From Cardiobacteriaceae bacterium TAE3-ERU3 (GTDB lineage Bacteria; Pseudomonadota; Gammaproteobacteria; Cardiobacteriales; Cardiobacteriaceae): 64,000 bases of DNA. The notes under the pieces are model-generated. The model had not been told where the DNA came from. It saw only the letters and a program-made list of their open reading frames with translations, and ran no database searches. Location of the stretch: positions 293,722-357,721 of the forward strand of contig JAHUUI010000001.1 in the NCBI GenBank assembly GCA_019218315.1, in the 5' to 3' direction. Position numbers and translations under genes: made by a program. Of the stretch, positions 1-64,000 are shown piece by piece; within the stretch, counting starts at the first letter, position 1, and each line of letters opens with the position of its first letter.

Positions 1-753
1 GCCTGCCATGAGCACCACATACTCACTAACCAACGCAGTCCCTACGCCGACCACACTTTCAACCAAACCCGTAACCCCATCCTCAAATCAGGCAAAACCG
101 CCGCCATCGTCGAAGAAGGAAAATGCCACATCACCGTATCACTGGTGATTGCCATTGCCGCCGATAGCGACCCCGACGACCATACGCGTAATGAACTCAT
201 CAACTGCGTACGCCAACGCCTGTGGCAACAGCGTATCGCTGGCGGCAGCATCACCAGCGACCCGCAGCAAACCCGTATCGAATACATTCCCGCAGCCAAA
301 GCCGACACCATACCAGTCGAACTACTGCCCGCTTATCTACTCATGGACGCCGGTAATGACCTCGCCGACATCACCGCTGAATTGCGCAAAAAGCACCCAC
401 AAACTACCCCGCTTGATGCCCTGATTGATGTTTGTACCCTGCACCACATCCCCGAAAGCAACGGTAAACATACTAAATGGCATGTACAAACCGCCAAGTC
501 CGGACGCGGCTGGCTAGTACCAATTCCGATTGGCTATCAAGGTATCGCACCACTATTTGCCGCAGGCACACTTGGCAACGCCCGCAACCCCGACTACCCC
601 GCGCAATATGTCGAAGCTATCTACACACTCGGCAAATGGCTGTTCCCCTACCGTCTGAAAGACAACGACATCAAAAATGCCCTGTGGCATTACCACTACG
701 ACCGCGAAAACGACCGCTACCTCGCCACCCAAACACCCAACAAGGAGCATTAA
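1..753 (+). CDS. csy2: Type I-F Cascade subunit Csy2 (Cas5f), 5' end outside window
   Basis: The frame is open from base 1, so the gene begins upstream; 250 C-terminal residues are visible against a usual length of about 320. Visible landmarks are an FNQTRNPI stretch near the window edge, a central GRGWLVPIPIGYQGI motif and a C-terminal PYRLKDNDI segment, all typical of Csy2. In the I-F surveillance complex Csy2 pairs with Csy1 at the 5' handle end of the crRNA and takes part in PAM recognition. The stop is followed within two bases by csy3, whose ribosome site AAGGAG lies inside the csy2 end, so the genes are co-transcribed. The absence of cas1, cas2-3 and csy1 is explained by the window edge. 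Confidence 0.93.
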   Translation, partial: ACHEHHILTNQRSPYADHTFNQTRNPILKSGKTAAIVEEGKCHITVSLVIAIAADSDPDDHTRNELINCVRQRLWQQRIAGGSITSDPQQTRIEYIPAAKADTIPVELLPAYLLMDAGNDLADITAELRKKHPQTTPLDALIDVCTLHHIPESNGKHTKWHVQTAKSGRGWLVPIPIGYQGIAPLFAAGTLGNARNPDYPAQYVEAIYTLGKWLFPYRLKDNDIKNALWHYHYDRENDRYLATQTPNKEH

Positions 754-754
754 C

Positions 755-1747
755 ATGACCCTCAAAACCGCATCCGTACTCGCCTTTGAAAAAAACCTCG
801 ACTGCTCGGACGGCTTCTTCTGGCAATACGACAGTGCTAAGCAAGACCAGCCTGCAACACCGGTTGGCATCAGCGAAAAATCCGTACGCGGCACCATCAG
901 CAATCGCCTCAAAAACGCCATTGCCAACGATCCGCTAAAACTCGACGCTGAAATCCAGAAGCCCAACCTGCAAACCATCGACAACGCAGCACTCGATGAG
1001 GACAAAGATACCCTATTGGTCAAATGGAGCTGCAAAGTCCTGCCCTTTAGCGGTCAGCCCTGCGCCTGCAATAATCAGGACTACCAAACAGCTCTGATGG
1101 AGCAAGTACAAAGCTACATCGACGAACACGGCTTTGCCGAACTCGCCAAACGCTATGCTATCAACATCGCCAATGCCCGTTGGATGTGGCGCAACCGCGT
1201 CGGCGCCGAGCACGTCGAAGTCCGTGTACGCTGCGGGAAAGAAGAACTCATCTTCAAAGATGGAAAACAATACAACATCCAGCACTTCGACCACAGCGAC
1301 ACACAACTCACCCCCCTTGCGCAGTGGATTGCCGATGGTCTCGCCGACAAACAATTCACCATCCTCTATATCGAAGCGCACGCCAAAGTCGGTTACGGAC
1401 AGCAAGTCTTCCCCTCACAAGAACTCGTCCTCGACACCGGCAACCGCAAAAGCAAAGTCCTCTACCAAATCGACGGTAAAGCTGGCATGCACGCACAAAA
1501 AATCGGCAACGCCCTGCGCACCATCGACACTTGGTATCCCGATGCTGAATACCCAATTGCCGTCGAACCCTATGGCGCAGTCACCAGCATGGGGCAAGCC
1601 TTCCGCCAGCCCAAAGCCAAGCAGGATTTTTACAGCCTGTTCGACAAATGGATCACCAAAGGCGAAAAGCCCGGTGTCGAGCAGCAGCACTACGTCATCG
1701 CCGTACTTATCCGCGGCGGTGTCTTTGGTGAAAGTGGGAAAGAATAA
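755..1747 (+). CDS. csy3: Type I-F Cascade backbone subunit Csy3 (Cas7f)
   Basis: A 330-residue protein of the usual Csy3 length, opening MTLKTASVLAFEKNL and containing the family signature RWMWRNRVGAEHVEV around residue 140. Csy3 polymerises in six copies along the spacer part of the crRNA and forms the backbone of the interference complex. An open frame extends upstream to 677, but the ATG at 755 is the likely start: it sits seven bases after AAGGAG and matches known Csy3 N-termini. The stop codon shares its last base with the csy4 ATG, which indicates translational coupling. Confidence 0.95.
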   Translation: MTLKTASVLAFEKNLDCSDGFFWQYDSAKQDQPATPVGISEKSVRGTISNRLKNAIANDPLKLDAEIQKPNLQTIDNAALDEDKDTLLVKWSCKVLPFSGQPCACNNQDYQTALMEQVQSYIDEHGFAELAKRYAINIANARWMWRNRVGAEHVEVRVRCGKEELIFKDGKQYNIQHFDHSDTQLTPLAQWIADGLADKQFTILYIEAHAKVGYGQQVFPSQELVLDTGNRKSKVLYQIDGKAGMHAQKIGNALRTIDTWYPDAEYPIAVEPYGAVTSMGQAFRQPKAKQDFYSLFDKWITKGEKPGVEQQHYVIAVLIRGGVFGESGKE

Positions 1748-2397
1748 TGCGCGCCTATCAAGAACTCACCATTATTCCCGGTGACGACATCAATCCCTAT
1801 TTCATCTGGGGCAAACTATACATGCAACTGCACCTCGCACTCGTCGAGGTGCAGAATCCCGACGGACGGGTCAACATCGGCGTCAGTTTCCCCAAATACC
1901 GCTACCAACCCGACAGCGACAAACCCATAGCCACCCTCGGCAACCAACTGCGTATCTTTGCCCCTGACCGTGCACAACTTGAAACCCTGAACCTGAACAA
2001 ATGGCTTGAGCGCCTCAGCGACTATGTGCACCTGCCCAGTATTCAAGACCTGAGTCCCGACAAAATCAAAGGGCATATGCAAGTCAGCCGCTTCCGACAG
2101 GACAAAAACCAACAGCGCATCACCCGCCGCTACGCTAACCGTCATGATATGGAGTACACTGAAGCTAAACGCGAACGTAACCAACGCTACGCCGAAGCAC
2201 ACGGCATCAGCCTCGCTGCAGCCGAGCGACACTACGATCGCCCCAAGCTACAGCAACCACCGTACATCAACATGCAAAGCCTCAGCGGCGAGCAACGCTA
2301 CCGCCTCGAAATCAACCAGCAACCCATCAACCAAGCCCAAACCGGCACATATAACACCTACGCCCTCAGCAGTATCGCTACCGTGCCGCATTGGTAA
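1747..2397 (+). CDS. csy4: crRNA endoribonuclease Csy4 (Cas6f)
   Basis: A 216-residue protein, slightly longer than typical Cas6f. It starts MRAYQELTIIPGDD and has the GVSFPKYRY segment and an arginine-rich helix near residues 110-130 (SRFRQDKNQQRITRRYANR) that in this family grips the repeat hairpin. Csy4 cuts pre-crRNA at the 3' base of the repeat stem and stays bound to the crRNA. It is the last gene of the cas operon, overlapping csy3 by one base, and array 1 follows after about 360 bases. Because two repeat types with different stem sequences exist in this genome, it presumably processes both. Confidence 0.94.
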   Translation: MRAYQELTIIPGDDINPYFIWGKLYMQLHLALVEVQNPDGRVNIGVSFPKYRYQPDSDKPIATLGNQLRIFAPDRAQLETLNLNKWLERLSDYVHLPSIQDLSPDKIKGHMQVSRFRQDKNQQRITRRYANRHDMEYTEAKRERNQRYAEAHGISLAAAERHYDRPKLQQPPYINMQSLSGEQRYRLEINQQPINQAQTGTYNTYALSSIATVPHW

Positions 2398-2407
2398 CCA
2401 ACAGATC

Positions 2408-2433
2408 CCCCTCTTATTTAAATTTAAGAGGGG
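2408..2433 (+). terminator. Hairpin just after csy4
   Basis: A nine-base-pair perfect stem (CCCCTCTTA with TAAGAGGGG) around an AT loop lies 11 bases after the csy4 stop, followed by a short T-rich tract. It probably ends the cas operon transcript before the CRISPR leader. The T-run is short, so the termination efficiency is uncertain. Confidence 0.5.
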
Positions 2434-2754
2434 AAGGTTTTATACATAACAACCAGCTTGCAAATATAGCAAGACTCCAGAGAAATGGTTACAGCATATA
2501 AAACAATACATTGTTCTTATTTTATTTTTGGTTATTCTGCAACCGTTCTTCTGGAATTAGGCTGTAATCGCCCCAACAAAACTACCGACATATATCCTCA
2601 GCCAGTACAATAAACCCAATTTAAACCCAAAAATTTTCGCTCTTTAACAACTGGCATAAAAACAGTGTGTTGCAAGAACGGCAATTTTTTTGGGTAAAAC
2701 CTCAAAATCTATCGAAAGCCGCATGACAACACAATTTAAATCCAATATACTCTT
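2434..2754 (+). promoter_or_regulatory. CRISPR array 1 leader and intergenic region
   Basis: AT-rich, no convincing gene. The last 116 bases are shared in architecture with the leader of array 2: GCTCTTTAACAA starts 116 bases before the first repeat in both, TTTTGGGTAAA lies about 67 bases before it, and ATATACTCTT directly abuts it. This is the expected place for the pre-crRNA promoter and for the integration-host-factor and Cas1 recognition sites that direct spacer acquisition at the first repeat. The stretch 2434-2638 shows nothing else I recognise. Confidence 0.75.
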
Positions 2755-4522
2755 GTCCACCACCGCACAGGTGGCTTAGAAAATCATGCTCAATAACAAG
2801 ACAAGCACCCTGATGTCCACCACCGCACAGGTGGCTTAGAAAATCCAAACTCACCACACCACACTGATTGAGGTGTCCACCACCGCACAGGTGGCTTAGA
2901 AAAAAAGGTGCTTTAACTTGTTGTGCTGGGATTTGTCCACCACCGCACAGGTGGCTTAGAAATTGCACGGACGCTTACGACGGGCGGCAATGTGGTCCAC
3001 CACCGCACAGGTGGCTTAGAAAAATGCCGGATAAGGAATGCCTGACGGCATAACGTCCACCACCGCACAGGTGGCTTAGAAAGTATTACCACGGCGCAGA
3101 CAAGGCGCGCGTCAGTCCACCACCGCACAGGTGGCTTAGAAACCCAAGTTTTATCGGGTGCCCCAGCCGATGCAGTCCACCACCGCACAGGTGGCTTAGA
3201 AAGGAACCGGGAACGGCAGTTATCACTGTAATCAGTCCACCACCGCACAGGTGGCTTAGAAATCGGCCAATAGCTGTGCAGCCAGCTCTCTGACGTCCAC
3301 CACCGCACAGGTGGCTTAGAAACAAGGTTGCCGATCAAAATCACTTTGTTGATGGTCCACCACCGCACAGGTGGCTTAGAAAGCCGCGTTATTGTCGCCA
3401 ACACGCCCAAGCTAGTCCACCACCGCACAGGTGGCTTAGAAATTGAATGTAATCTGACCCCGCACCTTCTGGCAGTCCACCACCGCACAGGTGGCTTAGA
3501 AAACATTGGGGATAAGGAAGTTAAGTTCCAGCCTGTCCACCACCGCACAGGTGGCTTAGAAAATCAGCAGTATCTTATTTTGAACAACGTCGCGGTCCAC
3601 CACCGCACAGGTGGCTTAGAAAGGCATTTTCACAGGTCCAGACGAAAAATCGCTGTCCACCACCGCACAGGTGGCTTAGAAACAGAAAATACGCTACCGA
3701 CAATATCCGCGCCTGTCCACCACCGCACAGGTGGCTTAGAAATGCGTCACAGAGTGCGCGATTGTCGCAGTGCAGTCCACCACCGCACAGGTGGCTTAGA
3801 AACACAGAGAACAGTCACTAACGGCCGTATTGAAGTCCACCACCGCACAGGTGGCTTAGAAATTGGGAAACTGTCTTTAAGTTGGCCTTAGTTTGTTCAC
3901 CACCGCACAGGTGGCTTAGAAAATCTTAACGCCCGACTTTGTGCGCTTCAGATAGTTCACCACCGCACAGGTGGCTTAGAAAGCCAACATCGCTCTCTTT
4001 CTTAGGGGCTGTATGTTCACCACCGCACAGGTGGCTTAGAAAATTTGATCGCTCATTGATACCCAGCTGTTCCAGTTCACCACCGCACAGGTGGCTTAGA
4101 AAAGTCGTTCAACTGTTTTGCCAATTTCTAAAATGTTCACCACCGCACAGGTGGCTTAGAAAAGCACGCCTGACGGATGATTAAAGCTGCTATCGTTCAC
4201 CACCGCACAGGTGGCTTAGAAAACCACAGCATCGCGCAATAGCTCACGATAGACGTTCACCACCGCACAGGTGGCTTAGAAAATGAGATCAGGGCGGCCG
4301 GTGGCGAGGTTGAGGTTCACCACCGCACAGGTGGCTTAGAAAATCAGCTTGGCGCTGTTCGTAGCCGTCGCCAAGTTCACCACCGCACAGGTGGCTTAGA
4401 AACTGAGCGAGCGCATTTGGGAGACGACGCACAGGTTCACCACCGCACAGGTGGCTTAGAAAAAGGCGAAATACCGCCGCGTGCCAACCACTCCGTTCAC
4501 CACCGCACAGGTGGCCTAGACC
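2755..4522 (+). CRISPR. Type I-F CRISPR array 1, 30 repeats and 29 spacers
   Basis: Twenty-eight-base repeats recur every 60 bases with 32-base spacers. The repeat stem is CCACC, loop GCACA, GGTGG, followed by the 8-base handle CTTAGAAA. The first 19 repeats (starts 2755 to 3835) begin GTCCAC; the last 11 (3895 to 4495) begin GTTCAC. The final repeat at 4495 is degenerate (GTGGCCTAGACC at its end), marking the trailer, so the leader is on the csy4 side and transcription runs rightward. No two spacers in this array looked alike to me. Several long open frames across the array are artefacts of its 60-base (20-codon) period. Confidence 0.98.
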
Positions 4523-4543
4523 TGTGCGATATATGGCTACTAA

Positions 4544-6697
4544 TTAGGATGCATGTGTGATCCGCCACACACGGTGGATGTTCGGGCGGCGCTGGAAGTC
4601 GAAGTCGATGGTGGATTTACTGATGTCTTCGACGTTGTATTCTTCAGCCAACTCAGGATCAAATTTGAAGCTGCGGTAGTTATTTGAAAAATACAGTACG
4701 CCATCTTTCGCAAGGCGGCGCATACACTGGCGCACGAGTTCAGGATGATCGCTTTGTACGTCAAATACGCGGTCTTCTTTTTTTGTGTTCGAGAAGGTCG
4801 GTGGATCGCAGAATATAAGGTCGAACTCACTGTCGCCATCGGCAATCCAGCGCATGACGTCGGCTTTGATCAAGCGGTGGCGATCACTGAGTTGGTTGGC
4901 ATCAAAGTTGCGGTGTGCCCAGTCGAGGTAGTTTTGTGAGAGATCAACGCTGGTGCTGTAGGTTGCGCCGCCAAGTGCGGCATGGACGCTGGCCGAAGCG
5001 GTGTAGCAAAACAGGTTGAGTACGCGCTTGTCTTTGGCTTCTTTATAGAGGCGTTCGCGCATGATGCGGTGATCAAGAAATAGCCCGGTGTCGAGGTAGT
5101 CGTGCAGGTTGACGAGCAGGGTCGCAGCGCCTTCCTGTACCGGCAAGTATTCATCGCGCCATTCGCGCTTGGTGTACTGGTTGCTGCCACTTTGTCGTGC
5201 GCGGGTTTTCATGACGACGTTATCCGGCGAGATACCGAGTACATCCGGTACGACTTGTAAGACGTCATAACCGCGCTGGCGTGCTTTGTCTGCATCGATG
5301 GTTTTCGGCGGTGCGTATTCCTGGATGTGCGCCCAATCGTCGTAAAGGTCGATGGCAAAGGCGTATTCGGGCATGTCCTGATCGTAAACGCGATAGGCAT
5401 TGGTGCCGCGCTTTTCTGCGGCTTTGCGCAGCGGCTTGAGGTTCTTGCGCAAGCGATTGGCGAACATGGTTGCTTGCTCGCTGTATGCCGGCGCATCAGC
5501 GGCCTGCTCTTTATCTTCCGGTTGTGTACCACGGTGATACAGCGCAATACGCGCTTCAATTGAGCCGTTAAAGGCCTGATAACTCTTGTGGCTGCGCAGA
5601 CGCATGCGCTTGAGCATGTCGGTGTTGCTGGAAATCAGCGCCATTTGCCAATCGTCGGGGAAGGTTTTGAACGCACGACCAAGCTGCTCGTAAGTGGCAA
5701 TCAAATCCTGCACTTTGCCAATACGCTCGCCATACGGAGGATTCGAGAGCAGCAAGCCCACGCGACCGTACGCCGGCTGCGCTTGCAGTTCACTGACGCT
5801 ACGGCGCTCGAAGTGGATATAACGTGACAATCCAGCCGCTGCGGCATTTTCGCGCGCCGTCGATAAGGTATGCCCGTCGCTATCAAAGCCGTAGATTTTG
5901 TTGTTCAGCGCTGCAAGCCCTGCTTCACGGCGCGCTTCAGCTTCTTCTTTCATACGTCGCCATTGCGCAGGGATATGGCTTTGCCAATGTTCGAAACCAA
6001 AATGCTCACGCATTAATCCCGGCGCGATGTCTGCCGCCATCATCACCGCTTCAATCAACAATGTGCCTGCGCCGCACATCGGATCAATCAATGATGCGCC
6101 TTCTGCGGCCAATTCCGGCCAAGCAGAACGGTAAAGAATGGTTGCGGCAAGGTGTTCTTTGATTGGCGCTGCGCCTTGTGCTTGGCGATAGCCGCGCTGG
6201 TGCAATGCACCACCGGATAAATCCAAAGCTAATGTGACTTTGCCTTTGCGCAAATGTGCATCAATGCTGATGTCAGGATTTTTCGCATCGACATCAGGAC
6301 GACGGTGAAGCTTATCGCGCAACACGTCGACAATCGCATCTTTGACTTTAAGCCCGCCAAACTGGGTATTGCGGATGCCTTGCCCGATGCCGTTAAAGCG
6401 TACGGCAAAGGTATTGTCGGCGCTGATATGGTCGTCCCAGGGGATGGATGCAGTGAGTGCGTAGAGATCGTCAGGGTTTTCAATCTCACCCTCGGTCAAC
6501 ACCCATAAGATACGGCTGGCTACACGCGACCACAGGCAAAGCTGGTAAGCAGTTTTGAGGTCACCATGGCCAGATACAACCGAGACGCCCACGCGTACAT
6601 TCTGTAAGCCGAGCTTTTCAGCTTCTTCGGCGAGTACTTGCTCGCTGCCTTTGGCGCAAGGCAGGATGATGGCTTGGGGGGTAATATCTTCAGTCAC
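4544..6697 (-). CDS. rlmL: Bifunctional 23S rRNA (guanine) methyltransferase RlmKL
   Basis: A 717-residue protein of normal RlmKL length. The N-terminal part carries a THUMP-type RNA-binding region, then the RlmL methyltransferase (DPMCGAGTLLIEA near residue 205, catalytic NPPYGERIG near 320), then a second Rossmann methyltransferase corresponding to RlmK (CDPPTFSN near 640). It makes m2G2445 and m7G2069 in 23S rRNA. The start is GTG: the codon at 6697 is followed by ACT GAA GAT, and no ATG lies close by. The stop is 22 bases from the degenerate last repeat of CRISPR array 1, with which it converges. Confidence 0.95.
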   Translation of the reverse strand: MTEDITPQAIILPCAKGSEQVLAEEAEKLGLQNVRVGVSVVSGHGDLKTAYQLCLWSRVASRILWVLTEGEIENPDDLYALTASIPWDDHISADNTFAVRFNGIGQGIRNTQFGGLKVKDAIVDVLRDKLHRRPDVDAKNPDISIDAHLRKGKVTLALDLSGGALHQRGYRQAQGAAPIKEHLAATILYRSAWPELAAEGASLIDPMCGAGTLLIEAVMMAADIAPGLMREHFGFEHWQSHIPAQWRRMKEEAEARREAGLAALNNKIYGFDSDGHTLSTARENAAAAGLSRYIHFERRSVSELQAQPAYGRVGLLLSNPPYGERIGKVQDLIATYEQLGRAFKTFPDDWQMALISSNTDMLKRMRLRSHKSYQAFNGSIEARIALYHRGTQPEDKEQAADAPAYSEQATMFANRLRKNLKPLRKAAEKRGTNAYRVYDQDMPEYAFAIDLYDDWAHIQEYAPPKTIDADKARQRGYDVLQVVPDVLGISPDNVVMKTRARQSGSNQYTKREWRDEYLPVQEGAATLLVNLHDYLDTGLFLDHRIMRERLYKEAKDKRVLNLFCYTASASVHAALGGATYSTSVDLSQNYLDWAHRNFDANQLSDRHRLIKADVMRWIADGDSEFDLIFCDPPTFSNTKKEDRVFDVQSDHPELVRQCMRRLAKDGVLYFSNNYRSFKFDPELAEEYNVEDISKSTIDFDFQRRPNIHRVWRITHAS

Positions 6698-6941
6698 GGT
6701 TCTATCCAGCAGTCAAAGCGTCCACTATAACCAATTCATAAGCATTTGAATATGTATTCAGGGCGCATTTGTACAAAAGACAAAATTTATTAATATCACT
6801 TTTCAATGAAAGCTTAAACATTATGCCGGGCATACCAGCAAAAGAGGCCCATCAAGCCTCGCGCAGTGAGCATCGTATAAGCCCAAAAACCTGAATATTA
6901 TCGATATGATCTACGCATAGATGGCTGCCAATTTTTCAGAC
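6698..6941. other. Intergenic region between rlmL and the dps terminator
   Basis: About 240 bases of AT-rich sequence with no convincing open frame or RNA gene. It should contain the rlmL promoter on the minus strand; I see no clear -35/-10 pair that I would defend. Confidence 0.4.
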
Positions 6942-6970
6942 AAAAAAAGCCCCACTTAATTCAGTGGGGC
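6942..6970 (-). terminator. Rho-independent terminator of dps
   Basis: An eight-base-pair stem, GCCCCACT with AGTGGGGC, is followed in the minus-strand direction by seven Ts (AAAAAAA on the plus strand at 6942-6948). It lies about 60 bases past the dps stop and is a textbook intrinsic terminator. Confidence 0.85.
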
Positions 6971-7027
6971 CGATAATGGCTGGAGACCTATGCCATTAAG
7001 CTATAAATGTCCAAGCTAAAATCAGGC

Positions 7028-7498
7028 TTAGTCTTCAAGCAGCGAGCGCAGCATCCATGCATTCTTTTCATGTGTCTGCATGCGTACGGTCAGTAAGTCA
7101 GCGGTTGGTTCATCGCTAGCTTCTTCAACTGCCGGGAACAATTCACGGCATGTACGTGCTACCGTTTCCTGACCTTCGACCAACTCACGGATCATGGTTT
7201 TGGCATCATTTTTGCCATCGCCATCTTTAATGCTGGTCAGCTCGTTGAACTCTTTGTATGAGCCTGGAGCAATGTGACCCAGCGCACGAATACGCTCAGC
7301 AATTTCATCAACTGCCCCTGCGAGCTCGGTGTACTGCTCTTCGAACATCAGGTGCAATGTATTGAACATTGGGCCAGTGACGTTCCAGTGATAGTTATGC
7401 GTCTTGATGTAGAGGCTATAGCTGTCAGCCAATACTTTTGACAAACCTTTTGCGATGGTTTGACGCTGTTCGTCAGTCATTCCAATATTGATTTTCAT
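7028..7498 (-). CDS. dps: Dps-family ferritin-like DNA protection protein
   Basis: A 156-residue protein of normal Dps length. The intersubunit ferroxidase ligands are visible with the spacing known from E. coli Dps: His37 in HNYHW, His49, Asp64 and Glu68. Dps forms a 12-subunit shell that oxidises ferrous iron with peroxide and stores it, protecting DNA in stationary phase. The open frame extends ten codons upstream, but the ATG at 7498 has AAGGAG six bases ahead and gives the normal N-terminus MKINIG. The promoter region is very AT-rich and it is a single-gene transcript ending at the terminator at 6942-6970. Confidence 0.94.
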   Translation of the reverse strand: MKINIGMTDEQRQTIAKGLSKVLADSYSLYIKTHNYHWNVTGPMFNTLHLMFEEQYTELAGAVDEIAERIRALGHIAPGSYKEFNELTSIKDGDGKNDAKTMIRELVEGQETVARTCRELFPAVEEASDEPTADLLTVRMQTHEKNAWMLRSLLED

Positions 7499-7597
7499 GA
7501 TATTCTCCTTAAATTTCGCTTCAATCAAATGTCGAGATAAATAATATCATATTTTTAGTTTTACAACATTAAACATCGTAAATTCCGAAACATAGCT

Positions 7598-8215
7598 CTA
7601 TTTTTGATTTGAATTATCAATACCAAAAAATTGCTCTATGCTGCTCGATTCAGTGCCCGGAAGCGTCCATTGAGACAATCCATGATGGAAGACCGGCACA
7701 CGCCCGTGCAAATCAGCAAAATAATTGTAGCTCTCGAAGAAGTTATAGCTGAACAACACCAAGAAAGGGATGGAGATAACTAACCATATACGCCGGGGTT
7801 GGCGCTGACCATAATCCGATATGTTGCGCAAAAGGCCACGAACCAGCAGAAGAAAAATTACTGCTAACAGAATATGAATAACCGCATCAAGCCATGGTAC
7901 ATGCCATTGAAAAGCTGCCCAATAGTGTATTTCATCACCAATATCCATGAGTAAAGACACAAATGAGACGATACCAAGTAATGGCAAGATCAATGTCGTC
8001 TTTAAAAGTGGCATCAGCATCAGATTCATCAGCCATGCAACGCCAATCAGTGCAGCTGCGCCAAAAAACAGCAATTTAAAATCAAGTACGTAGCGAGAAG
8101 ACGTATTCAAGTAGCCAATAGCAAGCGGTACAAGTAACGCCAATATAAACCAAAAAACCACCATGACAGGATGGGTGAGGAGGCGCCATGCGCCGGTTGG
8201 TTGATATCTATCCAT
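7598..8215 (-). CDS. Multi-pass inner-membrane protein of unknown function
   Basis: A 205-residue hydrophobic protein with about five predicted membrane segments (near residues 17-35, 46-65, 72-90, 110-128 and 145-165) and a polar C-terminus of about 40 residues. I do not recognise the family. The chosen ATG at 8215 lies three bases past the stop of the upstream protease gene and has a GGTGGA site; an ATG five codons upstream would overlap the protease end. The tight tyrS-protease-membrane protein order suggests one transcript, so it may work with the secreted protease, but nothing in the sequence proves that. Confidence 0.7.
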   Translation of the reverse strand: MDRYQPTGAWRLLTHPVMVVFWFILALLVPLAIGYLNTSSRYVLDFKLLFFGAAALIGVAWLMNLMLMPLLKTTLILPLLGIVSFVSLLMDIGDEIHYWAAFQWHVPWLDAVIHILLAVIFLLLVRGLLRNISDYGQRQPRRIWLVISIPFLVLFSYNFFESYNYFADLHGRVPVFHHGLSQWTLPGTESSSIEQFFGIDNSNQK

Positions 8216-8217
8216 AA

Positions 8218-9657
8218 TTAATCCACCCATTCAATCTGCTCAAGCATGTGCGCAAGTATCTTTCGCCCCAGCCCGTCCTGAATACCATTCAGGCCAATTT
8301 CGATAATAAAGCCTTGCTCTGCTTCGCCAATTTCCGCTGCAATCAGGCGCACGTCTTCAATTGGCTCATCGTCAATAATGAATTTCTTGCTTGGCTGGAT
8401 GCAAAACGTCGTTTTAAATGGTCGCCCTGCGATTTTGACGAAGTTCGATTCACATGCAACATCGTCGTAATCACGCTGTGGGCGTAGCTGCATACTGGTG
8501 TTATAGAAATGGCTGTAGGTGCGATAAAAGCGCAACGACAGCATATCCTCGCGTGGGTAAAAATACGAATAAGAGTACGCCATTTGCCCAAGCGTAATAT
8601 CGTCGCTGATAAACGTTGCGCGGTCACTGTAGCAAGCCACAGCCTCTATACCGAGCAGATCATCAACATCTGGATCCGGCGACGCATCCCAACAACGCAC
8701 ATCATCGCGCATCGCCAAAGGCACACGGAAATGCCCAATGGTTGTCGAAGGCCATTTTTGCGCCAATGGTCCGCCGTAATATTTGCCATTATCATCAAAT
8801 AGCTGCTGTGCAATCAGGGTATTAAGATCTTTCTCGCCATCACTGACGGTATCAAGCAATTCCTGCAGATAGTCCGAAGGAATAATAAAGCTGATATCGC
8901 CACTGCGGCGCAACGTCGATACGTTTACACCAACGACTTTGCCCTGCGTATTTAGCGTCGGACCACCACTCATGCCAGAATTGAGTGAACCGGAAAAAAG
9001 CACTTGCTCACGCGCACTTTTGCGCAGCAAGCCGTTATTGGTCCCATCGACGATCACGAAGCCAAGATCATGCGGGTTTCCGAGTGCATAAAGTGGCGCG
9101 CCTTGTGGCGGAATCGGCGCAAACGAAAACGGCTCGCCCAAATGCTTATCAGCCTTGAGTACTGCAAGGTCATGCACAACGTCAACGCCAAGCAATTCCA
9201 GCGTACCCTCATTATCTTCACTATCGACATAGCTCAAAATACGGTTTTCTTTTTGTACCGCATCAGATACGACGTGATAGTTGGTCGCGAGCATACTGCC
9301 ATCGCCAACGATAAAGCCAGAGCCGATTGAAGTTTTTTGCCCAGTCGCCTCATTGATTGCACGAATCTGATAGATGCTTTTTTTGTATTTGGCAAACAAA
9401 TCACTAACGCTAAATGGCACTGACGCAGCAACCTTTTCAGGCACAGCCTGCTCCGCACTGACGCCACCTTCAGGTAACGTCAGCTCGTTAGCCAGCGGGG
9501 GTACGCTCTCTAGCTTCGGTATTGCCTGCGCACCTGGCTCAGCAGCACCTGCTTTAGCATCGCCACCCTCAGCCATAGTCGGAGATTGTGGCTCTGCTTG
9601 CTGTGCACATAAGCTACTGATGGCGCAGCTCAGTGCCAAAAGAATGGCGCGCATCAT
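8218..9657 (-). CDS. Exported trypsin-like serine protease (S1C/HtrA-like)
   Basis: A 479-residue protein with an N-terminal signal sequence ([18 protein letters not shown]), a low-complexity Ala/Glu/Pro region to about residue 80, then a chymotrypsin-fold protease. The triad is His128 (TNYHVV), Asp163 (HDLAVLK) and Ser230 (NSGMSGGP), as in DegP/DegS. The C-terminal 200 residues show no PDZ signature; they form a distinct domain with two Cys-containing segments that I cannot name. It acts in the periplasm or outer envelope. The start codon overlaps the tyrS stop by four bases (ATGA), so expression depends on tyrS transcription. Confidence 0.85.
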
Positions 9658-10853
9658 GCACTCACCACTACCTTAGCCATACGGCGCTTACCTACCGCGA
9701 CAATTGCATCAAAGCCAGCTTCAATCAAAAGGTTTTTATCTTCTACTTTCTCGCCATCAATCTTGACCGCGCCTTGCTTGAGCATGCGCAACCCTTCTGA
9801 AGTACTTGCGACCAAACCTGCGTCTTTCAGCATATTGGCAATAGGCATCGGCTCTGCGGCTTGTAGCGTAATCGTCTCCAAATCGTCAGGCACTTGGTTT
9901 TTCTGGAAGCGTGAGACAAATGCCTCTTGGGCATCCTGTGCCGCCTGCTCGTCGTGGAAACGCGCAACCAGTTCTTGCGCCAATTCAAATTTCACATCAC
10001 GCGGATTACGGCCATCAGCTACAGCCTGCTTCAGCCCCTCAATATCTTCAAGGCTGCGGAATGACAGCAACTCGAAATAGCGCCACATCAAATCATCAGA
10101 GATTGACATAATTTTGCCAAACATCTCATTTGCCGGCTCAAAAATGCCAATATAGTTACCGAGTGACTTACTCATCTTCTGTACGCCGTCCAAGCCTTCC
10201 AAAATAGGCATAGTCAGCACAGTTTGCGGCGCAAGCCCGTATTCACGCTGAATATCACGGCCAACCAGAAGGTTAAATTTCTGATCCGTACCGCCAAGCT
10301 CAACGTCAGCCTCCATTGCCACAGAGTCATACGCCTGAGTCAGTGGGTACAAAAATTCATGAATGGCAATCGAACGACCTTCTTTATAGCGCTTATTAAA
10401 GTCATCGCGTTCAAGCATGCGCGCCACGCTGTATTTTGCGGTCAAGCGAACCATATCAGCGGCTGTCATCGCGTTCATCCACTTTGAGTTAAAGCAGATT
10501 TCTGTCTTCTCCGGATCGAGAATTTTAAAAACTTGATCGGTATACGTGCGTGCATTTTCCTCGATCTGCTCACGCGAAAGTGGTGGGCGAGTCGCATTTT
10601 TACCAGAAGGATCACCAATCTGCGCCGTGAAATCACCAATCAGGAATAAAACCTTGTGCCCCAACTCCTGAAATTGGCGCAACTTATTCAGAACCACTGT
10701 ATGGCCGAAGTGCAAATCCGGCGCAGTTGGATCCATGCCCAGTTTCACGCGTAACGTCTTGCCCTCTTTAATGCGCTCAGCCAGCGCTTCTTCACCAATC
10801 AATTCATCAGCACCGCGACGAATCACGGCAAGTTGTTCTTCTAACGGGATCAT
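9654..10853 (-). CDS. tyrS: Tyrosyl-tRNA synthetase
   Basis: A 399-residue class I aminoacyl-tRNA synthetase that charges tRNA-Tyr. The HIGH-type motif is HFGHT (residues 48-52), KMSKS lies near residue 230, and the C-terminal 65 residues form an S4-type RNA-binding domain ([13 protein letters not shown]). An upstream extension is open to 10979, but the ATG at 10853 has AAGGAA ahead and gives the normal family N-terminus. It diverges from the M23 peptidase gene with 58 bases between the two starts. Confidence 0.95.
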
Positions 10854-10911
10854 AATGCGTTCCTTGATAAAAATCGTTACAATAACCGACCATTTTATTT
10901 TGTCTAACGGC

Positions 10912-12162
10912 ATGCCGCATAATAAAAATACTGATCGCGTCGTCAGGCGCATACTGCCTTGGCTGCTCACTCTGAGCATCAGTGGATTAGCACTCTACTT
11001 CTTCTACCCACATTCTAGCGAGTACGTCGCACCCGAAGACGATGTTTATGAAACGCCATATGATACCGCAAGCGAAGAAGAGTACCCACCCCAAGAGAAT
11101 GTAGAAGAAGAAAGTAAATCGATGCCATCCGATGACGCACTAGACACGACGATAGATGAGCCACGCGATAAGCAGGATACGCCTCCACCAGAATCAGAAC
11201 CTGAAAAGGAAGTACCCGGGTCATCACAACCGCCGCTAGAAATTGAAGACGAATCTGAACCACCAGCCGAACCTGAAGCAACGCCTGCTACAGAGCAAAC
11301 ATCAGCCGAGGCTGACGAACCAGCTGCATCCGAGCAAGCGGAGCAGCCTCCCGAACCGCTAAATGGCTTCGTCAAACACACCCGTAGCTTCACCAATGCC
11401 AACAACTTTTGGCTGGCTATTTCAAAAAGCGATTTAAACCCAACCCTTATCGAGCAACTTGAGCCACTGAAAAAACGCCTCTCATGGCGGTCACTCAAGT
11501 CTGTCGACATCCTCTATTCTAATTACTACAGCGATGGCGAATTTAATCCGATCAACAGTAAGCTGCTGATGGTCCGTGGTAACGCTGGTAAAAACAGCTG
11601 GACGTTCTACGCTCGGGAAAAAAAAGGCGAGACCTACTTTTACGACAGTGAAGGCGAAGCACCTGAACCATCAATGGACCGCGCACCACTTAATTACACG
11701 CGCATATCCTCACCATTCAACCCACGTCGCCGCCATCCCATTACCGGTCGCATCACGCCACACGAAGGTGTTGACCTCAAGCAAGCCTATGGTACGCCAG
11801 TACACACAACAGGAAATGGCGTCGTGACCTTTGCCGGCAACCAACATGGCTACGGCCGAATCGTCATCATTCACCACCCGAATGGCTATGAAACCCGCTA
11901 TGCTCACCTCTCAGCAATCAGCGTCAAGCAAGGCCAGCACGTCAAGCGTGGTGACGTCGTCGGTAAGCTTGGCAATTCCGGCTTTTCTACTGGCGCACAC
12001 TTGCACTATGAAGTACGCATCAACGGCGTACCGCGGGATCCCATGCGCGTTAAGCTGCCTTCATACAACCCAATTCCTCGTAGAGACATGCAGGCATGGC
12101 GCTTCCGCACCGCGCAATACCGCGAAGAAATGAACGATTTACTACACAAGAAAAAAGCATGA
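10912..12162 (+). CDS. Membrane-anchored M23 family metallopeptidase
   Basis: A 416-residue protein: one N-terminal membrane anchor (about residues 13-31), an acidic Pro/Glu/Ser-rich linker of about 120 residues (residues 40-160), a middle domain, and a C-terminal LytM/M23 domain. Zinc ligands are visible as His284 and Asp288 in HEGVDL and His365 in HLHYEV. Such enzymes cut peptidoglycan cross-links in the periplasm, like MepM and OapA relatives. The ATG at 10912 is chosen over upstream starts because it gives a sensible anchor and avoids overlapping tyrS. Its TGA overlaps the folA ATG by four bases. Confidence 0.88.
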
Positions 12163-12668
12163 ACAAAGCCGAGATCAACCTCATCGTCGCGCAAAGCAAC
12201 AACCGCGTGATCGGCCGCGACGGCGATATGCCATGGCACTTACCGCGCGACCTCAAATGGTTCAAAAGCCATACCAGCGGCTATCCAGTCATCATGGGGC
12301 GGAATACCTATCAATCCATCGGCAAAGCACTCCCCAACCGCCGCAATATCGTCATCAGCAGCGCAGATCCCAGGCTATTCCCCGATGCTGAAACTGTGCG
12401 TAGCCTCGATGAAGCACTTATGAGCGTCCAGCAGTCAGAGAAAGCATTCATCATTGGCGGCGGCCAACTCTACAAAACAGCCATGGCGCTCGCTGATCGC
12501 CTCATCGTCACCCATATCGACACCACTATCGACGATGGCGATACTTTTTTCCCCGTTATTCACTCGGAAGAATGGCAGCTCGTCAGTGAAGAACAGCACG
12601 CCGCTGACGAAAAAAACCCGCTCGATATACGCTTTTGCATATATGAGCGGAAAGGTCGTTCAATCTAA
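12159..12668 (+). CDS. folA: Dihydrofolate reductase
   Basis: A 169-residue DHFR that reduces dihydrofolate to tetrahydrofolate with NADPH. Visible signatures are NRVIGRDGDMPWHLP near the N-terminus (Asp of the DMPWHLPRDLKWF motif is the catalytic acid region), VIMGRNTYQSIG and FIIGGGQLY. The start overlaps the upstream peptidase stop (ATGA), so translation is coupled. An open frame reaches back to 12096 but would bury the start deep inside the peptidase gene. Confidence 0.95.
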   Translation: MNKAEINLIVAQSNNRVIGRDGDMPWHLPRDLKWFKSHTSGYPVIMGRNTYQSIGKALPNRRNIVISSADPRLFPDAETVRSLDEALMSVQQSEKAFIIGGGQLYKTAMALADRLIVTHIDTTIDDGDTFFPVIHSEEWQLVSEEQHAADEKNPLDIRFCIYERKGRSI

Positions 12669-12787
12669 TACCGCTAATTTGTGCTTCGCTATACCTGTGA
12701 GGCACAGCCCGGCAAAGCGGGTACAGCGGATAATAAAAGTACTGTCTTATGCTTAATTCCTGTGCCCGTTGTGTAGAGAGCTCCCGA

Positions 12788-13525
12788 TTACGCCCGTCCT
12801 GACAACAAAAGCTGTGCCCAATCTGCTCGTCCATTTACTTTCGCCAGTGCAGCAGCCTGCTGCCAATCATAGGCCAATCGTATATGCTCGACGTCCCAAC
12901 CATATTGCCTTTGCTGCAAAATGGCATACTGCGCATGCGGGCTGCCGCTTTCCATCTTGTGCAACTGTGGTGCATCATCAGCATAAGCTGGCATCCCGAC
13001 ACTGCCCGGATTAACCACCAACTGTCCATTGCTCAATTGAACTACTCGCGGTAAATGCGTGTGCCCACAGCAAACCACCGCATGATTGTATCCAGCGAGA
13101 GAAGCCGTGATTTCGTCGTCATCACGCAGCACCATGCCGCCATCGATCACCTTTTCCAACAAATAGGTTTCATCGCAAGTCGGCGAGCCATGACACAACA
13201 ACACATCACCAATAACCGCCGTAGCAGGTAACTGCCGCAGCCAATCCAGCCCTGCATCACCCAATTCTGTGAGCACAAAATCTATGGTTGGATTTCGCGT
13301 TCTATCGCCTGTAGCTGCTTCGAGCAGCAATCTGTCCTGATTGCCGCTGATCGTCAGGGCATCTGACTCCTGCAAAAGTGCCAGAGTATTCGCTGGTGCA
13401 ATCGGCCCATAAAAAATATCGCCAAGATTGACGATTTTATCTACGCCACGGCGTGCTATATCAGCCAATACGGCTTCCAGCGCTGGTGCGTTGCCGTGGA
13501 TATCCGCAATAACTGCCAGTTTCAT
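12788..13525 (-). CDS. Calcineurin-like metallophosphoesterase
   Basis: A 245-residue protein with all five metallophosphoesterase motifs in order: DIHGN (8-12), GDIFYG (about 36-41), GNQD (about 61), HGSPT (about 112), GHTH (about 156) and NPGS (about 173). This arrangement matches the YfcE/MJ0936-like group of small two-metal phosphodiesterases; the physiological substrate cannot be read from the sequence. It stands alone and converges with folA. Confidence 0.85.
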   Translation of the reverse strand: MKLAVIADIHGNAPALEAVLADIARRGVDKIVNLGDIFYGPIAPANTLALLQESDALTISGNQDRLLLEAATGDRTRNPTIDFVLTELGDAGLDWLRQLPATAVIGDVLLCHGSPTCDETYLLEKVIDGGMVLRDDDEITASLAGYNHAVVCCGHTHLPRVVQLSNGQLVVNPGSVGMPAYADDAPQLHKMESGSPHAQYAILQQRQYGWDVEHIRLAYDWQQAAALAKVNGRADWAQLLLSGRA

Positions 13526-13693
13526 GATGATTATTCCTTATTAAAGTCATTCAACTATACACCACCGCCGCCTCGGTACTGTCATGGCCTACCAAGCCAC
13601 CATCAGCACAATAAAAACAATATATAAATAACATCCATAAGATGGCAATATAGCGCCATATAAATTTGGCAGGACTAATTTTGGAGGCAATCG

Positions 13694-14746
13694 GTGGGCA
13701 AGCCCTATATTTTTAATTTATTAAATTCAAGCTACCGTGGGGGTATAGAAGAAATGTATCTCCAGTATAACAACATCCTGCAACAGCTTGGATATAGAGT
13801 CCTTTGCATTGTGCCCGATGATTACCGCTACTTTGAGCAGAACCAAAACGTTGAGTACAACAAGCTCAACATCAAAGGCTGCTACGATATAAAAGCCACC
13901 TACCGCCTACATCAACTAATCAAGCAATATAAACCTCAATTTCTACTCAGCCATAATGGCCACAGCCACAGTATAGTAGCGCATTGGATGCGTTTTTTTC
14001 GTCGCTGGAGCCCACACAAGCCAACGACTATCGGCATCAGCCATGGTTGCTTAAAACGAACACAACACTTTGATGCGCTGCTCTGCGTCAGCCAGTATCT
14101 CGCTAATGAAGCGCAGCAATCAGGCTACCGTAACCCTATATGGCATATGCCGAACTTCCTCGCATCTCTACCCGCCAACACAGTAAAATCAGATCACGCC
14201 TCTCTAGTATTTGGCCTGCTGTCCCGCCTATCTCCAGAGAAAAATATTGGCTTGGCAATAGAATCCTTGGCCATAATCAAGCAACGCCACCCTGAGCTTG
14301 ATATCAAGCTGGCTATTGCTGGTGATGGAGAATGCCGCGATGAACTAGAGCAGCAAATTATCGCCCATGGCCTTGAAAAGCACGTATCCTTACACGGCTG
14401 GATTGGAGATAAAGATAGATTCTTTGCAAATATAGATGTATTACTACTTCCCTCAATACGAGAATCATTTGGCCTCATTATTCTTGAAGCTTTTGCGTGC
14501 CAAACGCCAGTCATTGCAAGCAGCATCCAAGGGCCGGCCGAGATCATAAAGCACGATCATAACGGATTACTCTTTCCTTCAGGGAACGCAGAGCAACTTG
14601 CCGAAAACATGCTCAAATGTGCAACCGATAAGCAGCTACGCACAAAATTAGCCCTAAACGGCAAGCATTCTTTAGAAGAGCACTACCTTTCTGAGCATGC
14701 AAAGAAATCGTTAAACGAAATTCTTAAATCCCTATCCAATCATTAA
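13694..14746 (+). CDS. Family 4-type glycosyltransferase
   Basis: A 350-residue GT-B glycosyltransferase. The C-terminal nucleotide-sugar domain is clear: GLLSRLSPEKNIGLAI near residue 176, AGDGECRDELE near 215, and the ESFGLIILEAFACQTPVIAS motif with the E-x7-E pair near 256-264. The start is GTG at 13694, seven bases after TTGGAGG. It probably adds a sugar to lipopolysaccharide or another surface glycan. It is more AT-rich than neighbouring genes and has no glycan-cluster neighbours, which fits an isolated acquired gene. Confidence 0.88.
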   Translation: MGKPYIFNLLNSSYRGGIEEMYLQYNNILQQLGYRVLCIVPDDYRYFEQNQNVEYNKLNIKGCYDIKATYRLHQLIKQYKPQFLLSHNGHSHSIVAHWMRFFRRWSPHKPTTIGISHGCLKRTQHFDALLCVSQYLANEAQQSGYRNPIWHMPNFLASLPANTVKSDHASLVFGLLSRLSPEKNIGLAIESLAIIKQRHPELDIKLAIAGDGECRDELEQQIIAHGLEKHVSLHGWIGDKDRFFANIDVLLLPSIRESFGLIILEAFACQTPVIASSIQGPAEIIKHDHNGLLFPSGNAEQLAENMLKCATDKQLRTKLALNGKHSLEEHYLSEHAKKSLNEILKSLSNH

Positions 14747-14955
14747 ACACTACTGCAATAGCCATGGCTGCCAAATACCTTGATTGACAATAACCCAGCG
14801 CCAAGATGTAGCGCCACTCATAAGCCACGCAGATATGCTTACAAATTAATCCCCGATACAAATTCCTGCTTCTATGCCTAACTATAAGATCTGGCGCATT
14901 ATCAATAATCATTTGCTAGAATCATAAACTTAACTTTTATTAATTGAGCCAGTAA

Positions 14956-15417
14956 ATGAAAAAGATCATCGCATTATTGTCACTCGCTTTTGCCTTCACC
15001 CAAGCGCCTGCGCTCGCGGCACCCATATTCGTTGGTACAGCCGAAAAAATCGTCAAGGTGGCTGACCTTCCCGATATTCCTGAGCTCGAATTAGCGCCTA
15101 ATCAATATCTAGATGTTGGCTACTGCTATGAGCAATTCCAGCTGATTTTCATCCCTGTCTGGAACTATAATGAACACTATTGCGGCTACGTCTCTGACGA
15201 CACATACACCGAAACCAGCAAAGAAGAACTGCTCGAGATTTCGAGTATTTTGGAGGCTGATACCAGCTGGGATAACGACGACCCCAAAATCCCCATGACG
15301 GATCGCGTTTGGGGTAAAGTTGGCCTTGTCGCCCTGCTGCTGATGTTCATCGCCTATCAGGCCTCGAAAAACAAGAAATCAGCTCGCCGCGAAGACCCAA
15401 CTAACACACCCGACTAA
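14956..15417 (+). CDS. Small exported protein with C-terminal membrane anchor
   Basis: A 153-residue protein of no family I recognise. It starts with a signal peptide (MKKIIALLSLAFAFTQAPALA), followed by an acidic periplasmic part with two Cys residues (CYEQF, HYCGYV), one membrane segment near residues 121-137 (VGLVALLLMFIAYQA) and a short basic tail. The topology suggests a periplasmic domain anchored at its C-terminus. It lies 21 bases ahead of ppsR and is probably co-transcribed. Confidence 0.7.
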   Translation: MKKIIALLSLAFAFTQAPALAAPIFVGTAEKIVKVADLPDIPELELAPNQYLDVGYCYEQFQLIFIPVWNYNEHYCGYVSDDTYTETSKEELLEISSILEADTSWDNDDPKIPMTDRVWGKVGLVALLLMFIAYQASKNKKSARREDPTNTPD

Positions 15418-15438
15418 CCCCACACATCAGGCTCAACA

Positions 15439-16257
15439 ATGACCACACGCCACGCATTTTTCATCTCTGACCGTACTGGTATCACCGCTGAAAGCATGGG
15501 GGAGGCGCTGCTGAGCCAGTTTGACCACATCAACTTTGAACGCAGCGTCCATCCATTTATCGACACCCCAGAAAAAGCGCAGCAAATTGTCGCGACCATC
15601 AACCGAGCAGCGGAAGAAAGCACTTTGCGCCCATTGGTCTTTTCCAGTATTGCCAATAAAGACCTGTGCAACATCATCACTACCAGCAGCGGCCTGCACA
15701 TCAGCTTTTTCACTGCATTCGTCGATGTGCTGGAGAAAGAGCTCGGCGTTGCCGCTAAAAACATGCCCGGGCACATTCACGGCATTACGGACACAGCTCG
15801 CTATGATCAGCGCATGGAAGCGGTCAACTTTTCACTCAATCACGACGACGGCATCAGCGACAAAAACCTACAGCAAGCAGATGTGATTCTCGTCGGCGTC
15901 TCGCGCAGTGGCAAAACCCCAACCTGCCTCTACCTCGCCCTACAACACGGCATCCGTGCCGCCAATTACCCACTGACTGAAGAAGACCTCGAAAACAACG
16001 GCTTGCCACGTATGCTGCAACCATTCAAGGACAAACTCTACGGCCTCACCATCGACCCCGAGCGCCTGCATTTTATCCGCAGTGAACGCTTGCGCAATTC
16101 ACGCTACGCCAGCCTCTCGAACTGCAAGCAAGAAGTCCGTGCGGCAGAGCGCCTGATGCGTAACCACCGCATCGCATTCACCAGCACCACGCACAAATCA
16201 GTCGAAGAACTCGCGGCAAACATCATTCTTGCCAACGGCCTCAAGCGCCGGACATAA
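15439..16257 (+). CDS. ppsR: PEP synthase regulatory kinase/pyrophosphorylase
   Basis: A 272-residue DUF299 protein of normal length. It opens with the family signature FFISDRTGITAES and has the nucleotide-binding loop GVSRSGKTPT near residues 153-162. The family inactivates and reactivates phosphoenolpyruvate synthase by ADP-dependent phosphorylation and Pi-dependent dephosphorylation of an active-site threonine. AGGCTC precedes the ATG. No ppsA is in the window. Confidence 0.92.
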   Translation: MTTRHAFFISDRTGITAESMGEALLSQFDHINFERSVHPFIDTPEKAQQIVATINRAAEESTLRPLVFSSIANKDLCNIITTSSGLHISFFTAFVDVLEKELGVAAKNMPGHIHGITDTARYDQRMEAVNFSLNHDDGISDKNLQQADVILVGVSRSGKTPTCLYLALQHGIRAANYPLTEEDLENNGLPRMLQPFKDKLYGLTIDPERLHFIRSERLRNSRYASLSNCKQEVRAAERLMRNHRIAFTSTTHKSVEELAANIILANGLKRRT

Positions 16258-16295
16258 AGCATCCAGGGTATGTGCTGAGGCTTAAAGACGACCAC

Positions 16296-16982
16296 TTACA
16301 GGAGGATATTTGCCAGGTCAGTCAGTTTTTCCAGCACATAATCCGGCTGAGCACGGCGTAGCTGCGCCTCGTCCTGCGCACCGGTCAAGACACCAATACT
16401 CAAACCACAGCCAGCATTCTGCCCTTCCTCAATATCAATCACCGAATCACCTGCTTTAAGCACTTTTTGCGCATCACTCACGCCAGCCATATCCATCGCC
16501 AGCAAAATCATATCCGCGGCCGGACGACCATTATCAACGTCATCAGCAGTAACCAATCCGTCAATATCACGGCCGACTTGCCACCCGACAATACCGAGTA
16601 TTTTTTCAGCCGTGATACGGTTATAGCCAGTATTGAGGAAAACCTTGATACCGTTATCACGCAAGCGCACAAACAGATCTTCAATCCCTGAAAAAGCACG
16701 CACACTATTGCCGTCATACCCCTGCGCCAGTCGTTCTTTAAAATCGGCAAAAATCACATCACTCTCATCGTCTAGCTGCTCAGGATCAATGGCCGACTCA
16801 CCAGCAAGCACATCGTGAATCGCTTGCCTTTTTTCCTTACCACCGCCGTGCTCAAGGCAACTGGCTAACGACACATCATATCCCCGTGTATTAATTGCAT
16901 CGCGGACCGTCTTATAGACCAGATTACCCTCATCAATCGTCGTCCCTGCCATATCAAAAACACACAGTTCGATCGTATTCAT
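16296..16982 (-). CDS. Phosphonatase-like HAD hydrolase
   Basis: A 228-residue HAD hydrolase. The nucleophile motif is FDMAGTTIDE near residue 9; motif II is NTGYN near 117, and the C-terminal motif is KAGDSVIDIEEG near 177. It belongs to the phosphonatase-like group (TIGR03351) found beside a specific FAD oxidoreductase, and that partner is the next gene upstream, overlapping by four bases (ATGA). The pair is proposed in the literature to degrade aminophosphonates related to 2-aminoethylphosphonate; the exact substrate here is inferred. Confidence 0.82.
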   Translation of the reverse strand: MNTIELCVFDMAGTTIDEGNLVYKTVRDAINTRGYDVSLASCLEHGGGKEKRQAIHDVLAGESAIDPEQLDDESDVIFADFKERLAQGYDGNSVRAFSGIEDLFVRLRDNGIKVFLNTGYNRITAEKILGIVGWQVGRDIDGLVTADDVDNGRPAADMILLAMDMAGVSDAQKVLKAGDSVIDIEEGQNAGCGLSIGVLTGAQDEAQLRRAQPDYVLEKLTDLANILL

Positions 16983-18091
16983 GCCAATACCTCTTCAATC
17001 AACTCCTCACCAAAAGCGAACCCGGTCGATGCACCAGTACCGCTGGTGACCAGCCCAACAATCACGCCCTGCTCAGGCCGCGCCTTATACACCACATCCG
17101 GTGAAGACAAATACACACCTTGCCAACGCTGCATCACCTGATACCCGCCGGGGATCATGCGCTGATATTCATTGAGAATCAGATCATCAACCGCCTCATT
17201 GCGCCACGGGTTTTCCTCTTCCGCGTAGCTGTGGCTATCACCCACAACCAACGAGCCATCTGCAGACTGCACCACAATCAAATGCACCCCGTGGCGACGT
17301 TCTTCGGCCTGCTCCTGATCGAGCAATTGCGCAAGATGCTGCCCTTCGCGCAACATGGCAAAGCCATCGTAACGCGCCAAGCTCAAATCAGACATCAATG
17401 CAGACGCCATGCTAAAGCGCTCCTCAGGCATGATACGCAGCATATTCAAGCTGCATTTACGCGCCTGAACCGCCGTAATCGCATACGGATATAGCTCAGC
17501 CACATCTACGCCAGGGCAAACAACAATACGCTCGGCATGAATACTTCCTGCTGTCGTACGCAAAACAGGCGGCTCAACTGCGTTCACAGTCGTATTGAAC
17601 AAAAATGTGACGCCGTGCGCCTCTGCCAACCAAGCAGACAGTTGCTTAATCGCATCGCGCGACTCAACCCGCAGCTCATGCGGACTAAATAACACACCCT
17701 CTCCCTGGCCAAGATAAGGTGCTTGCGCTGCTATCTCTTTTTGACTGAGCAAACGGCATTCATGCCCCATATCCGTGCGCATAAATGCCTCAAGCACCGC
17801 CATTGCCTCAGGGCGCTGTGCCAGCAAATGAGTACCGTGCTGCAAAATATCAATGCCCGCTTGAGGCGCAACCTCCGCCCAGACCTCGCGCGAGCGCATC
17901 GCCCGCGCCCAATGCGCACCAGCACGCTGGCCGGACACCGTCACAAACCCAAAATTGCGCACCGACGCAGCAATACACTGCGCATGTCGCTCAATCACGA
18001 CCACACGCAAGCCTTTACGCACCGCAGCCAGCGCGCATGCCAAGCCCAAAATTCCGCCGCCAACAACCGCGACATCATAAGTTTTTACCAT
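16979..18091 (-). CDS. FAD-dependent oxidoreductase of the phosphonate-linked group
   Basis: A 370-residue DAO-type flavoprotein. The dinucleotide-binding motif is VAVVGGGILGLA (residues 7-18), followed by VVIERHA, and a C-terminal FAD loop GLVTSGTGASTGFAFGEE. It corresponds to the group (TIGR03364) that occurs with the phosphonatase-like hydrolase downstream, and is proposed to oxidise an aminophosphonate so that the hydrolase can cleave the carbon-phosphorus bond. The ATG at 18091, preceded by AGAAGAG, gives the normal N-terminus; 20 further upstream codons are open but unlikely to be used. Confidence 0.82.
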   Translation of the reverse strand: MVKTYDVAVVGGGILGLACALAAVRKGLRVVVIERHAQCIAASVRNFGFVTVSGQRAGAHWARAMRSREVWAEVAPQAGIDILQHGTHLLAQRPEAMAVLEAFMRTDMGHECRLLSQKEIAAQAPYLGQGEGVLFSPHELRVESRDAIKQLSAWLAEAHGVTFLFNTTVNAVEPPVLRTTAGSIHAERIVVCPGVDVAELYPYAITAVQARKCSLNMLRIMPEERFSMASALMSDLSLARYDGFAMLREGQHLAQLLDQEQAEERRHGVHLIVVQSADGSLVVGDSHSYAEEENPWRNEAVDDLILNEYQRMIPGGYQVMQRWQGVYLSSPDVVYKARPEQGVIVGLVTSGTGASTGFAFGEELIEEVLA

Positions 18092-18183
18092 TACTCTTCT
18101 CCAACCAAGTGCCGACCGCACAACCAACGCATTGAGGAGAATACGCGGCAATACTGATTACAAAGTGATGCCGCACATTCTGC

Positions 18184-18211
18184 AAAAAAGCCGCCAGAAA
18201 CCCGGCGGCTT
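18184..18211 (-). terminator. Terminator of the phytase-like gene at 18230
   Basis: An eight-base-pair stem AAGCCGCC with GGCGGCTT, followed on the minus strand by a T-run (AAAAAA at 18184-18189 on the plus strand). It is 19 bases past the stop of the gene at 18230-19564. Confidence 0.75.
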
Positions 18212-18229
18212 AGCAGTATCCAAACGCAA

Positions 18230-19564
18230 TCAATGCTTGAGGAAATCACCCACATCAAGCAAAATCAGCTCATTGTCATCCGCCTGATTTGGCTCGCGGC
18301 TCGATGAAAACGGCAAGTTATTGTCGTTACCGACCACGATATGCTGATCGTCGATGACATCCACATTTTCAATCGTGAAGAACGGGAAGGTAAACACGCC
18401 ATCATTAAGTGGCTTACGCGCCACACCATTTGGGTCCTGAATATTCATCAGGTCGATATACGCCACCTTTTCAACCTCACCACCGCCTTCCGGCAAGCGC
18501 ACCTTATATACGCGCTTGAACTGCGCCGGCTTGTCAAAGCATTGCGTCGTATCTTCCGCACCTTCAGCACAGGCCTTATCTGCCGTACCTTCAAGGTTGT
18601 CACGCTCAATAATCAGGCCGTACTCTGCATCAATCATATTGAAATCGCCGATCGCGTAGGCATTGTCATCAAGCACGTATTGCCACGACGTACCGGTAAA
18701 CTCACCCTTGGCTGGATCAAAAGCGAGAATCCGCAGATAGTTTTTACCATCAACGTTTTCATACTCACCTTTTTCCACGTCATATAGCGTGCCTTCGAGC
18801 AACGGATAGAGCATGCTGCCATCCGGTGCTGCGGCCATGCCCTCAAATCCCTTCGAGCGCGATGAAGAAAATGCCAGCAACTCACCATCGGGCTTGCGTG
18901 GCAACGACAGCGCCGGATTATCCGGTGACTGCACCACCTTGCCATCAACCACCGTCTCATACACGGCCAAAACCTTGCCCTCCTTATCTACCTTAATCAG
19001 GTACGGACCAAATTCCTCGCCAAGCCAGAAATTGCCATCAATGACCTGAATACTCTCAAGGTCAAAATCGCTACCGGTCAAATAACGCGCGTCCGTACCT
19101 TCATGCACGATGCGCTGCGGCACGACTTTATCCGGATCGTGCAAAAAGACCGTTTCCAGCGGCTCAAACGTGCCCTTGTCATAATCGATCTGGTAACGGC
19201 GCCAGAACAATGCCGTATCCGGTGAATTGGCCTTACTGCCAAAGCCATTGTCAGTCAGCAACCATACTGAGCCATCATCATTGACGACAATCCCCGAATG
19301 CCCTTGCACCGGCTGACCCTCAAATGGTAACGACACACCTGTCGGGCGACCGCCTGATTTACCCTCGACGCTGCCAATCTCATCGACGCGCACGCCGGTT
19401 GTAAACTTGCCGCTGATCTTTAAATCAGCAGGCGCATCTTCCGGTACATCCAAATAGGTTTCAGCTGGCAATAGCGCATGCCCCGCCAAAGTCGCCGTAA
19501 ATTCCTCTGCTGCTTGCACGTGAGCTACCGCCAGAGCAATTGCTGCGGTCAGTAATTTTTTCAT
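18230..19564 (-). CDS. Secreted phytase-like esterase-domain protein, first copy
   Basis: A 444-residue exported protein. It has a signal peptide ending VAHVQAAEE and the 'esterase-like activity of phytase' fold: GHSGIVV and LLTDNGFGSK early on, the FDLESIQV and GEEFGPYLIKV segments, GFEGMAAAPDGSMLYPLLEG near the centre, and INPNGV-like IQDPNGVARK towards the end. The domain forms a beta-propeller; whether it hydrolyses phytate, another phosphoester or only binds a ligand is not known from sequence. The ATG at 19564 follows AGGATC. A second, divergent copy lies at 20694-21968. Confidence 0.8.
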   Translation of the reverse strand: MKKLLTAAIALAVAHVQAAEEFTATLAGHALLPAETYLDVPEDAPADLKISGKFTTGVRVDEIGSVEGKSGGRPTGVSLPFEGQPVQGHSGIVVNDDGSVWLLTDNGFGSKANSPDTALFWRRYQIDYDKGTFEPLETVFLHDPDKVVPQRIVHEGTDARYLTGSDFDLESIQVIDGNFWLGEEFGPYLIKVDKEGKVLAVYETVVDGKVVQSPDNPALSLPRKPDGELLAFSSSRSKGFEGMAAAPDGSMLYPLLEGTLYDVEKGEYENVDGKNYLRILAFDPAKGEFTGTSWQYVLDDNAYAIGDFNMIDAEYGLIIERDNLEGTADKACAEGAEDTTQCFDKPAQFKRVYKVRLPEGGGEVEKVAYIDLMNIQDPNGVARKPLNDGVFTFPFFTIENVDVIDDQHIVVGNDNNLPFSSSREPNQADDNELILLDVGDFLKH

Positions 19565-19776
19565 GTTTGATCCTGTATAAGAAACACTGCGCATACCATA
19601 AAACGCCTGTGTAACCGTTTTATGTCAGAAAATACTTGTCGCTTTTTCGGTAGCGCAGCGGACAAACCGTAAGCTATAGTGGGACGCCAGAAAAACGTTT
19701 ACAGCACATAAAGACAAGCCTTTATGTTTATACGCTATAAAGCAATGTACTTTACCCCATTAAAAGCCCCCCAGCG

Positions 19777-20670
19777 ATGAACGCCAACCGATTTGATTTC
19801 GCCTTTTTCCTCACCGCGCTGCATATCACTTTCTTCTCTTTATCAGCCATCATCAGCAAGCTATTGCTAAGTGGCATGGTAGTAGAAAACCAGCTACTCG
19901 CACGCGCTCTGTTTGCTGCCCTTTGGGTATTGATCGTATCGCGCGGGCAAGTGCTGCGTCATTCATGCTCATCGCTATGGCCGATGCTGCTGGCGCGTGG
20001 TGTACTTGGCTTTTGCGGCATGTACGGTACGTTTTATGCCTTCTCTGCCCTGCCGGTTTCTTTCGCGATGATGATCATTTCGACCACACCTTTATGGGTT
20101 ATGTTCATGGGCTCATGGTTACTCAAAGAGCACGTCGCGATAGAAAACGTCATTTATGCGCTGCTGATTCTGGTGGCAATTTATTGCTTTTCCGATGATG
20201 CGCAACGCAATGACACTCAGACCATCAATGCAACCGCCGTTGCTATTGCATTGGCCGCCAGTATCTCTGCCGCCGCAGCCTTTCTCACCATTCGCAAAAT
20301 GGCCGCCCAAGTTGGCGCGCAAACGATCGTCTTTTGGTTTGCGCTGTGTTGCATCGTCGGCTTTGCCAGCCTATCGCCATTGAGCTTTGTGCAAAACGTG
20401 CAGCAGATTTCCACCGAGCAATGTTTACTGCTCGGCACATTATGTGTATTTGGGCTTCTCTCCGACCTGACAAAAACCAAAGCGTACCAGTACGCCCCAG
20501 CGTGGTGGGTGAGCATACTGTCGGTGCTGACCGTCGCCGTATCGGCTGTATTGGCGTGGTGGCTGTTAGGCGAAGCCATCTTGCTGATGCAGTGGTGGTG
20601 GATGGGATTGATGATGGCCGTGCTGGCTTGGACCATCTACCGTCATAACGTGGCTGCAAGGCGGCATTAA
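19777..20670 (+). CDS. EamA/DMT-family transporter
   Basis: A 297-residue protein with ten hydrophobic segments arranged as two five-helix EamA repeats (about residues 8-140 and 150-290). RGVLGFCGMYGTFYAF and TTPLWVMFMGSWLLKEH in the first half are typical of drug/metabolite exporters. The substrate is unknown. It sits between two convergently placed phytase-like genes on the other strand. An AAGGCGG/CCGCCTT hairpin overlaps its stop codon. Confidence 0.85.
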   Translation: MNANRFDFAFFLTALHITFFSLSAIISKLLLSGMVVENQLLARALFAALWVLIVSRGQVLRHSCSSLWPMLLARGVLGFCGMYGTFYAFSALPVSFAMMIISTTPLWVMFMGSWLLKEHVAIENVIYALLILVAIYCFSDDAQRNDTQTINATAVAIALAASISAAAAFLTIRKMAAQVGAQTIVFWFALCCIVGFASLSPLSFVQNVQQISTEQCLLLGTLCVFGLLSDLTKTKAYQYAPAWWVSILSVLTVAVSAVLAWWLLGEAILLMQWWWMGLMMAVLAWTIYRHNVAARRH

Positions 20671-20693
20671 TACCGCCTTGCGATAAGGGAAAA

Positions 20694-21968
20694 CTATAAA
20701 GACAAATCCACTGGCAACACATACAGCCGTGCGCTGTCTATCTCGCCATTGGTAGGTAACATCTTTTGCGTCACCTTGCCTTTCTTATCCGAAGTTAGGG
20801 CAAAATCATCATCATTTAACACCGCCAGCTTGCCATCAGCAGTGAGGAACATACCCTCGAATTTCTCATGCGGATAATTCAGCGCTTCGACCAAATCCAC
20901 CGCCAGCTGTTTTTCTACCGGTTTGATGCCCGCGGCTTCCAGCTCTTCCCACGTTGATGCTTCAAGCGTCTTGCCATTAACCAGCAAACCATTTTCTGCA
21001 TCCACGTCGCCACCGACGTCAGTCGCACCTTTTAAATCAATTACATAAACGTGCTTTTGCGCAGGCTTGTCGCCACCGACAAACTTGCCATCGCGTTCAT
21101 CAACCAAAAAGCGGGTTGCGCCCAAAGCGCGAATTTCTGAATTGGAGAGATTGTCGTCGTTCTGGCGATAGAGATATTGATGTGTTTCGCCGCTGTCCAA
21201 ATTCAGCGTCACGATGCGGGTCAAGGTGCGGTTGGTTGCTTCGTCTTTGGACGGGTTATACATCGTCGATTGCATGATGCCGACCAGCGTCTTGTGATCC
21301 GGTGTGATTGCCAGCCCTTCCATACCGCGATTGGCGCGACGCTTGGCAAACACTGCCGGCAAGCTCAGCTCGCCACTGTTGGACTGCAAACCTTGTGGCG
21401 AAATACGCGCCAATTCCCGCCCTTCAGCATCGAAATGAACGATATGCGGGCCGTATTCATCGGAAACGTAAAACGAACCATCGGCCAGCACCACCAATCC
21501 TTCACCATCAAGACCGTATTGATCCGTACCCAGCTTATTGCCCTCACCATCAACCGCTTGCTCACCGGTTGCGCCAAAGCCTTTTGGATTAGGCAAGCCG
21601 GTTATCTTTTGCCCGTCAGGGTTGGTCAAGCCAATTTCCTTAACCAGCGTGATGTCGCCTTGATCTGATACTTCAAACAAGCCCACCGCTGGTTGATAAT
21701 CCGCCACCAGAAACTGCTTTTCGCCTTTGTTGGCACTGTCCGCATTTGGACCACGGTCAGTCAGCGCATAAAAGCGCTGGTTATTATTCGGATCAGCAAA
21801 CGCGGACGAACCATAGCCACCGTGGCGTATTTCTACCTTGCCGTCATCGAGACTACCCAACACCGTATAAGGCAACGCAGCACCTTGCTCTGCAATCGTA
21901 TTAAAACCGGCTAACGCACTACCACTGCTTGCCAATGCGCAAGCCAACACCAACAAACGAATTTTCAT
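20694..21968 (-). CDS. Secreted phytase-like esterase-domain protein, second copy
   Basis: A 424-residue exported protein with a signal peptide (cleavage after SGSALA). It shares the fold and key segments with the protein at 18230-19564: FYALTDRGPNAD, YVSDEYGPHIVHFD, GMEGLAITPDHKTLVGIMQS and LNDDDFALTSD near the end. GGGGTAA precedes the ATG. Its similarity to the first copy is limited to motifs, so the duplication is old or the genes arrived separately. Confidence 0.8.
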   Translation of the reverse strand: MKIRLLVLACALASSGSALAGFNTIAEQGAALPYTVLGSLDDGKVEIRHGGYGSSAFADPNNNQRFYALTDRGPNADSANKGEKQFLVADYQPAVGLFEVSDQGDITLVKEIGLTNPDGQKITGLPNPKGFGATGEQAVDGEGNKLGTDQYGLDGEGLVVLADGSFYVSDEYGPHIVHFDAEGRELARISPQGLQSNSGELSLPAVFAKRRANRGMEGLAITPDHKTLVGIMQSTMYNPSKDEATNRTLTRIVTLNLDSGETHQYLYRQNDDNLSNSEIRALGATRFLVDERDGKFVGGDKPAQKHVYVIDLKGATDVGGDVDAENGLLVNGKTLEASTWEELEAAGIKPVEKQLAVDLVEALNYPHEKFEGMFLTADGKLAVLNDDDFALTSDKKGKVTQKMLPTNGEIDSARLYVLPVDLSL

Positions 21969-22111
21969 GATTTACCCCAGTGATAAAAAACACCACAGTA
22001 CGCCACAACTATTACTACAATGTTTCCATTATTCCATTCCCTGCCGACAGGTAATGGCATTTTTCCGCCGATATGTTAAAAACACTCTTTTAGCGCAATA
22101 CTTTTAATACC

Positions 22112-22828
22112 ATGCAAAAATTTATACTAATGATCGTATCGTGTATGGCGCTGCTGTTAACCGCCTGCGACGATACGCCGACAACCGACAATACCCGAAC
22201 AACAACCACGACAGAATCCACGCAAACTGCACTGGCGCAAGAACAACAAGCGCAGCAAGCACAAACCATCATCCTTGCCCTCGGTGATTCACTGACCGAA
22301 GGGTTGGGCGTGGATAAGGAAAATGCCTATCCGGCGCAGTTGCAGGCGTATTTGCACGAACATGGCTATCCTGATGTTGAGGTGATTAACGCTGGGTTGA
22401 GCGGCGAGACCAGCAACGGTTTGCTCAACCGCATCGACTGGGTGCTGCAACGCAAGCCGGACGTGACCATTCTCACCATCGGTGCAAATGACGCAATGCG
22501 CGGCTTGGATGTTTCCAATATCGAAACCAATATCCGCCAAGCCATCACCACTTTGCGCGAGGCGGGCAGTGATGTCATCCTCGGCGGCATGCAGATTTAC
22601 GATAACCTCGGGCGTGAGTACGTCAATGCCTACCGCGAGATTTACCCACGCATCGCCGAAGAAATGGACGTGCCGCTGATTCCGTTTTTCCTCGACGGTG
22701 TCGCGGCTGACCCGTCACTCAACCAGCAAGACGGCATTCACCCAACCGCCGAAGGCTATACCATCATCGTGCGCGACAACATTGCGCCCGCCGTTACCCA
22801 ATACCTCGACCAACACCGACATGACTGA
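22112..22828 (+). CDS. tesA: Lipoprotein GDSL esterase/lysophospholipase, TesA type
   Basis: A 238-residue SGNH hydrolase. It starts with a lipoprotein signal (lipobox LLTAC, Cys19) and a Thr/Gln-rich spacer to residue 50. The catalytic Ser60 lies in LGDSLTEG, block II is GLSGETS, block III GANDA, and Asp207/His210 lie in DGIHP. E. coli TesA is a soluble periplasmic thioesterase/arylesterase, so a lipid anchor is a difference. The gene overlaps ybbA by eight bases, keeping the conserved link between tesA and the YbbAP transporter, although here tesA is first and on the same strand. Confidence 0.88.
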   Translation: MQKFILMIVSCMALLLTACDDTPTTDNTRTTTTTESTQTALAQEQQAQQAQTIILALGDSLTEGLGVDKENAYPAQLQAYLHEHGYPDVEVINAGLSGETSNGLLNRIDWVLQRKPDVTILTIGANDAMRGLDVSNIETNIRQAITTLREAGSDVILGGMQIYDNLGREYVNAYREIYPRIAEEMDVPLIPFFLDGVAADPSLNQQDGIHPTAEGYTIIVRDNIAPAVTQYLDQHRHD

Positions 22829-23489
22829 CCAACCTCTGCTGCGTGCTGAATCCTTAACCAAAAATGTCTCCATCGACGGACGGCAAATCCCGATTATCAA
22901 AGGCATCGACCTCGCGATTGCCGCCGGTGAATTTGTCGCCATCACCGGCAAATCCGGCTCGGGCAAATCGACTTTGCTTACCCTGCTTGCCGCACTGGAT
23001 TATCCCGACAGCGGCACGGTATGGCTCGACGGCGACGAACTGACGGCGCTCGACGAAGAAACCCTTGCCATCAAGCGGCAAAGCGAAATGGGCTTCGTAT
23101 TCCAGTCTTTCCATTTATTGCCGACCCTGACCGTCGCGGAAAACATCGCGTTTCCGTTGCACATTGCACGCAAGCCAGACCCCGCACGCGTCGATGCATT
23201 GCTGAGCGCGGTTGACCTGCAACACCGCCGTGACAGCCTGCCGCAGCAATTATCCGGCGGCGAACAGCAGCGCACCGCGCTCGCCCGCGCCCTTGTTGCA
23301 CGGCCAAAAATTCTCTTTGCCGACGAACCGACCGGTAATCTCGACGAACACAACGCACAGCAAGTCATGCGCCTGCTGCTCGACCTGCAACAGCAATCGG
23401 GCACTGCTTTGGTCGTCGTCACCCACGACCAAAGCATCGCTGCGCAAGCCGACCGCAGCATCATCATTCACGACGGACGCATCGCATGA
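22821..23489 (+). CDS. ybbA: ABC transporter ATPase YbbA
   Basis: A 222-residue ABC ATPase of the MacB/LolD type. Walker A is GKSGSGKST (43-51), the signature is LSGGEQQRTALARAL near 139, and Walker B with the catalytic Glu is ILFADEPTGNLD near 158. Together with the permease encoded next it forms the YbbAP complex, a mechanotransmission-type ABC machine that works with TesA in the envelope. The start at 22821 lies inside the tesA end; its own stop overlaps the permease start by four bases. Confidence 0.92.
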   Translation: MTDQPLLRAESLTKNVSIDGRQIPIIKGIDLAIAAGEFVAITGKSGSGKSTLLTLLAALDYPDSGTVWLDGDELTALDEETLAIKRQSEMGFVFQSFHLLPTLTVAENIAFPLHIARKPDPARVDALLSAVDLQHRRDSLPQQLSGGEQQRTALARALVARPKILFADEPTGNLDEHNAQQVMRLLLDLQQQSGTALVVVTHDQSIAAQADRSIIIHDGRIA

Positions 23490-25981
23490 CCCCCAATCAC
23501 CTGCTTTTACAACGCGCGTGGTGGCGGCAATGGCTCTATCCGCTGCTGTTTTTGTGTGGCCTGTGGCTGTCGCTCTCGACCTACCTCACCCTCGACGCCA
23601 TCCAGCAATCGGTACAGCGCTACGTCGACAGTAACCAAAAAACGTTGGTCGGCGGCGACCTGATTCTCACCAGCCGCCAACCGTGGCCGCCAGCCCTGCT
23701 CGAACAACTCGCCGCGCAAGACCCCGAACGCATCGTCTATGAACACCAGTTCAACGCCATGCTGCATAACGATACCGAATCTCTGCTCGCACGCATCAAA
23801 GCCGTCACGCCGTCTTATCCGCTCTACGGCGAAGTCGAGCTCGCTTCCGGCAAACCGCTGTGGCAACAACTCACCCCCGACCACATCATCGTCGAAACCC
23901 AAGTCCTGCGTGGCTTGGGCTTGCAAGTCGGCGACCAAATTGACCTCGGCGACGCGACCTTCACCATCGCCGACGAACTCACCGTCGAACCCGACCGCCC
24001 TTTAACCGCATTTGGCTTTGGCGCACGCGTACTGATGCGCGATGGCGACCTCGATAAAACCAACCTCGTCGGGCAACGCAGCCGCATCAATTACCGCATC
24101 GAACTCGCCGCCAATACCGAACAAGCCGCTGCACTCACCGAACAACTCAAGCCCATCAGCGACAGCGACCCCGCCGTTGACCTCAGCGATGCCGCCAGCG
24201 CCGACACCAGTTTCACGCGCATATCGGGCAACGTGCTGACCTTCCTCAAATTGCTCGTCGTCGCGGTATTAATCCTTTCTGGCGTCGGATTGCTCAGCGT
24301 GGTCAAAACCTTTATCCAGCGCCAACAGCGCAGTAACGCCATCCGCCGCGCCCTCGGCGAGCCTTTGCGCAGCATCAAGCGCAGCTACTACGCCCTGTTC
24401 ACCGGCATGGCACTGCTCGCCGCTGGCGGTGCCACCGCAATCAGCGCAGTCATGCTCAATGCCAGCCGCAGCCAGCTCGACGCCATTCTGCCCGCCGACC
24501 TTGCCCTGCACCTCAACCTGCTCAGCATCGGTAAAATCACCGTACTGGCGATTGTCATTACTTTACTCATCACATGGCAAAGCCTGCGCCTGATTGCCTA
24601 CAGCAAACCGGCGCTACTGATGCAGCCCAATGCACCCACCGCCCCGCAACAGCGCACCCCATGGCTGTGGTACGCGAGCATTGTCATTGCCCTGTTTTTG
24701 CTGCTCAGCTTTGAGCTGTCCAGCTTCGCCCGTGGCGGACAAATCACCCTCGGCCTGCTCACCATCGCTGCCGTATTCCGCCTGATTGCGCAAGGTTGGC
24801 TCATCCTGCTCAAGCGCATTGGCAAACGCACCCGCATCGACTGGCTGACTCGCCTCGCGATCACCAACATCGCGCGCAAGAACAACCAATCGACCCTGTT
24901 CTTCACCACGTTGGCGGCGGCAATCAGCGTGCTGAGCAGCGTTGCTATTCTGAACCATAGCATCGACCGTCAATTAATCAGCAATTACCCCGAAGACGCG
25001 CCCAACCTGTTCCTGCTCGACGTGCAGCACGACCAACACGACACCCTAAACGAACTCATCGCCGCACCGGTGACTTATTACCCCGTCGTCCGTGCGCGTA
25101 TCGAAAACGTTAACGGCATCTCGCCACGCGACATCGACGGCGGCACCAGCATCACCCCGACGCGCGTGTTTAACCTCAGCTATGCCGAAAGCGTCATGGA
25201 CAGCGAATTCATCCAAAGTGCGATCCGCAATGGCGCGCTTTATAGCGCCACAGACGACGCCGACATTGTGCCCATATCTATCCTCGATACTGCCGCCGAC
25301 GGGCTTGGCGTTGGACTCGGTGACCACATCGACTTCGATGTGCAAGGCATCACCATCCGTGGGCAAATCACCAGCATCCGTGAACGCTACGAACGCGGGC
25401 CGACGCCGTTTTTCTACTTCTTGTTCCCGACCGAAGTATTGCAAAACGCGCCGCAAATCCAGTTTGCCACCGCCAAAGTTGACGCCGCACAAATTGTGGA
25501 TTTGCAAACCGCGATTGCCAACACCTACAGCGGCATCACCACCATTAACGGCGCAGCGATTGCCCAGCGCCTGCAAAGCTACGTCGCGCAGCTGACCAAG
25601 TTGGTCAGTATCTTCACCGTACTTGCCTTACTCGCCGGACTGATGGTGCTGATTACCTCGCTGCTCTCGACCGCGCAAGACCGCCTACGCGACAGTGCAT
25701 GGTTCCGCCTGCTCGGCATGAAACGCGCCGACCTCTACCGCATCAACATCGTCGAAATCTGCCTGCTCGGCTATAGCGCCGCCGCACTCGGCATCATCCT
25801 CGCCGCTGCCGCAGCGTGGTACATCATCGACCACTGGTTCAGCCTGCGCTTTAGCATCCCGTGGCTGGACGTCATCCTCGGCTTTGTCACGCTCAGCGCC
25901 ATTCTCATTACTATTGCCATCGTCTATACCCGCTTTATCATAACCAAACGGGTGATGGCGAAAATCCGCGAGATGGTGTAA
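23486..25981 (+). CDS. ybbP: ABC transporter permease YbbP (FtsX family)
   Basis: An 831-residue permease with an N-terminal membrane helix (about 14-36), a large periplasmic domain, helices in the middle (about 255-460 with VLILSGVGLLSVVKTFI and AITAVM-like segments), a second periplasmic domain, and three C-terminal helices with the FtsX motif FTVLALLAGLMVLITSLLSTAQDRLRDSAWFR broken across residues 710-740. The size and order fit YbbP. Together with YbbA it probably remodels or extracts hydrophobic molecules for TesA. It is strongly GC-biased at third codon positions. Confidence 0.9.
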   Translation: MTPNHLLLQRAWWRQWLYPLLFLCGLWLSLSTYLTLDAIQQSVQRYVDSNQKTLVGGDLILTSRQPWPPALLEQLAAQDPERIVYEHQFNAMLHNDTESLLARIKAVTPSYPLYGEVELASGKPLWQQLTPDHIIVETQVLRGLGLQVGDQIDLGDATFTIADELTVEPDRPLTAFGFGARVLMRDGDLDKTNLVGQRSRINYRIELAANTEQAAALTEQLKPISDSDPAVDLSDAASADTSFTRISGNVLTFLKLLVVAVLILSGVGLLSVVKTFIQRQQRSNAIRRALGEPLRSIKRSYYALFTGMALLAAGGATAISAVMLNASRSQLDAILPADLALHLNLLSIGKITVLAIVITLLITWQSLRLIAYSKPALLMQPNAPTAPQQRTPWLWYASIVIALFLLLSFELSSFARGGQITLGLLTIAAVFRLIAQGWLILLKRIGKRTRIDWLTRLAITNIARKNNQSTLFFTTLAAAISVLSSVAILNHSIDRQLISNYPEDAPNLFLLDVQHDQHDTLNELIAAPVTYYPVVRARIENVNGISPRDIDGGTSITPTRVFNLSYAESVMDSEFIQSAIRNGALYSATDDADIVPISILDTAADGLGVGLGDHIDFDVQGITIRGQITSIRERYERGPTPFFYFLFPTEVLQNAPQIQFATAKVDAAQIVDLQTAIANTYSGITTINGAAIAQRLQSYVAQLTKLVSIFTVLALLAGLMVLITSLLSTAQDRLRDSAWFRLLGMKRADLYRINIVEICLLGYSAAALGIILAAAAAWYIIDHWFSLRFSIPWLDVILGFVTLSAILITIAIVYTRFIITKRVMAKIREMV

Positions 25982-26000
25982 CTCAAACTATGAGCAACAA

Positions 26001-26030
26001 AAAAGCCAGACCTCACAAGGTCTGGCTTTG
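26001..26030. terminator. Bidirectional terminator between ybbP and the gene at 26054
   Basis: A ten-base-pair perfect stem, AGCCAGACCT with AGGTCTGGCT, around a CACA loop, with As on the left and Ts on the right, so it can serve both converging transcripts. Confidence 0.8.
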
Positions 26031-26053
26031 CTACATTTAGCTTAAGTACGGAC

Positions 26054-26662
26054 TTAAAAGTGCCCGAAAAAGCCTGTTTGGGCTGGTGCAATCGCACCTA
26101 CAATAGCTTTTGCTTGCGCAAAATCATTAGCAATCAACGTTCTTTGTAGTTCGAGAACTGACATACGTAGCGCATCCAAATCAGCCGCAGCTTGGACGGG
26201 ATCAGTCACTGAATTTTGCTTTTCTGGTGACACAATCAGCAATGCCGCCTGCCCTGCATATTCAGATAAAACATTCGCAGGCAACTTCATGCGCTCTACG
26301 CTCTCAGCCTTATCCAAGTCAGATAAAGCAGAGCGCATTTTCTTCACGGTTTGATTAAGGTCCATCCGGGCATCAACAATACGCGGCTCAGGCAGGATAG
26401 TTTGCGCATCAACGACCGTCGTCTCGCTGGTGCCAGTGACACTATTGCCAACTGTTACTTCTGTCACGCTACTGACCGCCTGATTACCACTCCCATCAAT
26501 AACCGTTGCAATCCGCTCGGTTACAGCTTGACTCTGAATACTAGCATCAGGAATAGGCATAGCACGGTCTTTCGCACGCTCTGCTGCTTCATCAGCATGA
26601 GCCAATCCATTAGCCAGACCAATACCGCTAATCATCGCCACTAAAAGTAGTTGCTTCTTCAT
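26054..26662 (-). CDS. Exported protein of unknown function
   Basis: A 202-residue protein with a clear signal peptide (MKKQLLLVAMISGIGLANG, cleavage likely after AHA). The rest is hydrophilic and Ala-rich, with a Thr/Val-rich central part and a helical C-terminal half carrying an LxxxMRxxLSxLDKAE-type heptad pattern. I do not recognise it. The ATG at 26662 has GGAGG five bases ahead; the ATG four codons upstream lies on that ribosome site and is unlikely. It has its own promoter and the terminator at 26001-26030. Confidence 0.7.
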   Translation of the reverse strand: MKKQLLLVAMISGIGLANGLAHADEAAERAKDRAMPIPDASIQSQAVTERIATVIDGSGNQAVSSVTEVTVGNSVTGTSETTVVDAQTILPEPRIVDARMDLNQTVKKMRSALSDLDKAESVERMKLPANVLSEYAGQAALLIVSPEKQNSVTDPVQAAADLDALRMSVLELQRTLIANDFAQAKAIVGAIAPAQTGFFGHF

Positions 26663-27130
26663 AAGAACCTCCATAAAGATAATGCAAACTTCTAAGATTA
26701 ATGTAACAAAATCAAATAGCAGCCTGTGTTACAAAATGGTGGTCAGAAAATAACTGCTTAGTCATGTTAGAGTAAATAATCTCAAATCCTTAGCAAGGAT
26801 TGAGCAAAAGACCATTCAACGTTCTGCCTGCTATTTTCAATACTATCCTGGGTGAATCCTGACTCAATCATGGCCTTCTGGCAAAACCTGAAAACGCGAA
26901 ACACTCTAGGTTGAAAAAGTACAAATGAACAACCAACAGAGCCAAGCTCACCTACCTCTAGCGCGCAATAACTTCTAGTGTGTACAATGCCTCTCTTCAA
27001 CACCAAAAAATATTGCTCTTTAACAACCCAAATATAAACAACCAGTTACATCGAAGGCTAAATTTTGGGTAAATATGGCAAATTTCGCTTAAGAGCTTGT
27101 AGCAATTAGCGTTAAAGAATATATACTCTT
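26663..27130 (+). promoter_or_regulatory. Intergenic region and leader of CRISPR array 2
   Basis: The last 116 bases form the array 2 leader: GCTCTTTAACAA at 27015-27026, TTTTGGGTAAA at 27063-27073 and ATATACTCTT at 27121-27130 directly before the first repeat. Order and spacing match the array 1 leader. The stretch 26700-27010 is AT-rich; a 74-codon minus-strand frame there has no recognisable product and no convincing ribosome site. Confidence 0.7.
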
Positions 27131-28839
27131 GTTCACCGCCGCACAGGCGGCTTAGAAACAAGCCACGCAAGCGTGGTGACGCATATCGTAGTTCACCGCC
27201 GCACAGGCGGCTTAGAAAAGAGGGTTTATCCGTGATTGTTAGTGCATTTGGTTCACCGCCGCACAGGCGGCTTAGAAAAGCTAATGGCCTGAAGGGTAAA
27301 GTTGAAGATAGTTCACCGCCGCACAGGCGGCTTAGAAAAAAAGTTTTGTTTCATAAATCACCTTTTTAGAGTTCACCGCCGCACAGGCGGCTTAGAAATG
27401 TTAGGCTCTGTGCGCTTTTCTGCTTCTCTCGTTCACCGCCGCACAGGCGGCTTAGAAAAGCCCAAGAGGTGGACGGCAAAGACTCACGAAGTTCACCGCC
27501 GCACAGGCGGCTTAGAAAATCACAAGCGGCCTAGAGGCGTTAATTGCTTCGTTCACCGCCGCACAGGCGGCTTAGAAAACATGCGCAAATGTGGCGGGTT
27601 CACCTGAATAGTTCACCGCCGCACAGGCGGCTTAGAAAGTAACCAGTGTTCGCCGCCGTAACGGGTCGTTGTTCACCGCCGCACAGGCGGCTTAGAAAGG
27701 ACGTGCGATGCCGGGCTGGCAATCAATTGTGTTCACCGCCGCACAGGCGGCTTAGAAAAGTCGAATAAACTTGATTGGAAGGCAAACCAGGTTCACCGCC
27801 GCACAGGCGGCTTAGAAATGTGAACCTCCATATCTGTTATACGCTTATCTGTTCACCGCCGCACAGGCGGCTTAGAAAAAGAAATTAACGTCAGACAAAC
27901 AGACCATATAGTTCACCGCCGCACAGGCGGCTTAGAAATCGGCAATGTGCGCCGCTTTCAGCGTCTTGCCGTTCACCGCCGCACAGGCGGCTTAGAAAGA
28001 AAAACAATCACCCGATGGATGAAAGTGGGAGTTCACCGCCGCACAGGCGGCTTAGAAAGATGGGGATTAGCAACAGTGGAATATAAAATTGTTCACCGCC
28101 GCACAGGCGGCTTAGAAAGCTGATTGCACGTAGTGAATATCGAACAGGTCGTTCACCGCCGCACAGGCGGCTTAGAAAATAATATTGCCCCGTCACTGCC
28201 GCACTGTTGGGTTCACCGCCGCACAGGCGGCTTAGAAAATTACAAGCGGCCTTGAGGCGTTAATTGCTTCGTTCACCGCCGCACAGGCGGCTTAGAAATG
28301 AACCCAAAGTTAAGCGTTATTTATCCGCTTCGTTCACCGCCGCACAGGCGGCTTAGAAATGTAGGCGCACCAAAGATGTTTATCGAATCTTGTTCACCGC
28401 CGCACAGGCGGCTTAGAAAGCGCGAAGTGCGCGACCAGAAGCGCAAAGACAGTTCACCGCCGCACAGGCGGCTTAGAAAAATGAGGGCGATATCGCCTGA
28501 TGAATTGCCCCGTTCACCGCCGCACAGGCGGCTTAGAAAAGCTTCAACAGCTGCGGCGGTTGTTTCGTTATGTTCACCGCCGCACAGGCGGCTTAGAAAA
28601 TCCCCAATGATTCCAGCGTTGAGATTATCGAGTTCACCGCCGCACAGGCGGCTTAGAAACCTTTTTTTAAAGTTAATAGGATAATAACCTAGTTCACCGC
28701 CGCACAGGCGGCTTAGAAACACGGAAGCTGATCACAAAATTGTGTGATGCGGTTCACCGCCGCACAGGTGGCTTAGAAATCCAGCGCTTGCTTTAATACT
28801 GGCGCAATCGGCTTCACCACCGCACAGGTGGCTTAGGAA
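27131..28839 (+). CRISPR. Type I-F CRISPR array 2, 29 repeats and 28 spacers
   Basis: Twenty-eight-base repeats recur every 60 bases with 32-base spacers; spacer 20 (28299-28331) is 33 bases. The stem is CCGCC, loop GCACA, GGCGG, then handle CTTAGAAA. The repeat at 28752 has GCC with GGT (G8, T18), and the last, degenerate one at 28812 has A8 and T18 like array 1. These changes mark the trailer end, so the leader is on the left. Spacer 7 (27519-27550) and spacer 19 (28239-28270) are identical at 30 of 32 positions. No cas genes lie beside the array; it must be served by the machinery at the left end of the window. Confidence 0.98.
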
Positions 28840-28867
28840 ACCACACATAGCTTATCTTTTTGGCGTA

Positions 28868-29281
28868 CTACGGCTGCTTATCAAACGTTGGCATTCCTTC
28901 GGGAATCTCGACCCAATCAAGCTTTTCACTAACCCAGACATGCGCCGTCGGTGCGAATAGGCTATCGTCAGTAAGATGAACCGGCTTTAGCTTCAGTTTA
29001 ACTGTCGAAGTGTCATCAGGGTTGAAGTGATAAATTCGATTACCGCAATCGGGGCAGAATTTGGCGCTATTTAGGCGTCCACTGTCCGAAGAGCGCGTCC
29101 ATTCTTTCATCTCACCATAAAATTTAATTGCATCCACGGCAAAAATGGCGGTAATACTGTATGGCGCAGTCGAGAGCTTTTGGCATTCAGTGCAGTGGCA
29201 TGCCTGCACGCGCTGTGGTTTGGCAAGGATATCGTAAGAGACTTGCCCACATTGGCAAGATCCGTGGATAGGAAAATTCAT
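28868..29281 (-). CDS. GFA-domain (glutathione-dependent formaldehyde-activating type) protein
   Basis: A 137-residue protein with the zinc-binding pattern of the GFA/CENP-V fold: CQCG near residue 9, CHCTEC near 29-34 and CPDCG near 84-88. The enzyme that gave the family its name links glutathione and formaldehyde, but most members have no proven reaction. The ATG at 29281 follows AAGGAA; the open frame upstream to 29380 is not supported. The stop is 28 bases from the end of CRISPR array 2. Confidence 0.82.
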   Translation of the reverse strand: MNFPIHGSCQCGQVSYDILAKPQRVQACHCTECQKLSTAPYSITAIFAVDAIKFYGEMKEWTRSSDSGRLNSAKFCPDCGNRIYHFNPDDTSTVKLKLKPVHLTDDSLFAPTAHVWVSEKLDWVEIPEGMPTFDKQP

Positions 29282-29388
29282 CGTTGAATTCCTTTTAAAA
29301 GATACGTCAATCGTAAAGCATCTCGCAGCTGCAACAAATCTGCAATAATCTCTCGCTAAAATAACCCACTTCATGCTCAAGGACGCTC

Positions 29389-30819
29389 ATGAACTGGCCG
29401 GAAATTACGCCTTACGATCTTAAGAACCACACACCATTTCGTGAGGAAAGTCAGTATTATCTGTCGCAAACAGAGCCTTACCGTCCGGAACTACACAAAT
29501 TCATCCTCGTTCTGGTAGGTATGAACCTGTTTCTTGGTGTATTTTTACTTGCGTTATGGGCCTTTCTCCATTCTGTTGCTCCAGAAAGTATTGATAGCGT
29601 AATGGATTTTTTACTTTATCTAGTCAGTAAAATCCCATTATTTATATTTTTCACGCTCAATCTTGCTGCTATCTTCTATTACGCACAACACTATTGGCAA
29701 ATTAGACACTTAAACCGCTTTTATCCACCGACTCTATATGCCGATAACGCACCTCAAAAGCATGGTACAAAACTGGAGTTTGAGTTTTACTTGAAGCCGC
29801 CAGAAGCCAAAATTGGCATCACATCAAGCGTGTGTGCGCGGATATTTTGCGAAGAAGCAACCAAGGTACAACGTGGAACAGACACCATCACTGAACGCCA
29901 TACACATTGGTCAGAGGTGCTTCCGATGCGTCAATTCAGTGCCGATACATCCGTCATCCGCTACCCGATTGCTGTTGTTCCACCAGCAGGGCTGCCTACA
30001 ACACTCAATCCATTGGTATGTGCAAGTGCAATTACAATTTGGCCGTTCCAAGCCGATTTACCTACTGTTTCCATTCGAGATGACCAATTCATGATTAAAA
30101 GCAGCGCTTGGAAGGCCGTCAATATATACGATTTACCGCAGCAATCGCCATTTGTTGCCGAGGGACGGCACTATCGCTCTGAAGCCACTTTACATAAGTT
30201 ATCGATCAAGCTTATGGTCATATGCACCGTCATCATGAACCTGATCCTTCTCCCTTTTACACTGCCACCATTATTTTCTTTCTTGGAACAAAAGCTAGCC
30301 ACGCCTAACGGCCACGGCGATACGTCACTCTTAGTCACTATTTCCATATCACTCGCATTCACCACCATCATCAACTTCTATATAGTCCGCCATATATATC
30401 GCCAACATAATAAACAGAAACGCTTGCAGCGTTTTACAGCGCCTACGCTCTACACCAGCAGCTCGAGCTTCCTACGAGGTACAAAACTACAAGCCACCTA
30501 CCAACTCAGATCACGTCGTGCGCGGATTGGTGAGGAAGTTGTCGTCACTGCGTGTGTACTTTGTGAAGAGGGCCTAAAAGTCACCCGGGGCACGATGACC
30601 CAGCTACAGCGCAAAGTACATTGGCAAATAGAGCTACCGCCGCAGCGCTTCAATGCCAACAATGCCGAAATCTACTATGACTTCAGCACAGCTCTCCCCG
30701 ACAACTTACCACCCACCATAAAAGGTGATGAGCACTGGGTACATTGGTGCGTGCATATCCGCATGCAATTTCCCAACGTCAAGCCAATTTATGTGCCCTT
30801 TCAACAGGACATTAATTGA
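29389..30819 (+). CDS. Fused pair of two-TM membrane proteins with arrestin-like beta domains
   Basis: A 476-residue frame that is really two paralogous units joined by a frameshift. Unit 1 (residues 1 to about 205) has membrane segments near 37-62 and 73-98 and a beta-rich cytosolic domain. Unit 2 starts at Met235 (base 30091), with helices near 272-296 and 313-334 and the same domain, which ends in the pattern ALPDNLPP...HWCVHIRMQF. That pattern (LPxxLPPT, then W-x-V-x-V strands) resembles arrestin folds; this is my inference. In the other frame, bases 29999-30094 encode the missing end of unit 1 (HWYVQVQLQF) and stop with TGA overlapping the unit 2 ATG. A short deletion near 30000 thus fused two ATGA-coupled genes and left residues 206-234 as missense. 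AAGGA precedes the ATG at 29389. Confidence 0.75.
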   Translation: MNWPEITPYDLKNHTPFREESQYYLSQTEPYRPELHKFILVLVGMNLFLGVFLLALWAFLHSVAPESIDSVMDFLLYLVSKIPLFIFFTLNLAAIFYYAQHYWQIRHLNRFYPPTLYADNAPQKHGTKLEFEFYLKPPEAKIGITSSVCARIFCEEATKVQRGTDTITERHTHWSEVLPMRQFSADTSVIRYPIAVVPPAGLPTTLNPLVCASAITIWPFQADLPTVSIRDDQFMIKSSAWKAVNIYDLPQQSPFVAEGRHYRSEATLHKLSIKLMVICTVIMNLILLPFTLPPLFSFLEQKLATPNGHGDTSLLVTISISLAFTTIINFYIVRHIYRQHNKQKRLQRFTAPTLYTSSSSFLRGTKLQATYQLRSRRARIGEEVVVTACVLCEEGLKVTRGTMTQLQRKVHWQIELPPQRFNANNAEIYYDFSTALPDNLPPTIKGDEHWVHWCVHIRMQFPNVKPIYVPFQQDIN

Positions 30820-31499
30820 TGAAGCAAACAAGCTGGCCCACCATAAAACACAATGAATACCGCAGCCAAACACCATTCATACACGATGGTCAGCGCTATA
30901 TCACACAGGCGAAAGTTGCCGCAGATGACCCCATTTGGCCGCTGACTATCGTGGCACTACTCGCCGTTGTACCACTATTCTTACCCATTGATAAGCTGCT
31001 CAATCTTGGCAGAACGTTCAGCAACACTCTTTGGTACATCACCCTGCTTGGCTTCGCCGGATACAGCTGGCAAAGCCTGCAATTCAATAACCGACTCAAA
31101 CGCTTTAAGCGCTTTTCCCCTCACACATTGGCGATGATTCGCAACAGCTGGAGCAGTGGTGAAGTATTTATGTGCGAATACCTACTGACACCACTAAAAG
31201 GGCAAATCGGTGAACCAATAGATGTGTCTGCACGCATCGTCTGTCAGGAAGAAGTTGAGGTCGAGCGTGGTACCGAAACAGCATATAAAATCAACGAACG
31301 CTGGGCGATCACACAGCCCAAAAAGCGCTTCTTAAGTAAAGACACTGGCATTCGCTACACCATCGAAGAAGAGCTTCCGGCTGAGCTATCGTCCAGTATT
31401 CGCAGCGCCAAACACCAACTACACTGGTACGTGCAAATCCGCCTCGATTGTGTACGTAATCCGCCATTTTTTGTCGTCTTCCGCATCAATGTCAGTTAG
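30819..31499 (+). CDS. Two-TM membrane protein with arrestin-like beta domain, third paralogue
   Basis: A 226-residue protein built like the two units of the preceding gene: an N-terminal TPFIHDGQRY motif (HTPF and QSPF in the paralogues), two membrane segments (about 40-60 and 70-88) and a beta-rich domain with GQIGEPIDVSARIVCQEE, VERGTE and HWYVQIRLD. Cys-Glu-Glu and RGT motifs are shared by all three copies. The ATG at 30819 shares one base with the upstream stop (TGATG), which shows tight coupling. It is intact. The function is unknown; the repeats suggest the three proteins form a hetero-oligomer in the membrane. Confidence 0.75.
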   Translation: MKQTSWPTIKHNEYRSQTPFIHDGQRYITQAKVAADDPIWPLTIVALLAVVPLFLPIDKLLNLGRTFSNTLWYITLLGFAGYSWQSLQFNNRLKRFKRFSPHTLAMIRNSWSSGEVFMCEYLLTPLKGQIGEPIDVSARIVCQEEVEVERGTETAYKINERWAITQPKKRFLSKDTGIRYTIEEELPAELSSSIRSAKHQLHWYVQIRLDCVRNPPFFVVFRINVS

Positions 31500-32520
31500 C
31501 CACCCACTGACTACACAATCAGCATACCGCCCCGGCGATAGCCTGCTCGGGCAAACCACACCCAACACTCTCGTTATCCTGCAAAAACGCAGTGAAGACT
31601 TTGCCGGCTGTAACGTTGACGACATCGCCACCACCCATGCCGATGCCAGCGGCCAATTTACCCTGCCAATACCCACCGATGCACAGCCAACCTACAACGG
31701 CCAGCTATTCCGCATCCTGTGGCAAATCACCGATGGTAATACTTGCCAAAGCATCACCCTGTCCACAGACGGGCAACCCATACCCGACCCTTATCAACGC
31801 ATCGGCTTATATGGTAATCCGTTTGTTGCCGAACCGTATAATCGAACCACTGCGGCACCGGACATCCCACCAACCCTGTGGCTGGATAGAGGCTTTTCCC
31901 AAGCCCCGAAACCCAAGCAAAGCCAACTGGTGCAAATCATCGGCGTCAAAGGTGCAGGCAAATCCTCACACCTCGCACAGTGGCGCAAACAGCAACACGG
32001 CGCAATCCAATACTACCCGCCGCCCAACGCCATGCTAAAGCGGCTTGCCGCGTACAAAAACATCCTGCCTGACAACGCCCTGCTCTACATTGCCAGCTGC
32101 CTATCGCGCAGCACATGGCAACGCCCGCCAGTCGGCGACATCTGCTATTGGGATGAAGCTTGCCGCATTCCCCTACCATCGCTATTACTCGCCCTGTGGC
32201 GTGGCAAACGACAGCGGGCCACCATCTGCGCTGGTACCCACCGTGATCTATCGCGATGGGCAAAACTCTTTGGCCTAAACGTCACCACCATCTCACTCGA
32301 TGGCTTTAGCTGTGACGAACTGCAACAATGGGCAAATGCGCGCATCAAAGCTGCCCGCATCAGTGACAACCCCGATCCTTCATACAACTTCCCGCAAACC
32401 CTGCCACCCGACATCGCCGCATACATCACCAAACAGGCACAAGGATCATGGCGCGAAGCAACGGCACTACTGCATGTTTGGGCGGCAAAGCAAGTGAAGA
32501 AAAGAGATGATGACAGCTAG
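31489..32520 (+). CDS. P-loop NTPase with arrestin-like N-terminal domain
   Basis: A 343-residue protein. Residues 1 to about 98 look like another small beta-sandwich (YRPGDSLLGQ, then FTLPIPTDAQPTYNG and LFRILWQI). After a GLYGNPF motif comes an ATPase core: Walker A GVKGAGKS (152-159), Walker B-like ICYWDEA (about 218-224), and a sensor-like ICAGTHRDL near 242. The core recalls STAND/ExeA-type AAA ATPases, but I cannot assign a family. It is soluble and overlaps the upstream membrane protein gene by 11 bases, so the NTPase is likely to act with those membrane proteins. A GTG at 31450 is an alternative start. Confidence 0.75.
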   Translation: MSVSHPLTTQSAYRPGDSLLGQTTPNTLVILQKRSEDFAGCNVDDIATTHADASGQFTLPIPTDAQPTYNGQLFRILWQITDGNTCQSITLSTDGQPIPDPYQRIGLYGNPFVAEPYNRTTAAPDIPPTLWLDRGFSQAPKPKQSQLVQIIGVKGAGKSSHLAQWRKQQHGAIQYYPPPNAMLKRLAAYKNILPDNALLYIASCLSRSTWQRPPVGDICYWDEACRIPLPSLLLALWRGKRQRATICAGTHRDLSRWAKLFGLNVTTISLDGFSCDELQQWANARIKAARISDNPDPSYNFPQTLPPDIAAYITKQAQGSWREATALLHVWAAKQVKKRDDDS

Positions 32521-32523
32521 AAA

Positions 32524-33918
32524 CTACAGCGCTTTAAACAACTCAAGCGCCGCCTGTCGGCTTACTTTGATATCAACTTCTGGCTGCGGATAATCCTTGA
32601 CATGCGCCCAAGGTGCGAAGCATTGTTTGGCACTCAGATGCGCGAGTTCGGGTAGCCACTGTTTGAGATAACGCGCTTGTGGGTCGAATTTTTCCGCTTG
32701 GGTAAGCGGATTAAAGATACGGAAATATGGTGCAGCATCAACGCCACATCCAGCAACCCACTGCCAGCCCATCGTATTACTGGCGAGATCGGCATCAATC
32801 AGTGTGTGCATGAACCAATCCGCACCACACTGCCAATGCAGGCGTAGGTTTTTTGTCAGGTACGAAGCAACCAACATGCGCACACGATTGTGCATCCATC
32901 CCGTTACCCACAATTGCCGCATGCCCGCATCAATAATTGGAATACCAGTCTGCCCTTGCTCCCAGCGTTGTAAGGACGACGACGCATCTTCTGCCCTCTG
33001 CCACGGAAACTGATTGAATTTCTGCTGGAACGGACGGTTCAGCGTATCCGGAAAGTGGTAGAGAATATGGTAGGCAAACTCGCGCCATAGAACCTCTTTG
33101 CAGAACGTGAGCAAGTCAGGATGTTCGGCAAAGTTCGGATATTGAGCCAGCATTTGGTAGATGATTTGCCGTGGCGAAAGTACGCCTGTGTTCAGCCAGG
33201 GCGATAATTTTGAAGTGCCATACGTTTCACTTGGTATATCGCGTAGCATGCAGTAGTTTTGGCACTGTTTGGCAATCCATTGTACGCAATGGCTGTGCGC
33301 CGCCGCTTCACCGACAGGCCAATGCGAAAGCACTTTCTCTTGCCACGGCTGCAATGCCTGCATGGTAATAGCTTCACCAATGCTTTGCCCCGCGAGTGAC
33401 AAATTATCTGGTGCAGGCAACGGAGAACTAATCTGCTCCAGATTGGTAAGCAGGTTATTTGCAAAAGGGGTATAAACCTTATAGGGATTGCCCTGCTGAT
33501 TGAGCGTTTGCGTATCAAACGGCTCAAACAACACACTCGCTTTATGGCTATGCGCCGCGATGTTGCCATTGTGCAGTGCCGCCTTGAGTTGCCGATCCGT
33601 GGCAATACCGCCTGGGGTGTAACGCCTGTTCCAATGGATGGATTTGATGTTGCGCTGTGCCGCAAGTGCGGGTATTTCCTGATGGCTGGCAATTGTAATA
33701 CTGCCGCCCAAGTGTGCTATTTGCTGCTGTAATGCATTGAGGCATTGCTTAGTCCATGTCCCGACAGCACTACTGGTATCCTCGCCATCGTTGCAATAAA
33801 GCAGATAAAGCGCACAACCATTATCAGCAGCCTCGCGATGGGCAGCGTGTAGCGCCGGATTATCGGCAATGCGCAAGTCATGGCTGCGAAACAGGTTGAG
33901 AATGCCGTGGTTATTCAT
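32524..33918 (-). CDS. phrB: Deoxyribodipyrimidine photolyase
   Basis: A 464-residue class I photolyase/cryptochrome. The N-terminal Rossmann domain starts LNLFRSHDLRIADNPAL, and the FAD-binding C-terminal half has KLSPWLNTGVLSPRQI, LWREFAYHILYHFP, GIPIIDAGMRQLWVTGWMHNRVRM and DADLASNTMGWQWVAG in the right order; the Trp residues of the electron-transfer chain lie in these segments. It repairs cyclobutane pyrimidine dimers with blue light. The stop lies four bases from the stop of the convergent NTPase gene. Confidence 0.93.
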   Translation of the reverse strand: MNNHGILNLFRSHDLRIADNPALHAAHREAADNGCALYLLYCNDGEDTSSAVGTWTKQCLNALQQQIAHLGGSITIASHQEIPALAAQRNIKSIHWNRRYTPGGIATDRQLKAALHNGNIAAHSHKASVLFEPFDTQTLNQQGNPYKVYTPFANNLLTNLEQISSPLPAPDNLSLAGQSIGEAITMQALQPWQEKVLSHWPVGEAAAHSHCVQWIAKQCQNYCMLRDIPSETYGTSKLSPWLNTGVLSPRQIIYQMLAQYPNFAEHPDLLTFCKEVLWREFAYHILYHFPDTLNRPFQQKFNQFPWQRAEDASSSLQRWEQGQTGIPIIDAGMRQLWVTGWMHNRVRMLVASYLTKNLRLHWQCGADWFMHTLIDADLASNTMGWQWVAGCGVDAAPYFRIFNPLTQAEKFDPQARYLKQWLPELAHLSAKQCFAPWAHVKDYPQPEVDIKVSRQAALELFKAL

Positions 33919-33948
33919 GGTTTATGACCGGATGTGGACAGTATAGGC

Positions 33949-33982
33949 AAAGCCCCTTTCCCAAGCATGGAAAAGGGGCTTT
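33949..33982 (-). terminator. Terminator of the S9 peptidase gene
   Basis: A strong hairpin, AAAGCCCCTTTCC with GGAAAAGGGGCTTT (one bulged A), lies just past the stop at 34004. The As on the left arm give Ts on the minus strand; the Ts on the right would also serve a plus-strand transcript. Confidence 0.7.
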
Positions 33983-34003
33983 CAGCAATCAAACAATTAA
34001 TGT

Positions 34004-36016
34004 TTACTTGTCTGATTGATTGTTATCTGGCGATAAACACTTGTGCAGGAAGCCCATCATGGTGCGCTGCATATCGAGGCGGTTTGGCTCTTTGGCAAAG
34101 CCGTGGCCTTCGTCGTATTTCACCATGTACGGTACATCGACACCGCGATTGCGCAGGTTCTCGACAATCTGATCGGCTTCGTTGATATTGACGCGCGGGT
34201 CGTTCGCACCTTGTACGACAAATAATGGCTTGGTGATTTTGTCGGCATTTTGTACCGGCGATACTTCATCCATGATTTTCTGCTGCTCGGGGTCAGTCGG
34301 GTCATACCAAATGGTGTAGAGCATCTTACGCACCGATTCCCAGTACGGCGGGATACTTTCCATGAAGGTATAGAGGTTGGACACACCGACGTAATCCACA
34401 CCACATGCATACAAATCAGGGGTTTTAATCAAACCACGCAATACGGCAAAGCCACCGTGACTGCCGCCATAAATAGCGATGCGCTCGGGATCAGCCCAGC
34501 CTTGGTCGATGATGTAGGCAACGCCGTCCTCGACATCATCCATAGTCTTGCGCCCAACCTGCCCCAATCCAGCATTAAAGAATTCCTTGCCGTAACCACC
34601 GGAAATGCGGAAGTTAACCTGCAATACGCCGTAACCGTGGCTGGTCAGCAATTGTACCTGCGGGTCAAAGCCCCAGCTATCACGCACACCTTGCGGTCCA
34701 CCGTGAACGATTACCACCACCGGCACCGCTTCGCCTTCTTTCACCGTCGCAGGACGGCTGAAATAGCCATGCAAGGTTTTGCCGTCACGCGAAGTAAACT
34801 CAATCGGCGTCATTTCTGACATATCTTCACGCTTGAGGTGCGGGAACAGCTGGGTCAGCGGCTCAAGCTCGGTGCTTTCGGTGTCGTATAAATAATAGCT
34901 GCCCGGCTCACGGTCGCTGGCCACGTAAATAATCAGCTTTTTCTCGTCGTCGTCTTTATCGACTATGCTGATTTCGTTTTCATCGCCAAGCTGCTTTTCA
35001 AGGTCGTCCATCCAGCGGGTAAAGGTTTCACTTTGCGGGATGGTTTGTGGCTTGGCGCCGTTGTAGTAAATCGCGTCCAGCTCGTAGCCGCGCTTACGCG
35101 ACAAGCTGACATGGCCCGCGTCATAAGTGTCATCACCAAAGACTTTTTCGATGACTTCGTTCTTTTTCAGGTCGTAGCGGTAAATAACCGACTTGTCGCC
35201 ATCCTCATTCGACACCACATAGGCATCGTCAGGATTATCGCTTTGCTCGTCAAAGCCGAGTACGCCAAAGGTCTCACCAAACGGAACATGCTTGATTTTC
35301 TTGAACTCACCATCGACCATGTAATACAAATCAGCATCCTGACCATTGACCACACGGGTAATCAAGCGCAGGTTGCCGTCTTTATCAAAGGTAAAATCTT
35401 CAATCGGTTCGTCACTGGCAGGATTTTCATAAAGCTTTTCCAGCTCGCCGTTCATCACATTAAGTAAGTACGGCTCGAACAACTGCGGGTTATCCTTGTT
35501 CATCTCGATGATGATGTGTTCCTTGTCGTCCTTGAGGCTGTTGTTAATCATCGCGCGCACACCATCAAACGGGGTCAAATCGCGCGGCGTTTCCTCATCC
35601 AGGCCGATGGCGTAAATATGGTAGTTCTCGTCGCCACCGCTGTCCTGCATGAACACGATGCGGTCATCATTAATCCAGCCGTAACCACGGATAACGTCCT
35701 CGCCCTCAGTGATGAACTGGCGTTCTTCGCCCATTTCCACATCACGCAACCAAATATCGCGCTTGCCCTGCTCATTACGCTTGCGCCAGCTCAAGTGCTT
35801 GCCATCCGGCGACACCTGATAGCCACTCACTTCCGGCAAAGTAAAGAAATCCTCGACCTGATACGGTGCATCACTCTCGGCAAGGGCGGCCAGCTCAGCC
35901 AATGCTTCTGGTGATGACGGCAATTCGGGATTGCCCGGCAATGCTGCCTCTTCTGCGGCATGTGCACCGCCAGCGGCGGCCATCAGCGCACAAAACAGTA
36001 AACTTTTTTTCATCAT
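34004..36016 (-). CDS. Exported prolyl oligopeptidase-family (S9) serine peptidase
   Basis: A 670-residue protein with a signal peptide (MMKKSLLFCALMAAAGGAHA), an N-terminal beta-propeller rich in D-G-K turns (about 60-400) and a C-terminal alpha/beta hydrolase. The nucleophile Ser lies in YGGSHGGF, the acid in QGANDPRVN and the catalytic His in DEGHGF. S9C-type enzymes trim peptides in the periplasm. A GGGAAAAG site precedes the ATG pair at 36016/36013. The upstream extension to 36082 abuts the next gene's stop and is unlikely to be used. Confidence 0.88.
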   Translation of the reverse strand: MMKKSLLFCALMAAAGGAHAAEEAALPGNPELPSSPEALAELAALAESDAPYQVEDFFTLPEVSGYQVSPDGKHLSWRKRNEQGKRDIWLRDVEMGEERQFITEGEDVIRGYGWINDDRIVFMQDSGGDENYHIYAIGLDEETPRDLTPFDGVRAMINNSLKDDKEHIIIEMNKDNPQLFEPYLLNVMNGELEKLYENPASDEPIEDFTFDKDGNLRLITRVVNGQDADLYYMVDGEFKKIKHVPFGETFGVLGFDEQSDNPDDAYVVSNEDGDKSVIYRYDLKKNEVIEKVFGDDTYDAGHVSLSRKRGYELDAIYYNGAKPQTIPQSETFTRWMDDLEKQLGDENEISIVDKDDDEKKLIIYVASDREPGSYYLYDTESTELEPLTQLFPHLKREDMSEMTPIEFTSRDGKTLHGYFSRPATVKEGEAVPVVVIVHGGPQGVRDSWGFDPQVQLLTSHGYGVLQVNFRISGGYGKEFFNAGLGQVGRKTMDDVEDGVAYIIDQGWADPERIAIYGGSHGGFAVLRGLIKTPDLYACGVDYVGVSNLYTFMESIPPYWESVRKMLYTIWYDPTDPEQQKIMDEVSPVQNADKITKPLFVVQGANDPRVNINEADQIVENLRNRGVDVPYMVKYDEGHGFAKEPNRLDMQRTMMGFLHKCLSPDNNQSDK

Positions 36017-36081
36017 CTTTTCCCTATCATTGATATAAAAAATCAGCCTAACGTGATTACAAGGCAAAATAAAGTTAATCA

Positions 36082-36663
36082 TTAATTAGCGATAGGTATA
36101 GTCAGCGCAACACTCTGCTCACCCTTCCTTTTGCGCAATACGTCATAGCCGCTAATACGCCCAGCGTAAGGCAAATCATGGCCGTAAAGCTGGTAATGCG
36201 CTTGCGCATATTCCTGTGCGATATGGTTTTGCTCAGCTTCATCCATAAGATAAAAATTGGTAGGTAAATCCTGATAAATAAAGCGGTTAAAGGCCATCAA
36301 ACTGATCGCACTAGCACCATCAGGCTCAAAACTGATTTTTGCGCGCAAGCGGTAATCCGCACGCTGCTGCAAATCGGCCTCTATACTCTTGAGCACTGGC
36401 TGATACTGCGCTGACGCTACGTCCAGCACGCAACACAGTGCAGCAACAAAGCCTTTGCCATCGTATTTGAAATCGTAATACCCGTCGCCAAGGCCCAATG
36501 AATCACTGTGCAATACTTGCTGCAAGCGCTCGCATGCCTGCTCATAGCGGTTAGACTGATAGCCCATGCGGCTGATAACCGCTTGCGGCGACAGCACCAA
36601 AGTAGTCATTTGCGCAGCAATCAATTGCTGTAGACGGGAAGTAGATAAGGTAGATGTGGTCAT
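36082..36663 (-). CDS. Protein of unknown function
   Basis: A 193-residue soluble protein that I do not recognise. It is helical at the N-terminus (residues 5-60), with an aromatic GDGYYDFKYDGKGF stretch near 60-73 followed by LCCVLDVASA, and has no signal peptide or membrane segment. Codon use looks normal for the window. It lies upstream of the S9 peptidase with about 65 bases between stop and next start, so it may share its transcript. Confidence 0.6.
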   Translation of the reverse strand: MTTSTLSTSRLQQLIAAQMTTLVLSPQAVISRMGYQSNRYEQACERLQQVLHSDSLGLGDGYYDFKYDGKGFVAALCCVLDVASAQYQPVLKSIEADLQQRADYRLRAKISFEPDGASAISLMAFNRFIYQDLPTNFYLMDEAEQNHIAQEYAQAHYQLYGHDLPYAGRISGYDVLRKRKGEQSVALTIPIAN

Positions 36664-37076
36664 GGTGAAGTCCTCTTGCCCTGAATGGAAATCGTATTTA
36701 CGGCGACCTTCAGGGCATATTGAGGACGACGCGCTTTACCAGTATTTTTAATCGCGCTGGAAGTTGCTTCTCTTAAACCCACGATGGCATTAATTTACAC
36801 ATTTTTCCTTCCGGATTCAATTGGCTGTTAAATAGAGCACATCCAGAAAACCAAACAAATCTGACTTCTTGACTACTGCAATGGAGACTTGAACAAGCGT
36901 AGCCGGTTGGTATTACTCACCACCGTAATCGACGACAATACCACGAGCATTTTTCATCATTCTGCGTTAAGTTACTGTCAATATGTAAACGTTTCCTTGT
37001 CTGAATAAAAAATATGTTCATGGCAAAGATCACACATTTCGTAACAACACGGCCTACATTAAAATATGGAGCTTCT
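36664..37076. other. Intergenic region holding a copA fossil
   Basis: No complete gene. A short inverted pair CCCTGAA/TTCAGGG lies at 36678-36717 just upstream of the gene at 36082-36663. Bases 36874-36948 encode, on the minus strand, a remnant of a copper ATPase C-terminus (separate entry). The remainder is AT-rich and presumably contains the promoter of the phosphoribosyltransferase gene. Confidence 0.5.
36874..36948 (-). pseudogene. Fossil 3' end of a second copA
   Basis: Read on the minus strand, this stretch encodes LSSITVVSNTNRLRLFKSPL followed shortly by a stop. The end of the intact CopA reads LSSITVVSNANRLRLFRSPL, so 18 of these 20 residues are identical. About 25 codons remain; nothing upstream of them resembles copA. 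It is the leftover of a tandem or second copper ATPase gene in the same orientation, with the phosphoribosyltransferase gene now lying between the fossil and the live gene. Confidence 0.8.
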
Positions 37077-37598
37077 ATGAATACATCAATTGGTAAAACG
37101 CTGCTCAATGCGACACAGATTGCGCAGGGTGTTGCCTGTGTTGCCGAACAATTAAATACCGCCTTTAGCGGCAAGAGTACCGTTGTCATGACAGTTGTAC
37201 CAGGCGGCATCTTCTTTAGTGCTGATCTATTGCGCCAACTCACCTTTCCCGTCAAGATGGATTACATTTCCTGCCCGCACCGACCAGGCGATCGCCACAA
37301 CACCTCTGCCATCACCTACCCGCACAATATCGCCATCGACGGCCAACACGTAATCGTGGTCGATGATGCCGTCGAATCCGGCGGTACGATGCAGCGAATC
37401 ATTCAATATCTGCACGACCAGCACCGGCCGGCATCGCTGTCAGTGGCGACCCTGTTCGTCAAACCGGGTCGCCGTACCCTATCCGCGCCACTCTACTATG
37501 GTCACGAAATGGACAACGACGATTTACTGGTCGGCTATGGTCTGCCCTGGCAAGATCGCTACCGCAATTTACCGTTCATTGCGCAGCTGATGCCCTAG
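37077..37598 (+). CDS. Phosphoribosyltransferase-fold protein
   Basis: A 173-residue type I phosphoribosyltransferase. The PRPP-binding loop is clear at VIVVDDAVESGGT (about residues 92-104), with VVPGGIFFSADLL as the N-terminal loop. It resembles hypoxanthine-type purine salvage enzymes, but base specificity cannot be read off. The ATG at 37077 with GGAG ahead is preferred; an open frame starts at 37014. The 3' end overlaps the convergent copA by 23 bases, which is unusual and implies shared constraint on both C-termini. Confidence 0.8.
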   Translation: MNTSIGKTLLNATQIAQGVACVAEQLNTAFSGKSTVVMTVVPGGIFFSADLLRQLTFPVKMDYISCPHRPGDRHNTSAITYPHNIAIDGQHVIVVDDAVESGGTMQRIIQYLHDQHRPASLSVATLFVKPGRRTLSAPLYYGHEMDNDDLLVGYGLPWQDRYRNLPFIAQLMP

Positions 37599-40302
37599 TG
37601 CCATTTCCCGACTGCCCGCGCAACGGTGAGCGGAACAGACGCAGCCGGTTAGCATTACTGACCACAGTAATCGACGACAACGCCATCGCACCACCGGCAA
37701 TCACCGGGCTAAGCAACGCACCTGTAAATGGATACAAAATGCCAGCAGCAATCGGGATACCAACCGCATTGTAAATAAATGCACCGAGCAGATTGCCTTT
37801 CATGTTGCGCAGGGTCGCGCGCGATAACGCCAACGCATCAACCACGCTGATAACGCTGTGGCGCATCAGGGTAAACGCCGCACTTTCAATCGCCACATCA
37901 GTGCCGCCGCCCATCGCCATACCGACATCAGCCTGCGCCAGCGCCGGTGCATCGTTGATACCATCGCCAACCATTGCCACCCGTCTGCCTTCTTTTTGCA
38001 AACGCTGCACGACTTCGGCTTTGCCGTCCGGCAACACACCAGCCACCACTTCATCAATACCCACTTTGGCGGCAATCGCATCAGCGGTCGCCTGCACATC
38101 ACCGGTCAGCATCACCACGCGCAAACCCAAATCGTGCAATGCTTTGATCGCTTGCGCTGAATCCTCGCGCAACGGGTCGCTGATGCCGAGTATGCCAATC
38201 AGCTGACCATCGCACGCGACATAAACCGGTGTTTCGCCCTGCTCTGCCATTGTCTGCACCGTATCGTCATGCTCGCGCACATCTACGCCAACCGCTACCA
38301 TCATCGCGGCATTACCCAATGCCACAGGCGAATCATCCAATACACCTTGCACACCCTTACCGCCAAGCGATTGGAAATCCTGCAACGGCTGAATTGCTTG
38401 GTCATGCGCGGCGAGAATCGCCTGCGCCAAGGGATGCTCGGACGACTGCTCAAGCGCTGCCGCTGTCGCCAGCAATGCTGCTTCATCGCCGTAAACAGGA
38501 TGCACAGTGGTCAAGCGCGGCTTGCCTTCGGTCAGCGTGCCGGTTTTATCGAGTACCACGGTATCCACCGCTGCGCCAAGTTGCAGTGCTTCGGCATCGC
38601 GTACCAGCACACCGAGTTCGGCAGCACGCCCGACACCAATCGTCACCGACAACGGTGTCGCCAAGCCCAATGCACACGGGCAGGCAATAATCAGCACGGT
38701 GACCGCGGTAATCAGCATATAGCTGATTTTTGGCTCAGGACCAAAGGCATACCACAGCAGCGCGGTCAGCACAGCAATACCGACCACCACCGGCACAAAC
38801 ACCGCCGCAATACGGTCAGCAAGCCGCGCCAGTGCCGGTTTCGAGGTTTGCGCCTGGCGCACCAGCGTGATAATGCGCGCCAGCATCGTATCTTTGCCGA
38901 CCTGCGTAGCACGATAAAGCAGCGTACCCGATTGATTGACCGTACCGGCATGCAGCGTGTCACCGACTGCCTTATGCACTGCCAACGGTTCGCCGGTAAG
39001 CATGGATTCATCGACGTAGCTGTCACCGTCGCTGACTTCTCCATCCACCGCTACTTTTGCCCCCGGTTTGAGGCGCAAAGTCATGCCGGTAGTCACATCT
39101 GCCAGCGGCACGGTTTGTTCCTTGCCATCAATCACTACCAACGCAGTTTGTGGCTGCAAATCGAGCAGGCGATCAAGCGCTGCCGAGGTCTTGGCGCGGG
39201 CGCGGGTTTCAATTGCATGGCCAAGTGTAATGAGGCCGAGGATCATCGCTGTCGCTTCAAAATAAACGTGGCGCGCACTGTCGGGAAACGCTGACGGCAT
39301 CAGCACGACTGCCGTGGAATACAACCACGCCGCGCCAGTACCGAGCGCAACCAGCGTATCCATCGTTGCACGGCGATGCTTGATGGATTGCCATGCGCCA
39401 ACAAAATAATGCCGCCCGACTGTGGCCAGCAAAGCCAATGTTATCAATGCCACCACGCCCCAGGTGATACGGCTGGTCGTGCTATCGACCGCCATCGAAC
39501 CACCCAGCACGCCCCACAGCATCAGCGGCGCACCAACTGCCAGCGCAATCCATGCGTCGCGGCGAAAGCGCTGATACTGTGCTGCCTGATTGTCCGCCAG
39601 TTCTGCGCGGCGGGTTTCGGCATCGTCTTGCAACTGCGCACTGTAACCAGCATCCTTAACCGCCTGTTCGACGCTTGCAGGGGCAACCGAACCCCACACT
39701 GCTGCGGTACGTTCGGCAAGATTGACGCGCACTTCACTCACCCCGTCGAGCGCGGCAATCGCCTGCTCGACCGACGACACGCAGCTCGCGCAAGTCATGC
39801 CTTCAAGAATAAACTGGTGCAATTCGTCATCAGCTTGATGCTGACCTGTTTGCGCCGTCTCTGATACGTTCACCTCACAAGCAACCGGTTGTGCGTCCGC
39901 ATCACTTGCCACTGTCGCCTCATAGCCCAATGATTCAATCAGCGCGATCAACTCATCAGCTGTCGCTGTGGTACGAGCCTGCAAACGGGTCTTGTTTACT
40001 TCATGGGCAAACACATCGTCACGCGCATCGAGTGCCGCTTTGACCTTTGCCACGCATTTTCCACAGGACAAACCCGATAAATTGAGCAATACTGGCGGCA
40101 CATCGGGTACTTCGTAGCCCAAGCTTTCAACCACTTCCACCACCGCCTCACGGCTCACTGCACCGCTGACGCTCGCGTGCTGCTTATCGACTTGCACTTG
40201 CTCGACACCGTCCAACGCTTGGAGCGCTTCACTTAATTTGCGCACACAACCGCCGCAACTCAAGCCGGACAGCGGCACGACCACTTTACTTTGCTCACTC
40301 AT
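37576..40302 (-). CDS. copA: Copper-exporting P1B-type ATPase with three metal-binding domains
   Basis: A 908-residue protein. Three heavy-metal-associated domains come first, with CxxC motifs GLSCGGC (about 14-20), GLSCGKC (about 80) and GMTCASC (about 165). Then follow membrane helices, the CPC ion motif (ACPCALG near 540), the phosphorylation site DKTGT near 580, SEHPLA, and GDGIND near 775. This is the architecture of a Cu(I) exporter from the cytoplasm. Three HMA domains is more than the one or two common in bacteria. The ATG at 40302 follows GAGG; the start overlaps the MaoC gene by eight bases. Confidence 0.93.
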   Translation of the reverse strand: MSEQSKVVVPLSGLSCGGCVRKLSEALQALDGVEQVQVDKQHASVSGAVSREAVVEVVESLGYEVPDVPPVLLNLSGLSCGKCVAKVKAALDARDDVFAHEVNKTRLQARTTATADELIALIESLGYEATVASDADAQPVACEVNVSETAQTGQHQADDELHQFILEGMTCASCVSSVEQAIAALDGVSEVRVNLAERTAAVWGSVAPASVEQAVKDAGYSAQLQDDAETRRAELADNQAAQYQRFRRDAWIALAVGAPLMLWGVLGGSMAVDSTTSRITWGVVALITLALLATVGRHYFVGAWQSIKHRRATMDTLVALGTGAAWLYSTAVVLMPSAFPDSARHVYFEATAMILGLITLGHAIETRARAKTSAALDRLLDLQPQTALVVIDGKEQTVPLADVTTGMTLRLKPGAKVAVDGEVSDGDSYVDESMLTGEPLAVHKAVGDTLHAGTVNQSGTLLYRATQVGKDTMLARIITLVRQAQTSKPALARLADRIAAVFVPVVVGIAVLTALLWYAFGPEPKISYMLITAVTVLIIACPCALGLATPLSVTIGVGRAAELGVLVRDAEALQLGAAVDTVVLDKTGTLTEGKPRLTTVHPVYGDEAALLATAAALEQSSEHPLAQAILAAHDQAIQPLQDFQSLGGKGVQGVLDDSPVALGNAAMMVAVGVDVREHDDTVQTMAEQGETPVYVACDGQLIGILGISDPLREDSAQAIKALHDLGLRVVMLTGDVQATADAIAAKVGIDEVVAGVLPDGKAEVVQRLQKEGRRVAMVGDGINDAPALAQADVGMAMGGGTDVAIESAAFTLMRHSVISVVDALALSRATLRNMKGNLLGAFIYNAVGIPIAAGILYPFTGALLSPVIAGGAMALSSITVVSNANRLRLFRSPLRGQSGNGTRASAAQ

Positions 40303-40747
40303 GTTGTGCCTCGCGGCGAAAGACCAGCATTTTGCACTGCATATGCTGCACACATTCATCGCGCTGGTTAAAGGTCTCTATTTGCGCAATCACAATACCG
40401 CGATCAGGCTTGGAGCGTGAGGGTTTGATGTCCAGCACTTTGGCAACGACGTGCAATGTGTCCCCCGGGCGGGTCGGCTGTGGCCAACGCAGTTCACCAC
40501 CTGCGCCAATTAAACCACCGGCAATCGGAATCGAATCAACCATCAGCCGCATCGTTACGCAGGCGGTATGCCAGCCACTTGCTGCGAGTCCGTGAAAAAA
40601 AGAACCCTCAGCCGCCGCTTCATCAAGGTGAAAAGGCTGCGGATCGTATTCTTTAGCAAAGGCTTTGATGTTGTCCGCCGTTATCGCGTACTCACCGCTG
40701 CTAAACGTGTCGCCAACCTGCAAGTCATCAAGATATTTCTTATCCAT
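40295..40747 (-). CDS. MaoC-like hot-dog hydratase
   Basis: A 150-residue single hot-dog-fold protein. The hydratase motif is present: YDPQPFHLDEAAA with Asp and His near residues 34-40, followed by GLAASGWHTA. Members hydrate enoyl-CoA in fatty-acid or polyhydroxyalkanoate metabolism. The ATG at 40747 has AAGGA six bases ahead; a GTG directly before it is an unlikely start. It overlaps copA by eight bases, and the link with copper export is probably only transcriptional. Confidence 0.85.
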   Translation of the reverse strand: MDKKYLDDLQVGDTFSSGEYAITADNIKAFAKEYDPQPFHLDEAAAEGSFFHGLAASGWHTACVTMRLMVDSIPIAGGLIGAGGELRWPQPTRPGDTLHVVAKVLDIKPSRSKPDRGIVIAQIETFNQRDECVQHMQCKMLVFRREAQHE

Positions 40748-40869
40748 CACTATTCCTTGTTAAATATATTTGGGATCGCTATAGCCTAACAGGAATCAAT
40801 ATAAACGGGTGACGTCGCTGTAGCTAAGCCATGTCAATCAGCGTGCGCAATCCTTGCGGATAAGCAATG

Positions 40870-41028
40870 CTACTTGTTTTTAGTATTACGCTTAAAAATG
40901 CCCCGTATCCACGACCAACGTTGCGCCATTTTTTGCTGCTTCTGACTCAGCTCTGGCCGCTTATCTTCAACTGCTCTTTCGGCTTTCTCAACGGATTGAA
41001 TTATTTCTTCGATATACGGATCATTCAT
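40870..41028 (-). CDS. Small basic protein, 52 residues
   Basis: A frame that starts ATG AAT GAT CCG and ends TAG encodes a 52-residue protein beginning MNDPYIEEIIQSVEKAE and ending in a basic tail (RGIFKRNTKNK). AAGGGTGG lies a few bases ahead of the ATG, a good ribosome site. The sequence is charged and helix-forming, unlike the Leu/Phe-rich product of the plus-strand frame over the same bases. I do not recognise the family. It lies upstream of the MaoC gene in the same direction, 122 bases away. Confidence 0.55.
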   Translation of the reverse strand: MNDPYIEEIIQSVEKAERAVEDKRPELSQKQQKMAQRWSWIRGIFKRNTKNK

Positions 41029-41352
41029 ACGCCACCCTTCGCGCCAAGATTCAGTTTTTCAGCCTATTAAATCTCAATATTCACTTTTAGAGATGACCAT
41101 CACATGACACGACGGTAGTGCCCAAATAATACCTACGTTGTAGCTTGTTTGGTCGCAGTTTTAGCTTTATGTGGTACGCATTCTAGTGGGGTGAGTTGTG
41201 TACCACAAGAGTACCACTAAAAGCTTCTGTTTCTGACAGTTCACCCTATTTCTGCCCGACCTAAAACCTGTGACAATTCATTGTCATCACATTGTTTTGA
41301 TATAAAAAAACGGCTACAAGTGTCATAACTCATAGCCGCTTTTTATTAAATA
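41029..41352. other. Intergenic region between the small protein and tRNA-Ser
   Basis: No gene seen. It contains GTGGTAC at 41171-41177 facing GTACCAC at 41200-41206, with a further GTACCAC at 41211-41217. The hairpin at 41307-41345 is given separately. The position at the 3' side of a tRNA is typical for integrated elements, but I see no integrase or duplicated tRNA end. Confidence 0.4.
41304..41345 (-). terminator. Terminator of the tRNA-Ser transcript
   Basis: CGGCTA at 41311-41316 pairs with TAGCCG at 41333-41338; seven As on its left give a T-run on the minus strand directly past the stem, and Ts on the right make it usable in both directions. It lies shortly after the tRNA 3' end. Confidence 0.65.
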
Positions 41353-41443
41353 TGGCGGAGAGAGAGGGATTCGAACCCTCGATACGGTATTAGCGTATAC
41401 ACACTTTCCAGGCGTGCGCATTCGACCACTCTGCCATCTCTCC
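41353..41443 (-). tRNA. tRNA-Ser with anticodon GGA
   Basis: A class II tRNA read on the minus strand: acceptor GGAGAGA pairs with TCTCTCC, followed by G and an encoded CCA. The anticodon loop CTGGAAA gives anticodon GGA, reading UCC and UCU. A long variable arm (GTGTATACGCTAATAC region) and the T-loop GGTTCGAATCC are present. It lies just downstream of pnp in the same direction, about 80 bases from the pnp stop. Confidence 0.95.
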
Positions 41444-41523
41444 GTGTGCGCGTGCAGCGCAAGGCCGCACACTATACATAATTCAATGTTTGCCTGCAAT
41501 CGGATTGATTACAGGCGGTTTTA

Positions 41524-43605
41524 TTATTGCTGCGCTTCCTTGATTGACAGGCGAACGCGGCCTTGACGGTCAACTTCGATCAGCTTGACCTTGACGTCCT
41601 GACCTTCGCTCAGCTCGTCACGCACGTCTTCGACGCGGTAATCAGCAATTTGTGAAATGTGAACCAAGCCTTCTTTGCCCGGCAGGAATGCGACGAATGC
41701 ACCGAAGTCAGTAATCTTGACTACTTTACCTTCGTACACGCGGCCGATTTCAGGCTCAGCAGTGATTTCTTCAATCATGCGGCGTGCTTCATCAGCAGCT
41801 GCTTTATCAACTGCGGCAATCTTGATACTGCCGTCGTCTTCGATTTCGATGGTCGCGCCACTTTGCTCAGTGATTGAACGAATGGTTGCGCCGCCTTTAC
41901 CGATGACTTCGCGGATCTTGTCAGTATCGATACGCATGGTTGTGAAGCGCGGTGCAAATTCAGACAGCTCTTCACGGTGATGATCAATCGCGTCGTTCAT
42001 GATGCCGAGGATATGCAGGCGGCCATCTTTGGCTTGATTAAGTGCCTGCTCCATGATGTCGCGAGTGATACCGTCGATCTTGATGTCCATTTGCAGTGCG
42101 GTGACGCCATTGGCTGAACCGGCTACTTTGAAGTCCATATCGCCGAGGTGATCTTCATCGCCGAGGATGTCGGTCAGAACGGTGAAGCGCTCGCCTTCTT
42201 TGACCAAGCCCATAGCAATACCGGCAACCGGTGCTTTGGTTGGCACGCCTGCATCCATCAGCGCAAGGCTGGTACCGCAGACAGAAGCCATAGAGCTTGA
42301 GCCATTTGATTCGGTGATTTCAGAAACGACACGCATGACGTACGGGAAGTCTGCATCGCTTGGCAATACCGCTTCGATACCACGGCGCGCAAGGCGGCCA
42401 TGACCAATTTCACGACGCTTTGGCGAGCCGACACGGCCAGTTTCACCAACCGAGTACGGCGGGAAGTTGTAGTGCAGCATAAAGTTGTCTTTCGCTTCGC
42501 CAGAAATGGTATCAAGCAGCTGTGCATCACGGCCTGTGCCGAGTGTTGCGACAACGATCGCCTGAGTTTCACCACGAGTGAACAAGGCTGAGCCGTGAAC
42601 GCGTGGCAATACGCCAGTACGGATAGTGATTGGGCGCACGGTGAGCGTGTCGCGACCATCAATACGTGGCTCTTTAGCAAGGATGCGGTCACGCACTGTG
42701 CGGTATTCCAGATCATGCACGTAGTTGCCGACCAGCTTTTCTGACCAGCCACCTTCTTCTTCGCTAACCAGCTGTGCAACAGCTTCAGCATGAATATTTG
42801 CGACTGCTTCCTGACGCGCTTGCTTGTCAGCGATTTGATACGCTTCGCTCAGCTTGCCAGCAAACAATTCTTTGATTTTGCCGTCCAGCACTTCATCACG
42901 CGCTGGTGCTTGCCAATCCCATGCGGGCTTGCCAGCTTTTTCTGCCAGTGCGTTGATTTCGCGGATAACGGTTTGCATCTGCTCGTGGCCGTACATGACC
43001 GCGCCGAGCATGACGTCTTCAGGTAATTCGTTGGCTTGTGACTCAACCATAAGGACGGCGGTTTCTGTACCGGCAACGACCAAATCCAAATCAGAGCTTT
43101 TCAGCGCTTCATTTGAAGGGTTGAGCAAATATTCGCCATTTTTGTAGCCCACACGCGCTGCGCCAATTGGTCCCGCAAACGGAACGCCGGCGAGCTTGAG
43201 GGCTGCGGAAGCACCAATCAATGCCGGGATATCAGCACTGACTTCAGGGTTATACGACATAACGGTCGCAATAATCTGAATTTCGTTGAAAAAGCCTTCT
43301 GGGAATAGCGGACGGATTGGACGGTCGATCAAACGCGAGGTCAACGTTTCGTTTTCACTCGGGCGACCTTCGCGCTTGAGGAAGCCGCCGGGGATTTTAC
43401 CGGCAGCGTAAGTCTTTTCCTGATAATCGACTGTCAGCGGGAAAAAGTCCTGCCCTTCCGCCACGTCTCTTTTGGCGACAGCTGTAACCAGTACAACTGT
43501 GTCATCCATGTTAACCAGCACCGCACCATCGGCCTGACGGGCGATTTCACCCGTTTCAAGCGTTACTTGATGCTGTCCGTAAGCGAAAGTTGTGGAATGT
43601 TTCAC
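41524..43605 (-). CDS. pnp: Polynucleotide phosphorylase
   Basis: A 693-residue protein of the normal length. Two RNase PH-like domains (about 1-210 and 310-545) flank a helical region; a KH domain ([15 protein letters not shown] near 565) and an S1 domain ([20 protein letters not shown] near 620) end the protein. It degrades RNA 3' to 5' with phosphate and belongs to the degradosome. It follows rpsO by 30 bases, the usual bacterial order. Confidence 0.96.
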
Positions 43606-43635
43606 GCAATAATCCTTTTCTATTAACGACTTCTA

Positions 43636-43902
43636 TTAACGACGCAGACCAAGATCAGCGATCAGCTGACGGTAGCCTTCGAAGTTGTGGCGCTTGATGT
43701 AGTCAAGCAGGCGACGACGGGTGCTGACCATTTTCAGCAGGCCACGACGTGAGTGGAAGTCTTTTTTGTTTTGCTTGAAGTGGCCTTGCAGGTCTTCAAT
43801 GCGAGCAGTCAGCAGTGCAACTTGCACTTCTGGTGAACCAGTGTCGCCTTCGGCGCGCTGGTATTTTTCAATGATTTCTTTCTTTTTCTCAAGAGTTAAC
43901 AT
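43636..43902 (-). CDS. rpsO: 30S ribosomal protein S15
   Basis: An 88-residue S15 with the family core [17 protein letters not shown] and [22 protein letters not shown]15 nucleates the central domain of the small subunit on 16S rRNA. The ATG at 43902 with GGAG seven bases ahead gives the normal start; an upstream GTG/ATG extension of four codons would cover the ribosome site. It forms an operon with pnp. Confidence 0.96.
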
Positions 43903-44034
43903 GGGGTTCTCCAATAAATTTACGCTGTGCCGATGGCTTTAGGCGGTGGCGAAAGGCGCGGATTTTACGCGCTTTAAGGAAAAAAGGCAATATCTGCCAA
44001 GACTTAACCATTCATTCGCGCGCCACCTAAACAG

Positions 44035-44062
44035 AAAGCAGCCGGTCGCAACCGGCTGCTTT
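44035..44062. terminator. Hairpin between rpsO and metE
   Basis: A twelve-base-pair stem, AAAGCAGCCGGT with ACCGGCTGCTTT, around a CGCA loop. It lies past the metE stop in the minus direction and upstream of rpsO, so it probably ends metE transcription; the T-run is only three bases. Confidence 0.6.
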
Positions 44063-44079
44063 GGGTTCTATAGCTAACG

Positions 44080-44282
44080 ATATAGCTGAACGATTTTAAA
44101 TTTCATACAAGGCGCGGGATCCCACGACAAAATACTAGCGTATTTTTCATGGGTGCCCGCATTGGCGAAGACAGTACAATCAGTACGGAGGGTTCCCATT
44201 GAAAAAATTGTCTATAATTTTTTCAATGGGGCCCGGCAAGACAATGCAACGCTGTATGGGATTTAAAGGTGTTCGGCTATAT
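44080..44282. mobile_element. Correia-like miniature inverted-repeat element, 203 bp
   Basis: The ends are imperfect inverted repeats of about 30 bases that begin ATATAGC and share TTTAAAT and CATACA at matching distances (about 24 of 30 identical). Read on the minus strand, the interior contains GCGTTGCATTGTCTTGCCG and CCGTACTGATTGTACTGTCT, which closely resemble parts of the Neisseria Correia element as I remember it, including TATAG ends. The centre holds a 15-base-pair perfect hairpin (44195-44230, loop GTCTAT). There is no coding sequence. The element ends three bases from the metE stop codon. Confidence 0.7.
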
Positions 44283-44284
44283 TC

Positions 44285-46564
44285 TCAGCCGTGGCGCTTG
44301 CGCAGTTCGTAAGCAGCCTCGACCATATTTGCCAAAGCGGCCTTGGTTTCCGGCCATGCACGGGTTTTCAAGCCGCAATCCGGGTTGACCCACAAACGCT
44401 TGGCGGGGATTTTCTCCGCGGCTTTTTCCATCAGCTCAACCATATACTCAACGGTTGGGACGTTTGGTGAGTGGATGTCGTAAACGCCTGGTCCGATTTC
44501 ATTCGGGTAGTTGAAGTTCTCGAATACATCGAGCAGTTCCATATCCGAACGCGAGGTTTCGATGGTGATAACGTCTGCATCCATGTCGGCAATTGCCTGA
44601 ATGATGTCATTGAATTCGCTGTAGCACATGTGGGTGTGGATTTGCGTTTCATCCTTCACGCCATTGGCGCTGATACGGAATGCTTCAACAGCCCAATCAA
44701 GGTACGGCTGCCACTGCTCACGCTTGAGCGGCAAGCCTTCGCGCAGCGCTGGCTCGTCAATCTGAATAACTTTGAGCCCAGCAGCTTCGAGGTCAAGCAC
44801 TTCGTCGCGGATTGCAAGTGCGATCTGGCGGCAAGTATCGGCGCGCGACTGGTCGTCACGCACAAATGACCAGTTCAAAATGGTGACCGGACCGGTGAGC
44901 ATCGCTTTCATGCTGCGCTTGGTCAGGCTTTGCGCGTATTCACTCCAGCGCACCGTCATCGCTTTCGGGCGAGAAATATCGCCGAAGATGATTGGCGGCT
45001 TAACACAACGTGAGCCGTAAGACTGCACCCAGCCGAAGCGAGTAAAGATGTAGCCATCGAGCTGCTCACCGAAGTATTCAACCATGTCGTTACGTTCGGC
45101 TTCACCGTGGACGAGCACGTCGAGATCAAGCTCTTCCTGAATTGCTACGCACTGGCGGATATCTGCCTGCATCGCATCGACGTATTCCTGCTCGCTGATA
45201 CGACCAGCGCGATAGTCGCTGCGGAACTTGCGGATTTCAGGGGTTTGCGGGAACGAACCGATGGTTGTGGTCGGGAACAGTGGCAAATTAAGGTGTTTAT
45301 GCTGCAATTCAGCACGGTCAGCATAAGCACTCTTGCGTTCGCCGAGGTCTTTGCTGATGTTGCTGACGCGCTCGCGCACCGCATCGTTATGCACACGCTT
45401 CGATTCACGGCGGCTTTGCAGCGCGGCTGCATTGTCGTCGAGTTCCTGGCGAACCGCATCGCGGCCTTCTTCCAATGCTTTTTTCAGTACGACCAGCTCA
45501 GCCAACTTCTGCTTGGCGAAGGCAAACCAGTTTTTGATTTCAGGGTCGAGTTTGTCTTCCTGCTCAAGGTCAACCGGCACGTGCAGCAGTGAGCTTGATG
45601 GCGCAAGCCACAGGCGATCACCCAAGCGCTCGGCAATTGGCTCAAGCTTATCTAGGGTTTTATTAAGGTCAGTTTTCCAAATATTACGACCGTCAATCAC
45701 GCCCAAAGACAATACCTTGGTGTCGCACCAATCGATCAGGCGATTCACTTCATGGCCTGCGTGGATCAGGTCGAGATGGAAGCCGTCAACCGGCAAATCG
45801 CGCAATACGTCGAGGTTATCACCCAGATCGCTGAAATAGCTGGCGAGGATGATCTTTGGCTTGCTGCGGTTGAGCTGATGATAGGCTTCGTGGAAGGCAT
45901 GGCGCCAATCGCTGTCCAGCGTAGTGACGAGGCAAGGCTCATCAATTTGCACCCATTCTGCGCCCGCTTCGGCAAGCTTGTTGAGCAGTTCGTCGTAAAC
46001 CGGAATCAGTTTTGGCAATAAATCGAGCTTGTTGCTGTCGTCTTTTTCTTTACCGAGCCACAGATACGTCACAGGGCCAATAATCACCGGCTTGGCATTA
46101 ACGCCCTGAGCTTGCGCTTCCTTAAGCTGGGTAATGAGGCGGTCAGCATTGAGGCTGAATGAAGTCTCTGCATCAAATTCCGGCACGATGTAGTGGTAGT
46201 TGCTGTTAAACCACTTGGTCATCTCACCAGCGGCAACACCACCAGCTGCCCTATCAGCCGGGCTACGGCCACGCGCGGTACGGAAAAAAGCATCGAGTTC
46301 GCTGCCCTCGAGCCCGATCACGCGCTTGGGCAAATTGCCAAGCGTCACGCTCATATCAAGAACGTGGTCGTATAAAGTGAAGTCCCCTACCGGTACAAAA
46401 TCCAGCGCACGCTGATCTTGCCAGTGTTTGTTACGCAAGCTTTTTGCGGTATTAAGCAGCTTTTCAGCGCTGTCTTCACCGCGCCAATAAGCTTCTTGGG
46501 CAAATTTGAGTTCACGGCGTGCGCCCACGCGTGGGTAGCCGAGGTTGTGAATCGTAACAGTCAT
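44285..46564 (-). CDS. metE: Cobalamin-independent methionine synthase
   Basis: A 759-residue MetE of normal length, transferring the methyl group of methyltetrahydrofolate triglutamate to homocysteine. Zinc ligands of the C-terminal barrel are visible in HTHMCYSEF and NPDCGLKTR, with [11 protein letters not shown] between. The N-terminal barrel opens [15 protein letters not shown], the family signature. CGGAGC precedes the ATG, and TATAGT lies upstream as a possible -10. I found no convincing MetR site. Confidence 0.95.
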
Positions 46565-46863
46565 GATGATGCTCCGTATGCGTTATAGGTGGTTTTACTA
46601 TAGAGCGTTTCACCATGACCGATAGTGGTAGTTTTGCATATAACCATCAAAGAATTTCATATGTTATTCGTGCAACTTTCATCAGCTTCCCTTTTCGCAA
46701 CCCAAATCAGTCACCAAGAAAGTTTTCATTAATTTTCAGTTGATTAACTTATGCACGAAACCATTAAAAAAATTCATATATTGTTTATCAAATCTACCAT
46801 ACAAATAGATATAGGGTTTATTGTATGATTAACCTTTCATCATGCAAACTTGAGGACTAAGCT
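46565..46863. promoter_or_regulatory. Divergent promoter region of metE and the DASS transporter
   Basis: About 300 AT-rich bases between two divergent starts. A TATAGT hexamer on the minus strand near 46600 could be the metE -10. GAGGACT precedes the plus-strand start. I see no riboswitch structure and no clear operator. Confidence 0.4.
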
Positions 46864-48285
46864 ATGCCCGTCGAGCGCCCTGAATACTCCACACCCAGTA
46901 ACGCCGCGACCGGCCTCGTGCCGCGCAATATCCGCAATGGTTTGATCACCATCGCCATCGCTGCGGTACTTTCTTACGCTCTCTATGCTTTCCTGCCCTA
47001 CGAAGAAGCTGCTAACCGCGGACTCGCCTTACTACTGTTTGTCGCGATTTTGTGGTTCACCGAAGCAGTGCACATCACCATCACCGCGCTGATGGTGCCG
47101 GTACTCGGCGTGCTGCTGTTCATGCCCGGCAATGAAGGCATGCCCAGTGTGACCATGAAAGAAGCACTGACCAACTTCGCCAACCCAATCATCTTCCTCT
47201 TCTTCGGCGGTTTCGCCCTCGCCACCGCCATGCAAGTGCAGCGTATCGACTACAAAATTGCCCGCCGCATCATTCAGCTCAGTGGCTCACGCCTGCTTTA
47301 TGCAACCATCGCACTGTGTGCCGTCACCGCATTTCTCTCGATGTGGATATCCAACACGGCAACCGCTGCGATGATCCTGCCACTCGCCCTCGGCCTGCTT
47401 TCAAACGTCGATAAATCAGACCGCAATACGCGCATCTTCGTTTTGCTTGCTATTGCCTATTCAGCCAGTATCGGCGGCATTGGCACCATCGTCGGCTCAC
47501 CGCCAAACGGCATTGCAGCCAAAGCCCTGGAAATGCACTTTGTCGATTGGATGCCCTATGGCATCCCCGTCATGCTCGCATTGCTGCCAATCATGTTCAT
47601 CGTGCTGATGCTCGTCTTCCGCCCTAATCTGAACCACCAAATCGCGCTGGAAAATGACGAATACCTCCCATGGACGCCGCCACGCATCATGACCATGGTC
47701 GTGTTTGTCGTCACTGCGACCCTATGGATTCTCGGTGGCTGGCTCAAAGATCTTGGCATCAGCAGCCCGGATACTCTTGTCGCCATCGCAGCCATCATTG
47801 CCGTCGTCGCCCTCGGCCTCGCCACTTGGCCGCAAGTCGTCGATAACACGGACTGGGGCGTACTGCTGCTGTTCGGTGGTGGTATCACCTTGAGCGCCAT
47901 CCTCAAAGAATCCGGTGCATCGCTCGTTCTTGGGGAGCAAGTCGCGCATACTTTCGGCCACCTGCACCCGCTGCTGATCATCACCATCATCACCGCGTTT
48001 ATCATCTTCCTCACCGAGTTCACCAGTAACACCGCCTCTGCGGCGCTGCTTGTGCCCGTCTTCGCGACCATCGGTGTCGAGCTCGGTATGCCGAAAGAAA
48101 CCTTGGTACTGGTCATCGGTATCGGTGCATCGTGCGCATTCATGCTGCCTGTTGCGACGCCACCGAACGCGATCGTCTTCGGTACCGGCGAAATACGCCA
48201 ACGCGACATGGTCCGCGGCGGCATGTATTTGAACGTCGCCAGCATCATCTTCGTCGCGCTGTTCTCCTATTTCTTCATCCACTGA
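46864..48285 (+). CDS. DASS/SLC13-family sodium-coupled anion transporter
   Basis: A 473-residue protein with about eleven membrane segments. The two sodium/substrate SNT motifs are visible, SNTATAAMILP near residue 162 and TSNTASAALLVP near 381, each in an inverted-repeat half; PPNAIVFGTG near the end and GSPPNGIAA in the middle are also family hallmarks. It imports C4-dicarboxylates or related anions (sulfate is the alternative). A strong terminator follows the stop. Confidence 0.9.
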   Translation: MPVERPEYSTPSNAATGLVPRNIRNGLITIAIAAVLSYALYAFLPYEEAANRGLALLLFVAILWFTEAVHITITALMVPVLGVLLFMPGNEGMPSVTMKEALTNFANPIIFLFFGGFALATAMQVQRIDYKIARRIIQLSGSRLLYATIALCAVTAFLSMWISNTATAAMILPLALGLLSNVDKSDRNTRIFVLLAIAYSASIGGIGTIVGSPPNGIAAKALEMHFVDWMPYGIPVMLALLPIMFIVLMLVFRPNLNHQIALENDEYLPWTPPRIMTMVVFVVTATLWILGGWLKDLGISSPDTLVAIAAIIAVVALGLATWPQVVDNTDWGVLLLFGGGITLSAILKESGASLVLGEQVAHTFGHLHPLLIITIITAFIIFLTEFTSNTASAALLVPVFATIGVELGMPKETLVLVIGIGASCAFMLPVATPPNAIVFGTGEIRQRDMVRGGMYLNVASIIFVALFSYFFIH

Positions 48286-48300
48286 TCCCGCGCGACAGCA

Positions 48301-48333
48301 GCGGCGCATACCAAAAGTATGCGCCGCTTTTTT
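48301..48333 (+). terminator. Terminator of the DASS transporter gene
   Basis: An eleven-base-pair perfect stem, GCGGCGCATAC with GTATGCGCCGC, loop CAAAA, followed by seven Ts. It also overlaps the end of the converging small gene at 48332. Confidence 0.9.
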
Positions 48334-48532
48334 AATGGCGACGGGCAAAGCGGCGGCTCAGCCACAGCACCCGCCCATTGCTCTTATTAATAATGCACAC
48401 GAACTCGTGGCTTTCCATGCCATACAGCGTCTCCGTCTCGCGGGTGCAAACCGGGTTTGGCGCAAATTCGCCATGCTCTTGTAGGCAAGACTTCGCGATC
48501 GCTCGCGCCTGCTCAATACTGCTCACTTTCAT
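48332..48532 (-). CDS. Small protein of unknown function
   Basis: A 66-residue protein starting MKVSSIEQARAIAKSCLQ; the middle has a CTRETETLYGMESHEFVCIIN segment interrupted across residues 31-50, and it ends RRFARRH. A GTG at 48556 would add eight residues. The ATG lies inside the end of the short creD, so it is probably the last gene of that transcript. The family is not recognised. Confidence 0.55.
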   Translation of the reverse strand: MKVSSIEQARAIAKSCLQEHGEFAPNPVCTRETETLYGMESHEFVCIINKSNGRVLWLSRRFARRH

Positions 48533-49136
48533 CACACACACCACTATTGGATTCACCTAACGCATACCAATCAATATTGCGCGTCAAATACATCACCGCG
48601 AACAGCGCGACAAACAGCAGCAACGAACCAAGCAGCAAATTGTATGTCGGTAGACGCAGCAAAACGAACATCACCACATAGCCAACAACCAATAATGCGC
48701 CCATCAGCAACACTGCGCGGCCTTTATCGAGCACAAACCGTAAATACCAGACAATCAGCCCAATACAGGCAACAGCAGCAATCACATAAGCTGGAACGAA
48801 GCCGATCTGCTCAGCAAATGACAGCAACAGCAGATAAAAGACCGATAACGCAGCTCCAACCAAGAGATATTGCATCGGGTGAATGCGCCAATCTTGCAGC
48901 ACTTCGTAAAGAAAGAATACCGTAAACGTGAATGCCACCAGCAACATGCCGTACTTAATACTGCGCGCAATCATGCGGTAATCATTGATGCTGCTATCCG
49001 GCCCGGAGGCACGCAGATCCAAAACAGCCGATGCATAATCCACTCGTTCGGCAACCAACAAGTAAATCATTGCCAAAACAATCGCAAAGACGACACCTAG
49101 ACCGCATAACACAGCCAGCTTTTTCGATATATTCAT
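48513..49136 (-). CDS. creD: CreD-family membrane protein lacking the periplasmic domain
   Basis: A 207-residue protein against about 450 in E. coli CreD. It keeps the first membrane helix (about residues 7-29) with the AERVDY motif after it, then jumps to the second half: SIKYGMLLVAFTFTVFFLYE, RIHPMQYLLVG, FYLLLLSFAEQIGF and FLTRNIDW-like YLTRNIDWY at the end, giving about six helices in all. The roughly 250-residue periplasmic domain of CreD is missing without a frameshift. The gene follows creC, and an exact CreB box lies about 70 bases upstream, so it is regulated like creD. Confidence 0.82.
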   Translation of the reverse strand: MNISKKLAVLCGLGVVFAIVLAMIYLLVAERVDYASAVLDLRASGPDSSINDYRMIARSIKYGMLLVAFTFTVFFLYEVLQDWRIHPMQYLLVGAALSVFYLLLLSFAEQIGFVPAYVIAAVACIGLIVWYLRFVLDKGRAVLLMGALLVVGYVVMFVLLRLPTYNLLLGSLLLFVALFAVMYLTRNIDWYALGESNSGVCDESEQY

Positions 49137-49206
49137 TTGTCATACTCCATTTTGCTTGAGATGACAGCATCATCCTTTACTCATATGAAGCCTCTGCGAA
49201 GCAACT

Positions 49207-49222
49207 GTGAAGAATGTGTGAA
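49207..49222 (-). promoter_or_regulatory. CreB binding box (cre tag) upstream of creD
   Basis: On the minus strand the sequence is TTCACACATTCTTCAC, an exact match to the E. coli cre tag TTCAC-N6-TTCAC. It lies between creC and creD, about 70 bases ahead of the creD start, the expected place for CreB activation of creD. Confidence 0.85.
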
Positions 49223-49236
49223 GATTATTATCTACA

Positions 49237-50682
49237 CTAGAATATCAACGTCACACAAACGCCTTTATGTACATTCCTAACTACCAGAGAGCCATGGTGT
49301 AGTGCCATAATTTGCGCGACAAAGCTCAGCCCCAGCCCGCTGCTGCGCGGTGTGCCGTCTGGCCTTGGTAGAGAAAAAAAGCGCTCGCTGAGCTTAGGCA
49401 AGGCGTAGTCGGGGATTGGCTCGCCAAAGTTATATACGCTGAGATAGACGCAATCGCCCTGCTGCTCGGTAGAGATGGTGATTGCGCTATTTGCCGTGGC
49501 GAAGTCGATGGCATTATCGAGCAAGTTGTGCAGTGCTTGCTCAATCAGAATGCGGTCACCGCGTACGGTGAACGGCTGCACGCCACTACTATTGATACAC
49601 AGATTTTTCTCGACAACACGCGGTGGTAAATCCTGCACAACATGATTAACAACATCCACCAGCACAATACTTTGCAGTTGCTCGATCTGCTCGCGGTTTT
49701 CCAACCGTGCGAGATTGAGCAGTCGCTCAACGAGGATTTTCATACGCTGGTTGGCGCGAATAATTTGCGTGGTAAAGCGCTCGCGCTCATCGGCGCTTAA
49801 GCCGCCTTCATCAAGAATTTCTGCAGCAGCATGGATACTGGTCAGCGGTGTTTTCAGCTCATGAGTCAGGCCATGGACGTAATGCTCAACAGTTTGTTTA
49901 CCATTGAGTTCTTGTCGCAAACGGCGCACTGCTTCGGCGAGGCGATGCAAATAAACATCACCAAAGCGCGGCTGCTTGGCCGGGCGGTTCGCTGCCATAT
50001 CCTCAGCGTAAGCAGTGATACGCCGCAATGCACGCGCCAGCCACCACGCCATCAACAGCAGTACGGCCAGTGCAATAGTAAGATAGCCCAGCACCAGCCA
50101 GCGCAAATCGTTGCCATTTCCGAGCCGTAGCACATCATGCACACTGTATGGCTGCGCCACCGCGACCATGCCAATGATGCGCCCATCAAGTCGAATCGGC
50201 ACGCCAACAACCATCTGCTTGGCATCACCGTCTTGTGTATGCACCGAATCAATATAGCTGCTGCGTGCACCATATTGACCGCGTAACGCACGATACACAT
50301 CGTTCCACCGCGAATAATCCTGCCCGGCTGCCTTGCCTTGCGAATCATATACGACCACTCCATCAGCATTGGTCACGTACACGCTGACGTCGAGCTGCTG
50401 CTTTTGGTAATCGTATATCTGCGCGCTGAGCTTGCTCTGCTGCGCCCTGCGCATGTCTGCGGCAAGCGCCGTAGTATCAAGTGCGCCACTGCTTTCTGCT
50501 TGCTGCGCCAAACCAGCAGCAAGAATATTCGCCATATCGACCAATGTCACTTCCACGGCCTGCTGGGTACCGGTTTCGATGTGTTCACTGCTGCGCTCAA
50601 TAAATTGCCACGACAGCAACACCATCGTCGCTAAAATCACAAAAAACAAACGCAGACTAATGCCGCGTGGGAACAGCGTCAT
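49237..50682 (-). CDS. creC: Sensor histidine kinase CreC
   Basis: A 481-residue membrane kinase: helix near 9-27, periplasmic sensor part to about 190, second helix near 195-215, a HAMP-like linker, the H-box HGLTHELKTPLTS near residue 275, N-box LLDNAID near 390, and G-box RSSGLGLSFVAQI near 448. It overlaps creB by four bases. With CreB it responds to changes in carbon and phosphate metabolism in E. coli. The order creB-creC-creD is conserved; creA is not present here. Confidence 0.9.
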   Translation of the reverse strand: MTLFPRGISLRLFFVILATMVLLSWQFIERSSEHIETGTQQAVEVTLVDMANILAAGLAQQAESSGALDTTALAADMRRAQQSKLSAQIYDYQKQQLDVSVYVTNADGVVVYDSQGKAAGQDYSRWNDVYRALRGQYGARSSYIDSVHTQDGDAKQMVVGVPIRLDGRIIGMVAVAQPYSVHDVLRLGNGNDLRWLVLGYLTIALAVLLLMAWWLARALRRITAYAEDMAANRPAKQPRFGDVYLHRLAEAVRRLRQELNGKQTVEHYVHGLTHELKTPLTSIHAAAEILDEGGLSADERERFTTQIIRANQRMKILVERLLNLARLENREQIEQLQSIVLVDVVNHVVQDLPPRVVEKNLCINSSGVQPFTVRGDRILIEQALHNLLDNAIDFATANSAITISTEQQGDCVYLSVYNFGEPIPDYALPKLSERFFSLPRPDGTPRSSGLGLSFVAQIMALHHGSLVVRNVHKGVCVTLIF

Positions 50683-51359
50683 GACGGCACTCGGACGCTA
50701 TAACCAAGCGCACGGTGGGTAATGATAATCTCCTCTGCACAGCCAGCATTGCGTATCTTGTGGCGCAGTGCCTTGATGTGGGTATCAATAGTGCGCAAAT
50801 CGGATGGATGATTGGCAGAAAAAGCTGCAGCAAGCAATTGATCGCGTGAGAATACCTGATGCGGGCGCGCCAGCATATGTGTAAACAAGCGCAGCTCGGC
50901 TAGTGTCAGTGGCAAAGCCAGCCCATTGAGCAACACCTGCTGCCGCGCTTGATCATAGAAAAAGCCATGACTAATCACGCCACTCTGCGTCACAGGCGTA
51001 CTGCGCTTAAGCACCACTTTAACCCGGGCAACTAACTCACGCGGGCTAAACGGCTTTCCTACATAATCATCCGCGCCAAGCTCAAGGCCGAGCACGCGAT
51101 CCACCTCATCATGATGCGCGGTGAGCATAATCACTGGTAATTCACCACGCTGACGCACTGCTTTCAGCACCTCAAAGCCATCTTGATCAGGCAAGCCAAC
51201 ATCGAGAATCAGCAAATCGCACGGTACACTATCGAGCAACGCAAAGCCATCAGCCGCAGACAATGCATGATGGCATACCATCCCCGCCCGCGACAGCGCA
51301 AACGCTACCGTATCGGCAATTTCCTGCTCATCTTCAACAATGACTATATTTTTATTCAA
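50679..51359 (-). CDS. creB: Response regulator CreB (OmpR family)
   Basis: A receiver domain (IVIVEDEQEIADTV; phospho-Asp in LLILDVGLPDQDG near residue 50; Lys in GKPFSPREL) followed by an OmpR-type winged helix ending ITHRALGYSVRVPS. No ATG start is available. I chose TTG at 51359, giving LNKNIVIVEDE, which matches the usual N-terminal length; a TTG at 51377 would add six residues. The exact CreB box ahead of creD supports its identity. Confidence 0.88.
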   Translation of the reverse strand: MNKNIVIVEDEQEIADTVAFALSRAGMVCHHALSAADGFALLDSVPCDLLILDVGLPDQDGFEVLKAVRQRGELPVIMLTAHHDEVDRVLGLELGADDYVGKPFSPRELVARVKVVLKRSTPVTQSGVISHGFFYDQARQQVLLNGLALPLTLAELRLFTHMLARPHQVFSRDQLLAAAFSANHPSDLRTIDTHIKALRHKIRNAGCAEEIIITHRALGYSVRVPS

Positions 51360-51532
51360 AGACTTAACCAATGACAATAACTAATAATGTCCCATCATGC
51401 TACACGAAAATAACCATAATGTTTTAATGGCAAAGTAGCTATTTGATAGCTTACATCATTTAATTAAAACAATAATAATCAAACCATTGTATGATTTATT
51501 GCTATTTCCATGTCCGACTTTTGGAGGCACCT

Positions 51533-52612
51533 ATGACAGGATTCAAGGCTTTTCTGCACAAATACTTTATTGATGCCTTTACCGGCATGGCCTACGGCCT
51601 GTTCGTCACGCTAATTGCGGGGCTGATTATCGGGCAAATCGGGCGCTGGGCCGAGGTGGGGCTGCTGGTAGATGTCGGGCGAATTGCTGCCCTGCTGATG
51701 GGCGCAGGGATCGGCGCAGGCATTGCCTATTATTTGAAAGCACCGACGCTGGTCGTGCTCGGCTGCATCGTCGCCGGGATGATGGGCGCACACAGCGAGG
51801 CGCTGATGGCTGGCGAGTTCTTTAAGTCATTCCAAGATGGCAGCCGCAATATTTCCTATATTACGCCTTCGCCGGGTAACCCGATTGGCGCGTATCTCGC
51901 CAGCGTGTTTGCCTACCGCGTCGGCACTTGGCTCAGCGGCAAGACGAAGCTCGATATTCTGCTCGTGCCACTCGGTATTATAGTTACTACACTGCTGACT
52001 TGCTGGCTGGTCTGCCCGCCGTTCGTTGCGCTGGTGGCGGCGATCAGCCAAGGCGTTCATGCCGCGACTGAGTTGCAGCCATTTTTGATGGGGATCGTGA
52101 TTGCGGTGGTGATGGGCATTCTGCTCACGCTGCCGACCAGCAGCGCAGCAATTGCAATTGCCATCGGCCTGCACGGTATCGCCGGAGGCGCTGCGGTGGT
52201 CGGCTGCGCGGCGCAAATGATCGGCTTTGCTACCGCCAGCTTTAAGGAAAATGGCTGGGGCGGCTTTATCGCCCAAGGACTGGGCACGAGTATGCTGCAA
52301 ATTCCCAACGTGATGAAAAAGCCAATCGTGATGCTGCCCGCAATTGTCGCCAGCGCGATTACCGGGCCTATCGCCACTGTCATCTTTCAGCTGCAATGTA
52401 CGCCAAGCGGCGCAGGCATGGGCACGGCTGGATTCGTCGGGGTGTTTGGCGTGGTCGATGCGTCCGCTGGCGCGATGCCTGCTACTGCAATGTGGGCGGC
52501 AATCGTGCTTTTGATGTTCGTACTTCCAGCGGTAATTGCTGGCGCAGTCGCAATGTGGATGCGCCGTAAAGGCATCATTCGCCATGGTGATATGGCTTTG
52601 GCAAAACTGTAA
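51533..52612 (+). CDS. EIIC-like PTS transporter (PTS_EIIC_2 type)
   Basis: A 359-residue membrane protein with about ten helices. Landmarks are ITPSPGNPIGAYLAS near residue 117, LPTSSAAIAIAIGLHG near 202 and GAGMGTAGFVG near 300. It belongs to the stand-alone EIIC-like group (PF13303) without visible EIIA/EIIB neighbours; the substrate is unknown. GGAGG precedes the ATG at 51533, and 14 upstream codons are open but not supported. Its stop codon overlaps the first repeat of a CRISPR remnant by one base, and the next terminator lies beyond that remnant. Confidence 0.85.
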   Translation: MTGFKAFLHKYFIDAFTGMAYGLFVTLIAGLIIGQIGRWAEVGLLVDVGRIAALLMGAGIGAGIAYYLKAPTLVVLGCIVAGMMGAHSEALMAGEFFKSFQDGSRNISYITPSPGNPIGAYLASVFAYRVGTWLSGKTKLDILLVPLGIIVTTLLTCWLVCPPFVALVAAISQGVHAATELQPFLMGIVIAVVMGILLTLPTSSAAIAIAIGLHGIAGGAAVVGCAAQMIGFATASFKENGWGGFIAQGLGTSMLQIPNVMKKPIVMLPAIVASAITGPIATVIFQLQCTPSGAGMGTAGFVGVFGVVDASAGAMPATAMWAAIVLLMFVLPAVIAGAVAMWMRRKGIIRHGDMALAKL

Positions 52613-52760
52613 AACACCACCGTATAGGTGGCTTAGAAACGCGATCCCAATCGCCATCATTGTCAAAATAAGTTCACCGCCGCACAGGCGTGCTTAGAAA
52701 ATGTACACGAACCGCGCATGAAAAGCGCCGTTGTTCACCACCGCACAGGTGGCTTAGAAA
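52612..52760 (+). CRISPR. Orphan type I-F CRISPR remnant, three repeats and two spacers
   Basis: Repeat 1 (52612-52639) lacks the GTT start and has loop GTATA in an intact CCACC/GGTGG stem. Spacer 1 is 52640-52671 (32 bases). Repeat 2 (52672-52700) is 29 bases because of an extra T that bulges the base of its CCGCC/GGCGG stem. Spacer 2 is 52701-52732 (32 bases). Repeat 3 (52733-52760) is identical to the trailer-side repeats of array 1. There is no leader motif on either side. The array mixes both repeat types of the large arrays. Confidence 0.93.
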
Positions 52761-52761
52761 T

Positions 52762-52791
52762 AAAAAAACGGCGACGCTTTGTCGCCGTTTT
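52762..52791 (+). terminator. Terminator after the CRISPR remnant
   Basis: Stem CGGCGAC with GTCGCCG, loop GCTTT, followed by TTTT, and preceded by seven As so it can work both ways. It is the first terminator after the EIIC-like gene, so the remnant is likely to be part of that gene's mRNA. Confidence 0.8.
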
Positions 52792-52873
52792 CCCACTAGA
52801 TTCTTATATTCTGGCAAGTCATCACCGTATACCTAGTGCTACCGCAGCTCCTCAAGCGCATTAACCTAATAAC

Positions 52874-53668
52874 TTACGCGTTGCCCGCAAGCGCTGCGCG
52901 AAACAGATCGTTAAGCACGGCGATATCGCGCGGCTGGCGGACGCCTGCAAATGCACCAAAGCCTTCGCTTTCATGGCGCTCGATTTCCGTGCGGATAAAG
53001 CAATCAATAATATCGTTTTTGGCGATAAAGTCTTTTTCCTGACTGACGGCCTTTTGCGCAAGTAAAGCGTCTATTTCTCTACGCACTGCTTGGTCATCAA
53101 GCATGGTTAGCAAGGTGTGGAACTCTATCGGGGCTGGCTTTTGCTGCGCTTGTAGCCAGCGGATGGCAAGCAGCGGCCGCAAGACATAAAAATACTTTTT
53201 CAGCGGCACACTTTCTTCACGCAAATAACCACGATAGTTATTCTTTGCCATGTTCAAGTAGTGATACATGCCTTTTTCAAGGGCGTAAATCTCAGGCATC
53301 AGCGCAAGCATTTTTTGGCGAAAGTCGCCGCGCTCGATATAGGTGATTGGCGATTGCAGCCATTCGATCAATGCCGGATTGGATTTCCAGAACAGCTGCA
53401 AGGCTTTGCGGATGTCCCAGCCGTTGATATCTATTTCATCGACGATAGGGTATTCAATCACATCGCGGCGGTCTTCAAGGTCGACCGATAGATACCAATC
53501 GCGCGGGTGGATATAAATAAAGCGTACGTCGTAGTCGCTATTCGGCGAGGCAAAGCCCCATGCGCGGCTGCCGGATTCAATCGCCAGCAGGACGCGCACG
53601 TTGTGCTCAGCTTCTGCCGCGCTAATGCGCGACAGAATATCCGCCCGGACTTCGTGCTTAATTGCCAA
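52874..53668 (-). CDS. Nucleotidyltransferase-fold protein, YcgL type
   Basis: A 264-residue protein with the pol-beta-type nucleotidyltransferase signature GSRAWGF (about 33-39) and SDYDVRFIY (about 44-52), where the two Asp residues bind metal. The rest is helical. The family is common and without a settled role; some related fold members are toxins or antitoxins, but there is no partner gene here. The start is TTG at 53668, inside the end of the TRAP permease gene, so it is probably translated by coupling. Confidence 0.75.
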   Translation of the reverse strand: MAIKHEVRADILSRISAAEAEHNVRVLLAIESGSRAWGFASPNSDYDVRFIYIHPRDWYLSVDLEDRRDVIEYPIVDEIDINGWDIRKALQLFWKSNPALIEWLQSPITYIERGDFRQKMLALMPEIYALEKGMYHYLNMAKNNYRGYLREESVPLKKYFYVLRPLLAIRWLQAQQKPAPIEFHTLLTMLDDQAVRREIDALLAQKAVSQEKDFIAKNDIIDCFIRTEIERHESEGFGAFAGVRQPRDIAVLNDLFRAALAGNA

Positions 53669-55064
53669 AGGACACCCAATGCACGATGCTCGGGAAGAAC
53701 GCGATCAAGACCAGCAGCATCAGCTGAATGCCGATAAATGGCAATACGCCTTTGTAAATATCCGCGGTTGTGACGCTTGCAGGCGCAACGCCACGCAGGA
53801 AGAACAGCGCGAAGCCAAATGGCGGGGTGAGGAAGCTGGTTTGCAGGTTCAGCGCAACCATGATCGCAAACCACACTGGATCAACGCCCATTTTGAACAG
53901 CACCGGCGCGACGATTGGCACGATAACGAACACGATCTCAATGAAGTCGAGCACGAAGCCGAGGAAGAACATCACCACCATGATCAGCAGCATTGCGCCA
54001 AATACGCCACCCGGCATATCGGTGAGCAGTGATTCAATCAGGTGATCGCCGCCGTAGCCACGGAAGACGAGTGAGAACAACGATGCGCCAATCAGGATAA
54101 AGAACACCATGGCTGTGATCGACATCGTTTCACGCGGTACGTCGATCAGCCAGCGCAGGCTGGTTTCATTGCCGCGCTTTTTGTCGATTACATAGCGGAT
54201 CAGGGCAATGATCAGCGCACCAAATGCACCGACGCTTGCGGCGTCAGTCGGGGTAGCGACGCCCATCAAAATAGAGCCGAGCACGAATGCGATCAGCAAA
54301 AGCGGCGGCACTAAAACGAAGATCAAGCGCAGGTAAAATTTATCACCTCGCGCTTCAATGCGCGCTTCTTTGCTGCGCAGTGGCATCGAGTTCGGGGTGA
54401 AAAATGCGCGCGCGAGGAGATAGAGAATATACATACCCACCAGCAGGATACCCGGCGCAATCGCCGCGGCAAACAAATCACTGACGGATACGGTATCCGG
54501 CGACCAGTTGCCCATTGCAAGCTGCGCTTCGGAGTAAGCGTTGCCAATCACATCACCGAGCAAGATCAAGACGATTGACGGCGGAATGATCTGCCCCAGC
54601 GTGCCGGATGCGCAAATAATCCCGCAGGAGACGGCCGGATCATAACCGCGCTTGAGCATGACGGGCAGCGACAGTAAGCCCATGGTGACGACGGTCGCGC
54701 CGACGATACCAGTCGAAGCCGCGAGCAGCATACCAACCACGGCAACGGAAAACGCCAAGCCACCGCGCACGCCGCCAAACAAGAGCGACATGGTATCGAG
54801 CAAGTCTTCAGCGATTTTCGCTTTTTGTAAGGTCAGGCCCATAAAGATGAAGGTCGGCACGGCGATGAGCGTGTAGTTGCTCATCGTGCCGTAGAGGCGC
54901 TTGCCAATTGCCTGCAAGAAAGTCAGGTCAAATACGCCAAATGCTGCACCACCGGCGGCAAACAGCAAAGCAACGCCACCAAGCGACAATGCGACCGGAT
55001 AGCCGAGCATGAGAAATATGCACAGCACACCGAACATAATTAACGGCATCCATTCCAAAATCAT
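53658..55064 (-). CDS. dctM: TRAP transporter large permease
   Basis: A 468-residue protein with about twelve membrane helices. Family segments include FMGLTLQKAKIAEDLL near 72, ASTGIVGATVVTMGLL near 112, GTLGQIIPPSIVLILLG near 157 and PPFGFALFFLRGVAP near 418. It is the ion-coupled translocation subunit that works with DctQ and a periplasmic binding protein. The ATG overlaps the dctQ stop by four bases. No binding protein gene is present nearby. Confidence 0.9.
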   Translation of the reverse strand: MILEWMPLIMFGVLCIFLMLGYPVALSLGGVALLFAAGGAAFGVFDLTFLQAIGKRLYGTMSNYTLIAVPTFIFMGLTLQKAKIAEDLLDTMSLLFGGVRGGLAFSVAVVGMLLAASTGIVGATVVTMGLLSLPVMLKRGYDPAVSCGIICASGTLGQIIPPSIVLILLGDVIGNAYSEAQLAMGNWSPDTVSVSDLFAAAIAPGILLVGMYILYLLARAFFTPNSMPLRSKEARIEARGDKFYLRLIFVLVPPLLLIAFVLGSILMGVATPTDAASVGAFGALIIALIRYVIDKKRGNETSLRWLIDVPRETMSITAMVFFILIGASLFSLVFRGYGGDHLIESLLTDMPGGVFGAMLLIMVVMFFLGFVLDFIEIVFVIVPIVAPVLFKMGVDPVWFAIMVALNLQTSFLTPPFGFALFFLRGVAPASVTTADIYKGVLPFIGIQLMLLVLIAFFPSIVHWVSFGN

Positions 55065-55579
55065 TCTGCCTCCTCTGGGAGCACTACTTTACCCTGTAAA
55101 ATTAATATATTGCGCAATACTTCTGCCACGCCCTGCACGATAAGCAGAATGGCAAATGTCGGCATCAATGATTTAAGCAGGTAGATATAAGGTAAGCCGC
55201 CGGGCTGATTGGATGTTTCCATGACGGCCCATGAGCGCGTTACATCACCCCACGAATAATACAAAATGATGCCAGCCACAGGGAACAAGAATAGAAATGT
55301 GCCAATGATATTCACCACGGCTTTTTTACGCGGCGAAAACCCACGGTAGAACACATCAACGCGCACATGCCCATCAATCTGCAACGCATAGGCAGCGCCG
55401 ATCATGAACACAGCTGCGTGCATGTAGGTGACAGATTCCTGCATGGCGATTGAGTTATGCCCAAACAGCTGCATGATGACGACGATCGTCGTGACCAACA
55501 CCACGCCAAACAGCAGCCAAGCTACCGCTTTGCCCAAGAACCCTACCACCGCATCTATTAAGCGGACAATTGTCTCCAT
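55061..55579 (-). CDS. dctQ: TRAP transporter small permease
   Basis: A 172-residue protein with four helices (about 12-33, 46-64, 87-108 and 133-152), as in DctQ/YiaM proteins, and a conserved ALQIDGHVRVDVFYR loop. It pairs with the large permease encoded next. It begins directly after the stop of the LOG-family gene, without a gap. Confidence 0.88.
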   Translation of the reverse strand: METIVRLIDAVVGFLGKAVAWLLFGVVLVTTIVVIMQLFGHNSIAMQESVTYMHAAVFMIGAAYALQIDGHVRVDVFYRGFSPRKKAVVNIIGTFLFLFPVAGIILYYSWGDVTRSWAVMETSNQPGGLPYIYLLKSLMPTFAILLIVQGVAEVLRNILILQGKVVLPEEAE

Positions 55580-56305
55580 TTAAAGCCTCCTCAGCTTTTC
55601 CAGTTCTTCCGTGGTCGGCGAATACGAGCGCCCTTGGTAGAACTTCTCGATCGCTGCAACCACGGCATCGGCATCATCAACCACACTGAACAAGTTCAAG
55701 TCGTCCGGATGGATCGTGCCTTCGGCGACCAAGCGCTCTTTAAACCACTCGACCAATCCCTGCCAAAAATCGCTACCGACCAAAATCACCGGAATTTGGC
55801 GACTTTTGCGCGTCTGAATCAGGGTAAGGATTTCAGCCAGTTCGTCGAGCGTGCCGAAGCCACCCGGCATCACCACATACGCATTGGCGTATTTGACGAA
55901 CATCACCTTGCGCGAAAAGAAATGCCGGAAATCAATGCTGATGTCCTGATAAGGGTTGCCGCCTTGCTCGTGCGGCAGCTGAATATTCAGCCCGACAGAT
56001 AGCCCTTTCTCTCCGGCATAAGCGCCTTTATTCGCAGCTTCCATCAAGCCAGGGCCGCCACCGGATACGACAGAAAACCCTGCATCCGACAGGCGCTTGG
56101 CGACGGTTTCAGTCAGCTGGTAATAAGGGTGATCAGGGCCAATACGCGCCGAGCCAAAGATACTTACCGAAGGATCAATAACAGCCAGGCGCTCAAATCC
56201 TTCCACAAATTCAGACATAATCTGAAATACTTTCCACGACTCATGATTCAGCCTATCCGTATCACGCAAGCGCAAATCTTTAGGAGGACGGCGTTTTTCA
56301 AACAT
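55580..56305 (-). CDS. LOG-family protein (TIGR00730 Rossmann fold)
   Basis: A 241-residue protein with the LOG motifs GGGPGLMEAANKGA near 80 and PGGFGTLDELAEILT near 147. LOG enzymes release bases from nucleoside 5'-monophosphates; many bacterial members are PpnN-like nucleotide nucleosidases. GGAGG lies ahead of the ATG at 56305. It is the first gene of the TRAP permease operon. Confidence 0.88.
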   Translation of the reverse strand: MFEKRRPPKDLRLRDTDRLNHESWKVFQIMSEFVEGFERLAVIDPSVSIFGSARIGPDHPYYQLTETVAKRLSDAGFSVVSGGGPGLMEAANKGAYAGEKGLSVGLNIQLPHEQGGNPYQDISIDFRHFFSRKVMFVKYANAYVVMPGGFGTLDELAEILTLIQTRKSRQIPVILVGSDFWQGLVEWFKERLVAEGTIHPDDLNLFSVVDDADAVVAAIEKFYQGRSYSPTTEELEKLRRL

Positions 56306-56570
56306 GTTTACCCCGTTTCTTAATAACTACGCCGCTTCTATTTAACGTTTCTTCATAAAAGCGGCACAAACGGCCTATTCTGCCGTTAATATGAAGAGGA
56401 CGCAATATTTTCATGCAACACAATTATATAAAGCGCAAAGGGCATTCACTGCGCAGATTATGCGCCGTGCATAACAAGGAATCGTGAAAAGAAAGTAGGC
56501 GGGTTTTTCATCCCACAGCCAAGCCGAGTACAATGCGCGCATACATGTGCATTTAAATCGGGAATATTTC

Positions 56571-59273
56571 GTGATAGACAGCAACCGCCTCGTCGTCCTC
56601 GTTGACGGCTCATCTTACCTTTTCCGCGCCTTCCACGGCCTACCGCCACTGACCAACCGCGAAGGCCACCCAACTGGCGCGCTGCACGGCGTGATCAAGA
56701 TGCTCGCTAAGCTCTATAACGACTACCAGCCTGCGTATTTCGGCGTCATTTTCGACGCCAAGGGCAAGACGTTTCGCCACGATCTCTACGATCAATACAA
56801 GGCCAACCGCCCACCGATGCCGGACGATCTGCGCGTACAAATTGCGCCACTGCACGAGCTGGTCAAAGCGCTTGGCTTCGCGCTGATTATTGAAGACGGC
56901 GTCGAGGCTGACGACGTCATCGGTACGCTCGCTGCGCGCGCCTTGAGCGAAAACTACGAAGTGGTGATTTCCAGCGGCGATAAGGACATGGCGCAGCTGC
57001 TCACCCACGCAGACATCACCCTGCTTGACACGATGAAAAACGCCGTCACTACAGCCAGTAACATTGCCGAGCGCTTTAAGGTTGACCAGCTGCGCGCCGA
57101 TCAAGTCATCGATTTTCTTGCTTTGGTCGGCGATACCGCAGACAACATCCCCGGGGTAAATAAAGTCGGCCCGAAGACTGCGGCCAAATGGCTTGCCGAA
57201 TACGACACCATCGATAACATCATCGATAACGCACCTAAAATCAAAGGAAAAATTGGCGACAACCTGCGTGAAGGCATCGACCAACTGCGCCTCTCGCGCG
57301 AGCTGGCGACGATCAAATGCGATCTCGACCTCGATACATCTATCGCTGATCTCGCACTACAAGCAAAAAATCCACATAAAATTGCGCAGCTTTGCGATCT
57401 GTACGGCTTAAACGCCGTCAAAGCGCAATACCTCAGCGATGAACCCGAAGCGCAAGCACCAACTGCGCCGCCCATCGCCAGCGAGTACACCACCATCCAA
57501 AGCACGGCTGAGCGCGACGCACTCTTTACGCGCCTTAAAGCCGCCAAAGCTTTCACCATCGACACCGAAACCACCAGCCTTGACTACGGTAAAGCGGAGC
57601 TGGTTGGTATTTCGCTGTGCATCGAACCCGGTGAAGCGTATTACCTGCCGCTTGCGCACCAGCTCGAGCAAAACCTGCCATTTCAAGATACGCTGGACCA
57701 ACTCAAGCCAATTCTGGAAGATGACAAGATCGGCAAAATCGGCCAGCACCTCAAATACGACCGCCACATCTTCGCACGCTACGGCATCACAATTCGTGGC
57801 GAAGCTGATGACACCATGCTGATGAGCTACTGCTACAACGCGACCGCCACGCGCCACAATATGGACGCACTCGCCGACTACTACCTCAACCACAAAACCA
57901 CCAGCTTTGAAGACATCGCGGGCAAAGGCGCAAAGCAGCTTACCTTTGATCAGATCCCGCTCGACACCGCCGCGGACTACGCGAGTGAAGACGCAGACAT
58001 CACCGCGCGCCTCTACGCCTTTTTTGCTGACAAGCTCGCACAAACGCCTAAGCTGCAAAGCCTTTATCAGGACATCGAGCGCCCGCTCGCCGAAGTACTG
58101 TGGCATATGGAACACCTCGGCGTACGTATCGATAGCGATCTGCTCGCCGCGCAGAGCAAAGAGATCACCGCCAAACTCGCTGATATTGAAGCGCAGGCGT
58201 ATGAAATTGCCGGTAGTGAATTTAACCTTGGCTCACCCAAGCAGCTGCAGGAAATCCTTTTTGAGCAGCTGAATTTGCCGGTCATCCGCAAAACACCCAA
58301 AGGCCAACCGTCAACCAATGAGGACGTCCTGCAAGAACTCGCCGCTGAGCATCCATTACCGGCGCTGATCCTTGAGCATCGCGGCCTCGCCAAGCTCAAA
58401 TCGACCTACACCGACAAATTGCCCGAGCTGGTCAGCCAGAATACTGGGCGCATCCACACCAGCTATCATCAAGCGGTGACCAGCACCGGCCGCCTCTCAT
58501 CCAGCGACCCGAACCTGCAAAATATTCCGATCCGCAGCGAAGAAGGCCGCCGTATTCGCCAAGCCTTTGTCGCCGATGATGGCTGGAAGATCCTCGCCGC
58601 CGACTACTCACAAATCGAGCTGCGCATCATGGCGCACCTCTCCGGCGACGAAGGGCTACTCAAAGCGTTTGCTGGCGGCAAGGACATCCACAGCGCTACC
58701 GCTGCTGAAATCTTTAGCATACCGCTAGATGAAGTCGACCGCGATCACCGCCGCAAAGCCAAAGCGATCAACTTTGGGCTGATTTACGGCATGAGCGCTT
58801 TTGGCCTGGCGCGCCAGCTCGCCATCCCGCGCAGCGAAGCCAGCGAATACATCGATACCTACTTCGCGCGCTACCCGAAAGTACGCGAGTACATGGAAAC
58901 CACGCGCGAAACCGCACGCAAGCAGGGCTACGTCGAAACCTTATTTGGCCGCCGCCTCTACGTGCCCGACATCAGCAGCAAAAACCCTGCCCGCCGCCAA
59001 GCCGCCGAGCGCCTTGCAATCAACGCACCCATGCAAGGCAGCGCAGCCGACATCATTAAAAAAGCGATGCTCGCCATCGACGCAAAATACCGCGACCACA
59101 AGCACTTGCGCATGATCATGCAGGTGCACGATGAACTCGTCTTCGAAATCGACCCCGAGCATATCGACGAACTCAAAGCCGAGATCATCACCATCATGCA
59201 AAACACCACCAAACTCGACGTGCCGCTGATCGTCGAGGCTGGTATTGGCGAGAACTGGGATGAAGCACATTGA
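56571..59273 (+). CDS. polA: DNA polymerase I
   Basis: A 900-residue polymerase. The 5' nuclease domain starts LVVLVDGSSYLFRAFHG; the 3'-5' exonuclease domain keeps FTIDTETTSLDY near 330; the polymerase has motif A ADYSQIELRIMAHLSGD near 690, motif B RRKAKAINFGLIYGMSAFG near 728 and motif C MQVHDELVFE near 855. All three activities look intact. The start is GTG at 56571 (GTG ATA GAC) with GGGAA ahead; an ATG at 56547 would add eight residues. Confidence 0.93.
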   Translation: MIDSNRLVVLVDGSSYLFRAFHGLPPLTNREGHPTGALHGVIKMLAKLYNDYQPAYFGVIFDAKGKTFRHDLYDQYKANRPPMPDDLRVQIAPLHELVKALGFALIIEDGVEADDVIGTLAARALSENYEVVISSGDKDMAQLLTHADITLLDTMKNAVTTASNIAERFKVDQLRADQVIDFLALVGDTADNIPGVNKVGPKTAAKWLAEYDTIDNIIDNAPKIKGKIGDNLREGIDQLRLSRELATIKCDLDLDTSIADLALQAKNPHKIAQLCDLYGLNAVKAQYLSDEPEAQAPTAPPIASEYTTIQSTAERDALFTRLKAAKAFTIDTETTSLDYGKAELVGISLCIEPGEAYYLPLAHQLEQNLPFQDTLDQLKPILEDDKIGKIGQHLKYDRHIFARYGITIRGEADDTMLMSYCYNATATRHNMDALADYYLNHKTTSFEDIAGKGAKQLTFDQIPLDTAADYASEDADITARLYAFFADKLAQTPKLQSLYQDIERPLAEVLWHMEHLGVRIDSDLLAAQSKEITAKLADIEAQAYEIAGSEFNLGSPKQLQEILFEQLNLPVIRKTPKGQPSTNEDVLQELAAEHPLPALILEHRGLAKLKSTYTDKLPELVSQNTGRIHTSYHQAVTSTGRLSSSDPNLQNIPIRSEEGRRIRQAFVADDGWKILAADYSQIELRIMAHLSGDEGLLKAFAGGKDIHSATAAEIFSIPLDEVDRDHRRKAKAINFGLIYGMSAFGLARQLAIPRSEASEYIDTYFARYPKVREYMETTRETARKQGYVETLFGRRLYVPDISSKNPARRQAAERLAINAPMQGSAADIIKKAMLAIDAKYRDHKHLRMIMQVHDELVFEIDPEHIDELKAEIITIMQNTTKLDVPLIVEAGIGENWDEAH

Positions 59274-59410
59274 TTTATTTTCACAGGCCAATCAGTATTT
59301 TATTAGTTAATTAACTTATCGATATGTTCAGTAAAACAAGTTGTAATCTTTGGCTGGCTAGTTCAGCGTTAAACTAACGGCCATTAAAAAAATAACCATC
59401 AGGAGTATTT

Positions 59411-60154
59411 ATGAAAACCCGTACTATTCTTTCGGCTTCAGCACTTGCTTTGGCGTTAGGCATTTCTTCTTCTGCGCTGGCAGCTAATAAGTGCGGTGGA
59501 GAAATCCACTTCGACAAAGGCAAGAGCAGCGCGACGATCACCGGTAAAGTCGCCGGTAACGACATTTGCGAATACACCTTTTACGCCAAAAAAGGGCAGG
59601 AATTGCTGGTTAACTTCGCACCGAGTGACCGCCCTCAAGCAACGCTTTACAGCCCGGTTAACCAAATGCTGGCTAACAATCAAGCCTTCATTTTGCCAAA
59701 AAATGGCAAGTATGAACTGCGCGTTGGCATGACCCGCAACGACGCGCGCAAGTTCCCAAATAAAGCGCAGCCATTCACCATGAACTTCGCCATCGGCGCA
59801 CCACAGCAAACTGATAGCCAAGTCGCAAATGCCGCAGCATCCGGTTATGTCGGGGAGTATGAAGGTACGTTGCCTTGTACCACTTGCAATGGCATTGATA
59901 CCTATCTCGCCCTGTACGACGATGGCAGCTTCACTTTGTCCGAGAACTACCTCGGCCGTAACGACAGCAGCTATACCCAGCAAGGTACCTGGATGGCTCA
60001 AGGTGATGCCATCGTGCTTGAGCCTGAAGACAACGAAGCAGAAAGCATCTACTTGTTCGGTAAAAATGGTGATCTTTACTTCGTCAGTAAAGAAGAAGCT
60101 GGCGCAGCAAACCCACAGGTCAATCAGCGCTACCGCCTCCAACATCAGCAATAA
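59411..60154 (+). CDS. Exported two-domain protein with NlpE-like C-terminus
   Basis: A 247-residue protein with a signal peptide (cleavage after SSALA), so it is soluble rather than a lipoprotein. Residues 25-130 form a beta-rich domain (CGGEIHFDKG, YTFYAKKGQELLVNF, KYELRVGMTR) that recalls periplasmic lysozyme-inhibitor or pre-peptidase folds. Residues 145-247 match the NlpE N-terminal domain, with the PCTTCNGI CxxC motif. NlpE in E. coli is an outer-membrane lipoprotein that senses surfaces and copper and signals to Cpx. AGGAG precedes the ATG. Confidence 0.75.
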   Translation: MKTRTILSASALALALGISSSALAANKCGGEIHFDKGKSSATITGKVAGNDICEYTFYAKKGQELLVNFAPSDRPQATLYSPVNQMLANNQAFILPKNGKYELRVGMTRNDARKFPNKAQPFTMNFAIGAPQQTDSQVANAAASGYVGEYEGTLPCTTCNGIDTYLALYDDGSFTLSENYLGRNDSSYTQQGTWMAQGDAIVLEPEDNEAESIYLFGKNGDLYFVSKEEAGAANPQVNQRYRLQHQQ

Positions 60155-60178
60155 AGCTTTTAGCTGATTTTTATCGAA

Positions 60179-60206
60179 GCGCATGGTTCTCGCCATGCGC
60201 TTTTTT
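60179..60206 (+). terminator. Terminator of the NlpE-like gene
   Basis: Stem GCGCATGG with CCATGCGC, loop TTCTCG, followed by six Ts. Confidence 0.88.
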
Positions 60207-60260
60207 CTTTGCCGCGCAAGGCGTATCATTCACGCCATGCAACATACATCAAACAGCAAT

Positions 60261-61310
60261 ATGACTGACAATATCCGCCTCACCGAATACAGCCACGGCG
60301 CTGGCTGCGGCTGCAAAATTTCCCCCAAAGTGCTCGATACCATCCTCGCTTCAAGCATTGCTATGCCTGACGACCGCAATCTGCTGGTCGGCAACAGCAG
60401 CAAGGACGACGCGGCCGCCTACGACCTCGGCAATGGGCAGGTGATCCTCAGCACGACCGACTTTTTCATGCCGATTGCCGATGACCCGTTCGACTTCGGG
60501 CGCATCGCCGCAACCAATGCGATCAGCGATATTTACGCGATGGGCGGCACGCCGATCATGGCAATTGCAATTCTTGGCTGGCCGATTAATACGTTGCCTG
60601 CGGAAGTTGCGCGCCGCGTCGTTGAAGGCGGTCGCCAAGCCTGTGCTGATGCGGGTATTGCGCTTGCCGGTGGGCACAGCATCGATTCCCCCGAGCCAAT
60701 TTTTGGCCTTGCCGTTACCGGGCAAGTGCAAAAGTCTCAACTGATGCAGAACAACACCGCTACCGCCGGTTGCAAGCTCTACCTGACCAAGCCGCTCGGC
60801 GTTGGCGTACTCACCACTGCGCAGAAGAAGCAGCTGCTCAAGCCCGAACACGCCACGCTGGCGCGCGATACCATGTGCATATTGAACAGCATTGGCGCAC
60901 AAGCGGCACAACTTGAGGGCGTCAAAGCGATTACGGACGTCACCGGCTTTGGCCTGATGGGGCATTTGCTTGAGGTATGCGAAGGCAGCGGCGTCAATGC
61001 CGTGATTGATGAAAATGCTGTGCCGACTTTAGCACCGGTACGCGATTACATTGCTGCGGGCTGCATTCCCGGCGGCACACAGCGCAACTTTGAAGCCTAC
61101 GGACACAAGCTTGCTCCACTTAGCGACGAACAGTGCGCACTGCTTTGCGACCCACAGACCAGCGGCGGCCTATTGATCGCGGTTGAGCCCGAGCATGCGG
61201 CAAGCCTTGAAGCACTGCTGCGCGATAACGGGCTACACGCTGATTCTATTGGCGAACTCGTGCCCGCCCGCGACGACTTCCGCATCAGCATATGGCAGAA
61301 AAAAGCATAA
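60261..61310 (+). CDS. selD: Selenide, water dikinase
   Basis: A 349-residue SelD that makes selenophosphate from selenide and ATP. The N-terminus has the active-site loop [10 protein letters not shown], with Cys (not selenocysteine) at the key position and the essential Lys three residues on; the AIRS-type core follows ([20 protein letters not shown]). The ATG at 60261 gives the normal N-terminus, but no strong ribosome site is seen, and an ATG at 60237 is possible. Together with mnmH 1.5 kb downstream it supplies selenium for tRNA 2-selenouridine. Confidence 0.93.
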
Positions 61311-62089
61311 GCGCATCGCCTCAGCCATCGGCCAACGCATGGGTGACGCTGACCCATCACGATCGCGTATCGATGCGTGCGGCCATGGTTCATCATGCTT
61401 TTGTTTGCTGGATACGCCATGGCAGCAAGACGCTGTACCACGGTGAAACGCCATTGACCAGCTGCACGCCGGATCAGCTTTTGCTGGTCAATGCCGGGCA
61501 GCAGATTGATTTTTGCAACTACCCTGTCCCGCGCTATGGCTATCAGGCGCACCTCATCAACCTCGACTACCGTACCTTGCAGCACTTCTATCACCAGTCG
61601 CCGCACAATCAATCCTGCAAAGCGATCCACATCGAAACATTGGATATCGACGCCACGCTTGAATCCGTCTTGCAGCGCTTAGCCAGTATCGGAACACGAT
61701 CACCATCGAGCCTATTTGACCATTGGATTAACGAATTATTACTGCTCATCAGCCTGAAAGGGTTTGTTTTCCGGCCAAGACAAAACATGAGCATCCAGGA
61801 GCGCATTCATCAGCACATCGGCCACCGCCTTGAGCAAAAGTGGCAGAAAAAGGCGATTGCCGATCTGTTTCACGTCAGTGAACGTACGCTTGATCGCCAG
61901 CTGGCACAGGAAGGGCAGACTTTCTCATCCTTATTGCGCCAATGGCGAATGGAGCAGGCTATGTCCCTACTCTTGCAGCACCAGCACAGCATCGGGGAGA
62001 TCGCTTACCGCTGCGGCTACCAATCGCACAGCCGCTTTAGCCAAACGTTCAAGGCCTACTTCGGCAAATCACCTGCTGATATTCATTGA
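61292..62089 (+). CDS. AraC-family transcriptional regulator
   Basis: A 265-residue regulator with an N-terminal cupin-like sensing domain (about 15-150) and a C-terminal double helix-turn-helix: [19 protein letters not shown] near 185 and [29 protein letters not shown] near 233, split by a loop. The effector is unknown. Its start overlaps the selD end by 19 bases, so it is probably translated from the selD mRNA. Confidence 0.88.
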
Positions 62090-62205
62090 GCTTGCAATTA
62101 GCCATACGCGATTGACCGCTTTGGCACAAACATTGGCGCAATCGGCACAACCAATCAAAACTCCGTGTATATAATAAATATCCAATCAATATACGGAGAA
62201 AAAAC

Positions 62206-62754
62206 ATGCTTCAGACCAATCTAAAACGCAAACTATTGGCTACTTTTCTCAGCTTCGGCGCGATGTTCAGCGCGCACGCTTTTACCGTCAGTAGCGATGC
62301 GGTCAAACCCGGCCATGCACTGCCTCATGCGCAAGTCTTTAACGGCTTTGGCTGCGAAGGCGACAATCATTCACCAGCGCTTAGCTGGCAGAACGCACCG
62401 GAAGGCACAAAAAGCTTCGCTGTCACGCTCTATGATCCAGATGCGCCAACCGGCTCAGGCTTCTGGCATTGGATCGTCGTCGATATTCCGGCTGATACCA
62501 GCGAACTCAGCGAAAATATTGCCGCACAGTTGCCTGAGCCTATGCGCCAAATCACCAACGACTACGGATTTAGCGGCTTTGGCGGCGCCTGTCCACCTGC
62601 TGGTGACAACCCACACCGCTACCAGCTCAGCGTACACGCGCTCGACGTCGATAAAATCGACTTACCTGAAGACGCGTCACCAGCCGTCGTACGTTTTATG
62701 ATTCACGCCCATCAGCTCGCCGTTGCCACAACCACCGGCTACTATCAGCGTTAA
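62206..62754 (+). CDS. Exported PEBP-family protein (YbhB/YbcL type)
   Basis: A 182-residue protein with a signal peptide (cleavage near SAHA) and the phosphatidylethanolamine-binding fold: SPALSWQNAPEGTKSFAVTLYDPDAP, FWHWIVVDIP and GGACPPAGDNPHRY in the typical order, in shorter blocks along residues 48-145. Bacterial members have no settled role. CGGAGAAA precedes the ATG and TATAAT lies at 62170-62175. Confidence 0.88.
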   Translation: MLQTNLKRKLLATFLSFGAMFSAHAFTVSSDAVKPGHALPHAQVFNGFGCEGDNHSPALSWQNAPEGTKSFAVTLYDPDAPTGSGFWHWIVVDIPADTSELSENIAAQLPEPMRQITNDYGFSGFGGACPPAGDNPHRYQLSVHALDVDKIDLPEDASPAVVRFMIHAHQLAVATTTGYYQR

Positions 62755-62859
62755 TCGAACCACACAGGGGCGAGGCATACTGCTTCGCCTCTTGAGGCGT
62801 GTTGGTTTTTCAGGTCTTGCGCTATATCATGGCGACCTTGTCTTCCAGATCTACATCCC

Positions 62860-63975
62860 ATGACCCGACCCGATACTGACGACTACGCTGCTCTATTTCT
62901 GCATGACACACCATTTATTGACCTGCGCGCACCGTTAGAGTTTGCCAAAGGCGCATTCCCGACCAGCACCAGCTTGCCGCTAATGGATGACCGCGAGCGT
63001 GCCAAAGTCGGTACTTGCTACAAGCGCGACGGGCAAGCAGCTGCAATCAAGCTCGGGCATCGGCTGGTCAGTGGTGAAATTAAAGCACAGCGCATCGCTG
63101 CATGGCTGGAATTTGCCAAGCAACACCCTAATGGTTACCTCTATTGCTGGCGCGGCGGCTTGCGCAGCCAAACCGTGCAGCAATGGCTTACTGAAGCAGG
63201 ATGCCAGTATCCGCGCGTGATTGGCGGCTACAAAGCCATGCGTCGTTTCCTGATTGACGAACAAATGCGCATTCTTGAGCAAACACCATTGCTCATCCTT
63301 GCCGGGCGCACCGGATGCGCCAAAACCGAGCTACTTAATCAACTACCCAATCACCTTGATCTTGAAGGCCTAGCCCACCATCGCGGCAGCAGCTTTGGCA
63401 AGCGCCCGGCCGGGCAACCGGCTCAGCTCGACTTTGAAAACCGCCTCGCCATCGCCTTATTACGCCAACACCATGCAGCCCCCGAAGCGACGCTGATTCT
63501 CGAAGATGAAAGTGGATTGATTGGCCGCTGCGCCCTGCCCCATGAACTACGCGACAAGATGGATCTCACCCCACTCGCCCTCATTGAATGTTCGCTCGAA
63601 GAACGCATCGAACACAGCTACCACAACTACATCCTCGACAAACTCGAAGAATGGCGGCAAACGGTCGGCGACGCACACGCTTTCAGCGCCTTCGCCAACG
63701 ACCTGCAGCAATCGCTGCACAACATCCGCAAGCGCCTCGGCGGCCTGCGCCATCAGCAGCTCACGGACATGATGCAGCAAGCACTGGAAGACCACCAACG
63801 CGGCAATCCTGAAAGCCACCGCGCATGGATTAAAATCCTGCTCACTGACTACTATGACCCAATGTATGACCATCAGCTGAGCAAAAAAGCTGACCGCATC
63901 GTCTTCCGTGGTAACCGCGAAGAAGTCCGGGAGTATCTCAATACCATCAGCACATCAGGCACAGAAATATTATGA
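62860..63975 (+). CDS. mnmH: tRNA 2-selenouridine synthase
   Basis: A 371-residue MnmH/SelU. The rhodanese domain comes first (FIDLRAPLEFAKGAFP, VGTCYK, catalytic Cys in YCWRGGLRSQ near residue 97), then a P-loop domain with GRTGCAKTELL near 149 and LEGLAHHRGSSFG near 170. It replaces sulfur by selenium at the wobble uridine of certain tRNAs through a geranylated intermediate. The Walker A Gly before Lys is Ala here. The stop overlaps the next start (ATGA). Confidence 0.92.
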   Translation: MTRPDTDDYAALFLHDTPFIDLRAPLEFAKGAFPTSTSLPLMDDRERAKVGTCYKRDGQAAAIKLGHRLVSGEIKAQRIAAWLEFAKQHPNGYLYCWRGGLRSQTVQQWLTEAGCQYPRVIGGYKAMRRFLIDEQMRILEQTPLLILAGRTGCAKTELLNQLPNHLDLEGLAHHRGSSFGKRPAGQPAQLDFENRLAIALLRQHHAAPEATLILEDESGLIGRCALPHELRDKMDLTPLALIECSLEERIEHSYHNYILDKLEEWRQTVGDAHAFSAFANDLQQSLHNIRKRLGGLRHQQLTDMMQQALEDHQRGNPESHRAWIKILLTDYYDPMYDHQLSKKADRIVFRGNREEVREYLNTISTSGTEIL

Positions 63976-64000
63976 ATATCGGTAAATCTATCCGCCTATT
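63972..64000 (+). CDS. Start of a further gene, truncated by window edge
   Basis: ATG overlapping the mnmH stop by four bases begins a frame reading MNIGKSIRL before the window ends. The opening is compatible with a Xre-type helix-turn-helix protein, but ten codons are not enough to decide. Confidence 0.4.

What the first reader, a model, noticed from the sequence alone, without database searches (positions are those of the whole stretch)
29389..32520. Candidate uncharacterised membrane/NTPase system beside CRISPR array 2
Three consecutive coupled frames encode tandem copies of a two-helix membrane protein with a beta-rich C-terminal domain and a P-loop NTPase. The domain ends LPxxLPPT...HWxVxI, a pattern I associate with arrestin-type sandwiches, and the NTPase N-terminus seems to have a related domain. 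All copies share an N-terminal (T/S)PF motif, a CEE or CQE motif and an RGT motif. Repeated membrane paralogues plus a STAND/AAA-like ATPase is a plan seen in sensing or defence systems. I know of no described system with this composition; it lies between a CRISPR array and a photolyase gene.
Basis: inference. Interest (0 to 1): 0.8.

Follow-up and report, generated by a model that had tools for sequence, protein, structure and literature searches.

The report
Arrestin-like membrane proteins with an ATPase
A rare bacterial gene cluster makes several small membrane proteins with an arrestin-like domain plus an ATP-driven partner; a similar cluster sits beside a CRISPR system on a cyanobacterial plasmid, so it is a real but unexplained module, perhaps for defence against viruses.

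Summary
The operon is four genes, not three: membrane copies 1, 2 and 3 and an ATPase, with overlapping junctions. Copy 1 carries an out-of-frame deletion, so the 476-aa ORF is a chance fusion of copies 1 and 2. The membrane proteins are two-helix hairpins with a C-terminal arrestin-clan sandwich: the first 17 Foldseek PDB hits are arrestin-clan chains. The ATPase has Walker A and B and resembles ExeA/GspA-type AAA+ proteins, only suggestively. No model in Pfam, NCBIfam, PADLOC or PHROGs matches above its cut-off or convincingly. The key find is a second locus, on Anabaena cylindrica plasmid pANACY.03: membrane protein, small beta protein (the ATPase's N-terminal domain as its own gene) and the ATPase, interrupted by a transposase gene. 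It adjoins a type III-B CRISPR-Cas locus with a CARF-WYL regulator. So the gene set is conserved across phyla, yet none of several hundred other Pseudomonadota genomes searched carries it. Best reading: a mobile inner-membrane AAA+/arrestin module, more likely defence or envelope conflict than housekeeping. No function is shown; only two loci are known, and both have a broken gene.

The parts
29389..30094 (+). Membrane copy 1: two-helix hairpin plus arrestin-like domain, broken by an out-of-frame deletion near 30000-30016
   Evidence: frame 1 matches copy 2 (E 4e-29) up to LPTTLN; the other frame matches the C-termini of copies 2 and 3 (E 5e-6 each)
30091..30819 (+). Membrane copy 2 (242 aa), intact; its ATG overlaps the copy 1 stop
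   Evidence: tblastn to the Anabaena protein E 2e-2 in all plasmids; BLASTP 5e-10 pairwise
30819..31499 (+). Membrane copy 3 (226 aa), intact; ATG overlaps the copy 2 stop (TGATG)
   Evidence: (AlphaFold2 model)
31489..32520 (+). ATPase (343 aa); ATG lies inside the end of copy 3
   Evidence: 47.5% identity over 36% of the protein to Anabaena, E 6e-21
31489..31788 (+). N-terminal beta-rich domain of the ATPase, a separate gene in Anabaena
   Evidence: BLASTP 2e-6 to L008:7503-7853
31942..31968 (+). Walker A motif GVKGAGKSS
   Evidence: Sequence
32152..32157 (+). Walker B acidic pair DE in YWDEA
   Evidence: Sequence; invariant with Anabaena
28868..29281 (-). GFA-family gene between array 2 and the operon (neighbour, not part of the system)
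   Evidence: PF04828, E 5.9e-25
27131..28839 (.). CRISPR array 2, type I-F-like repeats (neighbour)

Best explanation
A rare, horizontally transferred inner-membrane module. Each membrane protein is a helical hairpin that carries an arrestin-like sandwich, most likely in the cytosol. A cytosolic AAA+ ATPase, with a beta-rich docking domain at its N-terminus (a separate small protein in Anabaena), assembles on these sandwiches. I infer that the ATPase senses or is loaded by a trigger and uses ATP to rearrange the membrane hairpins, perturbing the membrane of a stressed or infected cell, as an accessory defence or conflict module. Shown here: gene set, predicted arrestin fold, Walker motifs, conservation of the set across two phyla, rarity in Pseudomonadota, CRISPR adjacency in both loci. 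Inferred: topology, complex formation, membrane perturbation, defence role.
For: The set membrane protein + beta domain + ATPase recurs in Anabaena cylindrica pANACY.03. The beta domain is fused to the ATPase in the window and separate in Anabaena, which suggests they work together. Arrestin fold: Foldseek ranks 1-17 are TXNIP, ARRDC3, Spo0M and ARRD-6 chains (best E 9e-6); VIA Z 9.0 ARRD-6 and 8.7 Spo0M; Arrestin_N E 1.5e-4 for the Anabaena domain alone. Basic segment after helix 2 in all three window copies (net +2, +5, +5) suggests a cytosolic C-terminal domain. Sporadic distribution: own genome only among 398, 369 and 96 genomes; 0 of 385 in another class. The Anabaena operon adjoins a type III-B locus, a 32-repeat array and a CARF-WYL gene (PADLOC E 8.9e-78), and the plasmid stretch also carries CHAT and MoxR genes; the window operon adjoins CRISPR array 2.
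Against: No direct evidence of defence. Two loci are too few for an enrichment test, and CRISPR adjacency may reflect how windows or findings were picked. Window neighbours are mostly housekeeping genes. Both loci carry a broken gene, so neither is proven active. The topology rests on charge counts and hydropathy only; net charge of N-termini and loops is close to zero or mixed. The ATPase model failed (pLDDT 36), and its AAA+ class is only suggestive.
Confidence: 0.42

Rival explanations
1. An envelope-assembly or membrane-protein handling module. An ExeA/GspA-type ATPase with membrane partners scaffolds or loads some envelope complex, and the arrestin domains act as adaptors that bind membrane-protein tails.
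For: hhalign aligns the ATPase with 29 ExeA-like proteins along its whole length (GL..NPF, Walker A, DEA, DEL..W..R), E 1.5e-5 in one setting; in another the score is 21.9 against a maximum of 15.0 in 200 column shuffles. ExeA forms a complex with ExeB (PMC4098917, abstract start seen in the listing). Eukaryotic arrestins handle membrane receptors (PMC2515105, passages).
Against: A rare, cross-phylum, plasmid-borne distribution is unusual for envelope housekeeping. No secretion genes adjoin either locus in what I read. The ExeA link is weak: hmmsearch not above shuffles, and an ABC ATPase scores P 9e-4 on Walker A alone.
Confidence: 0.28
2. A ligand-gated channel-like module: two-helix subunits with a cytosolic beta domain form a pore, as in Kir channels or Csx23, and the ATPase regulates it.
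For: KirBac3.1 and a Magnetospirillum K+ channel appear in the Foldseek list from rank 22 (E about 1e-3). Csx23 has two helices followed by a cytosolic sensing domain and forms tetramers (PMC11014256, passages). Three paralogues could make a hetero-oligomer (inference).
Against: No K+ channel selectivity filter in the short helix-helix loops (loops listed; filter motif recalled). Kir hits rank below arrestins, and the beta sandwich alone may explain them.
Confidence: 0.15
3. A decaying remnant of a mobile operon with no present function.
For: Copy 1 is frameshifted; the Anabaena ATPase is split by a transposase-like ORF; no carriers among near relatives.
Against: Copies 2, 3 and the ATPase are open with no stop, and motifs are kept; the out-of-frame C-terminus of copy 1 is not yet eroded, so the damage looks recent or is an assembly error.
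Confidence: 0.15

Closest known systems
Spo0M and alpha-arrestins (TXNIP, ARRDC3), arrestin clan
   Same: Same sandwich fold by predicted structure and weak Arrestin_N similarity.
   Different: Arrestins and Spo0M are soluble (recalled); here one sandwich is attached to a two-helix membrane hairpin and sits in an operon with an ATPase.
ExeA/GspA-type AAA+ ATPases
   Same: Possible co-linear motifs from GL..NPF through Walker A and B to the lid.
   Different: No TIGR03015 match in the own genome at 1e-10; no Pfam hit at all, so no peptidoglycan-binding domain found; a beta-rich N-terminal domain instead.
Csx23 and Cam1, CRISPR membrane effectors
   Same: Small membrane hairpin or helix plus cytosolic domain near CRISPR-Cas (PMC11014256 and PMC10808066, passages).
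   Different: Arrestin-like domain instead of a cyclic-nucleotide sensor; an ATPase partner; no convincing match to any PADLOC model.
Kir-type potassium channels
   Same: Two helices followed by a beta domain; appear in the Foldseek list.
   Different: No selectivity filter in the loops.

Membership tests
Arrestin clan (fold) | Arrestin-type beta sandwich | tested here: met
   AlphaFold2 model from 3 sequences, beta domain blocks mostly pLDDT 70-84; Foldseek ranks 1-17 all arrestin clan, best E 9e-6; VIA Z 8.7-9.0, just above the 7-8 that is typical without relation
Arrestin (Pfam Arrestin_N) | Score above Pfam's curated cut-off | tested here: not met
   Anabaena domain 22.2 bits, copy 2 13.6 bits, cut-off 24.9
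Arrestin proper | Two arrestin domains, N and C lobes, in one soluble protein | tested here: not met
   One sandwich after a membrane hairpin per copy
ExeA/GspA-type AAA+ | Whole-length profile similarity | tested here: inconclusive
   hhalign E 1.5e-5, and score above all 200 column shuffles, but hmmsearch at shuffle level and decoy ABC P 9e-4
ExeA/GspA-type AAA+ | Match to NCBIfam TIGR03015 | tested here: not met
   Own genome: 22 of 22 candidates scored, none at E 1e-10; no such hit
STAND NTPase | STAND-specific motifs | not tested
   No Pfam hit to any NTPase family at E up to 10; no STAND profile built
Known defence systems in PADLOC | Match to a PADLOC-DB model | tested here: not met
   Window proteins: one weak E1-E2 hit at E 0.032; the four Anabaena pieces of the system: none at 0.1
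Csx23-like CRISPR effector | Two N-terminal membrane helices and a cytosolic C-terminal domain | tested here: inconclusive
   Same order of parts, side of the membrane only inferred from charge
Csx23-like CRISPR effector | Cyclic tetra-adenylate binding | not testable with these tools
   Needs a binding assay
Kir channel | Selectivity filter between the helices | tested here: not met
   Loops read directly; filter motif recalled, not from a call

The most novel reading that the evidence does not exclude
A new CRISPR-linked accessory immune module in which an AAA+ ATPase docks, through a beta-rich domain, on membrane hairpins with arrestin-type sandwiches and, when triggered by CRISPR or infection signals, drives them to open or disrupt the inner membrane: a bacterial use of the arrestin fold in immunity.
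Probability: 0.12. Interest if true: 0.85.

Novelty: new variant of a known kind. Interest (0 to 1): 0.55.

Why it matters
If the reading is right, bacteria pair membrane-anchored arrestin-fold domains with an AAA+ ATPase, an arrangement I found in none of the family libraries searched nor in the paper searches. It would link the arrestin fold, known for handling membrane proteins in eukaryotes, to bacterial membrane-level defence or envelope control. The two intact membrane genes and the ATPase give a compact system that can be tested directly.

Tried and rejected
Homologue searches that found nothing more: genome contigs twice (29 and 45 pattern matches, none confirmed; the second used only two poor patterns, so absence there is weak evidence); viral contigs with ATPase, Anabaena ATPase C-half, Anabaena membrane protein and copy 2; phages by tblastn; plasmids with copy 3 (no match) and with four Anabaena pieces (only pANACY.03 itself). 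Weak membrane-profile hits in 10 other genomes (E 1e-3 to 8e-3) cover mostly the helices or short stretches; I opened one (L019), which shows no such gene, and set aside the other nine unopened as likely chance.

Synteny: the neighbouring peptidase gene is in 1 of 11 genus and family relatives, but its surroundings there show neither photolyase nor operon, so no empty site could be shown.

ATPase structure: single-sequence AlphaFold2 gave pLDDT 36 and was not used. BFVD gave no hit under 1e-3. PDB sequence searches gave nothing meaningful. The first ExeA script read many loci on the wrong strand (18 of 30 kept); it was discarded and redone with 29 of 30. ExeA decoys: ABC P 9e-4 on Walker A only, MoxR P 0.011; single ExeA-like sequences range from 1.2e-4 to 0.016 (29 of 29), so the ExeA assignment stays suggestive.

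Considered and rejected: programmed frameshift in copy 1 (several codons are missing relative to copies 2, 3 and Anabaena, which fits a deletion rather than slippage); the operon as part of the I-F locus (cas genes lie about 25 kb away).
Full report
What is there. The interval 29389-32520 holds, on the plus strand, three open frames. The first (476 aa) is two copies of one protein, the second (226 aa) a third copy, the last (343 aa from ATG 31489) a P-loop ATPase. Copies 2 and 3 align end to end at 26% identity (E 7e-27), and copy 1 with copy 2 at 33% (E 4e-29). This is far beyond chance.

A correction. Copy 1 is broken. Its main frame follows copy 2 up to LPTTLN and then turns to unrelated sequence. 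A second frame carries HSIHWYVQVQLQFGRSKPIYLLF, which matches the ends of copies 2 and 3 (E 5e-6 each). That frame ends in a TGA at 30092-30094 that overlaps an ATG at 30091-30093, the natural start of copy 2. All four genes are thus joined by short overlaps (ATGA, TGATG, and an 11-base overlap before the ATPase). Relatives have about seven residues between LPxT and HW where copy 1 has room for one or two, so a small out-of-frame deletion is the simplest cause; an assembly error is not excluded. The 476-aa protein is a by-product.

The membrane proteins. Hydropathy gives two hydrophobic segments in copies 1 and 2 and one clear one in copy 3. AlphaFold2, fed with the three copies, gives two helices and a beta sandwich (mean pLDDT 63; most beta blocks 70-84; N-terminal 41 residues unreliable). 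Foldseek against the PDB puts arrestin-clan chains in ranks 1-17 (TXNIP, ARRDC3, Spo0M, ARRD-6; best E 9e-6, TM-scores modest at 0.29-0.39 of the query). VIA-align gives Z 9.0 for ARRD-6 and 8.7 for Spo0M, but unrelated sandwiches such as factor XIII follow at 8.5, so this second look does not separate them on its own. The sequence supports arrestin independently: Arrestin_N E 1.5e-4 for the Anabaena domain alone, below Pfam's cut-off but comparable with the E 9.9e-5 reported for B. subtilis Spo0M (PMC2515105, passages). KirBac channels also appear lower in the Foldseek list, but the helix-helix loops have no selectivity filter (motif recalled).

The ATPase. Walker A (GVKGAGKSS) and Walker B (YWDEA) are plain and conserved in Anabaena. 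No Pfam family matches, even at E 10. From memory the start GL..NPF suggested ExeA/GspA-type AAA+ ATPases. I collected 29 such proteins through TIGR03015 (29 of 30 loci usable). hhalign aligns the whole length co-linearly (E 1.5e-5 for a single comparison); in a second setting the score of 21.9 exceeds all 200 column shuffles (maximum 15.0). Against this, hmmsearch does not exceed shuffles, a plain ABC ATPase reaches P 9e-4 on Walker A alone, and single ExeA-like sequences scatter from 1.2e-4 to 0.016. I treat the class as likely AAA+, ExeA-like as suggestive. STAND was not tested.

The second locus. A tblastn of the ATPase against 72,556 plasmid records found one record, Anabaena cylindrica PCC 7122 plasmid pANACY.03 (47.5% identity over 36% of the query, E 6e-21). 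There, in order, lie a membrane protein of the same family (copy 2 finds it independently at E 2e-2 in the whole collection, whereas copy 3 did not at E 0.1; BLASTP 5e-10 and 8e-8 pairwise), a 117-aa protein equivalent to the ATPase's N-terminal domain (BLASTP 2e-6 for a single comparison) and the ATPase, interrupted by a 474-aa transposase-like ORF (transposase by my reading of the sequence, no family search run). A split or fused domain in the same gene order is good evidence that the parts work together. Upstream stand a CARF-WYL regulator (PADLOC E 8.9e-78), csx18, cas1, cas2, a 32-repeat array, cas10 and cmr genes; downstream are an integrase, a CHAT protein and a MoxR ATPase.

Distribution. 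In Pseudomonadota the system was seen in the own genome only: ATPase in 1 of 96 near and class relatives, 1 of 398 phylum-wide, 1 of 369 of the class, 0 of 385 in another class (no positive control in that set); membrane protein in 1 of 96, and in 398 genomes the own one plus 10 weak, probably chance hits. The draws overlap to an unknown extent. Other phyla could not be reached with the genome search, so the true range is unknown. Such a scattered pattern fits horizontal transfer. The GC content of the genes rises from 0.457 (copies 1+2) to 0.557 (ATPase) and does not settle it.

Neighbourhood of the window. The I-F cas genes and array 1 lie about 25 kb away at the window start and just upstream (only csy3 and csy4 were identified by Pfam, the others by position and start of sequence). 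No type III genes were recognised in those 16 kb, by eye only; the rest of the genome was not searched for them. Both known loci thus adjoin CRISPR loci of different types. With two loci, and possible selection of windows, this is a hint only.

How it may work. I propose that the hairpins sit in the inner membrane with the arrestin domains in the cytosol (basic residues after helix 2: +2, +5, +5), that the ATPase docks there through its own beta domain, and that ATP-driven rearrangement alters the membrane in response to infection or stress. Csx23 (two helices, cytosolic sensor, tetramer, membrane disruption; passages of PMC11014256) and Cam1 (depolarisation; passages of PMC10808066) show that such anatomy can serve immunity. 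They are analogues, not relatives. The main rival is an envelope-assembly or membrane-protein handling role in the manner of ExeA-ExeB (abstract start of PMC4098917).

Novelty. No library holds these proteins above its cut-offs or at a convincing score. Nine paper searches, within open-licence papers only, listed no paper that I recognised as describing such a system; two conflict-system papers searched for the term do not mention arrestin. I rate it a new variant of a known plan (ATPase plus membrane partners) with an unusual part, of good but unproven interest.

Noticed in passing
window 29389-30094: Copy 1 has an out-of-frame deletion that by chance fuses it in frame with copy 2.
   Followed up: yes
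L008:6280-6348 and 10408-10476: A 69-nt direct repeat (75% identical) brackets the Anabaena operon, perhaps traces of duplicated small genes or of insertion.
   Followed up: no
L008:8277-9701: A transposase-like ORF interrupts the Anabaena ATPase gene.
   Followed up: partly
window 2755-4525 and 27131-28839: Two type I-F-like arrays with slightly different repeats (GTCCACCACC... and GTTCACCGCC...); near the array 2 end at 28839 the repeats decay towards the array 1 form.
   Followed up: no
window 27491-27578 and 28211-28298: Two spacers of array 2 are nearly identical (98% over repeat-spacer-repeat), a likely duplication or repeated acquisition.
   Followed up: no
window 18230-19594 and 20694-21968: Two phytase-like esterase genes (PF13449) on the minus strand within 4 kb.
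   Followed up: no

Follow-up and report, generated by a model that had tools for sequence, protein, structure and literature searches.

Three CRISPR repeats directly behind the stop codon of a transporter gene raise the question of whether they are the debris of an array or an element that acts on the messenger RNA that would carry them. In this study, we analysed a stretch of 64,000 nucleotides of Cardiobacteriaceae bacterium TAE3-ERU3 (the window, to which plain coordinates refer), and consider it likely that the repeats are what is left of a type I-F array cognate to the resident system: an orphan fragment that has no leader, is decaying and is passively co-transcribed with the transporter gene.

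A short type I-F array behind a transporter gene

Three type I-F CRISPR repeats (R1 to R3) and two spacers (S1 and S2) were identified at 52612-52760 on the + strand in the order repeat-spacer-repeat-spacer-repeat. A cmscan search of 401 bases against Rfam matched all three repeats to CRISPR-DR4 (R3 with E 6.6e-9, R2 with E 1.4e-6, R1 with E 3.4e-4), R2 and R3 also scored above the curated cut-off in a search of the whole window, and the repeats follow each other at 60 and 61 nt. Chance is excluded for repeats and spacing of this kind, and the two-spacer remnant that the original prediction had read from the letters is real. The features needed below are:

677-1747, + strand: csy3 (cas7f); TIGR02566, E 1.5e-125
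1747-2397, + strand: csy4 (cas6f), endoribonuclease; TIGR02563, E 7e-38, and alignment to Csy4 in the PDB
2755-4522, + strand: CRISPR array 1, 30 repeats and 29 spacers, with leader, following csy4
27131-28839, + strand: CRISPR array 2, 29 repeats and 28 spacers, with leader, no adjoining cas genes
51533-52612, + strand: transporter of the PTS_EIIC_2 family; Pfam PF13303, E 5.2e-86; stop codon TAA at 52610-52612
52612-52639, + strand: R1, degenerate, AAACACCACCGTATAGGTGGCTTAGAAA; CRISPR-DR4, 27.9 bits, E 3.4e-4, positions 4-28
52640-52671, + strand: S1, 32 nt, CGCGATCCCAATCGCCATCATTGTCAAAATAA
52672-52700, + strand: R2, array-2 type, 29 nt with an inserted T, GTTCACCGCCGCACAGGCGTGCTTAGAAA; CRISPR-DR4, 35.7 bits, 1 insertion
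52701-52732, + strand: S2, 32 nt, ATGTACACGAACCGCGCATGAAAAGCGCCGTT
52733-52760, + strand: R3, canonical, GTTCACCACCGCACAGGTGGCTTAGAAA; CRISPR-DR4, 43.2 bits
52765-52791, either strand: terminator-like hairpin, bidirectional; -17.0 kcal/mol, z -4.96 (fold of 52761-52800)
52874-53668, - strand: convergent gene of the RlaP family (RNA repair pathway nucleotidyltransferase family); Pfam PF10127, E 1.5e-86

The fragment has the make-up of a type I-F array, with 28-nt repeats (R2 with one extra base) that carry a 5-bp stem and the CTTAGAAA handle, unique 32-nt spacers at regular spacing, and cognate cas genes in the genome (cas1f, cas3f, csy1, csy3 and csy4). Both spacers are exactly 32 bases long, as had been stated, which is the length of 56 of the 57 spacers in arrays 1 and 2 (the remaining one has 33 nt), and they are unrelated to each other.

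The three repeats are not alike. In the array listing R3 is identical to repeats 20-29 of array 1, R2 equals the array-2 repeat except for an extra T separating stem positions 19 and 20, at the base of the stem, and R1 departs from R3 by five substitutions, namely 5' AAA for GTT (52612-52614) and two C-to-T changes that turn the loop GCACA into GTATA, a loop also present in I-F repeats elsewhere in the order. The earlier description of intact R1 and R3 stems and an inserted T in R2 was correct, but left out the two loop changes of R1. Its placing of R1 on the last base of the stop codon holds only in the full 28-nt register, since the homology of R1 is recognisable only from 52615 on. R3 (ACC/GGT stem) followed by R2 (GCC/GGC stem) is an old-to-new order, as at the distal end of array 2, suggesting that the array was once growing; R1 is out of line with this order. 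R1 is matched in part by 12 bases at 52820-52831, but these lack the stem, are out of register and were taken as chance.

Leader and resident system

An operon cas1-cas3-csy1-csy2-csy3-csy4 lies on the same contig, just left of the window and in its start. Curated models recognised cas1f (4.6e-145), cas3f (E 0), csy1 (4.4e-99), csy3 (1.5e-125) and csy4 (7e-38); the model scan covered these five genes, and csy2 is a frame assigned from its position alone. Judged by these genes, the operon is apparently complete. Aligned with solved Csy4 chains, the resident Csy4 keeps the His, Ser and Tyr positions and the Arg-rich stretch, residues that presumably play their usual roles, and by this alignment the enzyme is intact.

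The leaders of arrays 1 and 2 align to each other with a local score of 43, compared with 17 for shuffled sequence (0 of 300). The 150 bases upstream of R1 score 14 against both leaders, no better than shuffles (14), so that the leader that an active, growing array carries at its first repeat is missing here, as had been claimed. In this one genome the leader may have been lost by deletion or through ectopic capture of the fragment. A genome-wide search with the repeat pattern at up to 3 mismatches recovered arrays 1 and 2, the remnant (through R1 and R3, R2 being hidden by its insertion), a solitary repeat at G000:C1:291942 and 2 chance-level matches, equal to the control count. The remnant is the sole stray array of the genome, the only other repeat outside arrays 1 and 2 being the CreR-like one described below.

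The large arrays hold two further observations. Array 1 (2755-4522) has GTTCACC in its distal repeats (20-30) and GTCCACC on the leader side (1-19), a switch that dates a repeat mutation copied by later acquisitions. In array 2, spacers 7 (27519-27550, ATCACAAGCGGCCTAGAGGCGTTAATTGCTTC) and 19 (28239-28270, ATTACAAGCGGCCTTGAGGCGTTAATTGCTTC) are near-identical with 2 differences, as would result from sampling one gene twice, in two variants of a phage.

Probable transcription with the transporter gene

The transporter frame is open from 51491, with a likely ATG at 51533 after GGAGG, and matches that of a sister species in the length of its C-terminus (GDMALAKL here, GDMALDGV in G001), thus the gene is intact. 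No promoter-like site was found on the + strand from 51480 to the repeats by a consensus scan, which is weak evidence, so the co-transcription proposed in the original prediction is still the simplest reading, and the remnant is probably transcribed with the transporter gene. Having no recognisable promoter of its own, it would most likely be transcribed only as the 3' UTR of the transporter mRNA.

The hairpin named as the only terminator past R3 is present, but it is weak on the transporter strand, with a U run of 4 on the + strand (UUUUCCC) against 7 for minus-strand transcripts, and a pattern scan called it a terminator on the minus strand only, facing the convergent RlaP gene. The hairpin can serve both directions. 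In two relatives (G002 and G008) the transporter stop codon is closely followed by a terminator hairpin whose stem reads ACGGCG, and since a similar hairpin follows R3, the remnant appears to lie between stop codon and terminator. A mobile-element setting was rejected for the immediate surroundings, where the neighbours that could be identified are creBC-like genes, RlaP and a TRAP permease.

Possible cutting by Csy4 and the search for spacer targets

R1 and R3 each form a stem of five pairs, with a fold of -8.6 kcal/mol (z -3.07 for R1), and both keep the Csy4 stem-loop and the 8-nt handle; the minimum-energy fold of R2 has 4 stem pairs only (z -0.57). Cas6f requires the C6-G20 pair at the stem base (PMC10651486), and with the inserted T of R2 beside this pair, separate S1 and S2 crRNAs are unlikely. 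Going by intact and bulged stems, Csy4, if it cuts here at all, probably does so at R1 and R3 and only poorly at R2. Cutting of this kind would mainly yield a single odd RNA, made of handle, S1, R2, S2 and stem, instead of two clean 60-nt crRNAs.

This bears on the possibility that the fragment is a small active orphan array, transcribed from the promoter of the transporter gene, in which S1 and/or S2 still provide immunity. The cuttable structure of R1 and R3, the standard 32-nt spacers and the resident Csy system would all suit such a role, but R2, which is needed to part the two guides, is the repeat with the damaged stem, and no target was found for either spacer. In their own genome S1 and S2 have no other full-length match at up to 3 mismatches, and a genome-wide PAM and seed search gave single-mismatch, chance-level matches only. 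The best E values against phages and plasmids (blastn) were near 1 or above, and a search of IMG/VR with every sixth base free returned nothing. With the PAM and first 20 bases as the query to IMG/VR, S2 had no target, and an S1 match of 21/32 was dismissed as chance because an ordinary-spacer control pattern gave 20-22/32. The complete arrays 1 and 2 (57 ordinary spacers) had no convincing protospacer in phages either, suggesting poor sampling of this host's phages, so that the missing targets of S1 and S2 say little.

The nearest studied parallel, CRISPR3 of Pectobacterium atrosepticum, is a third type I-F array with 3 spacers and slightly deviant repeats, which is processed without giving interference and, having a leader, takes up spacers at a low rate (PMC4117759). 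Like CRISPR3, the remnant is a third, very short I-F array with deviant repeats beside two large arrays and one cas operon; unlike it, the remnant has no leader and lies directly after a stop codon. The lack of interference by CRISPR3 despite processing further counts against an active array here, and we regard immunity through S1 or S2 as unlikely.

The same gene in relatives

Csy4 might alternatively cut R1 and R3 and cap the mRNA at the R1 stem, so that the stability of the transporter mRNA is set by Cas expression. R1 stands directly after the stop codon with its stem and handle intact, Csy4 is present, and Cas6f has been found to cut ectopic I-F repeats in Pectobacterium and to stay bound to them (PMC10651486). 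However, Rfam searches of the loci and reading by eye found no repeats behind the same transporter gene in any of four family relatives (G001, G002, G006 and G008), so that the conservation behind the gene that would mark a Csy4-processed 3' UTR element is missing, which argues against a settled function. The stem of R2 is broken, and every transcribed repeat would be cut, so that cutting by itself would be no sign of regulation. The link between transporter expression and Cas activity drawn in the original prediction is therefore not supported; trimming or control of the transporter mRNA by Csy4 is mechanically possible but a guess, and we give processing of this kind a low probability. Lower still we rate the stronger version, that a CRISPR fragment was captured as a natural 3' UTR element through which the amount of Cas6f sets the stability of the message by cutting and capping.

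With the transporter as query, genome contigs yielded distant homologues only (39-53% identity), none from close relatives. The sister species carries the transporter gene three times at exact 8,226-base steps (G001:C1:896754-914261; L011, L031), which may be a tandem amplification or else an artefact of assembly. In another family member (G007:C26), in which no csy1 was found, two solitary and slightly degenerate I-F repeats (L105:3786-3813 and L105:15638-15665) lie ~12 kb from each other, with sdhA-, hisB- and pheT-like chromosomal genes around them.

A CreR-like element in the cas3-csy1 gap

The solitary repeat belongs to an element at G000:C1:291939-292122 (L047:18218-18401) on the minus strand, 1.6-1.8 kb left of the window start, in the gap between cas3 and csy1 (G000:C1:291933-292174), just outside the window. 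It consists of psiR1 (CGTTTTCCAGATATATCTGGCTTAGAAA), a 20-nt guide (ATACTGCCACTAGGTAGATT) and psiR2 (GTTCGCCGCCGCACAGGCGGCTTTTTAA), and the guide matches CC-ATACTACTTCTAGGTAGATT in the same gap at 17/20 positions, or 15/17 with every sixth base free, compared with at most 11 for shuffled guides in 1000 trials. This target lies 2 bases from a TTGACA-N17-TAGACT promoter pointing at csy1, abutting its -35 element. An element laid out in the same way, with another guide and another target, was found in a member of another family of the order (G013, L106:8383-8531), where guide and target match at 14/17, a value reached by 2 of 1000 shuffles. No such element was seen in any of the nine other csy1 loci of the order by a regular-expression scan, which would miss strongly diverged ones. 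In this genome the space between promoter and csy1 accommodates no toxin frame. CreR has been described for type I and V-A systems (PMC12737573), and Acinetobacter I-F has CreTA at this place (PMC10097628); the element looks like a CreR placed where Acinetobacter has CreTA, and probably serves autorepression of cas. It is better evidence of regulation than the transporter remnant.

That a spacer of the remnant guides the Csy complex by a partial match to a chromosomal promoter, so that the promoter is repressed, as CreA and CreR guides do, is very improbable: the genome does hold one CreR-like element, and of R1 and R3 the first is the more degenerate, like psiR1 relative to psiR2 in CreTA (PMC9458426), but across 104 kb the best partial PAM-flanked matches (13/17 for S1 and 12/17 for S2) are inside the range of the 57 ordinary spacers (11-14), with the CreR-like guide at 15/17 in the same comparison, and full-length or PAM and seed matches beyond chance are absent from the genome. 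Like the mini-arrays of Acinetobacter I-F CreTA (PMC10097628), the remnant has ectopic I-F repeats, the first more degenerate, with cognate Cas present; unlike them, it has full 32-nt instead of shortened 20-nt guides, no partially matching target near a promoter, and no adjoining toxin or cas promoter. The action of the spacers in trans that had been suggested thus finds no support in the genome, phages, plasmids or viral contigs.

Discussion

A decaying orphan fragment fits these results best. It would have lodged between the transporter stop codon and the bidirectional terminator and, without a leader, would gain no new spacers from one; it would be leftover memory, with no further function indicated. 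The broken stem of R2 argues for decay. Two points count against mere decay, neither strongly. First, the fragment has an exact position, with an intact stop codon on one side and a terminator on the other. Second, the five R1 substitutions spare both the stem and the handle, which hints at selection for a cuttable hairpin; chance would give this with a probability of 0.0026 for independent changes, and of 0.12 for a 5' AAA that arose in a single junction event.

The fragment resembles orphan or isolated arrays generally in its few degenerate repeats, the missing leader and a distance of ~50 kb from csy4, and differs from them in its presumed 3' UTR position and the intact cognate Csy4 in the same cell. 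It shares with RNA anti-CRISPRs (Racr), which are single repeats on phages and plasmids (PMC10651486), ectopic and presumably transcribed I-F repeats that Cas6f could bind, but its three repeats stand with spacers among chromosomal genes.

Should the locus be no more than a remnant, it documents, on a small scale, the decay of a CRISPR array and the landing of repeats in a 3' UTR. If it were true that Csy4 shapes the transporter mRNA, this would be natural control of a housekeeping message in cis by a CRISPR ribonuclease, a use that to our knowledge has so far been mainly that of engineers. The CreR-like element between cas3 and csy1 offers a directly testable case of I-F cas autoregulation.
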